Positions 1 to 64,000 of a stretch of 64,000 nt of DNA are shown here, in pieces. The notes beneath the pieces were generated by a model. That model saw nothing but the letters and a program-made list of their open reading frames with translations. It was not told the origin of the DNA and did no database searches. The position numbers and the translations under genes were made by a program. This DNA is from Acidicapsa acidisoli (GTDB lineage Bacteria > Acidobacteriota > Terriglobia > Terriglobales > Acidobacteriaceae), in the NCBI RefSeq assembly GCF_025685625.1, contig NZ_JAGSYI010000003.1, forward strand, positions 186,001-250,000. Direction: 5' to 3'. Within the stretch, counting starts at the first letter, position 1, and every line of letters begins with the position of its first letter.

Positions 1-664
1 AGCGAAGCCGTTCCAGACCCCGATAATAATGATGCCTGACATTGCCGAAACCCTGCCCAGTCCTCTCCGCGATTTCGTGAAAAGTATAGCCCTCAAAGAA
101 ATGAAGTTCCAGCGTTTGCCGTTGCTCTTCGGAAAGCTCGTCTCTGAGTTTGTTTAGTAAAGTTCTGCCGGCAACGTCATCGATTGAGATATGTCCTTCG
201 TTGGTATGCTGCCGCTCATCAACCAATTCCTGAGAATTATAGTGTTGGCGAAAAGCTAAATATCTTCGTCGATCGATGGCCCGGTGGTACGTCATTTGAA
301 TAATCCACGATATGGCAGAGCTCTTCTTTGCATCGAAGGTCCCTGCTTTTTGGAAGAGGAAGAGGAAAACGTCTTGAAGCAGGTCTTCAGCCTCCGCGTC
401 GTCTCTCAGAATACGTCGAGCGACATGAAAGACTTGGCGGGCATGGCGCTGAAACAGATTTGACAGCGCCTCTTTGCTTCCGCCGCTGACCTGAAGCAAT
501 AGGTATTCGTTCGAGTGCTCCTCGGAATGTCTGTCGATTGTGCCGATTGCGGTTGATGAGTCCTTCTCAGAACGCGCCGCGGCGACGGATTCAGGCACAG
601 GTAAGGCGATCTCTGTGGTATCCGGCAGTGCGTTCGAGAAATATGCAGCGGTCTCAGAACTCAT
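1..664 (-). CDS. ECF-type RNA polymerase sigma factor (3' end cut by window)
   Basis: Translating the minus strand from ATG at 664 gives an open frame of 221 codons that runs off the window edge. Roughly residues 65-140 are sigma region 2, including the segment LLQDVFLFLFQKAG and the arginine-rich IQMTYHRAIDRRRY. Roughly residues 170-221 are region 4, with LSEEQRQTLELHFFEGY followed by the helix-turn-helix HEIAERTGQGFGNVRHHYYR. These are the diagnostic parts of extracytoplasmic-function sigma factors, which redirect RNA polymerase to a small regulon. An AAGGA ribosome-binding site precedes the ATG. A non-conserved N-terminal tail of about 55 residues precedes region 2. The gene is divergent from the XRE regulator at 770. 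No anti-sigma factor is visible, but it could lie beyond the left edge. Confidence 0.88.
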   Translation of the reverse strand, partial: MSSETAAYFSNALPDTTEIALPVPESVAAARSEKDSSTAIGTIDRHSEEHSNEYLLLQVSGGSKEALSNLFQRHARQVFHVARRILRDDAEAEDLLQDVFLFLFQKAGTFDAKKSSAISWIIQMTYHRAIDRRRYLAFRQHYNSQELVDERQHTNEGHISIDDVAGRTLLNKLRDELSEEQRQTLELHFFEGYTFHEIAERTGQGFGNVRHHYYRGLERLR

Positions 665-722
665 ACAGCATCCTTCAGCGCTGATCAAGCTGGCACAAAT
701 ACGGCACCATGCATGTCTGATC

Positions 723-737
723 AATCATTGCATGATT
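723..737. promoter_or_regulatory. Inverted repeat between divergent sigma and XRE genes
   Basis: AATCAT-TGC-ATGATT is a 6-bp-arm palindrome in the short spacer between the sigma factor start (664) and the XRE regulator (770). XRE-family proteins bind such dyads, so it is a candidate autoregulatory operator. This is inferred from position and symmetry only. Confidence 0.35.
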
Positions 738-769
738 AGTCGATTTTGGACTATTCGAATTTCGGATTT

Positions 770-1081
770 ATGGTTGAGCGTCAGTCGACGCCCATGCCTC
801 GCGAAAAATCAATTTTTACTCGCGAATACGCAATCTTTTTGTCCACCCTTCGTCGTCTCCGAATAGAGGCCGGGGTGACACAATCGGCTGTGGCCAAGGC
901 GATGGGTCGAACTCAAAGTGTCGTTAGCAAATGTGAGAGAAGTGAACGAAGGCTAGATCAGATTGAAACCATGTTTTATTGCAAAGGGATTGGAATCGAC
1001 TACGAAGCCTTCGTTCAGATTTTGATCGATGATTTGAAAGGAACTCGGATTGGCAGAAGGTCTACGCGACCCAAGAAATAG
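770..1081 (+). CDS. XRE-family helix-turn-helix regulator
   Basis: This small cytoplasmic DNA-binding protein has about 103 residues. The Cro/C1-type HTH covers roughly residues 25-80, with LRRLRIEAGVTQSAVAKAM followed by GRTQSVVSKCERSERRLD, the canonical 'Q-x3-A-x3-G-x3-S-x-Q-S-x-I/V-S-K-x-E' pattern. A basic C-terminus (RIGRRSTRPKK) follows. Possible starts are TTG 746, ATG 770 and ATG 794. None has a good ribosome-binding site, and I chose 770 because it precedes the whole domain. The gene is divergent from the ECF sigma factor, so the two may be co-regulated. The partner and target are unknown. Confidence 0.75.
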   Translation: MVERQSTPMPREKSIFTREYAIFLSTLRRLRIEAGVTQSAVAKAMGRTQSVVSKCERSERRLDQIETMFYCKGIGIDYEAFVQILIDDLKGTRIGRRSTRPKK

Positions 1082-1134
1082 TCACGGAACTAAAGCAGCT
1101 GGAATTCTCAAAAGTGATGTTTACCCACTAAACG

Positions 1135-1356
1135 TTACTTGGCGGCCTTCTTCTGGTTTGCCCACCGCCGTTTTACCGCTTCCGCAATCCGTGCTCGCCC
1201 TTCGGGACTCAGGTTCCGTTTTTTCTTAGCCGTTGACGAGTTAACTGGCGGCCTACCTGGTCCGCGCTTGACGGGAGCGTCCGACAAGAGATTTCTAGCT
1301 TGTTGAAGACGAGAAATCTCCGCGTCCAGTTCAGCGAGAATAGAGGTTAATTCCAT
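1135..1356 (-). CDS. Small coiled-coil / AT-hook-like basic protein
   Basis: This 73-residue protein has an N-terminal helical segment (ELTSILAELDAEISRLQQAR) predicted to coil. An AT-hook-like RGPGRPP follows at about residue 32, then a very basic tail (LSPEGRARIAEAVKRRWANQKK). AT-hooks bind the minor groove of AT-rich DNA, so a nucleoid-associated or regulatory role is plausible. I recognise this architecture as a recurrent small-protein family in Acidobacteriota, though no function is established to my knowledge. The gene stands alone, downstream and opposite to the XRE regulator. Confidence 0.65.
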   Translation of the reverse strand: MELTSILAELDAEISRLQQARNLLSDAPVKRGPGRPPVNSSTAKKKRNLSPEGRARIAEAVKRRWANQKKAAK

Positions 1357-1521
1357 AGAAAAAATTCTATCGCATGAATTTCCCGAATCCTTCGGTCTGG
1401 GTACTCGTGTGTAGTCACTCTCACTGTGCTGTGAGCAAAATCTATCGTTTGTATTTGGTTTTTTGCCCTCCCACGAACGGCACCTTGCTTCCCCTTTGTT
1501 TATTTTCTGCCTGCGCGCAAC

Positions 1522-1815
1522 TCATTTCGGGACCTCCTCGTCTCCCGGTGCATACCATGGCACCTCCTTTTCAGGAAACAGTTCGGGGTAGCGGCCCGTG
1601 AGGTGGGACATGACAATCTTCGCAATACGAACACTGTGCTCAACCTCTTTTTCAAGATCGGCGTTCGCCAGGCCATCGCTGTGGGTCGGACTCCATCGCG
1701 CCGTCCTGATAGCCAGAACGAGACTCGACGCTATGAGCAAGGCGGGGCCGAGCTTCTGCTGATCCACTTCGCGACGAACCCCGCCAATTCGCATTCCGCC
1801 GTTAGTGGAAGACAT
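1522..1815 (-). CDS. Hypothetical protein downstream of the dnaE2 remnant
   Basis: This is a 97-residue ORF whose start overlaps the end of the dnaE2 fragment by 14 bp, suggesting past translational coupling. A hydrophobic stretch at about residues 24-37 (LGPALLIASSLVLAI) could be a membrane or buried helix. The C-terminal half, from EKEVEHSVRIAKIV to EKEVPWYAPGDEEV, looks folded and non-random. I do not recognise the family. If it was the downstream member of a dnaE2 operon it may now be untranscribed, because its upstream partner is broken. Confidence 0.5.
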   Translation of the reverse strand: MSSTNGGMRIGGVRREVDQQKLGPALLIASSLVLAIRTARWSPTHSDGLANADLEKEVEHSVRIAKIVMSHLTGRYPELFPEKEVPWYAPGDEEVPK

Positions 1816-3185
1816 GGGAACGGACCTCCAGCGTCTGATCGAACATCGAGCGGAGGCGAACAGCTTTCACATGAATTACGCCATCCTGATTCTGTAACAG
1901 GCCCTCAGCAATGATGAATTTGCAATTCTCCACGATAGCTCTCTCACGTTCGTAAAGAGACGGGGTCACGATGACACTTGCTACTCCGTTCTCATCTTCC
2001 AAAGAAATGAATATGAACCCCTTGGCCGTACGGGACGGCGTCGATCTATGACCAATCCGGCGATCTTTACATATTCACCGTCGTGCCCATGTAGCAATGC
2101 GTCTGAAGAGAGGACATGCTGACGCGAAAGCACCGCCCGGCGATAGGCCATCGGATGCTTTCCTATGGTCAGGCCTGTTCCCGAGTAATCTGCGGTCAAG
2201 CGTACGCTGATGCTCATTTGCTGCAACGGACGCACGTTGGATTCTTCATTCAAGAACTCGCTATTTTGTCGTAGAAGCGGACCTTCCAATTTCCCAGCGC
2301 GCTCGGCCTGCCAGAGGGCATCTCGACGATGCTCGACGCCTTGGAGGTTGTTCAGGGCACCGATCCGTGCGAGAAGAGTCAGTTCCTTCCGGTTGAGCAT
2401 CGGCACCCTCAGTGCGAGGTCTTCCACCGATAAGAACGGTCCAGACATCAAACGTGATTCTGTAATGGCATCGGCGACTTGCCGACGTAGGCCTTTTGCA
2501 TATCCAAGCCCGAGACGAAGCGATAGCGACGCATCCTCTTCATGCTCTACCGCACAGGCCCAATCGGATATTTGGACATCGATTGGTTTTACGCGGAGGC
2601 CGTGCCTTTGCGCGTCTTTGACTAGACTAGACGGGCTGTAATAGCCCATGGGCTGATTGTTCAGGATGGCGCAAGTGAAGGCTGCAAGATATTTGACCTT
2701 GAAGTAAGCAGAGGCATAAGCGATGAGGGCAAAACTTGCGGAATGGGACTCAGGGAATCCGTAGAGCGCGAATGCGCTGATGTGCTCGATGATATTGTTT
2801 TGGGTCTTGTGGTCTATTCCGTTTGTGGTCATACCTGCTCGAAGCTTGCCTTCGAGATTCTTCATCCTTTCCCACGAACGCCGCATTCCGACTGCCCGCC
2901 GTAATTCTTCGGCTTCAGCCCCCGTGAAATTGGCGACGACCATCGCCATGCGCAATAGCTGCTCTTGGAATAACGGTACGCCGAGCGTGCGTTTCAACGC
3001 TTCTTCCAGCAATGGATGCGGATACGTCACCTCTTCCTTCCCTTGCCGCCTTCGCAAATAGGGATGGGTCATTTTGCCAACGATCGGGCCGGGCCGAATG
3101 AGGGCAATCTGCACGACGAGATCGTAAAACCATCTTGGAAAGTTACGCGGCAGCGAGGCCATTTGCGCACGGCTCGCGGGTGTAC
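1802..3185 (-). pseudogene. dnaE2: dnaE2 error-prone DNA polymerase III alpha remnant
   Basis: The minus-strand frame from about 3170 carries a clear DnaE2 C-terminal half: SRAQMASLPRN, FYDLVVQIALIRPGPI, HPYLRRRQGKEEVTYPHP, and the finger-domain segment GFPESHSASFALIAYASAY. DnaE2 normally has about 1000 residues. The PHP domain and the palm, including all three catalytic aspartates that lie upstream of the SRAQM segment, are absent. A second lesion is a frameshift near 2030: RRRP is followed by VRPRGS in frame, while the shifted frame reads TAKGFIFISLEDENGV, the OB-fold start, and continues in frame to 1802. One missing G restores RRRPGTAKGF. The product cannot polymerise DNA. No imuA or imuB is in view. 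Confidence 0.9.
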
Positions 3186-3296
3186 GGTCAAGTTCGGTTG
3201 GGACGTAAATAACTCTTCTGCTGCGAGACGGAACCCACGCTTCTCGAGAATCTTCAGCAAATATCGGAAATGACGAAATTCGGCCCAATCGTACAT
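3165..3296 (-). pseudogene. LysR-type regulator 5' fragment fused to dnaE2 remnant
   Basis: From ATG 3296 (preceded by GGAGGG) one frame reads MYDWAEFRHFRYLLKILEK and RGFRLAAEELFTSQPNL. This is the N-terminal winged helix of a LysR-type regulator: helix, then the 'F-x-x-AAE-x-L-x-x-SQP-x-L' recognition motif. After about 39 codons, near 3170-3185, similarity to LysR stops and dnaE2 similarity begins in a different frame. The dimerisation linker and effector domain are missing, so this is a gene fragment with its own start signal retained. It marks a recombination or deletion junction. Confidence 0.75.
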
Positions 3297-3330
3297 ATCC
3301 CTCCAGCTCAGCTAACGAAGAGCAATTCAC

Positions 3331-3636
3331 TAGAAGTGGAAAACAACGATCTACCTGTGGAAATCTTGCCAGCGGATGCTAGAAGGCGCAATAAAAGTCG
3401 AGCATTTTGGCCAAATTTACGCCAATGATCGACGAGGCCTGGGTCTGTCCGACCATTCCGAGAACTCTAACTTCAATGCTTTATTACAATTAAGGGACCC
3501 CGATAACTGACAGCTATACCCCGATAAATACGAAGTATTGGACTTCGCTCTTATCGAGCGACAGTCTAGCTTTATTCATGCTGTCGCTAGGGACTCCTGG
3601 GACGACTAGACGCTGCAGCAAGAGAGGTGACTCTAC
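3331..3636. other. Intergenic region upstream of excisionase
   Basis: I see no gene in this 306-bp gap. It contains the direct repeat ACCCCGATAA near 3497 and 3521 and an inverted repeat GCGACAG (3558-3564) / CTGTCGC (3581-3587). These could be recombination-directionality or operator sites for the element's excisionase and integrase. An AGAGAGGTGA ribosome-binding site precedes the ATG at 3637. Confidence 0.45.
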
Positions 3637-3876
3637 ATGGACAATGCCGAACACTTCGAACCATTGCTGACTTCAGAGGAAGCCGCTCATCATCTACGCA
3701 TGCACGTAAAGACACTTCAGCGGTTGGCAAGGGAAGCCCGTATACCGTGTGTCCGCATGGGCAAATATTGGCGGTTCCGTCTCACGTCCCTTGACCATTG
3801 GGTAGCGACACAGCACAATCGGATCAGCCGACCGTTCCGCTTGGAAAGAGGTAGAGACCTTGAAATTCCCGCGTAA
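3637..3876 (+). CDS. Excisionase-family HTH protein
   Basis: This 79-residue protein is almost entirely a MerR/excisionase-type winged helix (HTH_17). LTSEEAAHHLRMHVKTLQRL at residues 11-30 is the helix-turn-helix, and ARIPCVRMGKYWRFRLTSL is the wing with its characteristic W-R-F. Such proteins bind att arms and bias a tyrosine integrase toward excision, or act as small regulators. It overlaps the integrase start by 17 bp, so the two are translationally coupled. An AGAGAGGTGA ribosome-binding site supports this ATG. Confidence 0.8.
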   Translation: MDNAEHFEPLLTSEEAAHHLRMHVKTLQRLAREARIPCVRMGKYWRFRLTSLDHWVATQHNRISRPFRLERGRDLEIPA

Positions 3877-5062
3877 CAGATACCAAGAAGGAAGCTTACG
3901 CAAGGTGCGCAGAAAATCTGGAGATCACGTTTGGGAGTACCGATTCCGCAATCACGCGGAGACCGGAAGCCCTATGCGCCAGATCACGCTGAGCGTCCTT
4001 GAGTATCCAACCACAACCACGGCACGTCTTCGTCTTCACGAAGAACTGCTCCGGATAAACGGCCCAGACTCGTTCCGGGCCCACGTTAAGCCAACCATGG
4101 GAGTCCTCATCAATAGATTCCGAACCGAGGAGCGCTTCGAGGAAATCATGAAACAGCCTCCAGGTCCGGCCCTTATCGCGGATGGACTCTCTTACAGTAC
4201 CGTCGCGGGTTATCGATCTTACCTTGCAAAGCACATCGAACCTCGCTGGGCCGGAAACACTCTCGCCGATATCAAACCCCTCGAAGTGAGCGAATGGCTG
4301 AAAAGTCTGCCGCTTGCCGCCAAGACCAAGGGCCAGATCCGCGCATTGTTTCATCTGCTTTTCGAAAAGGCGATGCTGTGGGAGTTAATCGACCTTCAGC
4401 GCAATCCCGTTGAGCTGGTGAAACTGAAGGGCACGAGCCGGAGAACCCGCCGGCCACAAGTCGTCACACCTGAGAAGTTCCAGGACTTGATAACCGTGCT
4501 TCGCGAGCCATACCGAACGATGGCAATCGTCGCGATGTGTACCGGGCTCAGGGTTTCTGAGATTCTGGCCCTGCGCTGGGAACATATCGACTTTAAAGCC
4601 GGGCTGATGCTGGTCCAGCAAGGTGTCGTTAACGGGCGCATCGGGAAGGTAAAGACCGAAGCTTCCCAAGACGATATTCCGCTTGATCCCGTATTTGCTC
4701 ATCTTCTGCTTGATTGGAGGGGAGACCCAAAAACCGGGCTCGTCTTCCCATCCCATGTCACTGGGCAGTGCTACTACTCGGGCATCATCCAACGGCAGAT
4801 TCTAAAGCCGAAAGGCGAGGAAGTCGGGATCTTCGGCCTTGGGTGGCACACGTTTCGTCACACATACCGCTCATTGCTGGATGAGACCGGCGCGCCGGTG
4901 GGCGTCCAGCAGAAGCTGATGCGTCATTCCAACGTCGCAACGACCATGAACGTGTACGGAAATTCCACGCTGCGCGCGAAGCAGGACGCGAACAGCAAAG
5001 TGGTCCAGATGCTCATCAGCCCGAAGCCTGAAAACGGGGCTGCGGCAGGCGTTTCTGCTTAA
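3860..5062 (+). CDS. Tyrosine-type recombinase/integrase
   Basis: This 400-residue site-specific recombinase uses a TTG start at 3860 inside the excisionase gene. The N-terminal 100 residues look like an arm-binding domain (NRYQEGSLRKVRRKSGDHVW, with conserved W-E-Y-R-F). Residues about 110-190 form the SAM-like core-binding domain. The catalytic domain shows R231 (TGLRVSEILALRWEHID), H330-x-x-R333 (HTFRHTY), H356 (MRHSN) and nucleophile Y366 (MNVYGN), so all signature residues except the beta-hairpin lysine can be assigned. The catalytic set is intact, so the enzyme is probably functional. It ends 55 bp from the 3' end of tRNA-Asn, its likely attachment site. Confidence 0.93.
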   Translation: MKFPRNRYQEGSLRKVRRKSGDHVWEYRFRNHAETGSPMRQITLSVLEYPTTTTARLRLHEELLRINGPDSFRAHVKPTMGVLINRFRTEERFEEIMKQPPGPALIADGLSYSTVAGYRSYLAKHIEPRWAGNTLADIKPLEVSEWLKSLPLAAKTKGQIRALFHLLFEKAMLWELIDLQRNPVELVKLKGTSRRTRRPQVVTPEKFQDLITVLREPYRTMAIVAMCTGLRVSEILALRWEHIDFKAGLMLVQQGVVNGRIGKVKTEASQDDIPLDPVFAHLLLDWRGDPKTGLVFPSHVTGQCYYSGIIQRQILKPKGEEVGIFGLGWHTFRHTYRSLLDETGAPVGVQQKLMRHSNVATTMNVYGNSTLRAKQDANSKVVQMLISPKPENGAAAGVSA

Positions 5063-5116
5063 TGTGGGGTTCTGTGGGGTTGAGAAATTTGAGGAAGTCT
5101 GTAAGTTATTGATTTA

Positions 5117-5740
<624 letters not shown>

Positions 5741-6346
5741 ATGTCCCGCATCTCCAAGGTAGAACGCAGCGAAGTCACCCCCGACCTGGCCGTGCTCTTC
5801 GACAAGATCTATGCGCAACGCGGCAACGTGCCGAACATGTTTCGCACTATGGCTCACCGGCCTGAGATTTTCTCGACGATGATGGCCCACTTCGCCGCCG
5901 TGCTCAATACCGGCACTGTCTCGACAAAATTGAAGGAGCTGATCATCGTCCGCACCTCGCAGATCAACTCGACGCCATACTGCCTGGCTTCGCACACGAT
6001 TCTGGCCCGCAATCTGGGCTGGAGCGATGACCAGCTCTCGAATCTCGCCCAGTGGCCGACCCGCGAAGACTTTACCCTGGCAGAAAAGGCAGCGCTGCGG
6101 CTCGCTGAGACCGTCACCCTCGACGCCAACAACGTGTCGGACGAGCAGTTCGCAGAGTTGAAATCCTACTATGATGACGGCGAGATCGTAGAACTGCTTT
6201 GTTCTATCGGACTCTTCAACTACTTCAACCGCTTCAACAATGCGCTACAGATGGAACCGACCAAGCCCGGCGAGGGCGGTTGCGCCGCTCTGAGCATTGA
6301 GAAGGAATCGACAGCGCCGCCGGTGGAGACGGTAGCTTCCTGTTGA
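5741..6346 (+). CDS. Carboxymuconolactone decarboxylase / AhpD-like protein
   Basis: This 201-residue helical protein belongs to the CMD/AhpD superfamily, likely the peroxidase-related or alkylhydroperoxidase-like branch. The core LKELIIVRTSQINSTPYCLA leads into C81-L-A-S-H85, so the proton-relay histidine and one redox cysteine are present while the other cysteine of the usual CxxC is serine. This suggests decarboxylase or dehydratase-like chemistry, or a one-cysteine redox mechanism, rather than classic AhpD. The C-terminal 30 residues are low-complexity and end in cysteine. The GGGAGGAAATCC ribosome-binding site fixes the start. It is monocistronic and followed convergently by a CAP-domain gene. 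Confidence 0.85.
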   Translation: MSRISKVERSEVTPDLAVLFDKIYAQRGNVPNMFRTMAHRPEIFSTMMAHFAAVLNTGTVSTKLKELIIVRTSQINSTPYCLASHTILARNLGWSDDQLSNLAQWPTREDFTLAEKAALRLAETVTLDANNVSDEQFAELKSYYDDGEIVELLCSIGLFNYFNRFNNALQMEPTKPGEGGCAALSIEKESTAPPVETVASC

Positions 6347-6364
6347 ATTCGGCCAGCTCACAAC

Positions 6365-7162
6365 TCAATAGAGCAGCACCGCCACCCGATATCCGCTGAA
6401 GATCGGCCCGCCAGCCACCGTCCCGCTGCCCTTCGGCTCGCAGGCTCCCACCGCAGCCTGCTTGAACTGCCCGCCGGCCAGCAGCCGGTCCAGTTGCGGC
6501 GGCAGCTTCGAAATATCCGCGCTCTGCCAGCGCATGAGGGATCGCGCCTTCAGACCTAAACCCGCACCAGAAGCTCCATCATCCAGCGCGCAATACTGCC
6601 GAGCGCCTGACGCATCGGACAATAGGGTCAGCCCCTTGTCGGTAATGATTTTACCCACGGTGGCCTCCACCTGCGCCGACGTTAGCGACTGCACCGACTT
6701 TGTGAAATCCACCACCGCATACAGCGTCCCACGCGCAGCAATCAGCGCCACGCCGATGTGATCGATATTCACATTCATCAGATTGTCGTGATGTAAGCGC
6801 GATACCATCCATGCGCCATGAATCTGTTCCGGAGATGTGCCGCCGGCGATGTTCTCGGCGATCACGCTGAAGTGTGCCCCGGCGCTTGCAGCCCGCTCCG
6901 GCAGGTCGGCCTCTCCACTGTAACGGTGCGAAATTTGCCCCTGTTCGGCCATGAGGACAGCATGAGCATGGGCGGCAGCAGCCAGATTCGCATCCCAAAC
7001 CACCGGCTTCAGACCAGCCTGGGCGCGCGCCTCGTTGGTCAGGTCCACCAGCCTGCGCTCATCCGTGTTCTGGGCCATCGCAGCGGCCGCGCTCAACACA
7101 ATCGTCAACATCAGGGCAATCCACAAACGCGACCGGCGATCAAAACTCATATTCGCATCCAT
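6365..7162 (-). CDS. Secreted CAP-domain (SCP/PR-1) protein
   Basis: This 265-residue protein has an N-terminal signal peptide (RRSRLWIALMLTIVLSAAAA, cleavage near AMA-QN). The CAP domain covers residues about 35-160, with LTNEARAQAGLKPVVWDANL, the first histidine in AAAAHAHAVLMAE, the glutamate of VIAENIAGG, and HHDNLMN. The paired histidines and acidic residues of the CAP cavity are therefore present. Bacterial CAP proteins are exported and bind lipids, cations or envelope components, and their substrate is usually unknown. The C-terminal 100 residues show no family I recognise. Its start is 87 bp from the start of the divergent permease gene. Confidence 0.88.
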   Translation of the reverse strand: MDANMSFDRRSRLWIALMLTIVLSAAAAMAQNTDERRLVDLTNEARAQAGLKPVVWDANLAAAAHAHAVLMAEQGQISHRYSGEADLPERAASAGAHFSVIAENIAGGTSPEQIHGAWMVSRLHHDNLMNVNIDHIGVALIAARGTLYAVVDFTKSVQSLTSAQVEATVGKIITDKGLTLLSDASGARQYCALDDGASGAGLGLKARSLMRWQSADISKLPPQLDRLLAGGQFKQAAVGACEPKGSGTVAGGPIFSGYRVAVLLY

Positions 7163-7249
7163 CCTGTATTCGTAACCATTTTGTCACCCGCCTCTCGCCG
7201 AGCCGATCCCCGCACCCCGCCAGACTCGCGATATGCTGTCCAGAGAGCA

Positions 7250-8125
7250 ATGGCAACTGTCGCCTCCATTTCGCGCTTATCTCGCTCATCTGGCCGTTGG
7301 ATGCGCCGCCAGCCCCTGGCGGCTATCGGACTGGCGCTCCTGAGCATCTTCGTCCTCGCCGGCCTGCTCGCGCCCTGGCTGGCTCCGGCCAATCCCGCCG
7401 CCATCGACCTGCTTCACCGCCTGCAAGGCCCCTCATCGGCGCACTGGTGCGGTACGGACGAACTGGGCCGCGACACACTTTCCCGCCTGTTGTGGGGAGC
7501 GCGGCTTTCGCTGGCCGTTTCGGTTTCGGTGGTCAGCATTTCGCTGGCGCTTGGCCTCGCCATCGGCGGCCTTGCGGGATACAAAGGCGGATGGATCGAC
7601 CACGCCTTAACCATCTTTGCGATGAACACATTTCTGGCGCTTCCGGGCATCCTGCTGGCCATTGCCTTCGCCGCATTTCTCGGTCCCGGATTTCAAAATC
7701 TTGTGCTGGCGCTGGCGATTGGCGGATGGGCCGGATACGCGCGGTTGGTTCGCGCGCAGGTGCTGGCGGTGAAAGAGCGCGAGTTCGTCGAGGCTGCGCG
7801 CGCGCTGGGGGCCGGTGGACCGCGCATCTTCTTCCGCCACATCCTGCCCAACATGATGCAGCCGCTGCTGGTGCAAGCCGCCATCGGTATGGGCGGCGTC
7901 ATCCTCGCTGAAGCCACGCTTTCGTTTCTTGGCCTTGGCATTCCCGCGCCCGCTCCCAGCTGGGGATCGATGCTGAACGACTCGCGTTCGCACCTGTTTG
8001 ACTCGCCGCACCTTGTGCTCTTCCCTGCCCTGGCCATGGCGCTCGCCGTGCTCAGCTTCAACTTCCTTGGCGACGCGCTGCGCGACTATCTCGACCCGCA
8101 TACGCGCATTCAGATGGGGTTGTAG
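7250..8125 (+). CDS. ABC transporter permease, DppC/OppC type
   Basis: This 291-residue inner-membrane permease has the expected length for DppC/OppC. It shows an N-terminal helix (LAAIGLALLSIFVLAGLLAPWL), the subfamily segment HWCGTDELGRDTLSRLLWGAR, and five further hydrophobic segments. The EAA cytoplasmic loop EFVEAARALGAGGPRIFFRH couples to the ATPase. The frame is open back to 6818, but ATG 7250 is the only start consistent with the family N-terminus, and the upstream part lies antisense to the CAP gene. No DppB, ATPase or binding-protein gene is adjacent, which is unusual, so partners must be encoded elsewhere. Its stop is immediately followed by the ATG of the phosphoesterase, indicating one transcript. 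Confidence 0.9.
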   Translation: MATVASISRLSRSSGRWMRRQPLAAIGLALLSIFVLAGLLAPWLAPANPAAIDLLHRLQGPSSAHWCGTDELGRDTLSRLLWGARLSLAVSVSVVSISLALGLAIGGLAGYKGGWIDHALTIFAMNTFLALPGILLAIAFAAFLGPGFQNLVLALAIGGWAGYARLVRAQVLAVKEREFVEAARALGAGGPRIFFRHILPNMMQPLLVQAAIGMGGVILAEATLSFLGLGIPAPAPSWGSMLNDSRSHLFDSPHLVLFPALAMALAVLSFNFLGDALRDYLDPHTRIQMGL

Positions 8126-8596
8126 ATGCGCATTGGCGTAGTCTCTGATACGCATGGCCTGCTGCGGCCGGAAGTGCTTCCGCTGCTGGCAGGCGCGGAT
8201 CACATTCTGCATCTCGGCGACGTGGGCGACCCGGAGATACTCGGCAAGCTGGCAACGGTTGCTCCAGTCATCGCGATCCGAGGCAATATCGACACACATG
8301 GCCCGTGCGCGAGGCTGCCTGAGACGGAGGTCGCAACCATCGCAGGACACAACTTCTACATGCTGCACAACGTGCAACGGCTAGACCTCAATCCAGCAGC
8401 TGCAGGATTTGCCGCAGTGCTCTATGGCCACAGCCACAAGCCGGAGATCCATTGGAAAAAGGGCATTCTTTATCTCAACCCAGGCTCCTGCGGACCAAGA
8501 CGCTTCAAGCTTCCTGTCACCTGTGCCCGGATCACGATAGACGACAATGGGCGGATCGAAGCCAAAATCCTCGAACTGCCCATAACTCCCGTATGA
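8126..8596 (+). CDS. Metallophosphoesterase, YfcE/MJ0936 family
   Basis: This 156-residue calcineurin-like phosphodiesterase of the small YfcE/MJ0936 class has a two-metal site visible as D8-T-H10, GDV (about 32-34), GNID (about 55-58) and GHSH (about 105-108). The length is typical of single-domain family members, which hydrolyse phosphodiesters in vitro and mostly lack a known cellular substrate. The ATG abuts the stop codon of the DppC-type permease, so the two genes are co-translated. A functional link is possible but not established. Confidence 0.9.
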   Translation: MRIGVVSDTHGLLRPEVLPLLAGADHILHLGDVGDPEILGKLATVAPVIAIRGNIDTHGPCARLPETEVATIAGHNFYMLHNVQRLDLNPAAAGFAAVLYGHSHKPEIHWKKGILYLNPGSCGPRRFKLPVTCARITIDDNGRIEAKILELPITPV

Positions 8597-8617
8597 AGTG
8601 CCAACCGTACCAGAGAA

Positions 8618-9580
8618 TCAAACCACCGGTTGATCCGGCAACCGACGGCGCCATCGATACGCAGTAATCGAGTTCTTCCAAAAGTATTTCTCCATAGCAA
8701 CCGCGCCTTTCTCCGAAACATATCGATGGACGATGCCAAGTGTTTCCGCATAACCTGCGACATGGTCGCTGTTCGGCCAATCACTGCCAAAGAGAATACG
8801 ATCTTCCCCGAAGAGATCCCACAGCGCGTCCAGTCTGTCTCGGTAGAACGATGGGTCTGTCTGCAACCGATTGCCTACGCGAACAGGAACCTCCGATAGC
8901 TTCATGAACACGCCCGCGTTCTGACTCAGCGATTTAAGAGTTGTCCAGTACTGCCTGCGTGCGGTTGGTTCTGCTGGAATCACGGCATTGGGCAAGTGAT
9001 CAATCACAATCCGCAGCTCTGGAACCTGCTGCGAAACGGCGAGAATAGCTTCGATCAATCGCGCATCGGGATTTGCGCTGTCAAGTTCAAGCCCTGCTGC
9101 GGCAAGCAGCCGAAGATCGGCAATAAATCCCGGCTTCTTCGCATCCGCATATAGATCTCGATCCCATAGGTTGCCATATCGAATTCCAACGAAGAGCGGG
9201 TTCGCATGTAGCCTCTCCAACTCTCGCGCAAAATCCGGAGTCCCCGGAACGAGATTTCCGACTACGCCAACAATCACAGGGTTTTCGGCTGCTTGTTTCA
9301 AAACCCAGTCATTATCAGATTCGATTGGGCTGGCTTCCACTGCGATAGCGCCGACCACTCCGAACTCCCGAGTGATCCGCTCATAGCGGTTCGGACTCGC
9401 CGGCTTATATAGAACCTCATCCGTCTTCGGCGGCCACGGCACGCCAGCTACTCGCGTGGTATCGAATAAGTGAATGTGGCTGTCGATGATTGGAATTGTG
9501 CGTTGTGCCTCTGCTATCACGCCAGCAGCGCGTGTAAGGGCAACTCCCGCCACTATTTTTAGAACTTCTCGTCTGTCCAT
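8618..9580 (-). CDS. Exported amidohydrolase-family hydrolase (Amidohydro_2)
   Basis: This 320-residue TIM-barrel hydrolase of the Amidohydro_2 group includes lactonases and 2-pyrone-4,6-dicarboxylate hydrolase. After a leader (MDRREVLKIVAGVALTRAAG) the barrel opens with the metal-binding IIDSHIHLFD. A conserved PELRIVIDHLP segment follows at mid-length, and the late aspartate motif ILFGSDWPNSDH closes the site. The single DRR before a hydrophobic stretch resembles a Tat-like signal but lacks the twin-arginine consensus, so the export route is uncertain. Related Acidobacteriota proteins are annotated as amidohydrolases of unknown substrate. The gene is convergent with the phosphoesterase gene. 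Confidence 0.82.
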   Translation of the reverse strand: MDRREVLKIVAGVALTRAAGVIAEAQRTIPIIDSHIHLFDTTRVAGVPWPPKTDEVLYKPASPNRYERITREFGVVGAIAVEASPIESDNDWVLKQAAENPVIVGVVGNLVPGTPDFARELERLHANPLFVGIRYGNLWDRDLYADAKKPGFIADLRLLAAAGLELDSANPDARLIEAILAVSQQVPELRIVIDHLPNAVIPAEPTARRQYWTTLKSLSQNAGVFMKLSEVPVRVGNRLQTDPSFYRDRLDALWDLFGEDRILFGSDWPNSDHVAGYAETLGIVHRYVSEKGAVAMEKYFWKNSITAYRWRRRLPDQPVV

Positions 9581-9722
9581 TTGCCGCCCGAGAGAATATC
9601 AACCAGAGAGCTAAATATATCTCATGGAAGATAATTCTCTCGAAGCGTCAGTGAGGGTTGCCCTGCCTTGTCAACAAACAGAATCGAGATTCCGTATCAC
9701 GATTGTCGATGCTGACCGGCTC

Positions 9723-10631
9723 CTAGAACGGCATGCGTGCCGTGAAAACCAGGAGATGATTCTGGCTGTGGAAGTGGGTTACGGCGATTTCCTCGCCGGC
9801 GCCAAAGGTCAGCCCCAACCTGCCGGGTTTGCCGCTTGCGTCATGCGTCAATGGAACGCGCCCAATGATCAAACCAGGGGTCACATAGGAAGTTGTTTTG
9901 CCGTCGCTTGATCCGCCCTTGAAGAAGCTCGTATTAGACTCGACCTCGGGCCAGAAGAGACGCGCAACGCCCGTGCTGGCCAGACGATATTGCGCCACGT
10001 TGTTCCAGGTGATGGTGTGCCCCAGTCCCTTGGAGTTGGTTACGGGCAGCGAGCCACCGGCCGTCGATGTCAGGTCGAACAGACCCCATCCCTTGCCCAC
10101 CGCCAAAGTTGGAGTCACGACCGCGCAGCAGCTTCCATTGCCGCTTTGGCTGGTTGGCAGCGTGGCCGCGAAAAAGCCTGTGACGATGGCATTGCCGTGC
10201 TCTTCGTTACGCGCAAAAAATCGAAATTTTGAATTGAAGGAGACGTCGCCCCAGCCACTCTTATCGCCAGGCGCGTCGTGTGTTTCATACGGCGGAAGAT
10301 TGAAGAGTAATTCGATGCGCCGCGCCGGAATGATCTCCAGTCCCTTGCTGTTGTCGTAGAGCCAGGTGGCATAGCCCGCGCCGTTGTACTGGCGCAGAAA
10401 GTCAGTGCGGAACTCCTGTTCGAGACGCGGCGTCACGGTCACGAGCGGCGTGATCCAATGCGGCTGCTCTGCCTGGGTAGCGCTTACGCGAGCCTGATAG
10501 CGGGCAAAAAAGGAATCCTGAGCTTGTGCGGAAGCAAGGCCGGAGGCGAGAAGCGCGGCTAGACCCAGCCGGAGGAAGAATGCTGGCCTGCAAATGCAGG
10601 CGACTGCGGGGCGAAGAATTGTGCTGCTCAT
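9723..10631 (-). CDS. Putative outer-membrane beta-barrel protein
   Basis: This 302-residue protein has a clear signal peptide (FFLRLGLAALLASGLASAQA). Alternating polar/aromatic strands fill the rest (RIELLFNLPPYE, GDVSFNSKFRFFARNEE, TSYVTPGLIIGRVPL), and the protein ends in a phenylalanine (VFTARMPF), the usual outer-membrane sorting signal. The pattern resembles transporters of the MetA/phenol-degradation barrel type, though I would not assign a substrate. A pair of adjacent cysteines (GSCCAVV) is notable. The promoter region shared with the divergent HTH-TOBE gene contains the inverted repeat at 10652-10684. Confidence 0.65.
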   Translation of the reverse strand: MSSTILRPAVACICRPAFFLRLGLAALLASGLASAQAQDSFFARYQARVSATQAEQPHWITPLVTVTPRLEQEFRTDFLRQYNGAGYATWLYDNSKGLEIIPARRIELLFNLPPYETHDAPGDKSGWGDVSFNSKFRFFARNEEHGNAIVTGFFAATLPTSQSGNGSCCAVVTPTLAVGKGWGLFDLTSTAGGSLPVTNSKGLGHTITWNNVAQYRLASTGVARLFWPEVESNTSFFKGGSSDGKTTSYVTPGLIIGRVPLTHDASGKPGRLGLTFGAGEEIAVTHFHSQNHLLVFTARMPF

Positions 10632-10651
10632 TTAACGATTTTATATGCTTT

Positions 10652-10684
10652 GTATTATCGAATCTAGCTAAATGTTCGTAATAC
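10652..10684. promoter_or_regulatory. Inverted repeat between barrel protein and HTH-TOBE gene
   Basis: GTATTATCGAA (10652-10662) and TTCGTAATAC (10675-10684) form an imperfect inverted repeat. The second arm also contains the dyad TCGTA-A-TACGA. It lies 20-50 bp upstream of the barrel gene start and near the HTH-TOBE gene, so it is a candidate operator. Confidence 0.35.
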
Positions 10685-10819
10685 GATCCATCCGTGATCT
10701 GCGGATTACCTGGACGCTCGAAGGACACCTGTACCGCTTCGAACCGCAATCGGTATATTCTTCGGTCATCGCATCTCGCAGGGGCGCATTGCCTGTGAGT
10801 TTCGATACGAGGTGGTTCG

Positions 10820-11233
10820 ATGCCGGATGTGAATCTTCTTCTCAAGCCCCGTGAGGCTGCCGCAGCTCTCGGCGTAAGCTACGCAACGCTCAAACAGTGG
10901 ATTCTCGCCGGAAAGATCACAACAACCAAGACGCCGGGCGGACATCATCGCGTGCCGCAGAGCGCGCTTACGCCGATGCTCAAGTCCGCTCCGACCAAGC
11001 CTCGCATCGAGTCCCGCGAACGCTTCCGCAATGTCAGCGGGCGCAATCAGCTGATTGGCAAGATCGTTGAAGTGAAGTTCAGCGGACTGCTGGCGCAGGT
11101 CGTGCTGGCGATCGGCGATCAGCAGATCACCTCAATTATCACGGCTGACGCAGCCCGCGAAATGCAGTTGCGCAAAGGGCAGACTGCAGCGGCGCTGATG
11201 AAATCGACGGAAGTGATGATTGTGCGCGTATAG
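10820..11233 (+). CDS. HTH-TOBE molybdate-type DNA-binding protein
   Basis: This 137-residue two-domain protein carries a MerR/excisionase-type HTH at residues 1-55 (LKPREAAAALGVSYATLKQW, then TPGGHHRVPQSAL). A single TOBE/Mop domain at about residues 70-137 (SGRNQLIGKIVEVKFSGLLAQ, LRKGQTAAALMKSTEVMIV) has the fold that binds molybdate or tungstate oxyanions. The combination resembles a compact ModE-like sensor with a different DNA-binding head. No mod transporter is adjacent. A GAGGTGG ribosome-binding site fixes the start. The gene is divergent from the barrel protein, which may be its target, though that is inferred. Confidence 0.85.
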   Translation: MPDVNLLLKPREAAAALGVSYATLKQWILAGKITTTKTPGGHHRVPQSALTPMLKSAPTKPRIESRERFRNVSGRNQLIGKIVEVKFSGLLAQVVLAIGDQQITSIITADAAREMQLRKGQTAAALMKSTEVMIVRV

Positions 11234-11277
11234 GATTGCGGCTTCGAGCTTTGCCTCGGCTCTGCTAAACTCCGCCC

Positions 11278-13299
11278 ATGCGTCTCTTCCATTCAGCCAG
11301 CGCTGTTATTGCTATTGTTGTTGCGGTCTTGTCGTTCGCCGCAATGCCCCTCCCCGCACAACAGGCGCAACTCGACGTTACGGTCAAGGATGTCACTGGG
11401 GCGGTTGTGCCAGGCGCGGTTATCCAGATCGATCCGACACCTTGTGCAGCCGAAACCACCGAGAAGGCGGATGTCCAGGGTAAGGCGGTGATCGGCGCGC
11501 ACCCAGGCAGGCATACGATCGTCGTAAAGGCGCAGGGTTTTGTGCCTTGGTCGCAGCAGATTGATGTGATGGATGGAACCAGGCAGCCCGTCATTACCGC
11601 GCTCGCGATTGGAGGGGGAAGCACCGTTGAAGTGCAAGTCATGCCAGAGCTGATCCTTTTCGGTGGGACGATTCTCACCGGGAACTGCCTTGCCGAAAAC
11701 AAGCCGCAGATTGTTACCTCAATAGCCTTTGCAAATGGCAAAGTGCTGGCCGTCGGCTCAGACGATGACATCAAGCGAATCGCTGGGCCACAGACGTGGC
11801 TCCACGATCTCAATGGAGCATTTGTTATGCCGGGGTTGAATGATGCGCATGTGCACCTTGGCGGCGCGGGGCAGACCAAGCTCAATGTGGACTTGACCGG
11901 CTCGAAGTCGCTCGACGAAATGCTGCGACGCGTTCAGGCGAAAGCAAACGAAAGCCCGGCTGGACACTGGCTCACTGGCGGAGGATGGGACCATACGCTT
12001 TGGGCGAACAAGACACTACCCACGCGGCAGGATCTGGATCGAGTTACAAGTGGTCATCCGACGCTGCTGGAGCGGATCGACGGGCACATCGCCGTGGCCA
12101 ATTCTGCGGCCCTGGCTGCGGCGGGAATCACGGGCAAGACGAAAGCTCCGCAGGGCGGCGCGATTGATCTCGACGCAAGCCGGGAGCCTACCGGCATTCT
12201 GCGCGACACGGCGATGGAAGTGGCAGAAAAGACCATTCCGCCGCCCTCGCATGAGGATCGGCGGCACGGACTGGAACTTGCCATTCAGGATGCCGTTTCG
12301 CATGGCCTTACTTCGGTGCAGGATTACTCGGATTGGCAGGATTTTCTCGTCTTCGAGGAACTTGAAAAAGAGAACAAGCTTCCGCTGCGCATCAGCGAAT
12401 GGCTGACTTTCAATGATCCGATCGACGTGTTGAAGGAGCATCGCTCGCATCATGACGTGAACGATCCGATGCTGCATACGGGCATGTTGAAGGGCTTCAT
12501 GGATGGCTCGCTCGGCTCGCACACAGCGGCGATGAAAGCGCCTTATGCCGATGAACCAAATAACTCCGGACTGCCGCGATACGACCAGGCGAAGCTGAAT
12601 GCGATGGCCGTTGAGCGCGCTCAGGCTGGCTTCCAGCTTGGCTTTCACGCCATCGGCGATAGGGCCGCGGCCATGGCTCTTGACGCTTTCTCGCAGACTT
12701 ACGACGCTTGCCCCGAACTTGCACCGCAGGACAAGAATCCATACAAGGTTTCGCGCTGCTGGCCTACCGTGTCGCAGGGCCACCGTGACCGCGTTGAACA
12801 TGCGCAGGTCGTCGATCCGGCGGACATTGCGCGCTTCGCCAAACTTGGTGTGATTGCTTCGATGCAGCCGAATCACTTGCTCACCGACATGAACTGGGCG
12901 ATGGATCGACTGGGCCCGGAGCGCGCTACGCATTCGTATGCTTGGAAAGCGTTTCTTGATGCGGGTGTGGTTGTAGCCTTTGGCACCGACTATCCTGTGG
13001 AGCCGGTCACACCGTTTCGCGGCCTTTATGCGGCTGTAACGCGAACCAACGAAGACGGGACGAAGAGCTATTTCCCCAAGGATGCGCTGACTCGCGCCCA
13101 GGCTCTTTATGCTTACACGCAAGGTTCTGCTTATGCCGAATTTGCGGAGAAGCGCAAAGGAAAGCTGGAACCGGGATACGAGGCCGACTTCATTCTGCTG
13201 GACCGCAATCTGCTCACAGTTCCTGCGCATGAGATTCTCGGAACCAAGGTGCTTGAAACCGTTGTTGGCGGCAAAACTGTCTACAAGGCACAACCGTGA
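11278..13299 (+). CDS. Exported YtcJ-type amidohydrolase with N-terminal regulatory-like domain
   Basis: This 673-residue enzyme begins with a signal peptide (residues 1-30, ending PLPAQQ). A transthyretin-like carboxypeptidase-regulatory domain follows at about 30-115 (LDVTVKDVTGAVVPGAVIQI to HTIVVKAQGFVPW). The amidohydrolase barrel of the YtcJ group fills the rest: GAFVMPGLNDAHVHLGG binds metal, and HAIGDRAA, DRVEHAQ and FGTDYPVEP are the later ligands and active-site segments. The domain ends with LEPGYEADFILLDRN. YtcJ-type enzymes are metal hydrolases of poorly known amide or ester substrates. The N-terminal domain is extra relative to the family and may bind a surface or peptidoglycan. 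The stop overlaps the GTG start of the EamA transporter, implying coupling. Confidence 0.88.
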   Translation: MRLFHSASAVIAIVVAVLSFAAMPLPAQQAQLDVTVKDVTGAVVPGAVIQIDPTPCAAETTEKADVQGKAVIGAHPGRHTIVVKAQGFVPWSQQIDVMDGTRQPVITALAIGGGSTVEVQVMPELILFGGTILTGNCLAENKPQIVTSIAFANGKVLAVGSDDDIKRIAGPQTWLHDLNGAFVMPGLNDAHVHLGGAGQTKLNVDLTGSKSLDEMLRRVQAKANESPAGHWLTGGGWDHTLWANKTLPTRQDLDRVTSGHPTLLERIDGHIAVANSAALAAAGITGKTKAPQGGAIDLDASREPTGILRDTAMEVAEKTIPPPSHEDRRHGLELAIQDAVSHGLTSVQDYSDWQDFLVFEELEKENKLPLRISEWLTFNDPIDVLKEHRSHHDVNDPMLHTGMLKGFMDGSLGSHTAAMKAPYADEPNNSGLPRYDQAKLNAMAVERAQAGFQLGFHAIGDRAAAMALDAFSQTYDACPELAPQDKNPYKVSRCWPTVSQGHRDRVEHAQVVDPADIARFAKLGVIASMQPNHLLTDMNWAMDRLGPERATHSYAWKAFLDAGVVVAFGTDYPVEPVTPFRGLYAAVTRTNEDGTKSYFPKDALTRAQALYAYTQGSAYAEFAEKRKGKLEPGYEADFILLDRNLLTVPAHEILGTKVLETVVGGKTVYKAQP

Positions 13300-14219
13300 A
13301 ACTCCGCGCGTATCTTCTGATGCTCTTCACGGTCGCCGTATGGGGCACGACGTTTGTGCTGGTCAAGGACGCGCTTGCGGATGCAACGCCGCTTGCCTTC
13401 AACCTGGCGCGCATGGTGTTGGCGTTCCTGGCGCTTTCGATTGCTTATCGGCGTCACTGGCGTGAGGTGAGCCGAGGCCAGTTGATAGCGGGCGCGGTTG
13501 TCGGATTTTTCCTGGCGATGGGGTACCAGTTTCAGACGGCTGGTCTGGTCAAGACGACTCCTTCGAAGTCCGCGTTCATTACTGGCCTGGTGGTGGTTCT
13601 GGTGCCTCTGTTTTCGGTGATTCCGTGGCTGCGGCCGCCAGGCGCGAAGGCTCCGCGCTGGAATTCGTTTCTTGGCGCGCTGCTGGCTTTCGCGGGCATT
13701 TTGTTGTTAACTCTGCCAGCCAATGCTGTTGGTAAACAGGCCGGTCTGTTGCCGGATTTTACTTCGGTCAATATTGGCGATCTGCTTACCTTTGGCTGTG
13801 CGATTGGGTTTGCCTTTCACTGCCTGGCTCTGGGTCATGCTTCGCCGCGCATCCACTTTCAACCGCTGGCTTTATTGCAGGTGGGCTTCTGCGCATTTTT
13901 TATGGCGGTTAGTCTGCCGTTGATTGAGCATCCGCAGATGCATCTTACTTTGCGTCTTTGCGTGGCACTTGCAGTTGCGGCGGTACTGGCTACGGCTGCG
14001 GCGTTCTCTATTCAAAGCTGGGCTCAGTCGGTGCTGCCGGCGACGCACACAGCTCTGCTGATGACGCTGGAGCCGGTCTTTGCGTGGATCACCTCTTTCC
14101 TTGTGATGGGCGAACGGCTGGGTGTTCGTCCGGCGTCAGGCGCGATTCTTATCCTGGCTGGAATTGCGCTGACGGAGCTGGTTCCTCAGCCTCATGTGCC
14201 GACGGCGCATGAGGCTTGA
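13296..14219 (+). CDS. EamA/DMT-family transporter
   Basis: This 307-residue integral membrane protein has about ten hydrophobic segments in two homologous EamA halves (LLMLFTVAVWGTTFVLVKDA opens the first, and SIQSWAQSVLPATHTALLM with LILAGIALTEL lies in the second). DMT proteins export or import small metabolites, and the substrate cannot be inferred from sequence. The GTG start at 13296 overlaps the amidohydrolase stop by 4 bp, so the pair is probably an operon in which the transporter moves a substrate or product of the hydrolase (inference). Confidence 0.9.
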   Translation: MKLRAYLLMLFTVAVWGTTFVLVKDALADATPLAFNLARMVLAFLALSIAYRRHWREVSRGQLIAGAVVGFFLAMGYQFQTAGLVKTTPSKSAFITGLVVVLVPLFSVIPWLRPPGAKAPRWNSFLGALLAFAGILLLTLPANAVGKQAGLLPDFTSVNIGDLLTFGCAIGFAFHCLALGHASPRIHFQPLALLQVGFCAFFMAVSLPLIEHPQMHLTLRLCVALAVAAVLATAAAFSIQSWAQSVLPATHTALLMTLEPVFAWITSFLVMGERLGVRPASGAILILAGIALTELVPQPHVPTAHEA

Positions 14220-14240
14220 TGCGGGTGTGAAACATCGGAG

Positions 14241-14256
14241 TGTTCCACGTGGAACA
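14241..14256. promoter_or_regulatory. parS centromere-like site (ParB-binding palindrome)
   Basis: TGTTCCACGTGGAACA is a perfect 16-bp palindrome identical in form to chromosomal parS sites (Bacillus consensus TGTTTCACGTGAAACA, with the C/G variant used in several proteobacteria). It lies between genes, 21 bp after the EamA stop. parS sites nucleate ParB loading and condensin recruitment and usually cluster near oriC. I saw no second copy in this window. Confidence 0.8.
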
Positions 14257-14454
14257 ATTCTCTTGTGTTTTTTGCCTCAAGAGATGTCAAGCGAGTCATG
14301 GTGGATGTGGTTGGATGCGAATGACTTATATTTGCAGGGAATTTCGGGTATTTGTGCCTCCGTTTTTATCGGCATTTGCGGATATCGCGCGCACGCTATA
14401 TTCGCACTGAGCGGCCGAATGTCACGCCTCATCGATCGCCCCGGGCAATGATGT

Positions 14455-14847
14455 CTACGGAATGATGAAGGCTCCGGGAATCTTTGCGTCCAGGGTTGCC
14501 AAAGTCGCGCCGTGAGCCTTTGCCAGTTGCACAAGGTGACCGTCTGTGGTTTGGCTGGCGGTCTTGACCCATCCAGGAAGATGCGAGATATCCTGACCGT
14601 CCTCGATCAGGCTGATTGAGTAACCGGGAGCTTCTTTGAGTTGCACCAGGAGCATTTTTGCTTGTGCCACGGTAAATCCGTAGGCCTGTGCCTGCACAAG
14701 TATTCGGACAAACCCGAGTTCCGTGATCGAACAGGTAAGCAATTGCAACGACGGTTGCGCTCGCAGCCAGACAGCCACCCTTTCATGAAACGCGTGTTCC
14801 AAGAGGCCGAGGGCGATTAAGGCGTTCACGTCCAGCAGATACTTCAC
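14455..14847 (-). CDS. PIN-domain ribonuclease toxin (VapC-like)
   Basis: This 130-residue PIN-domain protein shows the expected acidic set: D6 in KYLLDVNALIALG, E43 or nearby in CSITELGFVRIL, and the late aspartates TTDGHLVQLAKAH and ATLD. PIN toxins cleave tRNA or mRNA when their antitoxin is lost. The start codon overlaps the stop of the AbrB-type gene upstream, the standard antitoxin-toxin order and coupling. It is intact in length with no visible active-site loss. Confidence 0.9.
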   Translation of the reverse strand: MKYLLDVNALIALGLLEHAFHERVAVWLRAQPSLQLLTCSITELGFVRILVQAQAYGFTVAQAKMLLVQLKEAPGYSISLIEDGQDISHLPGWVKTASQTTDGHLVQLAKAHGATLATLDAKIPGAFIIP

Positions 14848-15101
14848 GGAAAGTCCGCTAGCATCTCTGCTACTTGTTCGCTGGTCAAAATCGGAGCGTC
14901 AGGACCAGCGGTCAATACGGGCAAGCCCGTGATCGGATCGGTAATGATCTTGAGTTCGCGCTTCCCCTGCCGCTGGGGCGTGAGAACAATGCGGCCTGAC
15001 TCGATGCTGGCATCGAGCGGATCGCCGGCGCGAATACCGAGTTTTCTGCGCAGCGGGCCGGGGAGAACGATTTGGCCTTTAGTGGAAACGCGCGTCTGCA
15101 T
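14844..15101 (-). CDS. AbrB/SpoVT-type antitoxin (VapB-like)
   Basis: This 85-residue protein has an N-terminal swapped-hairpin AbrB DNA-binding domain (TRVSTKGQIVLPGPLRRKLG, IRAGDPLDASIESGRIVL). The C-terminal tail ends in EQVAEMLADFP, which would wrap the PIN toxin. It overlaps vapC by 4 bp. By analogy with other pairs it should repress its own promoter. An alternative upstream start at 15139 adds a basic, unlikely extension. Confidence 0.88.
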   Translation of the reverse strand: MQTRVSTKGQIVLPGPLRRKLGIRAGDPLDASIESGRIVLTPQRQGKRELKIITDPITGLPVLTAGPDAPILTSEQVAEMLADFP

Positions 15102-15250
15102 GGTAAGACAATCTTACCCTCGCGGGCTTCCTGCGGCAAGGAGCGGAGTTCGCGGGGAAGATTCCAGCACCTCGCAAGTTTCCGTTGCGAGATGCGGGCT
15201 TGTTATTTTTCCTCTGCCACCTGAACTGGCCGGTGGTCAGGAATTTCCTC

Positions 15251-16654
15251 TTAATCTGTGTCGGGCGGCCGGTTGGATGGCTTCTGGTGCAGGAAGTGAT
15301 CGGTCGGAATGGTCTGAGTGATCGGTTCGAATGCCCGCGGCTTTTGCAAGAGATCGAAGCAGTCTCCGAGGTTGTTGGCGCGGCTGTCGGCGACTCCCAG
15401 GGTGGACAATCCAAAGATCGATTCGATGAATGCCGCGACGCTCGTGCTTTCGTACTGCACGTGAGAGACGTAGCCACGTTTTGCGTAGGGTGAGATGACC
15501 ATCATCGGAACCCGGACGCCGAGGCCCCAGTCGTCGAGTTGCGGCGGCGGGACATGGTCGTAGAAGCCGCCCCAATCGTCCCAATAGACGACGATTGCGG
15601 TCGAGTCCCAGAACTGACTTTGGCCGATTTCGTTCACGATGGATGCGACCCAGGACGGCCCTGCGGGGCTGCTTGTGCCGGGATGATCGGAGTTGGCAAA
15701 GTCCGGCACGACCCAGGTGACTGGGGCGAGAAAGCCGCCCTGAACGTCGCTGAGGATCTGCGTTTCGGGAGAGATCACTTTGGTGGTCCAGTCGCTGCTG
15801 TAACGGATGGTGGAGAAAGCATCATAGGCGGACCAGATATCGCCTAAATCGTCGATGGCCGGCGCGTAGAATCTCCAGTCCATTCCTTTGGCATCGAGTT
15901 CGCTTCCGAGTGTCGCATCGCTGAAGCACGGAAATACGCCCGGCCCCAGTTGGCGATTGGGGAGGAGAGTCGGCACGGTAGTTCCTGGAGGAGCGTCGCA
16001 GCCCCAGATGCTGGAATTCGGCAGATTAACAATGCTTGACCTGGCGGCGACAAGAAACTGGTGTGCATCGAAGCTGGAGTCAATTTGCGATGTGAAGAAT
16101 CTGTCTGCCAGGACGTAATTACTTGCCATGGCGAAGTAGGGCACGGTTTCGGATGGCTCGACGTAGCTGAACTCTGCGTTTGCCGGAATGCTGGTTGGAC
16201 AACTCCCGCTATAACAGGCCGGCGTGGGGCCGCCGTCCTTGTCGAAGCCGTTCATTGCGCCGTTGTTCCAGTCGGTGAGGAAGTCATTCAATTCGTGGCC
16301 GAGATCGTATCCGCCTTCGATGGGCAAAGGTTGCAACGGGATTGTGGAGCCGGAGGAGAGAGTTGCAGTCGAGACAGTATCGGCGCCGGGGAAGCCATGG
16401 AAGAGGTTGTCGAAGCTTCGATTTTCCTGAACGATCACCACGACGTGCTTGATCTTGCTGGAAAATTCGGGGCTCAAGCTAGTCCTGGGGTTCAGGGTAG
16501 CAGTCTTCGTGTTACATCCCAGGCAAGTGGAAAGTAATGCTGTTGTAACCAGAAGCAGCGCGGGCCTTGCCGGGAAATACCGGCGCGCTTTGCTTTGTAA
16601 GTAAGTCAGGCAACTCAAGTTAGGTAATTCCTTTTTTTTGAATTTTTTTTGCAT
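15251..16654 (-). CDS. Exported phosphoesterase (phospholipase C / acid phosphatase type)
   Basis: This protein of about 467 residues belongs to the PF04185 phosphoesterase family (phospholipase C, AcpA). After a basic start (MQKKFKKKE) a hydrophobic segment, [15 protein letters not shown], resembles a lipoprotein signal, though its lipobox is non-canonical. The catalytic opening [17 protein letters not shown] carries the metal-binding E-N and the conserved serine. [31 protein letters not shown] and [14 protein letters not shown] are further family motifs. The frame extends to 17308, but that part lies antisense to the neighbouring M28 gene. The start could also be ATG 16675. Substrates in the family are phospholipids or phosphomonoesters. 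Confidence 0.87.
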
Positions 16655-16884
16655 ACAGGTACGACTTTCTTGCATGACAAATGCTGCGGCCGCGATTGAC
16701 GAGCAGGGAATCACCGGGAACTCGCGAGCAAGGAGTTCCCTCAAGACGGTGATTGGGGGGAGAGTCACAGGGGAGTCCACTCCCCTGTGATGGGACGGGG
16801 AATGGGCTGGCGAGTTTACATGGCGCAGAACTAAATTTCTTCTGTATCTATAAGAAAGAGCGGGAGATGCCGAGACTTGCTGAA

Positions 16885-18450
16885 TTACCTCGGCGCTGGC
16901 TCGGCTGAATCTGCGAGGGCGTAGGCGAGGACGGTCATGACCGCTGCGTTTTCGCTCAGTTCGCGGGGGTTGACCTTGTCGAAGGTGTCGGCCGGGGTGT
17001 GGTGATAGTTGAAGTAGAAGCGTCCGTCTTGCGATGGGGCGAAGCTGGGCACGCCTTTTTCGGTGAGAACGTTGATGTCTTCGCCGGTCTCGGGGGAGCT
17101 GCGGAAGGTGTTGGCGCCGATTGGTTCGAGGGCCTGAGCTACGGGGCGAAGCCAGTCTTCGAGGGCTGGTTTGCCTGCGAAGAGGACGCCGTCGGGGTGG
17201 CCTGCGCCGAGGTCGGATTCGATGGCTCCGATGTGATTGGCGGCTTCGGCGGCGTGCTCCTTGATGTAGGTGGCTGCGCCTTGTGAGCCTTCTTCTTCGC
17301 TCATCCATGCGATGAAGCGCACGGTGCGTTTTGGGTGAATGCCGAGTCTGGAGAGCAGATGGATGGCCTGCATGGAGACGACTACGCCCGCGCCGTCGTC
17401 GATGGCTCCGGTGCCGAGATCCCAGGAATCGAGATGGCCGGATACGATAACGACCTGCTCGGGATGCTCGGCTCCCTTCCAGTCAGCGATGACGTTGTAG
17501 CTGGGAGCGTCGGGGAGGGTTTGTGGTGTGAGGGTGAGGTGCAGTTTGACGGGGCCTTGGCTGGCGAGGTCGGCGAGTAGGTCGGCGTCTTCGGCGGTGA
17601 CTGCTGCGGCGGGGATCTTCTGGATGCCGTCGGTGTACATGGTCATGCCGGTGTGCGGGATGCGGTAGTCGGCTCCGCCGACGGAGCGGACCAGGACGGC
17701 GGCGGCTCCGACGGATGCTCCGGCGATGGGCGCCGCGGCGCGGTACTGGACTGCATCTCCGTAGGCGTAGATGCCGCCTTCCTGGGCGGCGAGCTGCTTG
17801 TCGAATTTCTTGTTGAACAGGATGATCTTGCCCTTTAGCGATGTGGCTGCCGGGCCGTCGCTGAGGGCTTTGAGGTCGGCCCAGGAGTTGACGACTACGA
17901 CCTCGGCTGTGATGCCGTCGGCGGGAGTGGCGACGCTGCCGCCGAGGGCGGTGAGGACGATTTTCTGCGTGGTTCCGGGCGTCATTCCTTTCCAGTCGAC
18001 GAGGGAGCCGGTTTCGATGCCGCGAATCCAGTGGGGAACGCTGGTTTTTTCGAGGGTGACATCCGCGCCGAGGGAACGCATTTCGGCGGCGACGTATTCG
18101 ACGGCCTGCTGGGCTTGTGGGGAGCCGCTGATGCGAGGGCCTATGTTGTCGGAGAGATGGCGGAGTTCGTCCAGAGCGTACGGATCGGCGATGGCGGCGT
18201 CGCGGAGGCGGGCCATGTTGGCGATCTGGGCGGGAGTCCAAGCGCTGGGGCCGGAGTTGAGGATGCGGGCCATGACGCGATCGCGGAGGGAGGTCGGAGC
18301 TGGTGCGGAAGCCGGGGCTGACTGCGGCATTTGGGCGGCAAGAATGGCCGGCCCCAGGGCGACGGCGCAGGCGATGAACCGGATGTGGCAGGAAAAGTTA
18401 CGGATGGTGACCAAAACGAATCGGAAATTGGTTCGATTTGCAGAAAACAT
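16885..18450 (-). CDS. Exported M28-family metallopeptidase
   Basis: This protein of about 521 residues starts at ATG 18450, with a signal peptide ending near [11 protein letters not shown]-type insert sits mid-sequence ([12 protein letters not shown]). The di-zinc catalytic domain begins at [20 protein letters not shown], giving the histidine and bridging aspartate. [11 protein letters not shown] supplies the general-base glutamate and a ligand, [10 protein letters not shown] the next aspartate, and [10 protein letters not shown] the last histidine. All five ligands can be assigned. The domain order resembles carboxypeptidase Q (plasma glutamate carboxypeptidase), so peptide or dipeptide hydrolysis in the periplasm is likely. 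An upstream in-frame ATG at 18510 lacks support. Confidence 0.9.
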
Positions 18451-18694
18451 GCCAGATAGTAGCACGATGAAAGCCGGGCTTTGTGACGATGCGCCATCGG
18501 ACGGGGTCAATTCCGTCTAACAGTAGGACGGTGTTTCGACTGGCGCATCAACGCCGGCACGACACTGGCTGAACCGAATCGCTATACTAAGGAATGGCCC
18601 AGCGCAAGTTGTGCCGCCATTTTTGGACCGCGTTGTACACCGGACTGACCCAGATGGATTGGGCAGAGGAAAGAACCCGAGGTTGAACGACTTT

Positions 18695-20362
18695 ATGCCA
18701 TCACTCCGACAGACTTTTGACCGGCTCCGCACGCGCCGGCTTGCTTCGACATTTGCAATACTTGCTACCATTTCCGCCGCCATTTTGGTGGGGTCCTATA
18801 CAGCGCACGGCGTGCATGGGCAAGACAAGACAGACAACAGTACGGATGCTACTCCGCTGAAAATACCGACCTCTACGGTTGCGCCGAACGCTTTTGCGCA
18901 GATTGCGAAGCAGGTAGGTCCGGCAGTGGTGAATATCAACACGCGGACGCTGCCGAAGGATGCGGGCAACCGGAGACAGCGGATGAATCCGCACACGCGG
19001 AGCGCGCCTGTGCCGCAGAACCCGGATGACGACGATCAGGACGGCGGCCAGGGACCAGGGCAGGGGCAGGGTGTTCCGCAGGGTCCGGATAGTCCGGGGT
19101 TTCAGGACTTCTTCAACCGCTTTTTTGGCGGGCAGGTTCCGGGCGATGGGGACGATCAGGGAGCTGAGCGCGATTCACTTGGCTCTGGATTTATAGTCGA
19201 CCCCAAGGGGTACATCATTACCAACAACCACGTAGTCGAGAAGGCGGACGAGATTTATGTAAAGCTCTCGACCGACCCTGACACCTCAGATCTTGGCCGG
19301 AAGGCGCGCGTAATCGGCGTGGACAAGGCTACCGATCTGGCTGTGATCAAGATCGACACCGACAAGCCGCTGCCGACGGTCAAACTTGGCAACAGCGACA
19401 CGACATCAGTCGGCGATTGGGTAATCGCAATCGGCAGCCCGTTTTCGCTTTCGCAGACGGTGACTGCGGGAATTATCTCGGCTAAGAACCGCACGATTGA
19501 GCCGGGCGTTGCGGGGCAGTTCCAGCACTTCCTGCAGACGGACGCGGCGATCAATCCAGGCAACTCGGGCGGTCCGCTGCTCAACATGAATAGCGAAGTG
19601 ATCGGCGTAAATACGGCGATCTTTACGCAGTCTTCAGGGTACCAGGGCATTGGATTCGCGATGCCTTCGAACACAGTGGTGCAGGTCTACAACGATCTGA
19701 TCTCGCCTACGCACAAGGTTACGCGCGGAGCGATTGGCATCTCCTTCCGCGAAGGATTGTCGGGCGCGGTGGGCCGGGTTTACGGCTTCAAGAACGGCGT
19801 GCTGGTGCAGACGGTTTCGCCGGGTGGTCCGTCTGACAAAGCCGGCCTCAAACCTAGGGATATTATCCTCACGATCGACGGGCGACCAATCAAGGACGGG
19901 AACGATCTGGTGGAGGAGATTGCAAGCCGGCATCCCGGCACGACGGTCCGAATTGGATATCTTCGGGATGGAAAGCAGGCGGATACGGTTGTGACCATTG
20001 GCGACCGCGACAAGGTGACGGCGGAGCAGGTTGCCGACCAGGAAGAAGCGCCGACGGACAACCATGATTCGGGTCAGAACAAGCTCGGAATCGCGGTCCG
20101 CGAGATTACCCCAGCCACGGCGGCGAAGCTTGGAACGGGTGGCATGGTGATCCAAACCGTGCGCCCCGGCAGCTTTGCCGATCAGCAGGGTCTGGAGCCG
20201 GGATTGGTCATTACCCGCATCAACAAGCTGCCGACGACGACCAAGGAACAGTTCGATAAGGTCGTAGACGGCCTGAAGTCAGGCCAGGATGTGGTGTTCG
20301 AGGTCGTGAATCCGAAGCGGCCAGGCGATGGAATCAGCTTCCCGGGCGGAACTCTGCCATAA
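18695..20362 (+). CDS. HtrA/DegP-family periplasmic serine protease
   Basis: This 555-residue envelope quality-control protease starts at ATG 18695, chosen because MPSLRQTFDRLRTRRL precedes the membrane anchor or signal segment FAILATISAAILVGSY. A glycine/proline/aspartate-rich linker follows at about 100-150 (QDGGQGPGQGQGVPQGP). The trypsin-like domain shows H179 (ITNNHVV), D214 (ATDLAVIKID) and S291 (NPGNSGGPL). Two PDZ domains complete the Do-family layout (GAIGISFREG to VVTIG; LGIAVREIT to VFEVVN). It degrades or refolds misfolded exported proteins. It is monocistronic, with an intrinsic terminator whose loop contains the stop codon. Confidence 0.93.
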   Translation: MPSLRQTFDRLRTRRLASTFAILATISAAILVGSYTAHGVHGQDKTDNSTDATPLKIPTSTVAPNAFAQIAKQVGPAVVNINTRTLPKDAGNRRQRMNPHTRSAPVPQNPDDDDQDGGQGPGQGQGVPQGPDSPGFQDFFNRFFGGQVPGDGDDQGAERDSLGSGFIVDPKGYIITNNHVVEKADEIYVKLSTDPDTSDLGRKARVIGVDKATDLAVIKIDTDKPLPTVKLGNSDTTSVGDWVIAIGSPFSLSQTVTAGIISAKNRTIEPGVAGQFQHFLQTDAAINPGNSGGPLLNMNSEVIGVNTAIFTQSSGYQGIGFAMPSNTVVQVYNDLISPTHKVTRGAIGISFREGLSGAVGRVYGFKNGVLVQTVSPGGPSDKAGLKPRDIILTIDGRPIKDGNDLVEEIASRHPGTTVRIGYLRDGKQADTVVTIGDRDKVTAEQVADQEEAPTDNHDSGQNKLGIAVREITPATAAKLGTGGMVIQTVRPGSFADQQGLEPGLVITRINKLPTTTKEQFDKVVDGLKSGQDVVFEVVNPKRPGDGISFPGGTLP

Positions 20363-20375
20363 TCTGGCAGTTTTT
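20354..20375 (+). terminator. Intrinsic terminator overlapping the htrA stop codon
   Basis: CTGCCA (20354-20359), loop TAATC, TGGCAG (20365-20370), followed by TTTTT. The TAA stop of the protease lies in the loop, so the last codons form the 5' arm. Confidence 0.75.
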
Positions 20376-20386
20376 GCCGATAGAAT

Positions 20387-20430
20387 GGAAAAAGGGGTTT
20401 GAACGTGGAAACGCGTCAAACCCCTTTTCC
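20387..20430. terminator. Long hairpin, second terminator candidate
   Basis: GGAAAAAGGGGTTTGA pairs with TCAAACCCCTTTTCC across a 13-base loop, so the stem is about 15 bp with one bulge. The following AAATTTC has no real T run on the plus strand, so it may serve as an RNA-stabilising or bidirectional structure after the first terminator. Confidence 0.55.
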
Positions 20431-20541
20431 AAATTTCTCGAAAAGGTGACTTTTCCTTCGGATTTTCTTGTCGGCGGCGATTTCACGGCATAGACTATCC
20501 GGGAAAGCCCTATCGACCCACTCGAAGAGGTACACAACGGC

Positions 20542-21012
20542 GTGATTCTACGTGCGACTTTTACATTCGTATTGGCTGCCGGTTTGATGGCGGCTCCGGC
20601 CATAGCTTCGCGAGTCCACCGTGCTCCTACCAGTGGGCATTCGCATGGAAAGCGCCGCACCCCCACTGCCGCACCCAAGGCGCACAAAATACATGGGCAG
20701 CAGTCGATCGATTCCGACCGTGTAACCGCGATCCAGCAGGCCCTTATTCGGGAGCACTATCTTAGCGGCGAGCCCTCCTCCAAGTGGGACGCCGGAACCC
20801 AAGCGGCGATGCTGAAATTCCAGGCCGATCAGGGCTGGCAGACTAAGCTCACTCCCGACTCCCGCGCTCTCATCAAGCTCGGCCTCGGTCCTGACCATTC
20901 TGATGCGATCAACGCAGGAGATGGTGCAAATTTCAATCAACTGAATGCACCCGCCCCGATGCCATCGACCCAGGCGCAGGGCTTTACAGCCGCCTCTGGG
21001 ATCAGCCACTAG
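20542..21012 (+). CDS. Secreted peptidoglycan-binding (PG_binding_1) protein
   Basis: This 156-residue protein starts with GTG and a signal peptide (LRATFTFVLAAGLMAAPAIAS). A histidine/lysine-rich linker follows (HSHGKRRTPTAAPKAHKIHG). The three-helix peptidoglycan-binding domain covers about 55-110 (VTAIQQALIREHYLSGEPS, WDAGTQAAMLKFQADQGW). No catalytic domain is attached, so it probably anchors to the cell wall or recruits another enzyme. The tail is flexible. It has its own strong terminator downstream. Confidence 0.82.
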   Translation: MILRATFTFVLAAGLMAAPAIASRVHRAPTSGHSHGKRRTPTAAPKAHKIHGQQSIDSDRVTAIQQALIREHYLSGEPSSKWDAGTQAAMLKFQADQGWQTKLTPDSRALIKLGLGPDHSDAINAGDGANFNQLNAPAPMPSTQAQGFTAASGISH

Positions 21013-21032
21013 ATTCTGTATTCCTCTACTCG

Positions 21033-21074
21033 CAGAAAGGCCGAATGGCAGACGCCGTTCGGCCTTTCTGTTTC
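21033..21074 (+). terminator. Strong intrinsic terminator
   Basis: CAGAAAGGCCGAA at 21033-21045 pairs with TTCGGCCTTTCTG at 21058-21070. The helix extends through TGGC/GCCG to a 4-base loop, followed by TTTCC. This is a stem of about 17 bp between the peptidoglycan-binding and hydrolase genes. Confidence 0.85.
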
Positions 21075-21112
21075 CAATTGGGTTATCCCTCAGTTCAGGA
21101 TCTTCGGGTAGG

Positions 21113-22258
21113 ATGCTTGTTGAGGTTTCCTTCCCAGTGAACAAGCTATTTGGTTTTGCCCTTTTGGTATTCGTCTGCCTGCCTGGCGGCTGCTTGTCCG
21201 CAACTGCTCAAACCCCAAAAGTAAATGTGGAAACAGGCGTGCTTGACAATGCGTCCTATCGCATTGACATGCCGGAAAAGTGGAATGGCATTCTGATCGT
21301 TTACTACCATGGCTATTCGGAAAAGCCGGTTGTTTTCGACAAGGACAAGCCCAACGAAATCAGCTCGTTGTTTGCTTATGCGGGGTATGCCGTTATCCAA
21401 TCCGGCTACTCGGAGATTGGATTGGCCATCGAGCACGCGGTGCCGGAGACTGAGGCGCTGCGGCGATACGCGATTGCCAAATACGGCCAGCCCAAGGAAA
21501 CGTATGTTACCGGCCACTCGATGGGCGGAGAGCTCACGATGATCACGATGGAGAGCTATCCCAACCGCTATGATGGCGCGCTGCCGCTGTGCGGGCTGCT
21601 GGAGCCGACGACCTGGGCAATCGGGCGGGCATCGGCGATGCGGGCCGCGTTTGACTACTACTATCCGGGGCTGCTGCCGGGGCCGATTGGCATTCCGGCA
21701 ACGGTGGAACTGAACGATGCGCTGGCGGATAAGGTGCTGAAGGCGCTGCCGGGGAACCCAACAGGTCTCACGGAGATGATGGCTCTCAATGGATTCAAGA
21801 CAAAGGAAGACCTGGCGTGGGGCGTGGTCTTTGCCACGTATATTCAAAGAGACCTGGAGGAGAAGATCGGCGCTTCAGCGATGGACAATCGCAACTTCAT
21901 CTACACGGGCGGGCCGGACGATAATGCGCTCAATGACGGCGTGAAGCGCTATACGGCGAGCGATGCCGCGCTGGGCTACCTGAAGAGCTGGTACACGCCG
22001 ACGGGCATTCTGCTCAAGCCGACGCTGGCGGTGCATACGACGTACGATCCGATCATTCCCGCGGACAGCGTACGGCTCTATGCCGATCTGGTGCAGCGCA
22101 ATAGGAGTGCGGACAACTTTGTGCAGCAGTATGTGAAGGCGGATGGGCATTGCCATTTCTCCGACGTGGAGACAATGACTGCGCTGGATGAGTTGATCCA
22201 GTGGAACCACAGCGGCGTGCGGCCGGATGGCGGGGTTGTGCCGGTCAAGGCGAAGTAG
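21113..22258 (+). CDS. Exported alpha/beta-hydrolase
   Basis: This protein of about 381 residues has a signal peptide (LFGFALLVFVCLPGGCLSAT). The alpha/beta-hydrolase core shows the oxyanion segment GILIVYYHGYS and the nucleophile elbow ETYVTGHSMGGEL (Ser in GHSMG). A late acid is in HTTYDPIIPAD, and ADGHCHFSDVE contains the catalytic histidine. ATG 21113 and GTG 21137 are both possible starts. The family does not reveal the substrate, and an esterase, lipase or peptidase are all possible. The gene ends convergently with the type-B carboxylesterase. Confidence 0.82.
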   Translation: MLVEVSFPVNKLFGFALLVFVCLPGGCLSATAQTPKVNVETGVLDNASYRIDMPEKWNGILIVYYHGYSEKPVVFDKDKPNEISSLFAYAGYAVIQSGYSEIGLAIEHAVPETEALRRYAIAKYGQPKETYVTGHSMGGELTMITMESYPNRYDGALPLCGLLEPTTWAIGRASAMRAAFDYYYPGLLPGPIGIPATVELNDALADKVLKALPGNPTGLTEMMALNGFKTKEDLAWGVVFATYIQRDLEEKIGASAMDNRNFIYTGGPDDNALNDGVKRYTASDAALGYLKSWYTPTGILLKPTLAVHTTYDPIIPADSVRLYADLVQRNRSADNFVQQYVKADGHCHFSDVETMTALDELIQWNHSGVRPDGGVVPVKAK

Positions 22259-22291
22259 GGTTCGGTAAGTCGATCGCTGGAAATGTAGAAC

Positions 22292-22323
22292 GGGCAGCAG
22301 CACTTTCTATTGCGCGGCTGCCC
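22292..22323. terminator. Weak hairpin between convergent genes
   Basis: GGGCAGC (22292-22298) and GCTGCCC (22317-22323) flank an 18-base loop, with TGCTTTGCGTTT after it. It is a possible shared terminator for the two convergent hydrolase genes. Confidence 0.4.
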
Positions 22324-22361
22324 TGCTTTGCGTTTGTGTATGTTGATTGAGGTTATTAGAG

Positions 22362-23930
<1,569 letters not shown>

Positions 23931-23976
23931 GCTTGATTCCTCTCGAAGAACGATACAGTAAGGGTCTTTCTAGAGA

Positions 23977-25371
23977 CTAGTAACGATTTGTAACGTCGTG
24001 CAGTTCGGGCGCGAGCAAATCGGCTATTGTTTCGCGGCGCCGGATGAGGGTTGCCTTGTCGCCGTGGAGAAGCACTTCGGCGGGACGCGGGCGGGTGTTG
24101 TAGTTGGAGCTTTGCACCATGCCGTAGGCGCCTGCATCGAGTATTGCGACCAGATCTCCGGGTTCCAATGGCTTCAATTTGCGGTCGCGGGCAAAGAAGT
24201 CGCCTGTCTCGCAGACTGGACCGACTACGTCGACCGCCGAGGCGCGTCCTGGGCGCGGCGACACTGGCACGATCTCGTGAAAGGCCTGATAAAGCGCGGG
24301 GCGGATAAGGTCGTTGGTTGCGGCGTCGGTCACGACGAAGGTCTTTTTGCCATTGCGCTTGACGTAGAGGACACGCGCCAGCAGGGCTCCAGCCTGTGCT
24401 ACGAGAAAGCGACCCGGCTCAAGCAACAGCTGCACATCCAGACCGGTCAATGCGGCCTCCAACGCGGAGGTGTATTCCAGCACCTTGGCCTGCGGATCGA
24501 AGTTGCTTGCCGCGTGATAGTCGATGCCGAGGCCGCCGCCGGCGTCGACGGACTTGATGCGGATGCCGTCGCCGGCCAACTGCTGTACAAGTCTTGCGAC
24601 GCGCTGCATGGCTGCACCGAACGGATCAGCCGAGCGGATTTGTGAGCCGATGTGGACGCTCACTCCATGAGCGCTGAGCCAGCGATTGGCTGCGGCTTCG
24701 TTGTAGATGCTGCGTGCCTGGCGAATGTCGATGCCGAACTTGTGTTCGCGGAGGCCGGTGGAGATATATGGGTGCGTTTCGGCAAACACGTCTGGATTGA
24801 CGCGCAGGGCGAAGCGCGCCTTGCGCTTGCGTTTGGCGGCGCGGCTGGCAAGCAAAGCGAGTTCGGATTCGCTTTCGACGTTGAAGGCTAGGATGTTGGC
24901 TTCGAGGGCGAGGTCGATCTCGCTTGCGGTCTTTCCAACTCCGGAGAAGACAACGCGCGCGGCGGCTTCCGGAGCGACGGTAAGCACTCGCTGTAGTTCC
25001 CCGCCGGAGACGATGTCGAAGCCCGCACCGTGGGCTGCAAGGAGCTTGAGAATCGCGAGTGAGGAGTTGGCCTTTACCGCGTAGCAGACCAGATGAGGCC
25101 GAGCGGCGAGGGACTGCTGGAAGAGCGCGAGGCGTTCGAGTATCTGATCGGCGCTATAGACGTATAACGGCGTTCCATACTGCACTGCTAGGTCGGCGAG
25201 CGAGTGCGGGCCGCAACTTAATGGGGCGGCGGCTGATGGGTATTGGAAGGGGCGCGAGAGAGATTTGGACGATGAATGTGACACGGATTTGGACAAGGAA
25301 ATCGCCTGGAATGACTGCGTGAATTCAAGTACAGGTCTGTCTGCTTTTGAGCCTAGCAGATCGTGCGGCAT
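23977..25371 (-). CDS. lysA: Diaminopimelate decarboxylase
   Basis: This PLP enzyme makes L-lysine from meso-diaminopimelate. Motifs are YGTPLYVYSADQI, the PLP lysine in LVCYAVKANSSLAIL, FDIVSGGEL, the HIGSQI histidine, SVDAGGGLGIDY, LLEPGRFLVAQAG, and CETGDFFARDR, the substrate-side cysteine. The N-terminus is uncertain. ATG 25371 gives 464 residues with a 60-residue non-conserved extension, while a GTG at 25284 would give 435 residues, closer to the family. The frame is open still further upstream but overlaps the PspC-type gene. No other lysine gene is adjacent. Confidence 0.92.
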   Translation of the reverse strand: MPHDLLGSKADRPVLEFTQSFQAISLSKSVSHSSSKSLSRPFQYPSAAAPLSCGPHSLADLAVQYGTPLYVYSADQILERLALFQQSLAARPHLVCYAVKANSSLAILKLLAAHGAGFDIVSGGELQRVLTVAPEAAARVVFSGVGKTASEIDLALEANILAFNVESESELALLASRAAKRKRKARFALRVNPDVFAETHPYISTGLREHKFGIDIRQARSIYNEAAANRWLSAHGVSVHIGSQIRSADPFGAAMQRVARLVQQLAGDGIRIKSVDAGGGLGIDYHAASNFDPQAKVLEYTSALEAALTGLDVQLLLEPGRFLVAQAGALLARVLYVKRNGKKTFVVTDAATNDLIRPALYQAFHEIVPVSPRPGRASAVDVVGPVCETGDFFARDRKLKPLEPGDLVAILDAGAYGMVQSSNYNTRPRPAEVLLHGDKATLIRRRETIADLLAPELHDVTNRY

Positions 25372-25438
25372 TCCAGAGCAGGGTGCGCGTTCCTTGTCTA
25401 CGCGCACCCTCGGTTGCCACTCCGGTTGGGGTTGCGGG

Positions 25439-25765
25439 TCACGGCTGCGGCGGTGGTGGGACGTCTTGAATTTGCTCTTCTGGTATGCCGATCCAGCAGG
25501 CAATGTAGAAGATTTCGGGGAACGGGCAGAGGAAGATGCCGCTGATGACTGCGAGAATGCGCACCAAGCCCACATCCCAGCCGTAGGTTCGCGCGAGGCC
25601 TACGCAGACACCGGCGAACTGCCGTCCGAAGATGGGACGCACCAGACGCGGCGCGTAGGGCGGGAATCCAGCTGGCGGGAATCCTGCGATGACGTTTCCG
25701 CATACGGAACAGAAACGGGCCCCTGGCGGCAAGGCACTTCCACAATTGTTACAGAAGGCAGACAT
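25439..25765 (-). CDS. Zinc-ribbon PspC-domain membrane protein
   Basis: This 108-residue protein opens with a zinc ribbon (CNNCGSALPPGARFCSVCG, four cysteines). A proline-rich linker leads to a PspC domain (GRQFAGVCVGLARTYGWDVG) whose C-terminal half forms a hydrophobic helix (RILAVISGIFLCPFPEIFYI). PspC-type proteins sense membrane stress or regulate partners at the inner membrane. A TTGGAGAG ribosome-binding site precedes the ATG. It lies upstream of lysA on the same strand without an obvious functional link. Confidence 0.85.
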   Translation of the reverse strand: MSAFCNNCGSALPPGARFCSVCGNVIAGFPPAGFPPYAPRLVRPIFGRQFAGVCVGLARTYGWDVGLVRILAVISGIFLCPFPEIFYIACWIGIPEEQIQDVPPPPQP

Positions 25766-25843
25766 AACGCACTCTCCAAAATGGCCTTACTGCAGCCACT
25801 CTTTCATACGTTTGGGCTGGGCGGAAGGTTCCGTGGCTTTCGC

Positions 25844-27067
25844 CTAAGGCTCTCGGTAGGGGGTTTTCAGCAGGCGACGGGCGATTTCGCCCTGCGTGGT
25901 GTCGGAGCCGTTGGCGATTGCCCACTTGTAGTCCTGAACGGCCTGGGTTCGCTCGCCATTCAGGTCACGGGCTTTGCCTGCGGCAACGAGCGAACGGCGC
26001 TTCAGCTCCGCGCCTGAGCCTGGTGCGAAGGCTGCCTGTTCGTAGGCCTGGGCAGCGTCGGCGAAATGACGCTGGCCGCTAAGCGCTTCGCCGAGTCCGA
26101 AATACGCTAGTTCGAGATGCGCTGATGGAAAATATCCGGGTTTGCGTGCATCGTTGAGAAGATTCTCATACGCATTCACCGCGGCCATGCCTTCGCCGGC
26201 ATCCTTGCGGAGATTGGCTTCTTCGAGGCAGAAGAGAAAATCGTGCGGATACTTTGCTTCCAGGCTTCGCACAACGCCGATCGCTTCTTTGTACTTCCCT
26301 TCCCTACGCAGGAAGAGCGCGATCACGGTTCCTGCTTCGACGGAGGTCATTGGTCCGCGGGCGAAATCGTCGTGCAGCATCTCCATACCTCTGGACTTGG
26401 AGCCAGTGATACCCGCGAAGCCGAAGAGCAGTTTGAATCCCCAGGGCAGCGCGCCGATCACGTACTGGTAGGTTCCTACGACAAGTTTTGCATCCACATA
26501 GTTGGGATCGATCTGCAATACCTTTGCTTCGTCGCTATGGGCTTGCAGCGCTATGTGAAAAGCCGCGCTAAAACTGCGTTCGACCATGGCCATGTAGGAA
26601 GAGCGCAGGCTGCGCGCCCAGCCACGTGCATACAAGGCATCGGCATCCCGAGAGTTCCTGGCGAGGCGAGCGGATGCTTCTCGCTCCACTTGCTCTTCGA
26701 GAGAAAAGATCTGGTCGCGCGTGGCGGGGTCTTCCGGCGTGGGATGCTTGCCGGTGAGAAAGCCGTCGTTGGCGTAGAAGGTGGTATCGAGAAGATCCTG
26801 CCGGTATAGCTCTTCGAAAACGCGGGCTTCGAGCAGCATCGCTGTCGCGCCGGGATCGCCGGGATGTGCTTCCTGAACCTTCTTCAGTTCAGCGACGCAT
26901 GACGGGTAATCGAGCACGTAGAAGTGTTCGTAGGCATCGCGCACGGATGGATCGGCGTAGAGGGGATTTGCATGGACATCGGGTAGCAGCGCTGCCGCAC
27001 CTGCAGACGAGACTGATTGCAGGACCAGAAACCCTATCAGGATCAGGAAAGACTTCCGAAGCAGCAA
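25844..27067 (-). CDS. Secreted TPR-repeat protein
   Basis: A TTG start at 27067, preceded by GGAGG, gives about 407 residues beginning LLLRKSFLILIGFLVLQSV, a signal peptide. An in-frame ATG at 27238 would place this signal 58 residues inside the protein, so TTG is preferred. The body is helical with TPR-like pairs, clearest at the C-terminus (HLELAYFGLGEALSGQRHFA, DAAQAYEQAAFAPGSGAELK, DYKWAIANG). An earlier segment (NPLYADPSVRDAYEHFYVLD) is conserved in Acidobacteriota TPR proteins as far as I recall. Function is unknown, probably protein-protein interaction in the periplasm. Confidence 0.75.
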   Translation of the reverse strand: MLLRKSFLILIGFLVLQSVSSAGAAALLPDVHANPLYADPSVRDAYEHFYVLDYPSCVAELKKVQEAHPGDPGATAMLLEARVFEELYRQDLLDTTFYANDGFLTGKHPTPEDPATRDQIFSLEEQVEREASARLARNSRDADALYARGWARSLRSSYMAMVERSFSAAFHIALQAHSDEAKVLQIDPNYVDAKLVVGTYQYVIGALPWGFKLLFGFAGITGSKSRGMEMLHDDFARGPMTSVEAGTVIALFLRREGKYKEAIGVVRSLEAKYPHDFLFCLEEANLRKDAGEGMAAVNAYENLLNDARKPGYFPSAHLELAYFGLGEALSGQRHFADAAQAYEQAAFAPGSGAELKRRSLVAAGKARDLNGERTQAVQDYKWAIANGSDTTQGEIARRLLKTPYREP

Positions 27068-27387
27068 AACGCCTCCGTATGACAAACCGGCCACGTTTTG
27101 CGCAGCCTTGCCGAGTTTACTTCTGGATTCACTCCGCTTTCCCAATCCTAAACTCCACTGAGCGGCCGGATCGGATTCCCGAAGCGCCGGAGATTGCACA
27201 AGGATGCAGGCAGGTGCCAAAGTTTTCTTGACACTCAAAAGGAGGCCAGCATGGTTTTGACGTTAATACATGGCAGAGGCGGGTTTGTTTTCCAGAACCG
27301 AAACTTTTCCCTTTGCCTGGCCGAATTCTCCCCGATTGGCGTCAAAGGGCGCAGGAAATTTTGACTAGCACATACGGGAAAGGTCGA

Positions 27388-27828
27388 ATGACACGCAAAG
27401 AGATACTGCTCATGCTGCTCAATCAGGCCTACTCCAACGGCTTTGAGTTCCGCCGCTGGTTTACGGCGAATTTTTCCACTGAGTGGCCCGGCGCCGAGGA
27501 AGCGGTTTCGCTTCTCACGACTGAAGGCCGCTTTTATGCCTTGGTTTTCTCACACGACTTTGCCCGCGCCTTTTGGAAGAAGGGCGCTCAAATGAATTTC
27601 ATTGTGCCTGCTTCGACCTACTCCCGCATGAACGGAAAAGGCGAAGTGGTGACGATTAACCGAAAGCCCTTCACGCGGCGGACCATTAAGGCCGATGTGT
27701 GGAAGTACCACCTGCGCCAGATGGCCATGAGCGAAGATCCGATTCGCTATCTGAAACGGTTTCTGCCCACCCAGGAAGACTTCAATTATCAGCCTTCGGA
27801 CGCTGAGAGCCTCTCAGCGGTCGGTTGA
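27388..27828 (+). CDS. Hypothetical cytoplasmic protein
   Basis: This 146-residue protein starts at ATG 27388, supported by GGGAAAGG upstream. The frame is open to TTG 27313 but the added residues look random. Composition is that of a folded soluble protein, with an amphipathic start (MTRKEILLMLLNQAYSNGFE), an aromatic-rich middle (ALVFSHDFARAFWKKG) and conserved-looking KADVWKYHLRQMAM near the end. It has no signal peptide or membrane segment. I do not recognise a family. Confidence 0.68.
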   Translation: MTRKEILLMLLNQAYSNGFEFRRWFTANFSTEWPGAEEAVSLLTTEGRFYALVFSHDFARAFWKKGAQMNFIVPASTYSRMNGKGEVVTINRKPFTRRTIKADVWKYHLRQMAMSEDPIRYLKRFLPTQEDFNYQPSDAESLSAVG

Positions 27829-28120
27829 TCCCCAAAAAATGGCGGTTCGATCCTCACAGCCGGCGGTTCTCCCAAAACCGCCAGTTGAGCTGCAAGGCGA
27901 GCCTATGTTGCAAATTACGCCAATATGCAAAACCTCTCTCCCAAAAGGACTTAGCTACCCCAAAAGTTGTATTTACTGTTTTTCTATTATCTTTTTAGTT
28001 ACTATTTATGGACTATGGATCTCCTGTCAAGCAGCAATTTTCCCTGTGCAAAACTGGCCATAAAATGCTTCAAATCTTTGACTTGAGCATTCATCCCCGG
28101 TATGCTTGCAAGAGTTACTT
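27829..28120. other. AT-rich intergenic region with hairpin
   Basis: GGCGGTT (27862-27868) and AACCGCC (27876-27882) form a 7-bp stem just after the hypothetical gene but lack a T tract. The rest (27940-28020) is strongly AT-rich, with tracts such as TTATCTTTTTAGTTACTATTTATG, consistent with the promoter of rlpA. No gene is seen. Confidence 0.5.
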
Positions 28121-28627
28121 ATGCAAACAAACACACTATGCAACGCACGCAATCGTCGCCCATTTACCGCAGCCGCTTTTGTGCTGCTGGTAACCGTGGC
28201 CGGCGCAACGGCGCAGGGCAATGAGAGTTCGCATGCACAGAGTGACCCTCATGCGCCGAAAGCGCACAAGTGGATTCAGGTTGGCAAAGCCTCCTGGTAC
28301 GGTCGCCGCTTTCAGGGCCATCGCACAGCAAGCGGCGAAGCCTTTGACCTGAACATGCTCACTTGTGCCCACCGCACCCTGCCGATTGGAACGCTGCTGC
28401 GAGTGACGAATGTGAGCAATCGCCGTTCCATCATGGTCCGCGTGAATGATCGGGGACCGGTGCCGGCTGGACTCATTGTGGATCTTTCTTACGCAGCGGC
28501 ACGGTCGCTTGGTTTCAATGGAAGGGGAAGTGCGCGCGTGCGCCTGGAAAGGGTCGACGGCGCGGAGGCGGCGCAGTTGAACTGGCCTAACCTGGGCCGG
28601 CCGGAGTCTCTGCCTGCCAGTCGGTAG
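28121..28627 (+). CDS. RlpA-like septal ring protein / lytic transglycosylase domain
   Basis: This protein of about 168 residues starts at ATG 28121 and has a signal peptide (FTAAAFVLLVTVAGATAQG). The double-psi beta-barrel RlpA domain shows GKASWYGRRFQGHRTASGE, LTCAHRTLPIGTLLRVTN and the acid-bearing VRVNDRGPVPAGLIVDLSYA. In Pseudomonas, RlpA cleaves denuded glycan strands at division. The enzyme residues H and D are present here. There is no SPOR domain and no lipobox cysteine, so it is a short, soluble version. It is followed 44 bp later by pyrF. Confidence 0.88.
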   Translation: MQTNTLCNARNRRPFTAAAFVLLVTVAGATAQGNESSHAQSDPHAPKAHKWIQVGKASWYGRRFQGHRTASGEAFDLNMLTCAHRTLPIGTLLRVTNVSNRRSIMVRVNDRGPVPAGLIVDLSYAAARSLGFNGRGSARVRLERVDGAEAAQLNWPNLGRPESLPASR

Positions 28628-28671
28628 CAAACTGTCCCGCTGAATACACCAAAGACTCCGGAGTAGACGCG

Positions 28672-29448
28672 ATGAGTGAGCAGGCTCCTGAAGCTTCCAA
28701 AGCATCGTCTCAATTCTCTCCGTTCGATCTGGCCAGACAGCGCCTGATCGTGGCTCTCGATGTGCCCACGGCAGACGCTGCTCTGACGCTTGCAGATCGA
28801 CTGGAAAATCAATGCCAGTGGTTCAAGGTCGGCCTCGAATTGTATGTTGCCGCAGGGCCGGCGATCGTGGAGATGCTTGCAAGCCGCGGTCATTCGATCT
28901 TTCTCGATCTGAAGCTGCATGATATTCCCAACACTGTGGCGTCGGCGGTGCGGGCGACGGCCTCGCTCGGCGCTGGAATGTTGACCATCCACGCTGCGGG
29001 CGGCCCGGCAATGCTGGCCGCGGCGCATGAAGCTGCTTTGTCATTGGCCGCGCCGCCGCAACTGCTTGCCGTTACGGTGCTCACCAGCATGGACCAGCCG
29101 CAGCTCAGCGCCATCGGCGTCGCGAAGAGCCCGAAGGAGCAGGTTGCGTTGCTTGCCATGCTCGGGCTTGAGGCTGGAATTCGCGGGTTTGTCTGTTCCC
29201 CGCAAGAAGTGGCGATGGTGCGAGCCATGACTGGGCCCGAAGGCGTGCTGGTAACTCCGGGAATTCGACCGAGCGGTGCGGATAAGGGCGATCAACAGCG
29301 CATCGCCACGCCAACTTATGCTCTCGACCAAGGCGCAAGTTATCTAGTAGTGGGCCGCCCAATTACGCAGGCCGCAGATCCTGCGCTGGCTATGGAAGCG
29401 ATCGTGCTGGAGATTGCGGAAGCTCTGGCGATTGCGCCTACGGAGTAA
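28672..29448 (+). CDS. pyrF: Orotidine 5'-phosphate decarboxylase
   Basis: This 258-residue protein catalyses the last step of de novo UMP synthesis. The TIM barrel opens with RLIVALDVPTADAAL. The catalytic tetrad is in IFLDLKLHDIPNTV (D-x-K-x-x-D), and the phosphate-binding end is LVTPGIRPSGADKGDQQR and ASYLVVGRPIT. The length and motifs match type-1 bacterial PyrF with a short N-terminal extension. No other pyr gene is adjacent. Confidence 0.96.
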   Translation: MSEQAPEASKASSQFSPFDLARQRLIVALDVPTADAALTLADRLENQCQWFKVGLELYVAAGPAIVEMLASRGHSIFLDLKLHDIPNTVASAVRATASLGAGMLTIHAAGGPAMLAAAHEAALSLAAPPQLLAVTVLTSMDQPQLSAIGVAKSPKEQVALLAMLGLEAGIRGFVCSPQEVAMVRAMTGPEGVLVTPGIRPSGADKGDQQRIATPTYALDQGASYLVVGRPITQAADPALAMEAIVLEIAEALAIAPTE

Positions 29449-29500
29449 TGTGCCAGTGGCTATCGCTTCGTGATGAAGCGCGTTACTCTGGCCACAATAC

Positions 29501-30994
29501 TTACATTGCGCCTTTGCCCCACAGAACTGCCGGGACAGTGCCGATCAGGATCTTGAAGTCCAGCAGCAACGACCAGGAATCGATGTATTCCAAGTCCTGT
29601 CGAATCCAGTTATCGAAGTCGGTGTTGTTTCTGCCGCTCATCTGCCAGATGCATGTGATGCCAGGCAATACGCTGAAGCGTCGCAACTGCGCGGAGTCTT
29701 CGATCTTGAGCACGTCGCGCACGCTCAATGGCCTTGGACCAACCAGGGACATATCTCCAAGAAGAACATTCCAAAGTTGAGGTAACTCATCGATGGAAGA
29801 CTTGCGTAGAAACGCTCCGATCTTTGTAACTCGCGGATCCTGGCGCATCTTGAAAGCCGGCCCAGCCAACTCATTGCGGTGCTCCAGTTGAGCCAGGAGC
29901 CCTTCTGCATTTACGACCATGGTGCGCAGCTTGAACATGCGGAAGCGCCTGCGATGCAATCCGTATCGATCCTGAGAAAAGAGGATGGGGCCGGGGCTGA
30001 CGACTTTGATCGCAATGCCGGCCGCGATGAGAATCGGCAGCGAGAGAATCAGCAGAGTTGCCGCTCCGACGACATCGATGGCGCGCTTTACATAGCGCGT
30101 GGAATCGTCACGAACCATGCGAAGGATGGAGTAGTTCTTGCATGGCCTGCCGTCGAGTTGCGCGATCTTGGTCTGGAAGAGATGTGAAGAGTGCCGGACT
30201 TCTACTCCGAACTGTTCGCATACTGCGATGACCTGCTGGATCGGTTCATACATCGACTTCACAGGCAGAGAGCAGTATACGACAGACACGGGATTTTCTT
30301 TAAGAAGCGGATCAAGCAGTTCGAGGCCACCCAGGTAGCGACCTCTCATCTCCGCAGGTCCAACAAATGTATCGTCCAACACGCCAACCACGTTGTAGAC
30401 AGGCGAATCGACCATTTCGTTGTATGCAGCCTGTCCGCCGCGACCGGAACCGATGATCAACACTTCTCGTTTGGGGATGATGGTGTCGATAGAGATCCAA
30501 CCGATAACGCAGGCGACCGCGAGAAACACGAGGCTGGCCAACGATGTGGCAAGGAAGAATCCTGCATCGACGCGCAGCGCCTCTTGCCAGTCGAGTTTGG
30601 CCAGCAGGCCAGGATAGATAGCCAGGCCGCACAGAAAAGCCGCCAGAAATGTGGCAGACATTTCCTTGTGCAGTAACTCCTCTTTGGGGCCGCGTCCACG
30701 GCCTGTTGCAACACGAGAGACCAAGGTTACGCCTGCGAGCATGCCAATCTCCAGCAGGCTTATGCGCGGAATGTACCACCAGTCAGAACCGTGAAACATG
30801 AGTCCGGGGTGCTTGAAAAACCAGTATCCACTGAGCACCATCGCGGGCGCGAGGTCGCGCGCCAGCCGATAAATGCTCGTGTGCAGAGTTCCGATCTCCT
30901 GCAGATGCTGTTCCAGTTTCGTCCAGTCCAATTTGTTTTTCTCTGCTTTGGCCGAGATCGTTCTGGGACTCGCGTCAACCGTCCAGTTTCCCAT
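29501..30994 (-). CDS. Polyprenyl-phosphate sugar-1-phosphate transferase (WbaP/PssY-like)
   Basis: This 497-residue inner-membrane enzyme primes exopolysaccharide or O-antigen repeat units by moving a sugar phosphate onto undecaprenyl phosphate. Four N-terminal transmembrane segments lie at about 40-160. A Rossmann-like CoA-binding fold follows at about 175-290 (EVLIIGSGRGGQAAYNEMVD). The C-terminal bacterial sugar transferase domain opens at KRAIDVVGAATLLILSLPI and carries SPGPILFSQDRYG, FRMFKLRTMV and LWNVLLGDMSLVGPRP. The sugar cannot be read from sequence. No other polysaccharide gene is beside it except the GT8 protein 4 kb away. Confidence 0.93.
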   Translation of the reverse strand: MGNWTVDASPRTISAKAEKNKLDWTKLEQHLQEIGTLHTSIYRLARDLAPAMVLSGYWFFKHPGLMFHGSDWWYIPRISLLEIGMLAGVTLVSRVATGRGRGPKEELLHKEMSATFLAAFLCGLAIYPGLLAKLDWQEALRVDAGFFLATSLASLVFLAVACVIGWISIDTIIPKREVLIIGSGRGGQAAYNEMVDSPVYNVVGVLDDTFVGPAEMRGRYLGGLELLDPLLKENPVSVVYCSLPVKSMYEPIQQVIAVCEQFGVEVRHSSHLFQTKIAQLDGRPCKNYSILRMVRDDSTRYVKRAIDVVGAATLLILSLPILIAAGIAIKVVSPGPILFSQDRYGLHRRRFRMFKLRTMVVNAEGLLAQLEHRNELAGPAFKMRQDPRVTKIGAFLRKSSIDELPQLWNVLLGDMSLVGPRPLSVRDVLKIEDSAQLRRFSVLPGITCIWQMSGRNNTDFDNWIRQDLEYIDSWSLLLDFKILIGTVPAVLWGKGAM

Positions 30995-31335
30995 GAGTTA
31001 GACCACCTGCTGAGCATTCCACAATTTCGAAGCTAACCACAAACCCGATGTCTTGTCCGGGTGAATCAGGACGATTTATTCCCCTTTGCCGCGATGGGCG
31101 TGGAGAACACTACTGGCTGTTCGCACTCATTCTCTCACTGGCGAAGGATAGAAAATACAAGAAAAGCAGGGACATCCCCCGAAAGCCGTAGACCGATACG
31201 ACTTCAAGGGAAATCGTGTTCCTCTTCAGGAAGCGTTCCCGCAAGGTAAACGTTGCCAGTCTGGATTGAGCAAAATGGGGCTGCAACTTCAACACCTTGC
31301 GAGCACTATAGGCGTTGTAACTTGAGGTGCAGATT
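30995..31335. other. Intergenic promoter region
   Basis: This is a 341-bp spacer between divergent starts. No gene is supported, and the short ORFs here are fragments. A TGAGG ribosome-binding site at about 31323 serves the stress-type gene to the right. Confidence 0.4.
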
Positions 31336-31791
31336 ATGGAGACAGCAGTTGGACTTTTCGAGCAGGCAAGCACGGCTGATGCAGTGGTGGACGCGCTTCG
31401 CCAAAATGGCGTTCCATCGACAGGAATACGAATTATCGCGAAGCCCACATCTTTGCCGGTCGCCAGCGCAACCAGTACTCCCTCGATCGATTTTGCCGCT
31501 GGACTTGCGCGGGATCTGAGTTCCATGGGTATGACCAAGCCGGAGTGCGAGGCTTATCTTGCCGGCGTACAGAGTGGGAATGTGTTGGTGTTCGCTAGCG
31601 GTACCCCCGAACAGGCAGACACAGCTGTCAGTGTCATGAACTCCTATAAACCAATTGAAGTAGAAGAGTTCGCAGGCTCGGCGCCGAAGGTTCCCGCGGC
31701 CTCTCTTGGCGCAACGGGGGCAGGCAATGTCAGCGCCAAGGTCGATAACTCGCGCGCGACTAGCGAAGGCGTTCGCGTCTTCAGCTGGTGA
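31336..31791 (+). CDS. General-stress 17M/YflT-like small protein
   Basis: This 151-residue soluble protein begins METAVGLFEQASTADAVVDA and continues LRQNGVPSTGIRIIAKP. This resembles the beta-alpha-beta opening of heat-induced stress protein YflT / general stress protein 17M domains. A second alternating segment (VQSGNVLVFASGTPEQADTA) completes the domain. The C-terminal 45 residues are disordered, rich in alanine and serine. The start is set by TGAGG before ATG 31336. The family's biochemical role is unknown; membership is a moderate-confidence match. Confidence 0.68.
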   Translation: METAVGLFEQASTADAVVDALRQNGVPSTGIRIIAKPTSLPVASATSTPSIDFAAGLARDLSSMGMTKPECEAYLAGVQSGNVLVFASGTPEQADTAVSVMNSYKPIEVEEFAGSAPKVPAASLGATGAGNVSAKVDNSRATSEGVRVFSW

Positions 31792-31846
31792 GATAAGACA
31801 GTTCACGGCTGAAGTAACTCACTGGGTAGCTTGAGTTATATGGGAG

Positions 31847-34336
31847 TTACATCAGGCGAAGCGCATCCACGTCGATGACAAGGTTGCGGCGTGGAATGCC
31901 AACCTCTTCGGCGTGCGCAAGAGCGCCGCGCAGGGCCGTATTCAATGCCCGGCGTGAGCCGGCTTTCAGAATCATGTGAAAACGGTAGGTTTCTTTGATG
32001 CGCGCGATGGGTGCTGCGCAAGGACCGAGCACGCGAACGCCTTCGGGCGCGGTCTTTTGAAACCACTTGCCCAAAGCTGCAGACCATCCTGCTGCTTCCT
32101 CCAGCTTTTTGGATTGGATCAGGAGATTTGCGAGCACGCCGAAGGGTGGGTAGTGCATCCAGCGGCGATACTTCAACTCTCGCGCTACAAATCCCGCGTA
32201 ATCGTGCGTAGAGGCGGCAAGAATCGCGTAGTGGTCGGGATGATAGGTTTGCACTACGACGCGGCCCGGAAGTTCGCCGCGACCGGCCCTGCCGGAGACT
32301 TGCGTCATCAACTGAAAGACGCGCTCGGCGGCGCGAAAGTCGGGCATGGACAGCGCATGGTCGCAGCCAACGACACCGACCAGTGTGACTCCATGAATAT
32401 CGTGCCCCTTGGCGATCATCTGCGTGCCGACGAGCAGGTTGATTTCGCCGGAGTGAAGGCGGGCGAGCAGCCGTTCCATATCGTAACGGCCACGCACGGT
32501 GTCGCGGTCCATGCGACCGATGCGCGCTAAGGGGAAGATGGCCTGCAGGCGCTCTTCGCCTTGCTGCGAGCCTGCGCCGAGGTAGTAGAGATGTTCGCTG
32601 TCGCATTTGGGGCAGCGCTTGGGGACGGTGCGGCGGAATCCGCAGTAGTGGCATTCGAGGCGCTGGCCAGCGCTCGCGATCGCTTCGGGAGAATCGACCG
32701 GCTTGTGGTGCGTGAGGCTGATGGCGCAGTTCTGGCACTCAAGTTTTTCTCCGCAGGCGCGGCACATGGCTACGAAGGAATAGCCGCGCCGATTGAGCAG
32801 AATCACGGCCTGTTCGCCGCGATCGAGCGCTGCCTGAGTCTCGGTAATCAGCAAGCGAGAGAACAACTGTTCCTGGCCGGTTTGCTGGAACTCCTGGCGC
32901 ATGTCGACGATTTCGACGCCGGGGAGCGGACGGTTGTTCACGCGCTCGGCCATGGTGATGCGCTTGTATTTGCCGGATTCGGAGTTTTGCCAGCTCTCGA
33001 GCGATGGCGTGGCTGAGCCGAGCACGACGGGTGCGTCGACAAGTTTGGCTCGCATGACGGCGACATCGCGCGCGTTATAGCGCGGAGTTTCTTCCTGCTT
33101 GTAGCTCTGGTCGTGCTCTTCGTCGATGAGAATGAGTCCCAGATTGGGGACTGGCGCGAAGATTGCCGAACGAGTGCCGACGACAATCGGAGCCTCGCCG
33201 CGGCGGATGCGATGCCACTGTTCGGAGCGCTCGGACGGAGTCAACGCGGAGTGCAGCAGGGCGACACGATTGCCGAAGGTTGCATCGAGCTGGGCGGCGG
33301 CGGCGGGCGTCAGGCCAATCTCTGGGACGAGAAGAATTGCGGCCATGCCGCGATCAAGTATGCGTTGCATGGCCGCGAGGTAGACAGCAGTCTTGCCGGA
33401 GCCGGTGACTCCGTGCAGGAGGAATGGCTGGAAGCCGGTCGCGGTGGTTATCGATGCGAGAGCGTCGAGTTGCTGCTCATTGAGCGCGTGATTGGGATTG
33501 ACGTGCCCCAGGCCGCTGAGGCTGAAGCTCGCCGGGCGTTCGTCGATACGAATGAGGCCACGCCGGACGAGGGTTTGCAGCGTGCTAGGCGAGCTTCCCT
33601 TCTCGCGAAGGGCGGCGAGTGAGATTTCGCCGCCGCAGGCTGCCAATTCAGCGAGGATCGCCTGCTGATTGGCGGTAAGCGTGGGCAAGCGGGCTTCGGG
33701 GATGAGAACGGCGAATCGCTCCATACGGCGCGCATCGCGTTCTGTGGCTGAGGTTTCTCGCGCGATCCACTTTTTTCGCACCATTGCGGCAAGGAGGGGC
33801 AGACTGGCTGCTGTGGCGGTGCGTAGCGTGGAGAGCTTCACCTGTTCGCCATCGGCCAGGCGGGTGAGGACTTTGTGCTCCAGGTCCTGATCTTCGGCAG
33901 ATAGCTTGCTTTGGCTGCGTTTTATGAGCGGGCTGCCCGGATGGCTATCGAAGCTGCCGGCCAGTGTGTCGCGTCCGGCGTCGGTGATTCGGTAGTAGAC
34001 GGTTCGCTGCACCTCAGCGGTCAGCGGCAGCATTCCGCGCAGGACTTCGCCGAGTGGGGCTAGGTAATACTGGGCGATCCACGCGGCCAGTTCCAGAAGA
34101 TGGGCTGAGATGAGCGGTTCCTCATCCAACACAGTTTCGACGGGCTTGGCTTCGAACTCTGTTGGAGCCTTGCTGTGAAGCTGCGTCACCACGCCGATGA
34201 GCTTCTCGTTGCGAAAAGGGACGATGACCCGCGCGCCGACTTGCGGCGTCGAATTTGAATTCGCGCTGCCACCTGCCAGGTAGGTGAAGGTGCGATCCAA
34301 GGGAACAGGTAGCGCGACTTCGCAGTAAAGGGGCAT
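31847..34336 (-). CDS. priA: Primosomal replication restart helicase PriA
   Basis: This 829-residue protein reloads DnaB at stalled forks. The N-terminal 3'-flap-binding domain begins YCEVALPVPLDRTFTYL. The helicase core has HGVTGSGKTAVYLAAM (Walker A), LILIDEEHDQSYKQEE (Walker B) and VLGSATPSLESW. Zinc-binding cysteines occur in CRACGEKLECQNC and CHYCGFRRTVPKRCPKC, and the core ends with LVGTQMIAKGHD and QVSGRAGRG. ATG 34336 is chosen because the longer frame to 34525 overlaps the GT8 gene, whose stop is 53 bp upstream. All motor and zinc motifs are intact. Confidence 0.95.
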   Translation of the reverse strand: MPLYCEVALPVPLDRTFTYLAGGSANSNSTPQVGARVIVPFRNEKLIGVVTQLHSKAPTEFEAKPVETVLDEEPLISAHLLELAAWIAQYYLAPLGEVLRGMLPLTAEVQRTVYYRITDAGRDTLAGSFDSHPGSPLIKRSQSKLSAEDQDLEHKVLTRLADGEQVKLSTLRTATAASLPLLAAMVRKKWIARETSATERDARRMERFAVLIPEARLPTLTANQQAILAELAACGGEISLAALREKGSSPSTLQTLVRRGLIRIDERPASFSLSGLGHVNPNHALNEQQLDALASITTATGFQPFLLHGVTGSGKTAVYLAAMQRILDRGMAAILLVPEIGLTPAAAAQLDATFGNRVALLHSALTPSERSEQWHRIRRGEAPIVVGTRSAIFAPVPNLGLILIDEEHDQSYKQEETPRYNARDVAVMRAKLVDAPVVLGSATPSLESWQNSESGKYKRITMAERVNNRPLPGVEIVDMRQEFQQTGQEQLFSRLLITETQAALDRGEQAVILLNRRGYSFVAMCRACGEKLECQNCAISLTHHKPVDSPEAIASAGQRLECHYCGFRRTVPKRCPKCDSEHLYYLGAGSQQGEERLQAIFPLARIGRMDRDTVRGRYDMERLLARLHSGEINLLVGTQMIAKGHDIHGVTLVGVVGCDHALSMPDFRAAERVFQLMTQVSGRAGRGELPGRVVVQTYHPDHYAILAASTHDYAGFVARELKYRRWMHYPPFGVLANLLIQSKKLEEAAGWSAALGKWFQKTAPEGVRVLGPCAAPIARIKETYRFHMILKAGSRRALNTALRGALAHAEEVGIPRRNLVIDVDALRLM

Positions 34337-34389
34337 AGCGGCCAATCCCCAGTGTATGGGATGCCGTTGGCCGGACCCGGGCCGGATGG

Positions 34390-35277
34390 TTACCCCTGCA
34401 TTCTCTGTACCGCCAGGCGTCTGTACCCGCCGAGGATTTTCGGAAACCGCCTCCATGTACTCAAAGTCAGCCACGGAATACGACGTCTGAGAGGTATCGC
34501 GGTCATTCGCAACTCTAAAAACCATGCCTTTGCATACGGGAGCAATGACGCCGCTCCCAGATCCCAGGGCTTAGGACTCCCGATGTAGTGCAGAACGGCC
34601 TCGGAGGGTATGTGCTCGCTCCGGCTGGTTATCGCTGTGTTGTATTGATTCGGCAGGTGTATGCAGCTCGTCGCGAAAAGGACGTTGAGAATGGTCTGAT
34701 CAACGACCCGTATCTCGTTTCTATATTCAAGGCCAAATCTCACGCATTCTTTGAGTAACTGCTGCCTTCGCCACATAAGACAGTCGAAGAGCAACACTCC
34801 GGAATTGAATGCCGGATCTGTCAAGGATTGATCGAGCGATAAACGCAACTCCTTGTCCAGAGTGAACTCGGCAGTTCCGCCGACGATTGCACCTAAAGCC
34901 GAACCTTTCATATCCAGCTCAAACAACGGCGAAAGATCGCATCGAATCAGAATGTCCGAGTCAAGGTACAGGAGCCGATCCTCTTGCACTAACTCCGGCA
35001 GAAGCAAACGGAAATAACAGGATCTATTTCCGTGCAACGCGGGAAGGCTCGCAAACATATCCGGGTCCGGCTCCAGATATGTCAGGTCATATTTCCGGCC
35101 CGTGGCATCCAAAGTTCGCGCGAGACGCGCCCTGTCAGCACTGGAAAAATGCTCGACCATCGCGTAAATGTGAGGACAACAGCCGGGCTTGAGATTTACA
35201 AGTGCGGACCTCATTGCGACGTGGAGGGCGGACTCCATCATCTTGTCTGCGCAGAAAGCGATCGCTATGGGATGCAA
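34390..35277 (-). CDS. Glycosyltransferase family 8 protein
   Basis: This 295-residue GT-A fold enzyme of the LgtC type has an opening strand IAIAFCADKMMESALHVAMRS and the manganese-binding D106-S107-D108 (LLYLDSDILIRCDL). NSGVLLFDCLMWR and DQTILNVLF carry the conserved asparagine and aspartate, and AVLHYIGSPKPWD is the nucleotide-sugar end motif. Family members transfer galactose or glucose from UDP-sugars to lipooligosaccharide or glycan acceptors. The C-terminal 60 residues are basic and amphipathic, suiting membrane-surface association. It lies immediately upstream of priA, probably co-transcribed by chance. Confidence 0.92.
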   Translation of the reverse strand: MHPIAIAFCADKMMESALHVAMRSALVNLKPGCCPHIYAMVEHFSSADRARLARTLDATGRKYDLTYLEPDPDMFASLPALHGNRSCYFRLLLPELVQEDRLLYLDSDILIRCDLSPLFELDMKGSALGAIVGGTAEFTLDKELRLSLDQSLTDPAFNSGVLLFDCLMWRRQQLLKECVRFGLEYRNEIRVVDQTILNVLFATSCIHLPNQYNTAITSRSEHIPSEAVLHYIGSPKPWDLGAASLLPYAKAWFLELRMTAIPLRRRIPWLTLSTWRRFPKILGGYRRLAVQRMQG

Positions 35278-35732
35278 AGTGATTCCTGTCTCGAGAGTGC
35301 CCTTGCCGACCTTGGCAATGGGTGACTTCTGGCTGACTGCATCTGATTCAGACAGTATCCCTCGTAACTGTCAGACAACTGTCTTACAAGCCGGACATCT
35401 TACAGTTATCTCAATCGGCAGACAAAGGAAGTCAACTCGATATTTGAAGTTTTTTGGCAACCGGGATTGTAGCATATGTTCTCTAAGAAACTATTAGCAG
35501 GCTTTGTAACTCTTTTAGAGTGTTATGTTCGACTTGCAATATTTTTCGAAACTCGCATTCTCCCGACAGAATCGCAATAGCTATCGGCTGCCGCGACTGG
35601 TATCCCATCAGACAGACCACCTTGCCAATGCTGTGCGCTTCTGCTTGTACCAGGGCCTTCCATAAGAAGGCTCTGCCTGCTCCCTATTCGTGCCCCCAAA
35701 CGTACGGTCCGCACATTTACAATCTTGTCCTG
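35278..35732. other. Low-GC intergenic region
   Basis: This 455-bp gap carries no supported gene. The repeat AACTGTC occurs twice at 35357-35381. The stretch 35450-35550 is AT-rich and probably holds promoters for one or both divergent genes. The kinase frame is open back to 35520, but the added residues show no family similarity. Confidence 0.45.
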
Positions 35733-36497
35733 ATGAAAAAGCGCATCTCCAAGCCCACTCCAACCGCTCTCCAAGCAACAACTTCGCCTGCAACCCCGAT
35801 TACTCTCTCCGTCGACATCGGGGGAACAGGCATCAAGATGATGGCCCTCGACGCTAGCGGTAAGCCGGTTTCAGAACGCTTCCGGGCTTTGACTCCGCCG
35901 GATCCAACACCGGATCGGGTTTTGGCGGTTCTGGACGATCTGCGCGCCCAGGTGCCGTCGTTCGACCGCGTTTCGGTGGGATTTCCCGGCGTCGTCAAGA
36001 ACGGCGTCACGCTTGCGGCGCACAACCTGCATCCCAAATGGGTTGGATTTCCGCTACAGGAGACGCTACAGGAGCATTGGAAGAAGGTTGTACGTGTGGC
36101 GAATGACGCGTCGGTGCAGGGCTATGGATCTATCTACGGCAAAGGGGTAGAGCTTTGCCTGACGCTCGGGACCGGGCTCGGCTCTTCCCTGTTTACCGGC
36201 GGCCGCCTCTGCCCCGGTCTGGAGCTGGCCCATCACCCATGGCGCAAGGACAAGACTTACGAGGATTACCTTGGGCTGCGAGGACTCGAAAAATACGGCA
36301 AGAAGAAGTGGAATGATTTGGTTCAGCGGGCCATCGAACAGACGAACCAGCTCTTTAACTGGGATTATCTGCACTTGGGCGGCGGGAACTCCAAGCACAT
36401 ACGATTTGAGCTGGCGCACAACATTCGCATCGTGCCGAACGAAGAGGGATTGCTTGGCGGGGTGGCGCTTTGGCGGAATGAGTCTGGCTGCTGGTAG
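35733..36497 (+). CDS. ROK-family sugar kinase, polyphosphate-glucokinase-like
   Basis: This protein of about 254 residues starts at ATG 35733. The actin-like ATPase fold is marked by LSVDIGGTGIKMMALD (phosphate 1), the substrate-side VSVGFPGVVKNGV, RVANDASVQGYG with the catalytic aspartate, and LCLTLGTGLGSSLF (phosphate 2). ELAHHPWRKDKTYEDYLG resembles the histidine/glutamate zinc region of ROK proteins but in the polyphosphate-glucokinase version, and WDYLHLGGGNSKHI is the adenosine motif. It is short for a ROK kinase, typical of the PPGK subgroup. Glucose phosphorylation using polyphosphate or ATP is likely. Confidence 0.85.
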   Translation: MKKRISKPTPTALQATTSPATPITLSVDIGGTGIKMMALDASGKPVSERFRALTPPDPTPDRVLAVLDDLRAQVPSFDRVSVGFPGVVKNGVTLAAHNLHPKWVGFPLQETLQEHWKKVVRVANDASVQGYGSIYGKGVELCLTLGTGLGSSLFTGGRLCPGLELAHHPWRKDKTYEDYLGLRGLEKYGKKKWNDLVQRAIEQTNQLFNWDYLHLGGGNSKHIRFELAHNIRIVPNEEGLLGGVALWRNESGCW

Positions 36498-36536
36498 AGC
36501 ATTCAATCGCCAGCGAAGTTGATCAGGCGCTTCTTA

Positions 36537-37412
36537 CTACTTGCGCGCGGGTGAGGTTAAGCCGAGTTCGCGCATGGCGATTTGCAGGTCGGCCCAGGCG
36601 TGTTTTTTCTGATTAGGATCGCGGAGCAGAAATGCGGGATGGTAGGTGACGATGAGCTTTGCGCCTACTCGAAATGGATGCACCGTGCCGCGCCAGGCTG
36701 AGAGCGGACGCTTTTCGCCTGTGAGATACGTCACGGCTGTCTGGCCCAGAGCCACGATCACCTTCGGGCGAACCACGTCGATCTGGCGGAAGAGAAATGG
36801 CGAGCAGGTGTGCGCTTCGTCGGGCTCCGGGGTGCGATTGTTGGGCGGGCGGCACTTGACTACGTTGGCGATGTAGACCTCTTCGCGCTTGAGGCCCATG
36901 GCGCCGATCATGTTGTTGAGCAGTTGCCCGCCGCGGCCTACAAAGGGCAGACCGGAGGCGTCTTCGTCTGCACCGGGGCCCTCGCCGACAAACATCAGCT
37001 TTGCGTTGGGGTCACCGTCGCCGAAGACCAGCTTGTTGCGGCCTTTGGCGAGGGCGCAACGGGTGCAGTCTCCGATTTCTTCACGGATCAGTTTGAGCGC
37101 GGCGAAGTGCTGCTCGGGCGGCACAGGCTCAGCCTGCGCAGGCGCGGCGGGAAATGGCTTGCGGGGTGCGATGTCGATCTCCTGATTCAGTTGCGGAAAT
37201 AGCTGCTCGGGTGGTGCTGGCGGCGTGGCCTGGGTTTGCGCAGGCGCGGGTTGTGGCTCGGATTGCGGGTTGGGCTGCGCCCAGAGAGCCGAGTCGACTT
37301 CGCGGCGGTAGAACTCGCCGATGCCCAGATCGCGATAGAAGCGCAGGCGTGCGTGCAGAGCGTCGCGCGTGGCCGGATCATTCAGATTGATGGGATTCGA
37401 AGGTGGCGTCAC
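36537..37412 (-). CDS. Uracil-DNA glycosylase, family 4 (Fe-S)
   Basis: This 291-residue repair enzyme removes uracil from DNA. The N-terminal 100 residues are proline/alanine/glutamine-rich and probably disordered. The catalytic domain holds the Fe-S cysteines (GDCTRCALAKGRNKLVFGDG, YIANVVKCRPPNNRTPEP, HTCSPFL). Motif 1 is FVGEGPGADEDASGLPFVG, in which GEGPG replaces the more common GEAPG, and the leucine-loop motif is TYHPAFLLRDP. It lies 6 bp downstream of coaBC on the same strand, the end of the yicC-gmk-rpoZ-coaBC cluster. Confidence 0.93.
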   Translation of the reverse strand: MTPPSNPINLNDPATRDALHARLRFYRDLGIGEFYRREVDSALWAQPNPQSEPQPAPAQTQATPPAPPEQLFPQLNQEIDIAPRKPFPAAPAQAEPVPPEQHFAALKLIREEIGDCTRCALAKGRNKLVFGDGDPNAKLMFVGEGPGADEDASGLPFVGRGGQLLNNMIGAMGLKREEVYIANVVKCRPPNNRTPEPDEAHTCSPFLFRQIDVVRPKVIVALGQTAVTYLTGEKRPLSAWRGTVHPFRVGAKLIVTYHPAFLLRDPNQKKHAWADLQIAMRELGLTSPARK

Positions 37413-37418
37413 GATTCC

Positions 37419-38753
37419 CTATTCGATCATAATGCGCGGACGGCTGGCGACGGTCGACTCGCGCTCAGAGTCAAATGGCCCGGATTCATCCGGTTCGGAT
37501 TCGAGAGACGAATCCATGCCGGAGAGTTCGACCAGAAGGGACTGCGGCCGGCGCAATCCAACTACCTCGTCCAGAATGCGGTCGGCTAGCTTGCGCTTGG
37601 ACATTTCGGGGAAATCGATAGCGGTTGTCGCGGTCAGGAATGTGGCTCCGTTCCAATCGGAATCGAAGCCGACGCCTTCGCGGGAGACGTCGTTGACGAC
37701 GATGGCGTCGACGCCTTTGCGCAGCAGCTTGGCGCGGCCATTTTCGAGCTGATTCTCGGTTTCGGCCGCGAATCCGACGATGAGCTGACCCGGACGGCGC
37801 TTGCGGACAACTTCGGCAAGGATGTCTTCGGTGGGCTGAAACTCGATAGTCATGGGACCGGTTCGCTTGAGTTTCTGGCCTGCGACGATGCTGGGTTTGT
37901 AATCGGCGACCGCGGCGGATTTGATGACCAGTGTGGCCTCGGGCATGCGGTTCAGGACGGCCTCGCGCATTTCGTCGGCTGTCGTAACCTTTACCAGCTC
38001 GCAGTGGGCCGGAGGGTACAGAGCGGACGGCGCGGAAACGAGAATGACTTTGGCGCCGCGGCTCTGAGCTGCCTCCGCAAGAGCGTAGCCCATTTTGCCG
38101 CTGGAACGGTTGCCGAGGAAGCGCACTGGGTCGAGGGCTTCGCGTGTTCCTCCGGCAGTGATGAGAACGACTTCGCCTGCGAGATCGTGGCTGCGTCCGA
38201 GGGCGTTCAGGACTGCCGTGGCGATGAATTCAGGCTCGGCCATGCGGCCGGGCCCAACCATGCCGCAGGCGAGTTGCCCTGAACCTGGCTCGATGACTCG
38301 GACTCCGCGCTGGCGCAGCGTCTCAAGATTGGCCTGGGTTGCGGGGTGCTCCCACATGTTCACGTTCATCGCCGGCGCTACGAGCACGGGTGCGGTGGTG
38401 GCGAGATACATCGTGGTCAGGAAGTCGTCGGCGAAACCATGGGCAAACTTGGCCAGGATGCCAGCAGTGGCTGGTGCTACGACGAGCGCATCGGCCCATT
38501 GGGCCTCGGCGATATGCTCGATGCTGGCGTCGAAGTTGGCGTCGCCTGAGCCGGTGCCGTCTTCGGGAGACGGCCAGAGACTTGTGATGACTTTGTGGCC
38601 GGTGAGCGCCGCGAAGGTGAGCGGTTGGATGAATCGCTGGGCTGAATCGGTCATCACGACGCGCACTTCAAGTGCTTGTTTCTGAAGGGCGCGCACCAAT
38701 TCCGCCGCCTTGTATGCCGCAATTCCACCCGAAACGCCGACCATCACCTTCAT
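37419..38753 (-). CDS. coaBC: Bifunctional phosphopantothenoylcysteine decarboxylase / phosphopantothenate-cysteine ligase
   Basis: This 444-residue CoA-biosynthesis enzyme has an N-terminal FMN-binding decarboxylase (VMVGVSGGIAAYKAAELVRA; SIEHIAEAQWADALVVAPAT with the catalytic His; PAMNVNMWEHPATQAN; LACGMVGPGRMAEPE with the active-site cysteine). The C-terminal CTP-dependent ligase shows VLITAGGTREALDPVRFLG, NRSSGKMGYALAEAA, KSAAVADYKP and FAAETE. ATG 38753 is the correct start. The frame to 38801 is fortuitous. The C-terminal 25 residues (SLESEPDESGPFDSERES) are acidic and absent from most family members. It is part of the minus-strand cluster with rpoZ and gmk. Confidence 0.95.
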   Translation of the reverse strand: MKVMVGVSGGIAAYKAAELVRALQKQALEVRVVMTDSAQRFIQPLTFAALTGHKVITSLWPSPEDGTGSGDANFDASIEHIAEAQWADALVVAPATAGILAKFAHGFADDFLTTMYLATTAPVLVAPAMNVNMWEHPATQANLETLRQRGVRVIEPGSGQLACGMVGPGRMAEPEFIATAVLNALGRSHDLAGEVVLITAGGTREALDPVRFLGNRSSGKMGYALAEAAQSRGAKVILVSAPSALYPPAHCELVKVTTADEMREAVLNRMPEATLVIKSAAVADYKPSIVAGQKLKRTGPMTIEFQPTEDILAEVVRKRRPGQLIVGFAAETENQLENGRAKLLRKGVDAIVVNDVSREGVGFDSDWNGATFLTATTAIDFPEMSKRKLADRILDEVVGLRRPQSLLVELSGMDSSLESEPDESGPFDSERESTVASRPRIMIE

Positions 38754-39031
38754 GCTTCGATTGTAACGCGAATGCAGATCGCGAAATTGAACGCTATGCA
38801 AGGTGACGACGCCGCCGGATTTGACTCCTTGCGGCGCTGATGGAACGCCCGCAAAGGTCTTCTGAGTTGACGTTAGTGGCTATCGCCTCTGCCTTTACAG
38901 GCGAGTCATAGGAGAACGAGGTGAGCGTCAGATTGCTTCTTGATCAGAAAGGAAAGGGCCGGTTGGGAAACCGGCCGTGATCTTAGGCTATATACCTGGT
39001 GGGCGACGTTGTCGGGGTGACGCGGCAGCGA
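38754..39031. other. Intergenic region between coaBC and rpoZ
   Basis: This 278-bp gap has no gene. It contains the rpoZ terminator at 38957-38976 and a weaker CGCCGC/GCGGCG hairpin near 38810-38837. The promoter for coaBC-udg must be here if the terminator is effective. Confidence 0.5.
38957..38976 (-). terminator. Intrinsic terminator after rpoZ
   Basis: GGCCGGTT and AACCGGCC form an 8-bp perfect stem with a 4-base loop. On the minus strand it is followed by CTTTCCTTTCTG, a pyrimidine-rich tract. It lies 55 bp after the rpoZ stop. Confidence 0.65.
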
Positions 39032-39274
39032 TTAGATGGCGAGGATTGGGATTCCTGGATCTTCGATTGCCGGCTTTTCCGGTGGTGGACCGGTGTGAAC
39101 GTAAGCGATCTTCCCCGCCTGAATCTCTTCCTGTGCCAGGCGGCAGGCCTTGTTCGATTGGCTGCGGACCAGGGGGCTGGCTCCGCTTTGTATTTGACGG
39201 GCGCGACGTGCCGCCACCATGACTTTGCGATAGTTGGAGTCGAACTTGGTCTCAATCGGTAGATCGGGTGTCAT
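39032..39274 (-). CDS. rpoZ: RNA polymerase omega subunit
   Basis: This 80-residue protein stabilises the beta-prime subunit. Characteristic segments are KFDSNYRKVMVAARRARQIQ and KACRLAQEEIQAGKI, matching the omega N-terminal and central helices. ATG 39274 gives the usual length, and the upstream ATG at 39310 would overlap the gmk stop. The neighbour is gmk upstream, the common bacterial gmk-rpoZ order. The C-terminal tail is proline-rich. Confidence 0.92.
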   Translation of the reverse strand: MTPDLPIETKFDSNYRKVMVAARRARQIQSGASPLVRSQSNKACRLAQEEIQAGKIAYVHTGPPPEKPAIEDPGIPILAI

Positions 39275-39306
39275 CAATTGTCCTCCAAAACTTTGCTTTG
39301 CTATGG

Positions 39307-40029
39307 TCACAAAAGTGGATATTGGTGTGGGCCATCTCCAGGATCAATGCCAAAAGATTCAAGAACCGGTCGCAGGCGCTCCCGGGAGTTCACTTCGCGG
39401 CAGCCTTCCGCAATCTCAAGCTCCCGCTTTGTGCGCGGGTCGAGCGGCATGCCGTCCTGTTTCATTCTCTCCACCTGGACGATTGCTTCCAGTTGCGCTA
39501 CGGCTCGTTCCAGGACGTCGTTAATCAGAATATATCGGTATTGGCGGTAATTCTCAATTTCCTTGCTGGCCTCGTCCTGCCGCAGCTTCAGAACAGCTTC
39601 GTCAACGTGGCCCTCGGCACGGCTCCGATTGCGCAATCGCGTGCGTAAGACCTTTGGATTGGGGGGCATGACGAAGATACTGACGGCTTCGGGGATTTTT
39701 TGCCGCACCTGTTGCGCGCCCTGCACGTCGATATCGAGCAGCAGATCGCGTCCGGCGGCCGTTGCATCATCCAGCGACCGGCGTGCGGTTCCGTAGTAAT
39801 TGCCGAAGACTTCGGCGTGCTCCAGGAACTCGCCGGCGGCGATCATTCGCTCGAACTCTTCGCGAGTGGTGAAGTAGTATTCCCGGCCGTTTTGCTCGGA
39901 GCCGCGCGGCTGCCGCGTTGTCCACGAGATGGAGAAATCAAGGCCGCCCAACTGCGAACGCAGCGCGTTCACCAGTGTGCTCTTGCCCGAGCCCGAGGGC
40001 GCCGAAATGATAAAAAGAATTCCTGCCAC
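39307..40029 (-). CDS. gmk: Guanylate kinase
   Basis: This 240-residue enzyme phosphorylates GMP to GDP. Walker A is FIISAPSGSGKSTLVNAL. The GMP-binding segment is DFSISWTTRQPRGSEQNGRE and YYFTTREEFERMIAAGEFLE, then LLLDIDVQGAQQVRQ, and the lid is TRLRNRSRAEGHVDEAVLKL. The protein is about 30 residues longer than typical because of a charged C-terminal extension. It lies 32 bp upstream of rpoZ and 81 bp downstream of yicC. Confidence 0.96.
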   Translation of the reverse strand: MAGILFIISAPSGSGKSTLVNALRSQLGGLDFSISWTTRQPRGSEQNGREYYFTTREEFERMIAAGEFLEHAEVFGNYYGTARRSLDDATAAGRDLLLDIDVQGAQQVRQKIPEAVSIFVMPPNPKVLRTRLRNRSRAEGHVDEAVLKLRQDEASKEIENYRQYRYILINDVLERAVAQLEAIVQVERMKQDGMPLDPRTKRELEIAEGCREVNSRERLRPVLESFGIDPGDGPHQYPLL

Positions 40030-40110
40030 AGTCTCCTGATCTTTCTTACTAATCTTGTGATTCTAGCGAACCGGTTGTGCTGCGGAATGGGTGAAGAGAG
40101 AGTTGTCGTC

Positions 40111-41067
40111 CTACTCCAGGTTCTGAATCTGCTCGCGGGCCTTCTCAATCTCCGCCTTCATGGCCAGGCCCAACTCTGTTATGACAGTTCCCTTGCCCGC
40201 AATTCCAGCGGTTTTTGAGAGTAGTGTATTGGCTTCGCGATTCATCTCCTGCAAGAGGAAATCGAGCTTCTTGCCAGTTTCGCCGCCAGCTTCTAGAACG
40301 TCGCGGAAGTGCTGAATGTGCGTCTCCATGCGCGCAATTTCTTCGGAGATATCGCTGCGTTCGACCAGTAGGGCAACTTCTTCGAGCAGGCGCTGCCTGT
40401 TCACTCCAGCGCCGTTTCCGTCCGTGCCTACTGCTGCCTCGAGGCGTTCGGCGAGGCGCTGCTGATAGCGTAGTTCCACTTCGGGGCGCAACTCGGAGAC
40501 GCGCTTGACCGCTTCCGAGAGCCGGTCAAGCGTAGCGTGGAGAATCGCAGCGAGCGCCGATCCTTCGCGGAGACGCATCGTCTTGAGAGATGCAATGAGC
40601 GGGAGCACCTCTTCGAGGACGCTTGCTGTCAGCGCTACGTTGTCTTCGTCGTTTGAACGCGACTCGGCTTGCATGACGCCAGGCATGCGCAGAATGACAT
40701 TCAAATCCGGCTGCCCTTGCAGTTCAAACTCCTGCGCCGCGGCCTGGAATGCCTCGACGTAGCCGGCGACGAGTTCGCGATTGTAGCCGCCTTGCTGGTG
40801 GGCAATTCGATCGACGATGAGAGTAAGTTCGATGTGGCCGCGCAGCAGTTGCTCCTTGAGCACGCGACGCAACTCCATCTCGAGCGCATCAAGGCCCAAA
40901 GGCAGCCGCAGATGCAGATCGAGGAAGCGATGATTGACGCTCTTGATGGTGAGTGAGTAGTTCACGCGGCCATTCAACTCGACGGCGACACGCGCAAACC
41001 CGGTCATGGACGAGACCGGGGATGATCCAGCGGCTGCAACTTTGGGGGAAATGGGGGGAGTCGGCAT
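40111..41067 (-). CDS. yicC: YicC/YloC-family endoribonuclease
   Basis: This 318-residue protein has the YicC N-terminal domain (SSMTGFARVAVELNGRVNYS, IKSVNHRFLDLHLRLP) and the C-terminal domain (RMETHIQHFRDVLEAGGETG, KKLDFLLQEMNREANTLLSK). The E. coli and Bacillus homologues act in sRNA turnover and mRNA decay as hexamers. An N-terminal 20-residue proline/alanine tail is extra. The gene lies 8 bp downstream of the ABC exporter and upstream of gmk, a widely conserved yicC-gmk pairing. Confidence 0.94.
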   Translation of the reverse strand: MPTPPISPKVAAAGSSPVSSMTGFARVAVELNGRVNYSLTIKSVNHRFLDLHLRLPLGLDALEMELRRVLKEQLLRGHIELTLIVDRIAHQQGGYNRELVAGYVEAFQAAAQEFELQGQPDLNVILRMPGVMQAESRSNDEDNVALTASVLEEVLPLIASLKTMRLREGSALAAILHATLDRLSEAVKRVSELRPEVELRYQQRLAERLEAAVGTDGNGAGVNRQRLLEEVALLVERSDISEEIARMETHIQHFRDVLEAGGETGKKLDFLLQEMNREANTLLSKTAGIAGKGTVITELGLAMKAEIEKAREQIQNLE

Positions 41068-41075
41068 AGACGTGT

Positions 41076-42938
41076 TTATGTGGCGGCCTCCATTGGCACT
41101 ACAGTCTCCGGTAGGATACCTTCTACTCCGCCCAGGAATTGCAGCTCGTAGAGACGCTGGTAAGTCGGCGAAGTCTTGAGCAGTTCCTCGTGTGAACCGA
41201 TTGCGGTGATGCGTCCACTTTCAAGCACCACGGTGCGCGTAGCGCGGCGAACGGTGGAGAGACGATGTGCGATCACCACGACCGTCCGGCCCTGCATGAG
41301 GTTGCTCAGGGCGGCCTGTACGAGCGATTCGCTTTCTGTATCGAGCGCGGAGGTTGCTTCGTCGAGGATAAGGATCGGCGCGTTCTTCAATATGGCGCGC
41401 GCGATGGCGATTCGCTGCTTTTCGCCGCCGGAGAGCCGGAATCCTTTTTCGCCGATGACCGTATCGTAGCCCTGCGGCATGCGTAGGATGAAGTCGTGCG
41501 CCAGTGCGTGCCGCGCCGCCTGCTCGACCTGATCGCGCGGCTTCTCGGGCTGGCCGTATGCGATGTTGTTGTGCACGGTGTCGTTGAAAAGAATCGTTTC
41601 CTGCGTAACCTGGGCGATCTGCTTACGCAGGGAGTCAAGCGTCAGCGAACGCACGTCGTGGTCGTCAATCACAATGCGGCCGCCGCTTACATCGTAGAAG
41701 CGCGGGATGAGATTGACCAGGGTGCTCTTGCCTGCGCCGCTGGGGCCGACCAGTGCCAGCATCTCTCCGCGGCGGACTTCGAGATTAATCTGATGCAGAA
41801 TCTCGCATTCGCCCTCGTCGGTCGAATAGGCGAAGGTGACATTTTCAAAGGCGATCCTGTCGTGAAAGGGCTTGAGCGCGTGAGCAAAGGACTTTTCGCG
41901 CACGTCGTCTTCGATGTCCAGGAAGTTGAAGATCGAGAAAGACGCCCCCATGGCCTGCTGGAAGCTGTTATAGAAGAACGCGAACTTGCGGACCGGATCG
42001 TAGAGCTTGAAAAGCGCGATGATGAAGACGACGAAGGTCCCAACATCCATCCTGCCCGCTTTGATCTCGTTGCGCCCAACAAGGAGGAGCAGCGCAATCG
42101 CGACAGAGCCAATGACGTCCATGAGAGGTGAACTGATGGACTGAATGCGCACGGAGTGGAGGTTGGCGCGGAAGAGACGGCGCGCGGCTTTCTTGAAGCG
42201 CAGAATCTCCCATAGCTCGGTCGAAAAGGCCTTGACGATACGATTGCCGGTGATGGTCTCGTGAAGGATGTTCTGAATTTCAGCGACGCGGTCCTGACCG
42301 GTTCTTGTGCGCGTGCGGACGGAGCGGCCGATCTTGCGCGCGGAGGTGATGACGACCGGCACGAACAAGAGCAGGACCCAGCTCAGGCGGCCTCCGTAAG
42401 CGATGACCAGCGCGATGGTGAAGACGAAGGTGAAGGCCTGCTGCAGGAACTCGCCGAGCACGGCGGAAACGGCGGTCTGCACGCGCTCCACGTCATTGAT
42501 GAGCGTGGAGAGAATCGTTCCGGTCGGGTGCTTCGAAAAGAAGCCGGCGGAACTCTTCATGATGGTTTCGTAGAGATGATTGCGCAGGTCGGTGATCATG
42601 CCGTAACCGGCGTAGTTCACCAGATAAGTGCCGATGTAATCGCAAATGCCTTTTAACACCGTGGAGGCAATCAACGCGAAGGCTACAACTGTCCACGGAT
42701 TATGGAAGTGCGACGGAACGATCTTCATGAGATCGAACTGGTATGGACCGGGCAGCTTGGGAAACAGGGGAATGCTTGTGGTTCTGGCCCCTGGATTCAG
42801 GACGGGGCCGAAGATCGGCTGCAGAATGGCAAGCCGTAACGCCTCGAACAAGCCCACAGCGGCCAGCAGCACCACGCCAAGCAGCGACTGGAACCAGTAC
42901 GGCGCCGCATAGAGGCCGAGGCGAAAGAATCGCTTCAT
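41076..42938 (-). CDS. MsbA-like ABC exporter
   Basis: This 620-residue half-transporter carries six transmembrane helices in residues 1-330 and one nucleotide-binding domain. Walker A is ALVGPSGAGKSTLVNL, the signature GFRLSGGEKQRIAIARA, Walker B ILILDEATSALDTES, and the H-loop VVIAHRLSTVRRA. It should work as a homodimer. The MsbA type exports lipid A or lipids across the inner membrane, but the substrate is inferred only from overall similarity. It heads the minus-strand run yicC-gmk-rpoZ. Confidence 0.92.
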   Translation of the reverse strand: MKRFFRLGLYAAPYWFQSLLGVVLLAAVGLFEALRLAILQPIFGPVLNPGARTTSIPLFPKLPGPYQFDLMKIVPSHFHNPWTVVAFALIASTVLKGICDYIGTYLVNYAGYGMITDLRNHLYETIMKSSAGFFSKHPTGTILSTLINDVERVQTAVSAVLGEFLQQAFTFVFTIALVIAYGGRLSWVLLLFVPVVITSARKIGRSVRTRTRTGQDRVAEIQNILHETITGNRIVKAFSTELWEILRFKKAARRLFRANLHSVRIQSISSPLMDVIGSVAIALLLLVGRNEIKAGRMDVGTFVVFIIALFKLYDPVRKFAFFYNSFQQAMGASFSIFNFLDIEDDVREKSFAHALKPFHDRIAFENVTFAYSTDEGECEILHQINLEVRRGEMLALVGPSGAGKSTLVNLIPRFYDVSGGRIVIDDHDVRSLTLDSLRKQIAQVTQETILFNDTVHNNIAYGQPEKPRDQVEQAARHALAHDFILRMPQGYDTVIGEKGFRLSGGEKQRIAIARAILKNAPILILDEATSALDTESESLVQAALSNLMQGRTVVVIAHRLSTVRRATRTVVLESGRITAIGSHEELLKTSPTYQRLYELQFLGGVEGILPETVVPMEAAT

Positions 42939-43084
42939 TTCGCGCCGCTTTCGCCGGCGCTATCCCGGGGAACCGGTGGAATTGGCGCGAACTGTGCGGT
43001 TTGGCCCCACTGCATCTTTTTATTGTATCCGCGAACGGAAGATTCGCCGCAGCCGCCATTGGCAACAGGCCGCAAAACGGCGCG

Positions 43085-43125
43085 CCTCGCGGTCGCTCCG
43101 CAATATCTGCGGAGCGACCGCGAGG
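43085..43125 (-). terminator. Very stable 17-bp hairpin downstream of SDR gene
   Basis: CCTCGCGGTCGCTCCGC (43085-43101) and its exact complement GCGGAGCGACCGCGAGG (43109-43125) flank the loop AATATCT. On the minus strand it is followed by CGCGCCGTTTT, so it probably ends the SDR transcript 11 bp after its stop. Confidence 0.75.
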
Positions 43126-43136
43126 ACAAAGGCGCT

Positions 43137-43892
43137 TTACACCTGCACCATTCCACCGTCTACGAAAAGTTCAACGCCCGCGACGTAGCTTGAGTCGTCG
43201 GAGGCCAGGAAAACAACGGCTTTTGCTATCTCGTCGGGATCCCCCATCCGGCCTAAGGGAACCTGGGAGACGAGCGCGGCCTTTATTTGTTTGGCCTGCT
43301 CGATATCATTTCCGGCCAGGCCGTCGATTGCCGGGGTGTCGATGGGGCCGGGGCTGACGACGTTCACGCGAATTTTGCGGTCCTTGAGTTCGTTTGTCCA
43401 TGTGCGGGCAAAGGAACGGACAGCTGCCTTGGTTGCATTGTAGACGCCGAACGCGGGCATGCCTTTCACCGAGACGATGGAGGCGTTGAGCACAATCGTT
43501 CCTCCGTCAGGGATGAGCGGGAGGGCCTTTTGCACGGTGAATACAACGCCCTTTACGTTGACGTCGAAGGTCTTATCGAAGTGTTCTTCGGTGACCTGGT
43601 CAATGGTCGCGAATTCGCCGCTTCCGGCATTGGCGAAGAGAACATCGATGCGGCCGTGCTGCTGTTTGATTTCCGCATAGAGCTTATCGAGATCCGCCAG
43701 TTTTGCAGAGTCCGATTGAACTCCGGTTGCGCCGGGACCAAGCTGCTGGAGAGCAGCGTCGAGAGCCTCCTTGCGGCGTCCGGTGATGATTACTTGCGCT
43801 CCCTCGGTGAGAAAGCGCTTTGCGGTGGCAAGACCAATGCCGGAGGTCCCGCCTGTGATGAGTGCGATCTTTCCTTCAAGTTTTTTTGCCAT
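43137..43892 (-). CDS. Short-chain dehydrogenase/reductase
   Basis: This 251-residue classical SDR starts at ATG 43892 with GGAAAGAGAAG as ribosome-binding site; the ATG at 43946 is not supported. The NAD(P)-binding glycine motif is ALITGGTSGIGLATAKRF, NAG is in VLFANAGSG, the catalytic serine is in VLNASIVSVKG, and Y-x3-K in FGVYNATKAAV. PGPIDTPAI and YVAGVELFVDGGM complete the family. The arginine in ITGRRKE after beta-2 suggests NADP preference. Divergent from an ArsR-type regulator whose promoter region it shares, so it is probably repressed by that protein. Substrate unknown. Confidence 0.94.
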   Translation of the reverse strand: MAKKLEGKIALITGGTSGIGLATAKRFLTEGAQVIITGRRKEALDAALQQLGPGATGVQSDSAKLADLDKLYAEIKQQHGRIDVLFANAGSGEFATIDQVTEEHFDKTFDVNVKGVVFTVQKALPLIPDGGTIVLNASIVSVKGMPAFGVYNATKAAVRSFARTWTNELKDRKIRVNVVSPGPIDTPAIDGLAGNDIEQAKQIKAALVSQVPLGRMGDPDEIAKAVVFLASDDSSYVAGVELFVDGGMVQV

Positions 43893-43983
43893 GAAATCTT
43901 CTCTTTCCGGCTGGATGCCGCCTTCTCTGTTGAATTGTTGACCCATCGGACCTGCAAAAAGGACATCGGCCCGATATTTCTTT

Positions 43984-44002
43984 AGTTCTGAATTTATGAA
44001 CT
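43984..44002. promoter_or_regulatory. Candidate operator between SDR and ArsR-type gene
   Basis: AGTTC (43984-43988) and GAACT (43998-44002) form an inverted repeat, with a further GAACTA copy just to the right. It overlaps the -35 area of the plus-strand promoter, a fitting place for an autorepressor. It is inferred only from symmetry. Confidence 0.4.
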
Positions 44003-44003
44003 A

Positions 44004-44032
44004 TTGAACTACTTGTCAAGCACGGATATGAT
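44004..44032 (+). promoter_or_regulatory. Sigma-70-type promoter of ArsR-type gene (leaderless)
   Basis: TTGAAC (44004-44009), a 17-bp spacer, and TATGAT (44027-44032) give a near-consensus promoter. Transcription would start near 44039, two bases before the ATG at 44041. No ribosome-binding site precedes that ATG, so the mRNA is probably leaderless. Confidence 0.65.
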
Positions 44033-44040
44033 GAAAATCC

Positions 44041-44430
44041 ATGAGGCCCCTGTTTCATCCTTCGGTTGAAGATGTCAGCGTGGAAGCGATTCTCCACGCG
44101 CTCAGCGACCCTGTGCGCGTCGCCATCTTTGCCCAGATCGTGGGCTCGGATTGCTCGCACAATTGCTCGGAGTTTCTCAGCGTGAGCGAAAAGACTATCC
44201 CGAAGTCTACTCTTTCGCAGCACTTCAAGGCGCTGCGCGAGGCTGGGCTTATTCGCGGCGAGCGGAAGGGCGTTGAGATACACAACACCTCTCGCTGCAC
44301 CGAGGTGGACAAGCGGTTTCCCGGCCTAATCGCCGCAATTGTAGATGCGCATAGGATTCAATCGCAGGACAAGCAACGTCCGATACGCCCGAATGGCAAA
44401 AAGACGGATTCGCCGAAGGTAAAGGGCTAG
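44041..44430 (+). CDS. ArsR-type winged-helix regulator
   Basis: This 129-residue protein has an ArsR-like winged helix covering about residues 12-95: ILHALSDPVRVAIFAQIVG, then the recognition helix STLSQHFKALREAGLIRG and wing ERKGVEIHNTSR. The CSHNCSE cysteines at about 39-43 could form a thiol or metal site, but they are not the classic ArsR CVC motif. The C-terminal 25 residues are basic and disordered. It is divergent from the SDR, which it likely controls together with itself. Confidence 0.85.
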   Translation: MRPLFHPSVEDVSVEAILHALSDPVRVAIFAQIVGSDCSHNCSEFLSVSEKTIPKSTLSQHFKALREAGLIRGERKGVEIHNTSRCTEVDKRFPGLIAAIVDAHRIQSQDKQRPIRPNGKKTDSPKVKG

Positions 44431-44741
44431 GAAACAGCGCCTCGCCGACCATTGAGGGAACGGGTCGGGGGATGGAAGCGTATAGGTCTCTGTTCAGCGG
44501 TCGAAGGACCGGGCGCGTTGTCGTGTTCGTTCGTGGGCACGAGTGTCCGTTCGCGGACAGCGGAAGGTGTTGGACCGATTCGTGGATCACGCCCGAACTA
44601 TGCCAGATTTGCGCCATATCTATGCCATCCGACTGAATTCATGGGAGATGCGCTCCCGGACCATAACTTGATCGCAGCTGGGCCTTTGGAAGGCGACCTG
44701 CTGGAGGATGGAAGAGGAATTTGCCGGAGGTGCAGGGCTGG
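44431..44741. other. Intergenic region
   Basis: I see no gene, repeat or strong promoter in this 311-bp stretch. The next frame is open back to 44721, and a GGAGG at 44726 may act as ribosome-binding site for a start at 44742. Confidence 0.4.
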
Positions 44742-46649
44742 ATGAAGCAGTTTGGGGAGTTTGAGCTGGACATGCTGAATGAATGCCTCGTGTGCAGCGG
44801 CGCGCAGATTGCGCTGCCGCCAAAGCCCTTTGCGGTGCTGCGATATCTGGTCGAACATCCCGGGCGCCTGATTACCCACGATGAGCTGATGGAAGCTCTC
44901 TGGCCGGAAACGTATGTGCAGCCCCAGGTGCTGCGGACTTACATGCTGGAACTGCGTAAAGTTCTGCGCGACGATGCCGGGCAACCTCGTTATATTCAGA
45001 CGCTTCCCAAGCGCGGCTACCGTTTTGTCGCTTCCGTCATGGAGTTGGCGCATCCAGATACGCAGCCAAAATCCAATTCCGCCCCCATCACAGTCGTGGC
45101 AGTCGCGACGGCTGCGCCGGCGGAAATGGGAACCCGCATTGTAAATCGAGACGAGGAGATGGCTTGCCTGAAGACTCAGTTTGAGTTGGCGGCAGGCGGG
45201 CATCGGCAGGTGGTCTTTGTGACCGGAGAAGCGGGGATCGGCAAAACCGCGTTAGTGGATGCCTTTTGTGAGCAAACCAGCCGCGAGCAGACTGGACGCG
45301 ATCAATCTGGACGCGATCAGGCAATTGCCACAGCTCGGGGGCAATGTGTGGAAGGGTTTGGCAGGAAAGAAGAGTATTACCCGGTAACTGAGGCGCTGAG
45401 CCAGTTGTGCGCCTCGCGGGAAGGCGACAACGCTTGCCGCGTTCTGGCGAAGATGGCGCCGGTCTGGCTGGCTGCGATTGGGAGGGAGTGCCTGGACCCG
45501 GCGCAACCGGCGGCGCGGGAACGGATGCCGGGCGACCTGTGCGCAGCGCTTGAGGAACTGGCAGCGGAGAAGCCGCTGATCCTGGTCTTCGAGGACTTGC
45601 AGTGGGCCGACGACTCGACGTTGCATCTGATTTCGGCTCTGGCGCGGCGCAGGGCGCAGGCCAGGCTGCTGATCGTGGCGACATGCCGGACGCAGGATGT
45701 GGCTGCCGAGCCTTCGCTGAAAGGGTTGAAGCAGGACCTGCGGCTGCGGCGATTATGCAGCGAGATTGCGCTCGCGCCGCTCGGCAAGCCGGCGGTGCGC
45801 GCGCTGTTGAGCCGCGAGTTGGGCCAGGAGGAGCTGCCGGCGGGGCTGGCAGGCTTTGTACACCGACGATCCGAAGGCAATCCGCTGTTTGCGATTGCGA
45901 TTGTGGAGCATTTGATGGCGCAGGGCTTCCTGAAACGCGAAGAGGCGCGGGGCGAAAAGCAAGGTTTGGCCCGGTGGGTTCAGACTGCCGCGGTCGAAGA
46001 GATGGAAGCTGGGGTGCCAGACGGGCTGGCGCAGATGATCGAGATGGAGCTGGATGGCCTCGATGTAAGGGACCAGAGAATGCTCGAGGCGGGAAGTCTG
46101 ATGAACGTTGCCTTTCCCACGTGGGCCGTGGCGGCCGCGTTGGAGATGGACCCGGCAGAAGCCGAAGAGGCATGCGAAGAACTCGCGCGGAGGTTGTATT
46201 TTGTCGAACCGGCCGGCACGGATGAGCTTCCGGACGGATCACGGTCCACGTTTTATGCCTTTGCGCACGGACTCTACCGCGAAGTGCTTTGGCGCAAACA
46301 AACGGAAGCGCGGCGCGCCAGGAGGCACGTCCGGATCGCGGAGCGGCTTGGGGGGCTTTTCGCGGGCCGCGTGGGCGTGGTGGCGCGCGAGATGGCGATG
46401 CATTACGAAGCGGCGAGCGACTGGCAGCACGCAGTGAGCGCATTGCGCATGGCAGCAGGACATGCGTTGGAGCGCCGTGCCCATACAGAAGCCGTGGAGT
46501 TGCTGGAACGGGCGCTCCGGATGGTGGAGAACGTGCGCGAGAGCGAGCGCGAAGCAGCTGCGTTGGAGATTTGTGCGGAGATTGCAATTGCGGGCGAGGC
46601 GATGAATCAGGCGCGGGAAGCTGTGGAAACAACGTCCACAAAAGCTTGA
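44742..46649 (+). CDS. Winged-helix / AAA-type signalling ATPase
   Basis: This protein of about 635 residues has an OmpR-type DNA-binding domain at 1-100 (CLVCSGAQIALPPKPFAVLR, ETYVQPQVLRTYMLELRKVL, YIQTLPKRGYRFVA). A STAND/AAA ATPase follows: VVFVTGEAGIGKTALVDAF is Walker A and LILVFEDLQWADDSTLHL is Walker B. The last 150 residues are helical, TPR-like. Related Acidobacteriota proteins often carry longer TPR arrays, so this may be a shortened version. A short internal repeat (REQTGRDQSGRDQ) lies after Walker A. Likely a transcriptional regulator activated by ligand or protein binding; targets are unknown. Confidence 0.85.
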   Translation: MKQFGEFELDMLNECLVCSGAQIALPPKPFAVLRYLVEHPGRLITHDELMEALWPETYVQPQVLRTYMLELRKVLRDDAGQPRYIQTLPKRGYRFVASVMELAHPDTQPKSNSAPITVVAVATAAPAEMGTRIVNRDEEMACLKTQFELAAGGHRQVVFVTGEAGIGKTALVDAFCEQTSREQTGRDQSGRDQAIATARGQCVEGFGRKEEYYPVTEALSQLCASREGDNACRVLAKMAPVWLAAIGRECLDPAQPAARERMPGDLCAALEELAAEKPLILVFEDLQWADDSTLHLISALARRRAQARLLIVATCRTQDVAAEPSLKGLKQDLRLRRLCSEIALAPLGKPAVRALLSRELGQEELPAGLAGFVHRRSEGNPLFAIAIVEHLMAQGFLKREEARGEKQGLARWVQTAAVEEMEAGVPDGLAQMIEMELDGLDVRDQRMLEAGSLMNVAFPTWAVAAALEMDPAEAEEACEELARRLYFVEPAGTDELPDGSRSTFYAFAHGLYREVLWRKQTEARRARRHVRIAERLGGLFAGRVGVVAREMAMHYEAASDWQHAVSALRMAAGHALERRAHTEAVELLERALRMVENVRESEREAAALEICAEIAIAGEAMNQAREAVETTSTKA

Positions 46650-46726
46650 CGAATTCTGGATGGGAACTTGACGACTTTAATTTTTGGAATCGCTAAGGTG
46701 ATCTTCGTAAAGGGAGGACACAGATC

Positions 46727-47125
46727 ATGCGATTCAATCTTCGTTCTATCATCCTGACGTCGGCAGTGATGGCGGCAGCAGCAGCTTTGGCAACCACTTC
46801 GGCGATGGCAGAGGCTATCGTTACCGTTCCCTTCAGCTTTACCGCTGCCGGCAAGACCTGCCCTGCGGGACGGTATATCGTTCTGAAAGACACAGGTCAC
46901 AACTTCGTGATGCTGAGGGGCAAGGATGCTCCGGTCAGCTTCCAGTGGCTTCTTCAGGTCGGGGATGATTCACGGAAGAGCTCCGAAATAACGCTGCGCT
47001 TTGACGGACAGGACAAGAGCTACGCGCTGGAATCCGTTCAGTACGGACGCATGACAACTCACCGTCTGGATAAGACTTCTCCGCACTCCGAGCACAAAAC
47101 AGTGCTTTCAGCGACAGGGGAGTAG
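46727..47125 (+). CDS. Small secreted protein, Acidobacteriota-type
   Basis: This 132-residue protein has a signal peptide (RSIILTSAVMAAAAALATTS, cleavage AMA-EA). The mature part is about 100 residues of beta structure opening IVTVPFSFTAAGKTCPAGRY and continuing FVMLRGKDAPVSFQWLLQ. I recognise the 'VPFxFxAxGKxxPAGxY' opening from many uncharacterised secreted Acidobacteriota proteins. An AAAGGGAGGA ribosome-binding site is excellent. It is followed by an intrinsic terminator. No function is known. Confidence 0.78.
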   Translation: MRFNLRSIILTSAVMAAAAALATTSAMAEAIVTVPFSFTAAGKTCPAGRYIVLKDTGHNFVMLRGKDAPVSFQWLLQVGDDSRKSSEITLRFDGQDKSYALESVQYGRMTTHRLDKTSPHSEHKTVLSATGE

Positions 47126-47181
47126 GACGGATTCGGTTGCCCGCCTGCGGGCATTCGAACCAGAGTTGAGTAGCAAGCACG

Positions 47182-47219
47182 AGGGGCGCCGGGTTGCCGG
47201 TCGCCCCTTTTGTGTTTTT
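47182..47219 (+). terminator. Intrinsic terminator
   Basis: AGGGGCG pairs with CGCCCCT around a CCGG-GTTG-CCGG inner stem, followed by TTTTGTGTTTTT. It lies 57 bp after the secreted-protein stop. A smaller TGCCCGC/GCGGGCA hairpin at 47138-47153 precedes it. Confidence 0.85.
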
Positions 47220-47261
47220 GGCTGAGCGGGAGTTGCGAAGCGCGTCTCAATTTTCTTTTTT

Positions 47262-47657
47262 TCATTCGGAATGCTTCTGCGTACTTGCGATCGCAAAGAG
47301 TGTTCCGCAGACGACTCCCACCGCATCTACCAGCACATCTTTCCACTCCAACCCGCTGTGGAAGATGAGGTGTTCTCCAATCTCTATTCCGAATCCAAAG
47401 ATCAATGCGCCGAAGAAGACAAGGACACGCACCCAGAGCGAGTGAGATGTTCTACCGGCAACATACCCGACAACGCTGAAGGCAACGAAATGTCCCAGGG
47501 AATGCAGCCTGCCTTCGGAGTGGAGAGCCCGCTTGTCGGCGCCGGGAAGAAACGAGACAATCAATACCGCTGCCACGACAACGGCTGCGATGATTGCGGA
47601 GATGGTTCTTCGATTGCGCGCGTCGCGGTCGGGCGTCGGATGTGTAAGAGCAGTCAC
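47262..47657 (-). CDS. VanZ-like membrane protein
   Basis: This 131-residue protein has four hydrophobic segments (TISAIIAAVVVAAVLIVSFL, LGHFVAFSVVGYVAG, VRVLVFFGALIFGFGIEIGE, DVLVDAVGVVCGTLFAIA). The motif HSLGHFVAF with a following E-x-x-Q/H-like turn (EIGEHLIFHSGLEWKDVLVD) matches VanZ-family proteins. VanZ confers low-level teicoplanin resistance in enterococci, but most homologues have no assigned role. The gene is convergent with the terminator of the secreted-protein gene. Confidence 0.72.
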   Translation of the reverse strand: MTALTHPTPDRDARNRRTISAIIAAVVVAAVLIVSFLPGADKRALHSEGRLHSLGHFVAFSVVGYVAGRTSHSLWVRVLVFFGALIFGFGIEIGEHLIFHSGLEWKDVLVDAVGVVCGTLFAIASTQKHSE

Positions 47658-47790
47658 AGATTCATCCTAACGTCTGCAGAGTTTGCTTTGGTTGAGGGGC
47701 TTTGCTCTCTGCAACTTTGCATTGTTTTGTGCACTACGAACGGCCATAATAGGCGATGTTTCACCAAACTTAAAACTCGAGATATAACAA

Positions 47791-48054
47791 ATGAGCCGGA
47801 CTAGCGCCAGCAGTGCGTCCTTGATGAGCCGTAAACTCTGGAGGCAGCGCGGACAGGTGCTTCCCTGGCCGATGCTTGTGATAACTATGATCTTCGGGTC
47901 GTATGGGCTTGCGATGTGCATCGGTTGTACCGATTCCAGCAATTTCAACACCCAGACTTCAATGATCGCGGCCATGTTGCCCATCGAGCATGGGACTGTC
48001 GATCTACCGAATGCCTCTATCTATTGGCGGCGGAGGCCCAACAGCGTTCGCTAG
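47791..48054 (+). pseudogene. TadE/TadG-like N-terminal fragment
   Basis: The ORF opens with a basic head and RQRGQVLPWPMLVITMIFGS then YGLAMCIG, the pilus-assembly TadE/TadG-type membrane anchor (arginine, GQ, then hydrophobic helix). The usual long spacer that follows the anchor in TadG-like proteins is almost absent, and the frame breaks before the von Willebrand domain, which continues in another frame from 47990. Most likely the two ORFs are parts of one gene damaged by deletion and frameshift. Confidence 0.55.
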
Positions 48055-49069
48055 TCTCTTCGGCAGGCGTCATTCAACGCATAATGTGGCAATTATCGTG
48101 GATTCGACAGCATCGATGAACGGAAGGAACTCCAGCCTCCCTGGCACATTGGCCAGTGTCCGGACTCTGCTAGGCGAGCTTTCACCATGTCGGTCAAGCG
48201 GATCAACCTGCCGCACAGCAAAAGATGGCAGTTCGACGGATGCCATCGACGAAATCAGCCTCTTCACGTTTCCAAACATAGACATGGAGACCATAGGGAA
48301 CGAATACGACTGTGGGAAGAGAGCTTCCAGGACTTTGCCTTACACCTTCCCTGCTCCGACAGCAACGAGCTATTCGCCGATGACAGTGACCTACCCGACC
48401 AGAAGGAATCCGGGAAGTCAGCAAGCCAGTATGACCTTCCAGGCGACCTATCAAATCGTCCCATATTCAAACGACTACCGGACTTCCGATTCGGACAAGA
48501 CGCTGAACCCGGATTCCGCTCTTGTGAGAGCTCTAGGCGGAAAGGAAGGATGCTACGGGTTGCGGGCTCCCGGCGGCGAGTCAACTTACCTTGCAGGCGC
48601 GATCTATGCCGCTCAGGCATCGCTGGTAGCTGAGAGAGCAGCGCGGCCTGGTTCGCAAAATGTACTCATTCTCATCAGTGATGGAGACGCAAATTCCAGC
48701 CAAAAGCAGATGCAGTCGGATGCGACTGGTTCGGGAGCCTACCCCTCCTGGTTCAACGAGTGCGGTCAGGCAATCACAGCAGGTAGAGCCGCCGCCGCTG
48801 CGGGAACCAGAGTGTATTCGGTCGCTAGAGACGCTGAGCCCACCGGATGTCCTTTCGATGTTTCCGGCGAAACCAAAGGCTATTCTCCATGCCAAACGAT
48901 GCGCGCCATTGCGTCCTCTCCGGCATATTTCTTCTCGACTTCGGGCTCTCCTGATAATCCTTGCATCTCGTCTGCCAATCCTGACCTAGACGCGAAGCAG
49001 ATCTTTGCGCAGATTGCGGAGTCGATCCAGTCCTACCGGTCAGTCTCAAAGAAACGCCCAAAGATCTGA
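47990..49069 (+). CDS. von Willebrand A-domain protein, TadG-like (probably truncated)
   Basis: This 359-residue ORF carries a von Willebrand A domain. HNVAIIVDSTASMNGRNSS is the metal-ion site (D-x-T-x-S), and SQNVLILISDGDANSSQKQ supplies the later aspartate. It has no secretion signal of its own, because the anchor lies in another frame upstream. Near the C-terminus a shifted frame reads KDLIPNNFYLRG, resembling the 'RLIPN' end of related proteins, so a second frameshift around 49040-49060 is possible. Related proteins sit in the envelope of Acidobacteriota near Tad pilus genes, but no tad genes are seen here. Confidence 0.6.
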   Translation: MGLSIYRMPLSIGGGGPTAFASLFGRRHSTHNVAIIVDSTASMNGRNSSLPGTLASVRTLLGELSPCRSSGSTCRTAKDGSSTDAIDEISLFTFPNIDMETIGNEYDCGKRASRTLPYTFPAPTATSYSPMTVTYPTRRNPGSQQASMTFQATYQIVPYSNDYRTSDSDKTLNPDSALVRALGGKEGCYGLRAPGGESTYLAGAIYAAQASLVAERAARPGSQNVLILISDGDANSSQKQMQSDATGSGAYPSWFNECGQAITAGRAAAAAGTRVYSVARDAEPTGCPFDVSGETKGYSPCQTMRAIASSPAYFFSTSGSPDNPCISSANPDLDAKQIFAQIAESIQSYRSVSKKRPKI

Positions 49070-49110
49070 TCCCAAACAACTTCTATTTACGTGGTTCCTT
49101 GTTGCCTGCT

Positions 49111-50115
49111 TTACCGCGGCATGTCGCGATGGACGGCTTTTACGCGGAAGCCGGCTTTGCCGAGGCGTTTGGCCATCTCTTCGGCCATCATCACGGAACG
49201 GTGCTGCCCGCCGGTGCAGCCGAAGGCTATCGTCAGGTAGCTTTTGCCCTCTTTCTCGTAATACGGCAGCAGAAAGAGCATCAATTCCGTTACTTTGTTC
49301 AGAAATTCCGTGGTCTGGGGAAAATCGCGCACGTACTTGGCTACTTTGGGATGGCGGCCGGTGAGTTTGCGGAACTCGGGCACGAAGTGGGGATTGGGCA
49401 GGAAGCGCACATCGAAGACCAGATCGGCGTCAAGCGGAACTCCGTTCTTGAAGCCAAAGCTGAGGCAGGACACCAGCAATTGACCGATCTGCGTCGAGTC
49501 GCCATTCTGGGGGCCGAACTTGGCCTGAACATAGGCCCGCAACTCGTGGACGTTGAAGCCGGAGGTGTCGAGGATGAAATCGGCCACATTGCGGACGGCG
49601 TCAAGCATCTGGCGTTCGGAGGTGATAGAGCGCGCCACCATTTCGGAGCGGCTGAGCGGATGCGGCCTGCGCGTCTCGGAGTAGCGCCGCACGAGCACTG
49701 CGTCGGTTGCATCCAGAAAGACGACACTGGTATGCAGCGTCTTCTTGACCTTTTGGAGAATCGACGGCAGCCGGTCGAGCGTTGGGCCTTCGCGGACGTC
49801 CACCACAATCACGGCGCGTTCCATTTCGGGCGAGGCCACGACAAGATCGGCAAAGTCCGGGAGCAGCTCAAGAGGAAGATTGTCGACGGCGTAAAAGCCC
49901 AGATCCTCGAAGGCCTTCAGCGCCGAAGCCTTCCCCGAACCCGAGGTTCCGGTTACGATCACCAGTTCTTTCGCTGCTTTATCGTGTTCTCCAGGCTCTG
50001 GCTGATCCGCTTCGATTGCGACTCGCGTCATCTTCGGTCTAGATTTCTGCTTGCGGGCTGATTTGCCGTTGGACGCTGGGCTGGATTTGCCATTGGATTT
50101 GGAGATTCGGGGCAT
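49111..50115 (-). CDS. rapZ: RNase adapter / UDP-GlcNAc sensor RapZ
   Basis: This 334-residue protein belongs to the RapZ/YvcJ P-loop family, which in E. coli guides RNase E to GlmZ sRNA and senses GlcN6P. A basic N-terminal tail of about 45 residues is extra. The P-loop is VIVTGTSGSGKASALKAFED, in which GKA replaces the usual GKS. DLGFYAVDNLPLELLPDF and the C-terminal domain (VRFLPNPHFVPEFRKLTG, LTIAFGCTGGQHRSV with the conserved cysteine-histidine site) are intact. It is downstream of hpf on the same strand, a common hpf-rapZ neighbourhood. Confidence 0.93.
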   Translation of the reverse strand: MPRISKSNGKSSPASNGKSARKQKSRPKMTRVAIEADQPEPGEHDKAAKELVIVTGTSGSGKASALKAFEDLGFYAVDNLPLELLPDFADLVVASPEMERAVIVVDVREGPTLDRLPSILQKVKKTLHTSVVFLDATDAVLVRRYSETRRPHPLSRSEMVARSITSERQMLDAVRNVADFILDTSGFNVHELRAYVQAKFGPQNGDSTQIGQLLVSCLSFGFKNGVPLDADLVFDVRFLPNPHFVPEFRKLTGRHPKVAKYVRDFPQTTEFLNKVTELMLFLLPYYEKEGKSYLTIAFGCTGGQHRSVMMAEEMAKRLGKAGFRVKAVHRDMPR

Positions 50116-50239
50116 AGCCCCATGCTAACCGAATCCCTCCCATGATTCGATCCAGGATTCCATTCAGGATTCGATCCCACTTTCGTACGGTTCGTGATTG
50201 GGAATCCCCACGGGTAGATATAAGCCCGTGGAGATTGGC

Positions 50240-50899
50240 CTACGGTACTTCTACCAGTTCCATCTTCCCGTCCCGGCGGCGATGGAGAACAAACAGCTCT
50301 CCCGACATATTGCGAAAAACGAGGAGGTCGCGGTCGCGAAATTCAGCCTCTTTGACCGCCTCTTCTATGGTCATGGGGCGGATCGCGAGAGCCTCATGAG
50401 CGCTGAGTATATGCGGCTCGACGACGGCAGGCTTGCCCGGAAAGGAATGTACGGTGATTGCGGCCTTGGTTTGTTTTCCCGGCGGACGGGCGATTGCCGG
50501 GCGATGTCCGTTTTGCTCCGGCTCGGGTTCGGCGGCTACCGCTTCCAGTCGCGCCCGGGCCGTTTTGCGTGGAGCCCGCGCCTCGGCGGTAGGAGCGACT
50601 TTGGGGAGCCGCTTACGCGTCCTCACCCGGTCGCGAAAACGCTGCGCCTGCAACTCGGCATGCGCCAGTGCTTCGCGCAGGGCCGACTCCTGGCTCGCGG
50701 ATTCGCCTTTTGACACGATGCTGTGATGGCGGCTTTGCAGCGCGATTTCGACGATCTGCAAGTGCCGCTCTGCCCGAAACGTTAGCGCGGCGGAGGTAAT
50801 TCTGCCCAAAACCAAGGCAATTCGTTCAATTCCCTCTTCCGCGCCAGTCTTCAAAACCTTGGAAATCTTGACCTGTCTTGCTGTGAATTCGACTTCCAT
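50240..50899 (-). CDS. hpf: Long-form ribosome hibernation promoting factor
   Basis: This protein of about 219 residues starts at ATG 50899, preceded by GGGAGGGATCG; the in-frame ATG at 50947 has no ribosome-binding site. The N-terminal RaiA/HPF domain (VEFTARQVKISKVLKTGAEE, FRAERHLQIVEIALQSRHHS) is followed by a basic linker. The C-terminal dimerisation domain is ALAIRPMTIEEAVKEAEFRD and LLVFRNMSGELFVLHRR. Long HPFs dimerise 70S ribosomes into 100S particles in stationary phase. Upstream rpoN, a common partner, is absent here. Confidence 0.9.
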   Translation of the reverse strand: MEVEFTARQVKISKVLKTGAEEGIERIALVLGRITSAALTFRAERHLQIVEIALQSRHHSIVSKGESASQESALREALAHAELQAQRFRDRVRTRKRLPKVAPTAEARAPRKTARARLEAVAAEPEPEQNGHRPAIARPPGKQTKAAITVHSFPGKPAVVEPHILSAHEALAIRPMTIEEAVKEAEFRDRDLLVFRNMSGELFVLHRRRDGKMELVEVP

Positions 50900-51067
50900 C
50901 GATCCCTCCCCGATTCTGTGTTGGGGTCGATCTTCGTGCGTACTCATCAGTCAGGTGCCTGCACTGCGGAGCGGCAGAAGACCTAGTGAAGAGATATTAA
51001 ACCCGCCGGTTGCCATCCGTCTGTGAAGGACGGCACAAGTTGCGGCGTGCTCGTTCCGAAATGGAGA

Positions 51068-51322
51068 CTAGTGGCCGCGGCGAACTGTTCCCTCAGGGGC
51101 GGGTTTCTGGGGAGCGGCAAGCGCCCTCCTCTGTCCTCGACGGCCCAGAATATACATCGTTCCGCCAAAGACCAGCAGCACCAGCCCCCAGTCGAGATTG
51201 GCGTTGATGCCGAGAGACCTGGCGTAGATGTCGCTGCCGGTGGTCGCCGCGCCGAAGACGGTAAGAATCAGCCCCACAAGGGTAAACATCAGGCCCATCG
51301 GTATGCGTAAGTCGAGATTCAT
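51068..51322 (-). CDS. Small two-helix membrane protein
   Basis: This 84-residue protein has two hydrophobic helices (GLMFTLVGLILTVFGAATTG, DWGLVLLVFGGTMYILG) and a basic tail. AGAGGAGA precedes the ATG. It begins 49 bp after the stop of the sodium:solute symporter on the same strand, so it may be a small accessory subunit in one operon, as seen with some SSS transporters. I do not recognise a named family. Confidence 0.7.
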   Translation of the reverse strand: MNLDLRIPMGLMFTLVGLILTVFGAATTGSDIYARSLGINANLDWGLVLLVFGGTMYILGRRGQRRALAAPQKPAPEGTVRRGH

Positions 51323-51371
51323 TGGATTCTCCTCTACTGCGAATCATCTGGGAACAGCCGTCAGCGAATTC

Positions 51372-53219
51372 CTACCGGAAGATCAGATTCAGGGTGACGA
51401 CCATAACAAGCAGCACCACTGCGAGCGTCTCAGGCCGCCGCCACCATGTGAGATGCCCGAGCTCCGGCTTTGGCGTCAACGAATGCACCAGTCCGACAAG
51501 TTCCGACTCGGGCTTTGGGGTTCCAAAGAGGCTGACCGCGATGGTTACGAGGAAATTCGTCGAAAAAGCCCAGATGGCGGTCCAGAAATTCTGGGCCATA
51601 TCGCTCGGGTAATGGTGAAGCACTGCGATCCATCCGCCGTGCAGCCCCGGATGCGCCTCGATCGGCAGTGTCAGGCCGTGATGCATGATGGCAGCGAAGG
51701 TTCCAGAGATCAGGCCGATGAAGGCGCCATTGCCGGTGGCGCGCTTCCAGAACATGCCGAGCAGGAAGGTCGCAAACAGTGGGGCGTTCACGAAGGAAAA
51801 GACCAGTTGCAGCGTGTCCATGATGTTGTTGAAGCCGGTCGCGGCGTAGGCCGTCGCCATCGAGAGCAAAATGCCTCCGACGGTAGCCCAGCGACCCATG
51901 GCCAGGTAGTGCTTGTCGCTGGCTCCTTTGTGGATGTAGGACTGGTAGAGATCGTACGTCCAGACAGTGTTAAAGGCGGTGACATTGCCGGCCATGCCGC
52001 TCATGAAGCTGGCCAGCAGCGCGGTCAGCCCGAGACCGAGGATTCCAGTCGGAAAGTAGTGCAGGAGCATGGACGGGATGGCGAGATCGTAATCCAGGAG
52101 CGGCTTGCCGCTGGCGTCGAACACGATCTTGCCGGTGATGGGATCAGCTTTCGCGGGCACCAGGCCCTGGCCCATCCTCTCGACCTCGGTCGGAATGTTG
52201 GTTTCGCGGATGATCGCGCCGTTTACGGTCCTCTCGGTGGTGGTGATATGCGGAGTGGTCGCGCCGATGGCCAACAGGCCGGGCAGGATCACCAGGAACG
52301 GGAAGAACATCTTCGGGATGGCGGCAATCAATGGAACGCGGCGCGCATTCTCCTGCGTGTCGGTGGCCATGGCTGTCTGGATTACCAGAAAGTCCGTGCA
52401 CCAGTAGCCGAAGGACAGCACGAAGCCAAGACCCATTGCCAGGCCAAACCATTCAACGCCCAGCGGATTTGTATTGGCGTGCGCCATGCCCTGCCATGAG
52501 TGAAGATAATGCGGGTTGGGCATCTTCGCTTTAAGACCTTCCCATCCGCCGACGCTTTTCAAGCCGATCAGTACCAGCGGCAAGAAGCCGGCGATAATGA
52601 GGAAGAATTGCAGAACCTCGTTGTAGATGGCGCTGGTGAGGCCACCAAGAAAGATATAGCCGAGCACGATGATGGCCGAGAGAAGGATCGAAAAGTGAAA
52701 GATCCAGCCCAGGGGCAGCCCGGCTGAGAGGAAGATGTAGTCGAAGACATGCAGGGTCTGGATGAGGCGAGCCATCGCGTACATCGAGATGCCGGACGAG
52801 AAGACTGTCATCACAGCAAAAGAGCAGGCATTCAGCGCCCGCGTCTTTTCGTCGAAACGCAGCCGCAGAAACTCCGGCACCGAGCGAGCCTTTGACCCGT
52901 AATAGAAGGGCATCATGAAGATGCCGACAAAGATCATCGCCGGAATCGCGCCAATCCAGTAGAAATGGCTGGTCGCGATGCCGTACTTGGCACCGGAGGC
53001 GCCCATGCCGATGACTTCCTGCGCGCCGAGGTTGGCGCTGATAAACGCCAGGCCGCAGATCCAGGCCGGAAGCGCGCGCCCCGCCTGAAAAAAGTCCTTG
53101 CTGGTCTTCATGAAGCGCTTGAGGGCAAAGCCGATGCCCAGCACAAAGACGAAGTACAGCAGCATGATCAGCCAGTCGACATAGGTAAGGTTGGTATGGG
53201 TCAAAAGAGGCAACTCCAT
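51372..53219 (-). CDS. Sodium:solute symporter (SSS family)
   Basis: This 615-residue polytopic protein has about 13-14 hydrophobic helices. SSS signatures are KDFFQAGRALPAWICGLAFI then SANLGAQEVIGMGASGAKYG, FGYWCTDFLVIQTAMA, and the late GLGLTALLASFMSGMAGNVT segment near the sodium site. Similarity to sugar-type SGLT members is suggested by length and the 'SANLGAQEVIGM' region, so a sugar or polyol is the likely cargo, but this is inference. A palindrome resembling LacI-family operators lies 64-81 bp upstream of the start. A small membrane protein follows. Confidence 0.9.
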   Translation of the reverse strand: MELPLLTHTNLTYVDWLIMLLYFVFVLGIGFALKRFMKTSKDFFQAGRALPAWICGLAFISANLGAQEVIGMGASGAKYGIATSHFYWIGAIPAMIFVGIFMMPFYYGSKARSVPEFLRLRFDEKTRALNACSFAVMTVFSSGISMYAMARLIQTLHVFDYIFLSAGLPLGWIFHFSILLSAIIVLGYIFLGGLTSAIYNEVLQFFLIIAGFLPLVLIGLKSVGGWEGLKAKMPNPHYLHSWQGMAHANTNPLGVEWFGLAMGLGFVLSFGYWCTDFLVIQTAMATDTQENARRVPLIAAIPKMFFPFLVILPGLLAIGATTPHITTTERTVNGAIIRETNIPTEVERMGQGLVPAKADPITGKIVFDASGKPLLDYDLAIPSMLLHYFPTGILGLGLTALLASFMSGMAGNVTAFNTVWTYDLYQSYIHKGASDKHYLAMGRWATVGGILLSMATAYAATGFNNIMDTLQLVFSFVNAPLFATFLLGMFWKRATGNGAFIGLISGTFAAIMHHGLTLPIEAHPGLHGGWIAVLHHYPSDMAQNFWTAIWAFSTNFLVTIAVSLFGTPKPESELVGLVHSLTPKPELGHLTWWRRPETLAVVLLVMVVTLNLIFR

Positions 53220-53282
53220 GCGCCAGAGAACAAAGCGCCGATGTTCACTCTACTGAGATGGCTGGCCACTCGTCCAGTGCAA

Positions 53283-53300
53283 AATGAAAACATTTTCATT
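53283..53300. promoter_or_regulatory. LacI-family-like operator palindrome
   Basis: AATGAAAA-CA-TTTTCATT is an 18-bp perfect dyad (8-bp arms). Its core TGAAAACATTTTCA resembles LacI-family operators such as the catabolite-response element (TGWNANCGNTNWCA), with CA in place of the central CG. It lies in the divergent spacer upstream of the symporter and mtnA. Confidence 0.55.
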
Positions 53301-53436
53301 CCGGACGTCGCAATGCGAGAATTTTGGCTGGTTTCCGGTATCTGTGAAGTGCGCGGGCGTAAGGCAAGCACCGAAAACGGTCAATCCGAAGCTGCTGTAA
53401 AAACGGGCGCGGAGAAAACAGTTAAACTGAAAGAGC

Positions 53437-54486
53437 ATGATTCTTACTCTCGAATGGACCTCCGAAGGCGTCCGGTTTATTGACCAGACCAAGCTCCCAC
53501 TGGAAGAAACCTACGTGCTGGCGACCAGCTACCAGCAGGTGGCGGACATCATCGTCACCATGGTGGTGCGTGGAGCGCCTGCCATCGGCGTCTCCGCAGC
53601 CATGGGCATCGCCCTTGGCGCGAAGCAGACCAAAGCTGCGACGACCGAAGAGTTTGTTCCCGAGTTCGAACAGATCTGCTCCCTGCTTGCGGGAACTCGT
53701 CCCACGGCGGTCAATCTCTTCTGGGCGATCGACCGGATGAAGGCGCTTTTCGCAGAGTTACGCACGCAGGGGACGAGCCTTGCCGAAGTGCAGCAAGCGT
53801 TACTGGCCGATGCGCTCGCCATGTACGACGAAGACATCGCCGCCTGCAAGGCTATGGGGGCATATGGCGCGGAGCTGATGCCGGATGAGGGCGGAGTCCT
53901 TACGCATTGCAACGCGGGCGCACTGGCCACCTGCGGCTACGGAACGGCGCTGGGAGTGATTCGCGGAGCTGTCGAGCGCGGCAAGCAGATTCACGTGTAC
54001 GCCGACGAAACGCGGCCGTTTCTGCAAGGCGCGCGACTTACCGCCTGGGAGCTGATGGCGGACGGGATTCCAACTACGGTCCTATGCGATAACATGGCGG
54101 CGAGCATGATGCGCCAGGGCCGCATTCAGGCTGTTGTTGTGGGAGCGGATCGCATCGCGGCCAATGGTGATGTGGCCAACAAGATCGGCACTTACTCGGT
54201 CGCCATCCTGGCTAAGGAGCATGGAATTCCGTTCTATGTGGCTGCGCCATGGTCCACGATTGACCGTGCGACCGCAACTGGTGACGCCATTCCGATCGAA
54301 GAGCGCAATGCGGTGGAGGTTACCCACCACGGCGGCAAGCAGCTCACGCCGCATGGCGTGGGCATCTGCAACCCGGCCTTCGATGTTACTCCAGCGAAGT
54401 ATGTGACGGCCATCATCACGGAGCGAGGCGTGCTGCGCGCTCCATATTCGGAATCGCTCGAAACTATGGAAATGGCGACGCGATAA
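53437..54486 (+). CDS. mtnA: S-methyl-5-thioribose-1-phosphate isomerase
   Basis: This 349-residue methionine-salvage enzyme converts methylthioribose-1-phosphate to methylthioribulose-1-phosphate. Motifs are [16 protein letters not shown], the catalytic C158 in [12 protein letters not shown], the catalytic D238 in [19 protein letters not shown], and [13 protein letters not shown]. The position of Cys and Asp agrees with the family (C160/D240 in B. subtilis). No other mtn gene is near. The 3' 250 bp are overlapped on the opposite strand by the tail of the NHL/MBG gene. Confidence 0.96.
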
Positions 54487-57400
54487 AGAGCCTGTGGCGG
54501 ATTTACCGTAAGTGTCCCGTTCTCAAAGGAAAGCTGGTAATTGCTGGCAGTCAGGGTTCCAGCAGTTATCGCAATCGCGTAGGTGCCTGATTTCGTTGTA
54601 TCCGCCGTGGTGGTCAGAGCAGGGACGCCGGTCGTTGCCGAGGCGAGCGTATCTCCGTTGACTAATCCACTTACGGTGTAAGTCAACTGCGGCAGCGGGG
54701 ATGCAATCCGCGCGCTGAGAGCGTTCGCCTTCACGATCAACGGCGCTTTGTTCACTGTTAGAATTCCCGCCGCAAACAGAAAGCTGTAATTCTTCGAAGC
54801 CAACGTGCCCACGGAAACGTTGATCGGATACTTGCCAACCGAGGAAGCGGATGTTGCAGTTGTCGCAATCTTCAGCGCTCCCGTCAGTGCGGCGTTACTA
54901 TCGCCATTCATAAATCCGCTGTAAGTGTAAGCGAGGGTAGGAAGTTTCCCTCCATAGGTCATCGAGAGCGCCGTCGGAGTGACCGTTAGTGCGGCTTTGC
55001 CAATTGTCAGCAGACCGTTCACAAAATCGAACGCATAGTTCTTCGAATTGAGCGACCCAAGGGAGGGGACGATGATGTAGCTCCCGGGAGCGGATTTCGC
55101 GTTGGCCGCCACGCTCATGCTGGGCGTCCCTTGAATCGCAGTCGCTGCAGCGTCTCCGTTCAAGAAACCAATCATGCTGTACGGTAGCGCCGATATGTTC
55201 GATCCATAGGTTGAAGAGACGTTGCCCGCCGTCACAACGATGGTCGCTTTGTTGATCGTGAGCACACCGGCTGCAAACGCGAATCGATAATTCTCGGCGG
55301 CCAATGTTCCCAGAGAGGCTTGAATCGAGTAACTCCCCGCTGCCGACTGGCTATTCGCGGTCGTGGCCAACATGGGCTGTCCACTTACTGCGCTAGATAG
55401 CGTGTCGCCATTCATGACTCCTGAAATGGTGTAGCTCAAGAGAGGAATAGAAGTTCCGTAGGTTGCAGATACTTTCGATGGTGTCACCGTAAGGATGGCG
55501 GGATTCACGGTAATGGACCCATTGATCGCGGTGAAGGCATAGTTCGCCGCACTCAGAGTTGCTACTGAAACAGAAATTGAGTACATCCCCACGGACGAGC
55601 CGGAGTTTGCAATTGTCGTCAGCATAGGAGTACCGGTGACAACGCTCTGGCTGTCCCCGCTCAAAAAGCCGCTCATCTTCCATGTCAGCGCCGGCATCGG
55701 ACCGCCATATGTGCGCGAGAAGGATACCGCCTGCACTTGAACCGAAATCTTGTTCACGGTGAGTGTGCCGGGAAGGAAGACAAAGGTGTAGTTCGATGAT
55801 GCAAGGGTCCCCTGCGCTATCGTGAGCGGATAAGTTCCGGCGTCAGAGGTGCTGGTCGCGGTACTGCTCACAATCGCCTGCCCTGTTACTGCGGAAGATA
55901 GCGTGTCCCCCCGGACGTACCCTACGACTGTGTAGTGAAAAGACGTTGGGATCGATCGATAGGCACAGGTCACGTTGACTGGTGATATCGTCAGGACTGC
56001 GGGCGTGACCTGGATGCTCATCTGCACATTTGGCGCGGGTGAGAATGCTGTGTTTCCAGCCTGGCTTGCCTGTAGCACGATTGTGCCTGCGCCCGTCACG
56101 CTCAACTCGTCTCCATGACTTATCGTCCCCGGCCCGCTGATAACGGACAGTGTTACAGGCAATCCGGAAGATGAGGTAGCGGCCACAACGAGCGGCGCCA
56201 CGCCATAAACCACACTGGGAACCGATGGCAGCGTTATGGTCTGGGCGGTCCTGGCGAGGCTCGATCCGGAGAGCGACAAGGTGTGTTGCGCGCTCGTCGC
56301 TCCGAGGGAATTGTCTGCGATATCCACCGATTCGTTGAGCGGCGAACCAACTGACTGTGGCGTGAAATCGATGGCCACCTCACACGCCAGGCCTGGCCCC
56401 AGCGAAGCGTTGCTGAAACATGAGTTGGCTGTGGCCGCGCTTTCTGGAAAATCCACTGGAAATGTGAGGGAATCAAGAACCAGGGGCTGATTCCCGACAT
56501 TCTCTATGCGAACCAGATGTGCGGTGTCCTGGCTAGTTGTTCCAAGAAAAGTATTGTCGAAGTTTTGCACGGCCGGAGCAGATAGTTCGATCTTCACAAC
56601 CCGATTGTTGCCGGTATCTGCTACATATAGGTTTCCGTTACTGTCCGCAGCGAGACCGTATGGAGCGTTGAAGCCGGTCGCCACTGTGACCTGCGGTCCG
56701 AAACCCGTCCCTAGCCACGGAAGCATCACGACTTGATTGCGCACGGCGTCAAGCATATATAGATTCGAGTTCCCATCGACGGCAAGCGCTGGGGCAAAGG
56801 TGGCTGTCAAGCCCGGCACATTGCCCTGACCAAGATAGGCGCTCCCCGTCCACGCCACTTCTGAGACGCTGTACTGGTAAGGGTCGGAAAAGAATACGTT
56901 CCCGTTCCCACTGACGGGAATGCCCGTAGGACTCCAATGGGTATTGCCCAGGGATATCTCCGCGGCAAAACCAGTTCCCGTCCACGGCACCTTATTGACT
57001 CGTTCATTGAGGGTGTCTGTGAAATAGAGGTTGCCTACGGCATCTGCCGCAACTGCCGCGGGCGTGTTCAGTCCTGTTCCCACCTTTGACTGCAATCCGA
57101 AGCTGGCCCCGGTCCAGGCGAGCCGCACTACCTCGGCGTTTCCATTTGAGGCGATATACAGATTCCCCGCGCCATCCACAGCCAATCCCATTGGACTGCT
57201 CAATCCGGCAACGGCGACGGTGGTCTGCTGCCCGTACTCACTTCCTGTCCATGGAATTTCCACGATGCGGTTGTTTCCAGTGTCGGCGATGAAGATGTCC
57301 CCGTTGCCATCTACTGCGACGCCCTCTGGCCCGCTAAGTTGCGAACCGAGAGTCATGGTTGTCCCGGGGATAAATGCGATCTGTGGTTCGTCGCCTGCGC

Positions 57401-58607
57401 CGGAAGTAAAGGTCGATGCCAGGGGCTTTCCGGAAGCATCTGACAACACAACAGCCCCCATACGAGCACCCGATCCGAGAGGCCTGAAGAGCACGCTAAC
57501 GCCGCAGACCGTTGCCGAGGAGTAAGTCTTCACCACGCATGTGCTTTGACCGGCGTCGACAAAATCCTTGCCGCTAAACCCTTGCGAGACGATGCCGATA
57601 GCGCCGAGCGTAGTACCCGCGGAAATGCTGAAGTTGTAAATCAGCGGCGACGCACTGGACCCGACGCCGGCAGAGCCAAAGGGCACGCTGGCTGCAACGA
57701 GTTTCACTACCTGGTCGTTTGCCGAGTCTGCAACATAAACATTTCCGCTGGGGTCCGTGACCACTCCAGCCGGCGAGACAAAGCCGCTGCCTAGAACGAC
57801 CTCCCCGTTATAGCGATTGGCGCCCGCTTCCCAAGGCACTTCGATCAATCTTTCGCTCACACTATCGACAAAGAAAACGTCGTAGCTCTTGTCCACGTAT
57901 ACGGCGACAGGCGATATCCCCGCCCCTCCCATATACGTCGGCGTCGTGTAACCTCCCGCCAACAACGGTTCCTTGGCTATGCGCTTGTTGCCAGTGTCTG
58001 CAACATAGAGAGTCCTGGCAGCATCCACTGCTACGCCCAATGGATTGCTGAATCCGGAAGCGACCACAAAGGGCGCACCATATGCGCCGGCTGTGGACGG
58101 AATCTCGATGACGCAGTTGCTTCCGGAAACTGCGATATAGAGATTGCTACCTGAATCAATCGCCACTCCGCTCGGAGTGCTCAATCCGGTGGCGAGGGTG
58201 ACAGACGAACCAAATCCGGAGCCTGTAAGAGGCAGCATCAAGATGCGGCCGTTACCGGTATCCGCAACGTACACATTGCCAGTCCAATCCGCCGCTACTC
58301 CCGCCGGGCCGGAAAGTCCACTTAGGATAGTCACCGGCGCGCCGAAATTGCTGCCCGAGGGCGATAGTTCAACCACGCGATTGTTGGCTCGATCGGCGAT
58401 GAAAATATTCCCCGAACCATCTGAGGCCACTCCGGTAGGCGTGGCCAGCACGCCAGCATCGAGAGCAATCTGGGTTCCGCTGAACGTCACTTGCGCCTTG
58501 ACGGTTGCTGACGAGAGGGCTATGGCAACGAGTATGAGCGCGCGGCCCAAACAAAACACTGCGGCCCCAATGCGCTGGTTATGGCAGCGCTGGCTATTCA
58601 TTGGCAA
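54234..58607 (-). CDS. Large secreted NHL-repeat / MBG-repeat protein, readthrough C-terminus
   Basis: This 1457-residue protein begins with a signal peptide ([17 protein letters not shown]). Two blocks of about six NHL repeats each (pattern 'P-x-G-V-A-x-D-x-x-G-N-x-Y-V-A-D-x-x-N-x-R') lie at about 45-335 and 430-725. Choice-of-anchor-D-type Ig-like segments follow the blocks (for example [20 protein letters not shown]). Then come one Ig-like domain and six MBG domains of about 83 residues ('YGxxxPxLxYTxSGxxNGD ... GTLTVNxA'), ending near residue 1370. The last 85-95 residues are antisense to mtnA and look non-native. Cell-surface adhesion or polysaccharide binding is plausible; no catalytic domain is seen. 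Confidence 0.85.
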
Positions 58608-58864
58608 CGATGCACCCTTGGGTCTTTAGAATCAGTCCACGTAAGCCTGCCTGCCAGCAGCTTCTATGGTCACTGATTTCCTACATCGGCGACAGCGTCG
58701 GGTGACTTTAGACTGGCCCTTTGCGCGGAAAGAGCGGACTCGTCCACTAAGACTCGCCCTTCCTTTTTGCGTGATTGACGATCTGGCGATTTGCCTGCGT
58801 TTACCGGATCTCGCGCCCTAATTGGATTCCGCAGCGTGACCGCCGTGCCGTAGAGTAGAGTTCT
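58608..58864. other. Divergent promoter region
   Basis: This is a 257-bp spacer between the NHL/MBG gene and the small membrane ORF. I see no gene or strong dyad in it. Confidence 0.4.
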
Positions 58865-59167
58865 GTGCTTCGCCGCCTCCCCATCCTCCAGTTGCGCAAG
58901 AAGTCTCTCATTCGAGGCACCGTTTTGGCTCTCGTTTCGCTTTGGGTGAGTTTCCGGCTCTCCGGCTTTCCTGAAGTGCATATTTGCCTGTGGCTGATCG
59001 CGCCCTTCCTAATCACCTGCGCCGCCACATGGGATACAACACGCTGCCTGCAAAAGCGATGGAGCTTTTACCATGGCGGCGTGATTCTGTTGATCTACGT
59101 CGATCTCATGATCCTGCTAATGATCTCGTTTCTGCTGATCGCGCCCTTCTCCGGCGTTCTTCTATAA
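58865..59167 (+). CDS. Small multi-pass membrane protein, uncertain
   Basis: A GTG-initiated ORF of 100 residues with three hydrophobic segments (VLALVSLWVSFRLSG, CLWLIAPFLITCAATW, GVILLIYVDLMILLMISFLL). The composition is convincing for a membrane protein, but there is no clear ribosome-binding site and no recognisable family. It could be a real small gene or a fortuitous frame; the competing antisense ORF is less convincing. Confidence 0.45.
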   Translation: MLRRLPILQLRKKSLIRGTVLALVSLWVSFRLSGFPEVHICLWLIAPFLITCAATWDTTRCLQKRWSFYHGGVILLIYVDLMILLMISFLLIAPFSGVLL

Positions 59168-59276
59168 CTTCGGTCTTGACTCAATGTCGATCATGACAAA
59201 ACTTAGCGTCCGTAGCGCCATACCGGCGTGTAAGATGGGCGAGTCAGGATTCTAGGGTTGAGAGGAGATAGATCAG

Positions 59277-59690
59277 ATGCTCAAAGGATTTCGTGACTTT
59301 GTTTTTCGGGGCAACGTCGTCGACCTTGCGGTTGCCGTCATCATCGGCGCAGCTTTCAACGCTATCGTCGGTTCGATGGTGAAGGACATTCTGGGCGGAT
59401 TTATCGCAGCCATCGTCGGCAAGCCGGACTTCAGTGCCCTGGCTCTCGATATTCACGGCGGTCACATCGCTTACGGTAACTTCCTGAATGCTCTGATCTC
59501 GTTTGTGACCGTTGCCGCCGTGGTTTACTTCTTCGTCGTGCTACCCATCAACAAAATCTCGGATCGAGCGAAAGCACTCAAGCCTCCTCCGCCGCCCCCG
59601 GAACCCACCACCAAGGTTTGCCCGGAGTGCCTCAGCGAGATTCCGCTGGCCGCGAAGCGCTGCAGCCACTGCACGCAACTCGTCGCCTGA
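59277..59690 (+). CDS. mscL: Large-conductance mechanosensitive channel with zinc-ribbon tail
   Basis: This 137-residue channel opens on hypo-osmotic shock. The N-terminal amphipathic helix is MLKGFRDFVFRGNVVDLAVA, then TM1 VIIGAAFNAIVGSMVKDI, the periplasmic loop, and TM2 NALISFVTVAAVVYFFVVLP. The cytoplasmic tail has a proline run (PPPPPPEP) followed by a putative zinc ribbon CPECLSEIPLAAKRCSHC. Such a tail occurs in some MscL lineages but is absent in E. coli MscL. AGAGGAG precedes the ATG. Confidence 0.95.
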   Translation: MLKGFRDFVFRGNVVDLAVAVIIGAAFNAIVGSMVKDILGGFIAAIVGKPDFSALALDIHGGHIAYGNFLNALISFVTVAAVVYFFVVLPINKISDRAKALKPPPPPPEPTTKVCPECLSEIPLAAKRCSHCTQLVA

Positions 59691-59756
59691 TTTCCAGCCC
59701 TGTATGTGGAACAGGGGTGGTGTTACGAACGTATCTGCTGGAACGGAGGCTCTTTG

Positions 59757-60404
59757 GTGTCTCGACAGGCTCTCACCTTCACTCTTCTTTCCGCTATCTG
59801 CCTGACAGTGCTGATGATTGTCGGATTGGCGAAGGCGCCAGTGACCGTCTCAGCCGCAGCACACGCCGGAAGCACTCCTGCTTACTCACCCACTTATACA
59901 AAGGATGGCGATCTCGTGCCGCCGCTTCAGTATCGAGAATGGGTGTACCTGACCAGCGGTCTCGATATGAACTACTTCCCTAAGACGAACAGCGATATGT
60001 CGAAGTTCGACAACGTCTTCGTCAACCCCGAGGCCTATCAAGCGTTTGTCGCTACCGGAACCTGGCCTGACAAGACAGTCCTGGTGCTCGAATCCCGTGG
60101 GGCCGAAAGCAAGGGCTCCATCAACAAGGCTGGTCATTTTCAGAGTGGCGCCGTCATGGGACTGGAGTTACACGTCAAGGACGAAAGCCGTTTCCCCGGA
60201 AAGTGGGCCTTCTTTGACGTTGCCAATGAGAGCAAGGCGACGCTGATTCCGTCGACTGCGACATGTTACTCGTGTCATACCGATCATGCTGCCGTGGATA
60301 CTACCTTTGTCCAGTTCTATCCGACACTGCTACCCATTGCACAGCAGAAAGGTACCCTGAGTGCGAACTATCTCAAGGATGTTGCGACCGAGCCGAAACA
60401 CTAA
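59757..60404 (+). CDS. Cytochrome P460-family haem protein
   Basis: This protein of about 215 residues starts at GTG 59757, with GGAGG 7 bases upstream. A signal peptide (LTFTLLSAICLTVLMIVGLA) is followed by the P460 domain: YREWVYLTSGLDMNYFP, DKTVLVLESRGAESKGS, GKWAFFDVANE, and the haem-binding CYSCH near residue 180. P460 proteins oxidise hydroxylamine or detoxify NO/related nitrogen oxides in several bacteria. The crosslinking lysine or tyrosine cannot be assigned with certainty from sequence alone. It lies 66 bp downstream of mscL on the same strand. Confidence 0.87.
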   Translation: MSRQALTFTLLSAICLTVLMIVGLAKAPVTVSAAAHAGSTPAYSPTYTKDGDLVPPLQYREWVYLTSGLDMNYFPKTNSDMSKFDNVFVNPEAYQAFVATGTWPDKTVLVLESRGAESKGSINKAGHFQSGAVMGLELHVKDESRFPGKWAFFDVANESKATLIPSTATCYSCHTDHAAVDTTFVQFYPTLLPIAQQKGTLSANYLKDVATEPKH

Positions 60405-60438
60405 GAAAGACGCAATCCATGCCGCGACGGCGATTCCG

Positions 60439-61098
60439 TCAGCGAGTAATCGGAGATAAGGTCGTCCCGATCCCCTGGAACAGGATGTAGAGGTAGCAGG
60501 CAAGGCTAAGAGCGGGCGGAACAATCAGCAACGTATACTTGCGGATCAGATACTTAACCACCTTGCTGCTTGGATTTTCGGCCGGCTCAAACTTCCAGCG
60601 GTCTTCCCTCGAAGCGATGCGCGCAAAGTCAAGATTGACCTCGACTTTCAACAACGCAAAGTGCGCCTTATTTGGAAACCGGAGAATCCCCCGCAGCAGA
60701 TGGTCTGAATCGATCCAGTAATTGCGGTCGCGATCTGCCTCCACCACCGCATATGACAGGGCGCGCTTGGCTTCCGCATCCAATTCGAGAGATTCGTCGA
60801 TCGCCTTCGTTTGGAGGTCCGCGATCGGACGCACTTCCATGGCCGGCAATGCGGGCAAGCCAACCAGCCAGCGGAGATAGAGGGCATTCGCTTTAAGCGA
60901 GCCGACACGCTCTGCCCTGGAATCTTCATCGATGCTCAGGCCAACGAGAAGATCAGCTACCGAAATCTCCAATCCGCCCCGACGCATGGTTTCTTTCCAC
61001 GCAAAGTCGACCGCCCTACGAGACGGATTGGTGAACCTCTCAAATACCGACGGATGATTCACACTCTTCCCGAGAGCCAGCCCCCCCCACTTGCCCAT
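60439..61098 (-). CDS. Clp-N domain protein with C-terminal membrane helix
   Basis: This 219-residue protein carries the double Clp-R/Clp-N repeat of ClpA/ClpC without any AAA module: FERFTNPSRRAVDFAWKETM, ISVADLLVGLSIDED for the first repeat and AKRALSYAVVEADRDRNYWI, DSDHLLRGILRF for the second. A linker leads to a transmembrane helix near the C-terminus (YTLLIVPPALSLACYLYILF). Stand-alone Clp-N proteins bind substrates or modulate Clp ATPases. Membrane tethering here suggests an envelope-side adaptor, inferred only from architecture. It is convergent with the P460 gene. Confidence 0.8.
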   Translation of the reverse strand: MGKWGGLALGKSVNHPSVFERFTNPSRRAVDFAWKETMRRGGLEISVADLLVGLSIDEDSRAERVGSLKANALYLRWLVGLPALPAMEVRPIADLQTKAIDESLELDAEAKRALSYAVVEADRDRNYWIDSDHLLRGILRFPNKAHFALLKVEVNLDFARIASREDRWKFEPAENPSSKVVKYLIRKYTLLIVPPALSLACYLYILFQGIGTTLSPITR

Positions 61099-61876
61099 GC
61101 CTCTAATCTCCTTTGGAAACCCTCATCTAGATAGTGTTGGCAACCGCGAAAATGTAGCAATCCCACGTTTGGTGTGTCAATACCACCAAAAGGTCGCAAG
61201 ACAGCCGTGGATGTTTTGAATTAGTCCAGATGCCGCGCCGGTGTTGAGAACAGAAAGGCCGACGAGGAACTCCAGGGCATGATTGCCAGAGCATGACTGG
61301 TGGGAATATGTCGCGATAACTCCCCTGTCATCAATGCGCCGAGTGGCGGCAGCCCCAGAAAGCAGGTCGCGTAGAAGCTCGCACACGGCCGCGCATCGCG
61401 TCGGAAGAACATTGCTGCATCGACAAATTGATTGCCGAGATAGATTAGAGTCATTCCGAAGCCTTCCAGTAGCATGCAACATTCAGACAGCAGAAAGCTC
61501 TGCAAATAGCAGAAGACCACCACGACGGCCATTACTGCATGCGCCGTAAAACGCGATAATTCGCCCACGATGGCGCAGCGAGCCATTCAACACTTTCCAG
61601 GCAGCCACCACTGCGCCCAATACCGCGATCATCAAGAGGAGCACTTCCACCTGAGGGCGGCTCCTAGACGACTGCTGCATTTCTGCAACATCAGCAGTTC
61701 CGGTGGATCTGCCCAGGGATTGGCCGAGCGGCTCCATCACTACTGCAGCCGAATCGGCGGCCTTTGTCCCTTGAATTCGGTCAGAAATGCCCTCCACGCA
61801 GAGATTGCGGCAGACCCTAGTGTAAGCTGATGCTCTTAGCGCTATTACGAACTACTGTTACCGAGGATTCCCGTCT
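61099..61876. other. Gap with overlapping hydrophobic ORFs on the minus strand
   Basis: This is 778 bp without a secure gene. On the minus strand, ORF 61483-61797 (104 residues, one hydrophobic helix VLLLMIAVLGAVVAAWKVL) and ORF 61221-61586 (121 residues, several hydrophobic stretches) lie in different frames and overlap by about 100 bp. They could be one membrane-protein gene broken by a frameshift, or chance frames. A run of seven C lies at 61081-61088, just left of the gap. Confidence 0.4.
61221..61586 (-). CDS. Possible small membrane protein, low confidence
   Basis: This ATG-initiated frame of 121 residues has three or four hydrophobic segments (TAHAVMAVVVVFCYLQSFLL, GFGMTLIYLGNQFVDAAMFF, FYATCFLGLPPLGALM). 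I do not recognise a family. It overlaps a second hydrophobic frame upstream, so the pair may be the two halves of a frameshifted gene. There is no strong ribosome-binding site. Confidence 0.3.
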   Translation of the reverse strand: MARCAIVGELSRFTAHAVMAVVVVFCYLQSFLLSECCMLLEGFGMTLIYLGNQFVDAAMFFRRDARPCASFYATCFLGLPPLGALMTGELSRHIPTSHALAIMPWSSSSAFLFSTPARHLD

Positions 61877-63997
61877 ATGACTCTGCAACGCACCGTTGGA
61901 GCCGCCCTGCTGCTGGCATCTGCCGCCTTGGTTCCGGCTCTCGCCCAGTCTCCATCTGTCTTTGGATATATCGACTTCACCCAGCAGTCCAGGATCGATT
62001 CTGAATTCCTCGCAGTTCCCGACGCGAAGCTTGCCGGGCAGGAGCTCAAAACGCTTACGGCGAAGCCACACCTCGCCAGTTCCAAAGAGGATCACGAGAC
62101 CGCGGAATACGTGGCCCAGAAGTTCAAAGCCGCGGGCCTCGATACCGAGATCGTCCCGTATCGCGTCCTGCTCAACCAGCCGCGCAAGGTGAGCTTTGAA
62201 GCGCGCGATGACTCGGGAGCGGTGATTTCAACCGGCCCCACGCGCGAGCATGTCAGCAGCGATCCGTTTCAGGATGATCCCCGCGTGGTGATGCCCTTCA
62301 ACGGCTCTTCGGGATCGGGCGATGTGACAGGCGAAGTAGTCTACGCCAACTACGGCCGGCTTGAGGACTTCGACGAGCTCGCTGCGCAGCACATCGATTT
62401 GCACGGCAAGATCGTGCTGGTTCGCTATGGCGCCAACTTCCGTGGCGTCAAGGTCTATATCGCGGAACAGCGCGGCGCCATCGGCGTGCTCATCTACTCT
62501 GATCCGCAGGACGATGGTTACTTCCAGGGCGATGCTTATCCCAATGGCCCATGGCGTCCAGAGACCGGCGTCCAGCGCGGCTCGGTGCAATATCTATTCA
62601 AATATCCCGGCGATCCGCAGACTCCCGGCGTGGCCTCGACGCCTGATCTGCCTGACTCGGCCCGCCTTGATCCACTCAAGACCGGCAATCAGCCGAGTAT
62701 CATCTCCATCCCGATCAGCTATCACGACGCCTCGCCCATCCTGCAGGCATTGAAAGGTCCCAGCGTTCCAAAAGGATGGCAAGGAGCGTTGCCCTTCAGC
62801 TATCACATCGGCGGAACTGGAGCCAGCGTTCATCTCATCTCAGACCAGGATTACCAGGTGAGAACCATCTGGGATGTGATCGGAAAGATCAAAGGCACGC
62901 AGGCCCCCGACAATTGGGTCGTGATCGGCAACCATCGCGACGCATGGGTCTATGGCGCTGTCGACCCGAACAGCGGCACGGCGGCCATGCTTGAGGCCGT
63001 GCATGGCTTCGGAGCTTTGCTCAAGACGGGCTGGAAGCCAAAGCGTACCATCGTTGTCGCGAGCTGGGATGCGGAAGAGGAAGGCCTGATCGGTTCAACG
63101 GAATGGACCGAACAATATGAAAAAACACTGGAGCATGCGGTCGGATACTTCAACGTCGACGTAGCCGTGGCCGGGAGCGAATTCGGCGCGGAGGCCGTAC
63201 CGTCTCTGAAGCAGTTCATCCGCGAGGTAACGAAAGAAGTTCCGAGTCCGAAGGGCGGCACTGTGTACGAACAGTGGAAGCTGGCTGCAGCGGGTGAAGC
63301 GCGCGACTCCAATACCGGCCACATCACCCATGCGAATGCTCCGTCGGAAGATGTTACCGTAGGCGATCTTGGCAGTGGTTCGGATTTCACGCCATTCTTG
63401 CAGCATGTCGGCGTCCCCTCGACGGACATCGGCTCCCACGGCAGCTATGGCGTTTACCACTCGGTCTTCGACAACTACGCATGGTACGTGCAGAATGCCG
63501 ATCCGAGCTTTGTGTACCTGCAGGAGATGGCGCGCGTTCTCGGCCTCGAAGCGCTGCACATGGCCGACACGGACGTGCTGCCCTACGACTATGTGACCTA
63601 CGGCAAAGAGATCTCTTCTTACCTCGACACCGCCAAGCACAAGGCGACGGCCAAGGGAATTGACTTCGCATCCGCTGAGGCTGCCGTTGCCCGATTCAGT
63701 AAAGCGGCAGAAGCGGTTCGAAGCCGTCAACTGGCTCCTGGATCCGATCTCTCTCGGCTCAACGCCACTTTGCGCGAAACGGAGAGCGACTTCATCTCCC
63801 AGGCCGGACTGCCGAATCGTCCCTGGTATAAGCACACGATCTACGCGCCAGGCGAATATACGGGCTATGCCGCAGTTGTCATTCCCGGCGTCAACGAAGC
63901 ACTCGACGCTAAGAACGCGGCCGTGGCAACGCAGCAACTAGCCGTGCTGACACAGGCCCTGAACCACGCCGCGCAGACTCTCGAATCCGCGCAATAG
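61877..63997 (+). CDS. Exported M28 peptidase, glutamate carboxypeptidase II-like
   Basis: This 706-residue protein has a signal peptide (AALLLASAALVPALAQSPS), a PA insert (DLHGKIVLVRYGANFRGVKV, GAIGVLIYSDPQDDGYF), and the di-zinc core. VVIGNHRDAWVYGAVDPNSG supplies the histidine and bridging aspartate, SWDAEEEGLIGSTEW the glutamate base and ligand, FNVDVAVAGSEFG the next aspartate, and SYGVYHSVFDNYAW the last histidine. The C-terminal dimerisation domain (RETESDFISQAGLPNRPWYK) is of the transferrin-receptor type. All catalytic positions match glutamate carboxypeptidase II (PSMA). The protein is complete, ending 3 bp before the window edge. Confidence 0.93.
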   Translation: MTLQRTVGAALLLASAALVPALAQSPSVFGYIDFTQQSRIDSEFLAVPDAKLAGQELKTLTAKPHLASSKEDHETAEYVAQKFKAAGLDTEIVPYRVLLNQPRKVSFEARDDSGAVISTGPTREHVSSDPFQDDPRVVMPFNGSSGSGDVTGEVVYANYGRLEDFDELAAQHIDLHGKIVLVRYGANFRGVKVYIAEQRGAIGVLIYSDPQDDGYFQGDAYPNGPWRPETGVQRGSVQYLFKYPGDPQTPGVASTPDLPDSARLDPLKTGNQPSIISIPISYHDASPILQALKGPSVPKGWQGALPFSYHIGGTGASVHLISDQDYQVRTIWDVIGKIKGTQAPDNWVVIGNHRDAWVYGAVDPNSGTAAMLEAVHGFGALLKTGWKPKRTIVVASWDAEEEGLIGSTEWTEQYEKTLEHAVGYFNVDVAVAGSEFGAEAVPSLKQFIREVTKEVPSPKGGTVYEQWKLAAAGEARDSNTGHITHANAPSEDVTVGDLGSGSDFTPFLQHVGVPSTDIGSHGSYGVYHSVFDNYAWYVQNADPSFVYLQEMARVLGLEALHMADTDVLPYDYVTYGKEISSYLDTAKHKATAKGIDFASAEAAVARFSKAAEAVRSRQLAPGSDLSRLNATLRETESDFISQAGLPNRPWYKHTIYAPGEYTGYAAVVIPGVNEALDAKNAAVATQQLAVLTQALNHAAQTLESAQ

Positions 63998-64000
63998 GGG

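What the first reader, a model, noticed from the sequence alone, without database searches (positions are those of the whole stretch)
14241..14256. Perfect parS palindrome between the EamA and vapC genes
TGTTCCACGTGGAACA is a perfect 16-bp dyad equal to known chromosomal parS variants. Such sites cluster near oriC, so this segment is probably inside the ParB-bound origin domain of a phylum where ParABS has been little studied. A random exact 16-bp match of this class is very unlikely. The site is intergenic, as expected for functional parS.
Basis: partly seen in the sequence, partly recalled or inferred. Interest (0 to 1): 0.7.

Follow-up and report, generated by a model that had tools for sequence, protein, structure and literature searches.

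The report
parS centromere sites scattered genome-wide
The palindrome is very probably a real parS centromere site, but it is not near the replication origin: it is one of about twenty such sites spread over the genome of this soil bacterium, a layout seen in several branches of its family that runs against the rule that bacterial centromere sites sit beside the origin.

Summary
The dyad TGTTCCACGTGGAACA is at 14241-14256, in a convergent gap. It is parS-type: the 7.11-Mb, 18-contig genome has 13 exact copies against 0.0014 expected, five in a canonical gidB-parA-parB locus. The placement claim fails: the site is at least 1.10 Mb from dnaA and 1.38 Mb from parAB. Nineteen dispersed loci (8 exact, 11 with 1-2 mismatches) lie on the five largest contigs, all intergenic by a crude caller, with no shared flanks beyond ~8 bp. 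Four of 19 have a positional counterpart in a relative; the window site has one in 1 of 14 other genus members. Where a relative's parAB consensus is altered, dispersed sites share it (G001) or a third of half-sites do (G012). Of 300 family genomes 21 hold ten or more pattern matches, median 2; of 218 phylum genomes outside the family, none. In one-contig G031 sites reach near the antipode of dnaA. Best reading: a new variant of ParABS with distributed ParB loading sites. ParB binding is untested.

The parts
14241..14256 (.). parS-type 16-bp palindrome TGTTCCACGTGGAACA, one of 13 exact copies in the genome
13296..14219 (+). EamA-family transporter gene; the site begins 22 bp past its stop; the EamA relative in G002 (80% identical) has a parS-type site beginning 44 bp past its stop
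14455..14847 (-). PIN-domain (VapC-like) gene, convergent with EamA; no gene was called between EamA and the M28 peptidase gene in the G002 locus
16885..18510 (-). M28 peptidase gene, syntenic marker shared with the G002 locus that carries the corresponding site
10820..13299 (+). two upstream genes (10820-11233 and 11278-13299) that are also syntenic in G002

Best explanation
The palindrome is a chromosomal parS site, a loading site for the ParB encoded in this genome's gidB-parA-parB locus. It belongs to a dispersed set: besides five exact copies inside the parAB locus there are 19 further loci, about 100-900 kb apart on the five largest contigs, each in an intergenic gap, 11 of 19 with an extra half-site within 150 bp. 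Inferred mechanism: ParB dimers nucleate at each locus, close as CTP clamps, spread locally, and recruit SMC-ScpAB (ScpA is encoded), so that ParB/SMC loading is distributed along the chromosome and not confined to an origin centromere. The parAB cluster presumably remains the ParA-driven centromere and the dispersed loci act in nucleoid organisation. Shown by sequence: copy number, location, intergenic placement, consensus shared with the parAB cluster, partial positional conservation, recurrence in relatives. Inferred: ParB binding, spreading, SMC recruitment and purpose. My odds: that the site binds this ParB, about 0.88; that the dispersed set is selected, about 0.75; that its main role is distributed SMC/ParB loading, about 0.4. 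The score below is for 'a dispersed set of functional ParB sites'.
For: 13 exact copies against 0.0014 expected; 25 sites at up to 2 mismatches. parB (ParB_N, HTH_ParB, ParB_C) at C1:1377466 beside five exact sites at 1375983-1377309, in the order gidB-parA-parB. 19 of 19 dispersed loci intergenic, where 16% of 800 kb of samples is intergenic by the same crude caller. TGTTCCAC half-sites within 150 bp of dispersed sites: 9 in 5.7 kb, against 22 in 800 kb of samples. G001: parAB half-sites TGCTCCAC 10 of 16, dispersed 49 of 82; G012: parAB TGTTACAC 6 of 6, dispersed 4 of 12; among 80 parB loci of relatives 225 of 256 half-sites are TGTTCCAC, and the 10 TGCTCCAC and 6 TGTTACAC equal what these two genomes alone contribute. 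Pairing of parAB with dispersed profiles over five genomes: the true pairing ranks 2 of 120. Positional counterparts: window site in G002; C1:2145475 in G001 and G002; C5:104708 in G001 and G013; C4:486739 in G001. Dispersed sites also in G031, G111, G142, G295, G201. ScpA in 15 of 15 genus genomes.
Against: No binding data. Only 4 of 19 dispersed loci of G000 were found at a matching position in a relative, and two of these rest partly on degenerate sites: the G002 counterpart of C1:2145475 and the G001 counterpart of C4:486739 have 2 mismatches, as has C4:486739 itself. The chance level of such coincidences was not computed. The window site has a counterpart in 1 of 14 other genus members, so turnover is fast and many sites could be neutral. 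In G012, 8 of 12 dispersed half-sites do not match its parAB consensus. Extra parS in mid-arm is harmful in Caulobacter (PMC5815017), parS must lie within a ~650-kb region around oriC in P. aeruginosa (PMC5098823), and widely spaced strong sites cause SMC collisions in B. subtilis (PMC8357415). Some tolerance is also on record: near ter in Caulobacter (PMC5815017) and parS moved 650 kb in V. cholerae (PMC5098823). 263 of 300 family genomes have 0-5 matches. The genome is a draft.
Confidence: 0.72

Rival explanations
1. Ordinary origin-proximal parS: the window lies in the ori domain and the apparent scatter comes from draft contigs or from secondary replicons.
For: Most bacteria keep parS near oriC (PMC5815017, PMC7022226, passages); six one-contig relatives do. 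The assembly has 18 contigs and further ParB-type genes of another architecture.
Against: On the dnaA contig itself dispersed sites lie from -976 to +806 kb of dnaA, and the window's contig is at least 0.90 Mb away, the site 1.10 Mb. In the one-contig relative G031 sites reach 97% of the way to the antipode of dnaA.
Confidence: 0.07
2. Dispersed sites bind a different protein (a transcription factor or a Noc-like ParB paralogue) that shares the parS motif, for instance for nucleoid occlusion.
For: Noc sites are spread widely on the chromosome, as here (PMC7383237, passages).
Against: Noc sites differ from parS at two positions and are absent near the terminus (the NBS letters themselves are recalled); the sites here have the parS letters. 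The other ParB_N hits are a 109-aa open frame, not examined further, and two long proteins (548 and 640 aa) without ParB_C. Dispersed sites share the changed consensus of the parAB cluster in G001 and in part in G012. The window site and several others lie in convergent gaps or just behind stop codons, poor places for an operator.
Confidence: 0.1
3. The dispersed sites are neutral by-products that arise, move and decay without function and are tolerated in large genomes.
For: High turnover between species; half-sites beside full sites, which could be decay products; within the genus the high counts are in the larger genomes.
Against: Flanks show no similarity beyond about 8 bp, so no copied unit is seen; some positions persist between species at 80-94% protein identity; the motif tracks the parAB consensus in G001; many G001 loci are arrays of 2-5 sites.
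Confidence: 0.15
4. Transcription terminators or other RNA hairpins that look like parS.
For: Several sites lie 20-60 bp after a stop codon with A/T flanks.
Against: The sequence itself is conserved, including the CACGTG centre; sites also occur in divergent gaps and as arrays within the parAB locus.
Confidence: 0.03

Closest known systems
Chromosomal ParABS with an origin-proximal parS cluster
   Same: Same 16-bp motif class, gidB-parA-parB locus with sites in it, canonical ParB domains
   Different: Here 19 further loci lie on all five large contigs; [quoted passage not shown]
P. aeruginosa parS set
   Same: [quoted passage not shown] PMC10419367 (passages) mentions at least five parS-like sequences with two substitutions that are bound
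   Different: There the distal sites carry substitutions and another study predicted only four sites, near oriC; here 8 dispersed loci are exact copies and a relative holds 52 matches
Scattered parS of Bacilli
   Same: PMC8357415 (passages) says that scattered parS is restricted to few lineages, including Bacilli; a natural distal site lies at -304 kb in B. subtilis; SMC-ScpAB present
   Different: That paper suggests a link to the quarter of the genome captured in sporulation; here the spread is over all large contigs and, in G031, near to the antipode of dnaA
Noc / NBS nucleoid occlusion of Firmicutes
   Same: A ParB-family protein with sites spread genome-wide
   Different: NBS motif differs, sites avoid the terminus, separate paralogue; here the motif is parS and one canonical ParB was found
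Half-parS binding by P. aeruginosa ParB
   Same: ParB occupies many places far from oriC
   Different: Those are hundreds of 7-bp half-sites with narrow peaks; here full 16-bp palindromes far above chance, with half-sites beside 11 of 19

Membership tests
Chromosomal parS site | 16-bp palindrome of the TGTTYCACGTGRAACA class | tested here: met
   exact match at 14241-14256
Chromosomal parS site | cognate parB in the genome with identical sites beside it | tested here: met
   parB C1:1377466 and five exact sites at C1:1375983-1377309; Pfam ParB_N, HTH_ParB, ParB_C
Chromosomal parS site | location in the origin domain (usual, not strictly required) | tested here: not met
   at least 1.10 Mb from dnaA in a 7.11-Mb genome, if contig C1 is correctly assembled
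Chromosomal parS site | bound by ParB, ParB spreads from it | not testable with these tools
   needs ChIP-seq or in vitro clamp assays
Chromosomal parS site | dispersed sites co-vary with the genome's own parAB-proximal sites | tested here: met
   clear in G001, partial in G012 (4 of 12 half-sites); true pairing ranks 2 of 120 over five genomes
Noc binding site (NBS) | NBS letters and a Noc paralogue | tested here: not met
   parS-type letters; of four ParB_N hits one has the short ParB_N-HTH-ParB_C build, two are long without ParB_C, the 109-aa frame was not examined
Dispersed repeat / MITE | sequence similarity beyond the 16-mer | tested here: not met
   mean share of the commonest base 0.39-0.40 in flanks beyond 8 bp for 19 loci; A/T preference in about 3 flanking bases only

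The most novel reading that the evidence does not exclude
Some Acidobacteriaceae have turned an origin centromere into a distributed one: one ParB loads at about 10-20 or more intergenic loci from origin to terminus, many of them small arrays of full and half parS sites, seeding ParB clamps and SMC loops along the chromosome. This layout arose several times in the family from the usual one-cluster state, and dispersed sites can follow when the parS consensus changes.
Probability: 0.35. Interest if true: 0.85.

Novelty: new variant of a known kind. Interest (0 to 1): 0.62.

Why it matters
parS is held to belong beside oriC, and extra or displaced parS is costly in several model species where that was tested. 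A family in which relatives have about two, ten, twenty or fifty sites is a natural experiment on why centromeres sit at the origin, how SMC collisions are avoided, and how a DNA-binding specificity can change when many sites must change with it. One member with many sites, Acidicapsa dinghuensis 4GSKX (G001), is in the databases as a named strain.

Tried and rejected
Copied repeat unit: rejected by flank comparison. Regular spacing of dispersed sites: gap CV 0.74 against 0.92 simulated, P 0.16, so not shown. Origin bias in G031: 5 of 7 dispersed loci lie within 0.29 of the half-chromosome from dnaA, KS P 0.11, so neither uniformity nor bias is shown. Helical phasing of array spacings (numbers): not tested. 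A link between dispersal and a large dnaA-parAB distance: G000 (279 kb) and G031 (412 kb) fit; G111 and G142, whose main clusters lie 29 and 18 kb from dnaA, do not. ParB recognition residues changing with the consensus: differences are seen in the HTH region, not tested.

Rows dropped and limits: C2:1682407 (2 mismatches, inside a called gene) was left out of the 19 dispersed loci; C2:1635032 (3 mismatches, fits the degenerate pattern) was not fetched. Loci for one search were chosen from lists of matches to TGTTCCACGTGGAACA with up to 2 or 3 mismatches (one G012 locus), so the choice leans towards that consensus; the G001 list was capped at 50 of 63 places, and holds 49 of the 52 pattern matches of G001. 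Sites that the crude caller put inside genes: 3 dispersed and 1 parAB in G001, 1 in G002, 1 dispersed and 1 parAB in G012, 3 in G031; some may be start-codon errors. Weaker neighbour coincidences (L026/L079, L037/L094, L040/L105) were not counted. That the main clusters of G111, G142, G201 and G295 hold parAB was not checked.

Full report
Observation. The perfect palindrome TGTTCCACGTGGAACA is at window 14241-14256, between convergent EamA and PIN-domain (VapC-like) genes. The window is C3:186001-250000 of a 7,113,555-bp, 18-contig genome. Composition predicts 0.0014 exact copies in the genome; there are 13, and none of the reversed control. At up to 2 mismatches one search lists 25 sites: 13 exact, 8 with one and 4 with two mismatches.

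The cognate system. Of four ParB_N hits, one (C1:1377466) is a 304-aa protein with ParB_N, HTH_ParB and ParB_C; its matches among solved structures are ParB family proteins, Spo0J, ParB and Noc. It follows parA and gidB, and five exact sites lie in that locus, at C1:1375983-1377309. This is an ordinary chromosomal parABS locus. dnaA is at C1:1655782.

Where the sites are. Outside the parAB locus I count 19 dispersed loci (8 exact, 8 with one, 3 with two mismatches; one two-mismatch match inside a gene dropped): C1 6, C2 4, C3 5, C4 2, C5 2. The counts do not depart from contig lengths (chi-square P 0.46) and positions within contigs do not depart from uniform (KS P 0.31); with 19 sites both tests are weak. 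C1 reaches 1.656 Mb to one side and 0.902 Mb to the other side of dnaA, so the window site, on another contig, is at least 1.10 Mb from dnaA and 1.38 Mb from parAB, if C1 is correctly assembled. The origin-domain claim is not supported.

Are the dispersed sites real? All 19 are intergenic by a crude caller that leaves 16% of 800 kb of samples uncalled. Flanks are A/T-rich for about three bases on either side and otherwise not alike, so no copied unit is seen. TGTTCCAC half-sites within 150 bp number 9 in 5.7 kb, against 22 in 800 kb of samples; with TGTTCTAC counted too, 11 of 19 loci have one. In G001 many loci are arrays of 2-5 sites, 23-75 bp apart, and others are single.

Do they belong to ParB? 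In five genomes I compared half-sites in the parAB locus with those elsewhere, counted with one pattern. TGTTCCAC leads in both sets in G000 (10 of 10; 25 of 34), G002 (13 of 14; 15 of 26) and G031 (14 of 14; 16 of 16). G001 uses TGCTCCAC in both (10 of 16; 49 of 82). G012 uses TGTTACAC at parAB (6 of 6) and in part elsewhere (4 of 12). In 80 parB loci of relatives (the best 80 of 89; 15 of the 80 without a site) TGTTCCAC makes up 225 of 256 half-sites, and the 10 TGCTCCAC and 6 TGTTACAC equal what G001 and G012 contribute. TGCTCCACGTGGAGCA does occur elsewhere in the phylum. The true pairing of the five genomes ranks 2 of 120 permutations; three genomes share one consensus, so this is a coarse test.

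Conservation. Proteins around the fetched loci were compared. The window block (two genes, EamA, site, M28 peptidase, next gene) is syntenic in G002, where TGTTCTACGTAGAACA begins 44 bp past EamA: the change is symmetric and the palindrome is kept. In the other 13 genus members with EamA no site with up to 2 mismatches to any of four consensus forms was found within 900 bp (one 3-mismatch match in G013). Further shared loci: C1:2145475 with G001 and G002 (91 and 94% protein identity; the G002 site has two mismatches), C5:104708 with G001 and G013, C4:486739 with G001 (both sites with two mismatches). Four of 19 loci thus have a counterpart among the dispersed-site regions fetched from relatives (20 from G001, 11 from G002, 7 from G012, 7 from G031, 1 from G013); those from G012 and G031 gave none. 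The chance level was not computed. Turnover is clearly fast.

Distribution. With TGYTNYACGTRNARCA, 263 of 300 family genomes hold 0-5 matches (median 2), 16 hold 6-9 and 21 hold ten or more, in 9 of 79 genera; controls were mostly 0-1, at most 3. Outside the family 0 of 218 phylum genomes hold ten or more, the largest count being 5; the pattern could miss lineages with another consensus. Ten or more matches need not mean dispersal. Places were read for G000, G002, G031, G111, G142, G201 and G295 and, from a capped list, G001: all have dispersed loci, G111 only three; G013 has exact sites on many contigs and G213 was partly listed. Six one-contig relatives (G046, G060, G108, G129, G131, G140) have one cluster of 2-5 sites 15-82 kb from dnaA; elsewhere they have 0-4 matches with one or two mismatches each, against 0-3 in the control. 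The one-contig genome G031 (3,686,523 bp) has a seven-site cluster 412 kb from dnaA and seven dispersed loci 187 to 1783 kb away, the last at 97% of the half-chromosome; the terminus itself was not located.

Mechanism. From passages found by term in PMC5815017, PMC7022226, PMC8357415, PMC5098823, PMC7383237 and PMC10419367: ParB nucleates at parS, spreads, recruits SMC and is moved by ParA; parS is usually origin-bound; displaced or extra parS is harmful in several species, though tolerated in some places. PMC10197239 (passages) reports by Hi-C that three spaced parS sites in L. reuteri each go with a local contact pattern. ScpA is encoded in 15 of 15 genus genomes. I infer that ParB loads at these loci and that SMC is delivered along the arms. 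An alternative is that dispersed ParB marks the nucleoid for division control, as Noc does in Firmicutes. Sequence alone does not decide this.

Novelty. PMC8357415 says that scattered parS is restricted to few lineages, including Bacilli, citing Livny 2007, which is not held and which I did not read; PMC5098823 mentions ten proposed scattered sites in P. aeruginosa. Searches for parS with Acidobacteria or Acidobacteriota listed 10 and 2 papers, none on this subject by title or abstract start; I opened none of those. Only openly licensed papers are held. I call it a new variant of ParABS, not a new kind of system.

Noticed in passing
G180 and G099, same family, genera g54 and g15: 50 and 34 matches to the parS pattern with control 0; other extreme cases whose places were not listed.
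   Followed up: no
genus g7 (G020, G135, G154, G171, G198 and others): The g7 members in the table have 0 or 1 parS-pattern match, which suggests another parS consensus or loss of the system.
   Followed up: no
G000:C2:1220398 (L068) and G002:C4 (L107:815-2488): A long ParB-like protein of about 550 aa occurs in both genomes (the G000 one has ParB_N and HTH_ParB but no ParB_C); in G002 a two-mismatch parS-like site lies about 1 kb away.
   Followed up: partly
G001:C5 (L077) and G001:C1 (L091): A 7.3-kb contig with four parS-type sites shares an 83% identical 183-aa protein with another site-bearing locus.
   Followed up: no
flanks of the 16-mer in L022-L040 and the window: A weak extended dyad: A/T in the three bases on each side, and C at -7 with G at +7 or +8 in over half of the 19 loci, possibly further ParB contacts.
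   Followed up: partly
window 5118-5192: tRNA-Asn (gtt) on the minus strand, the only tRNA gene that ARAGORN found in the window.
   Followed up: no
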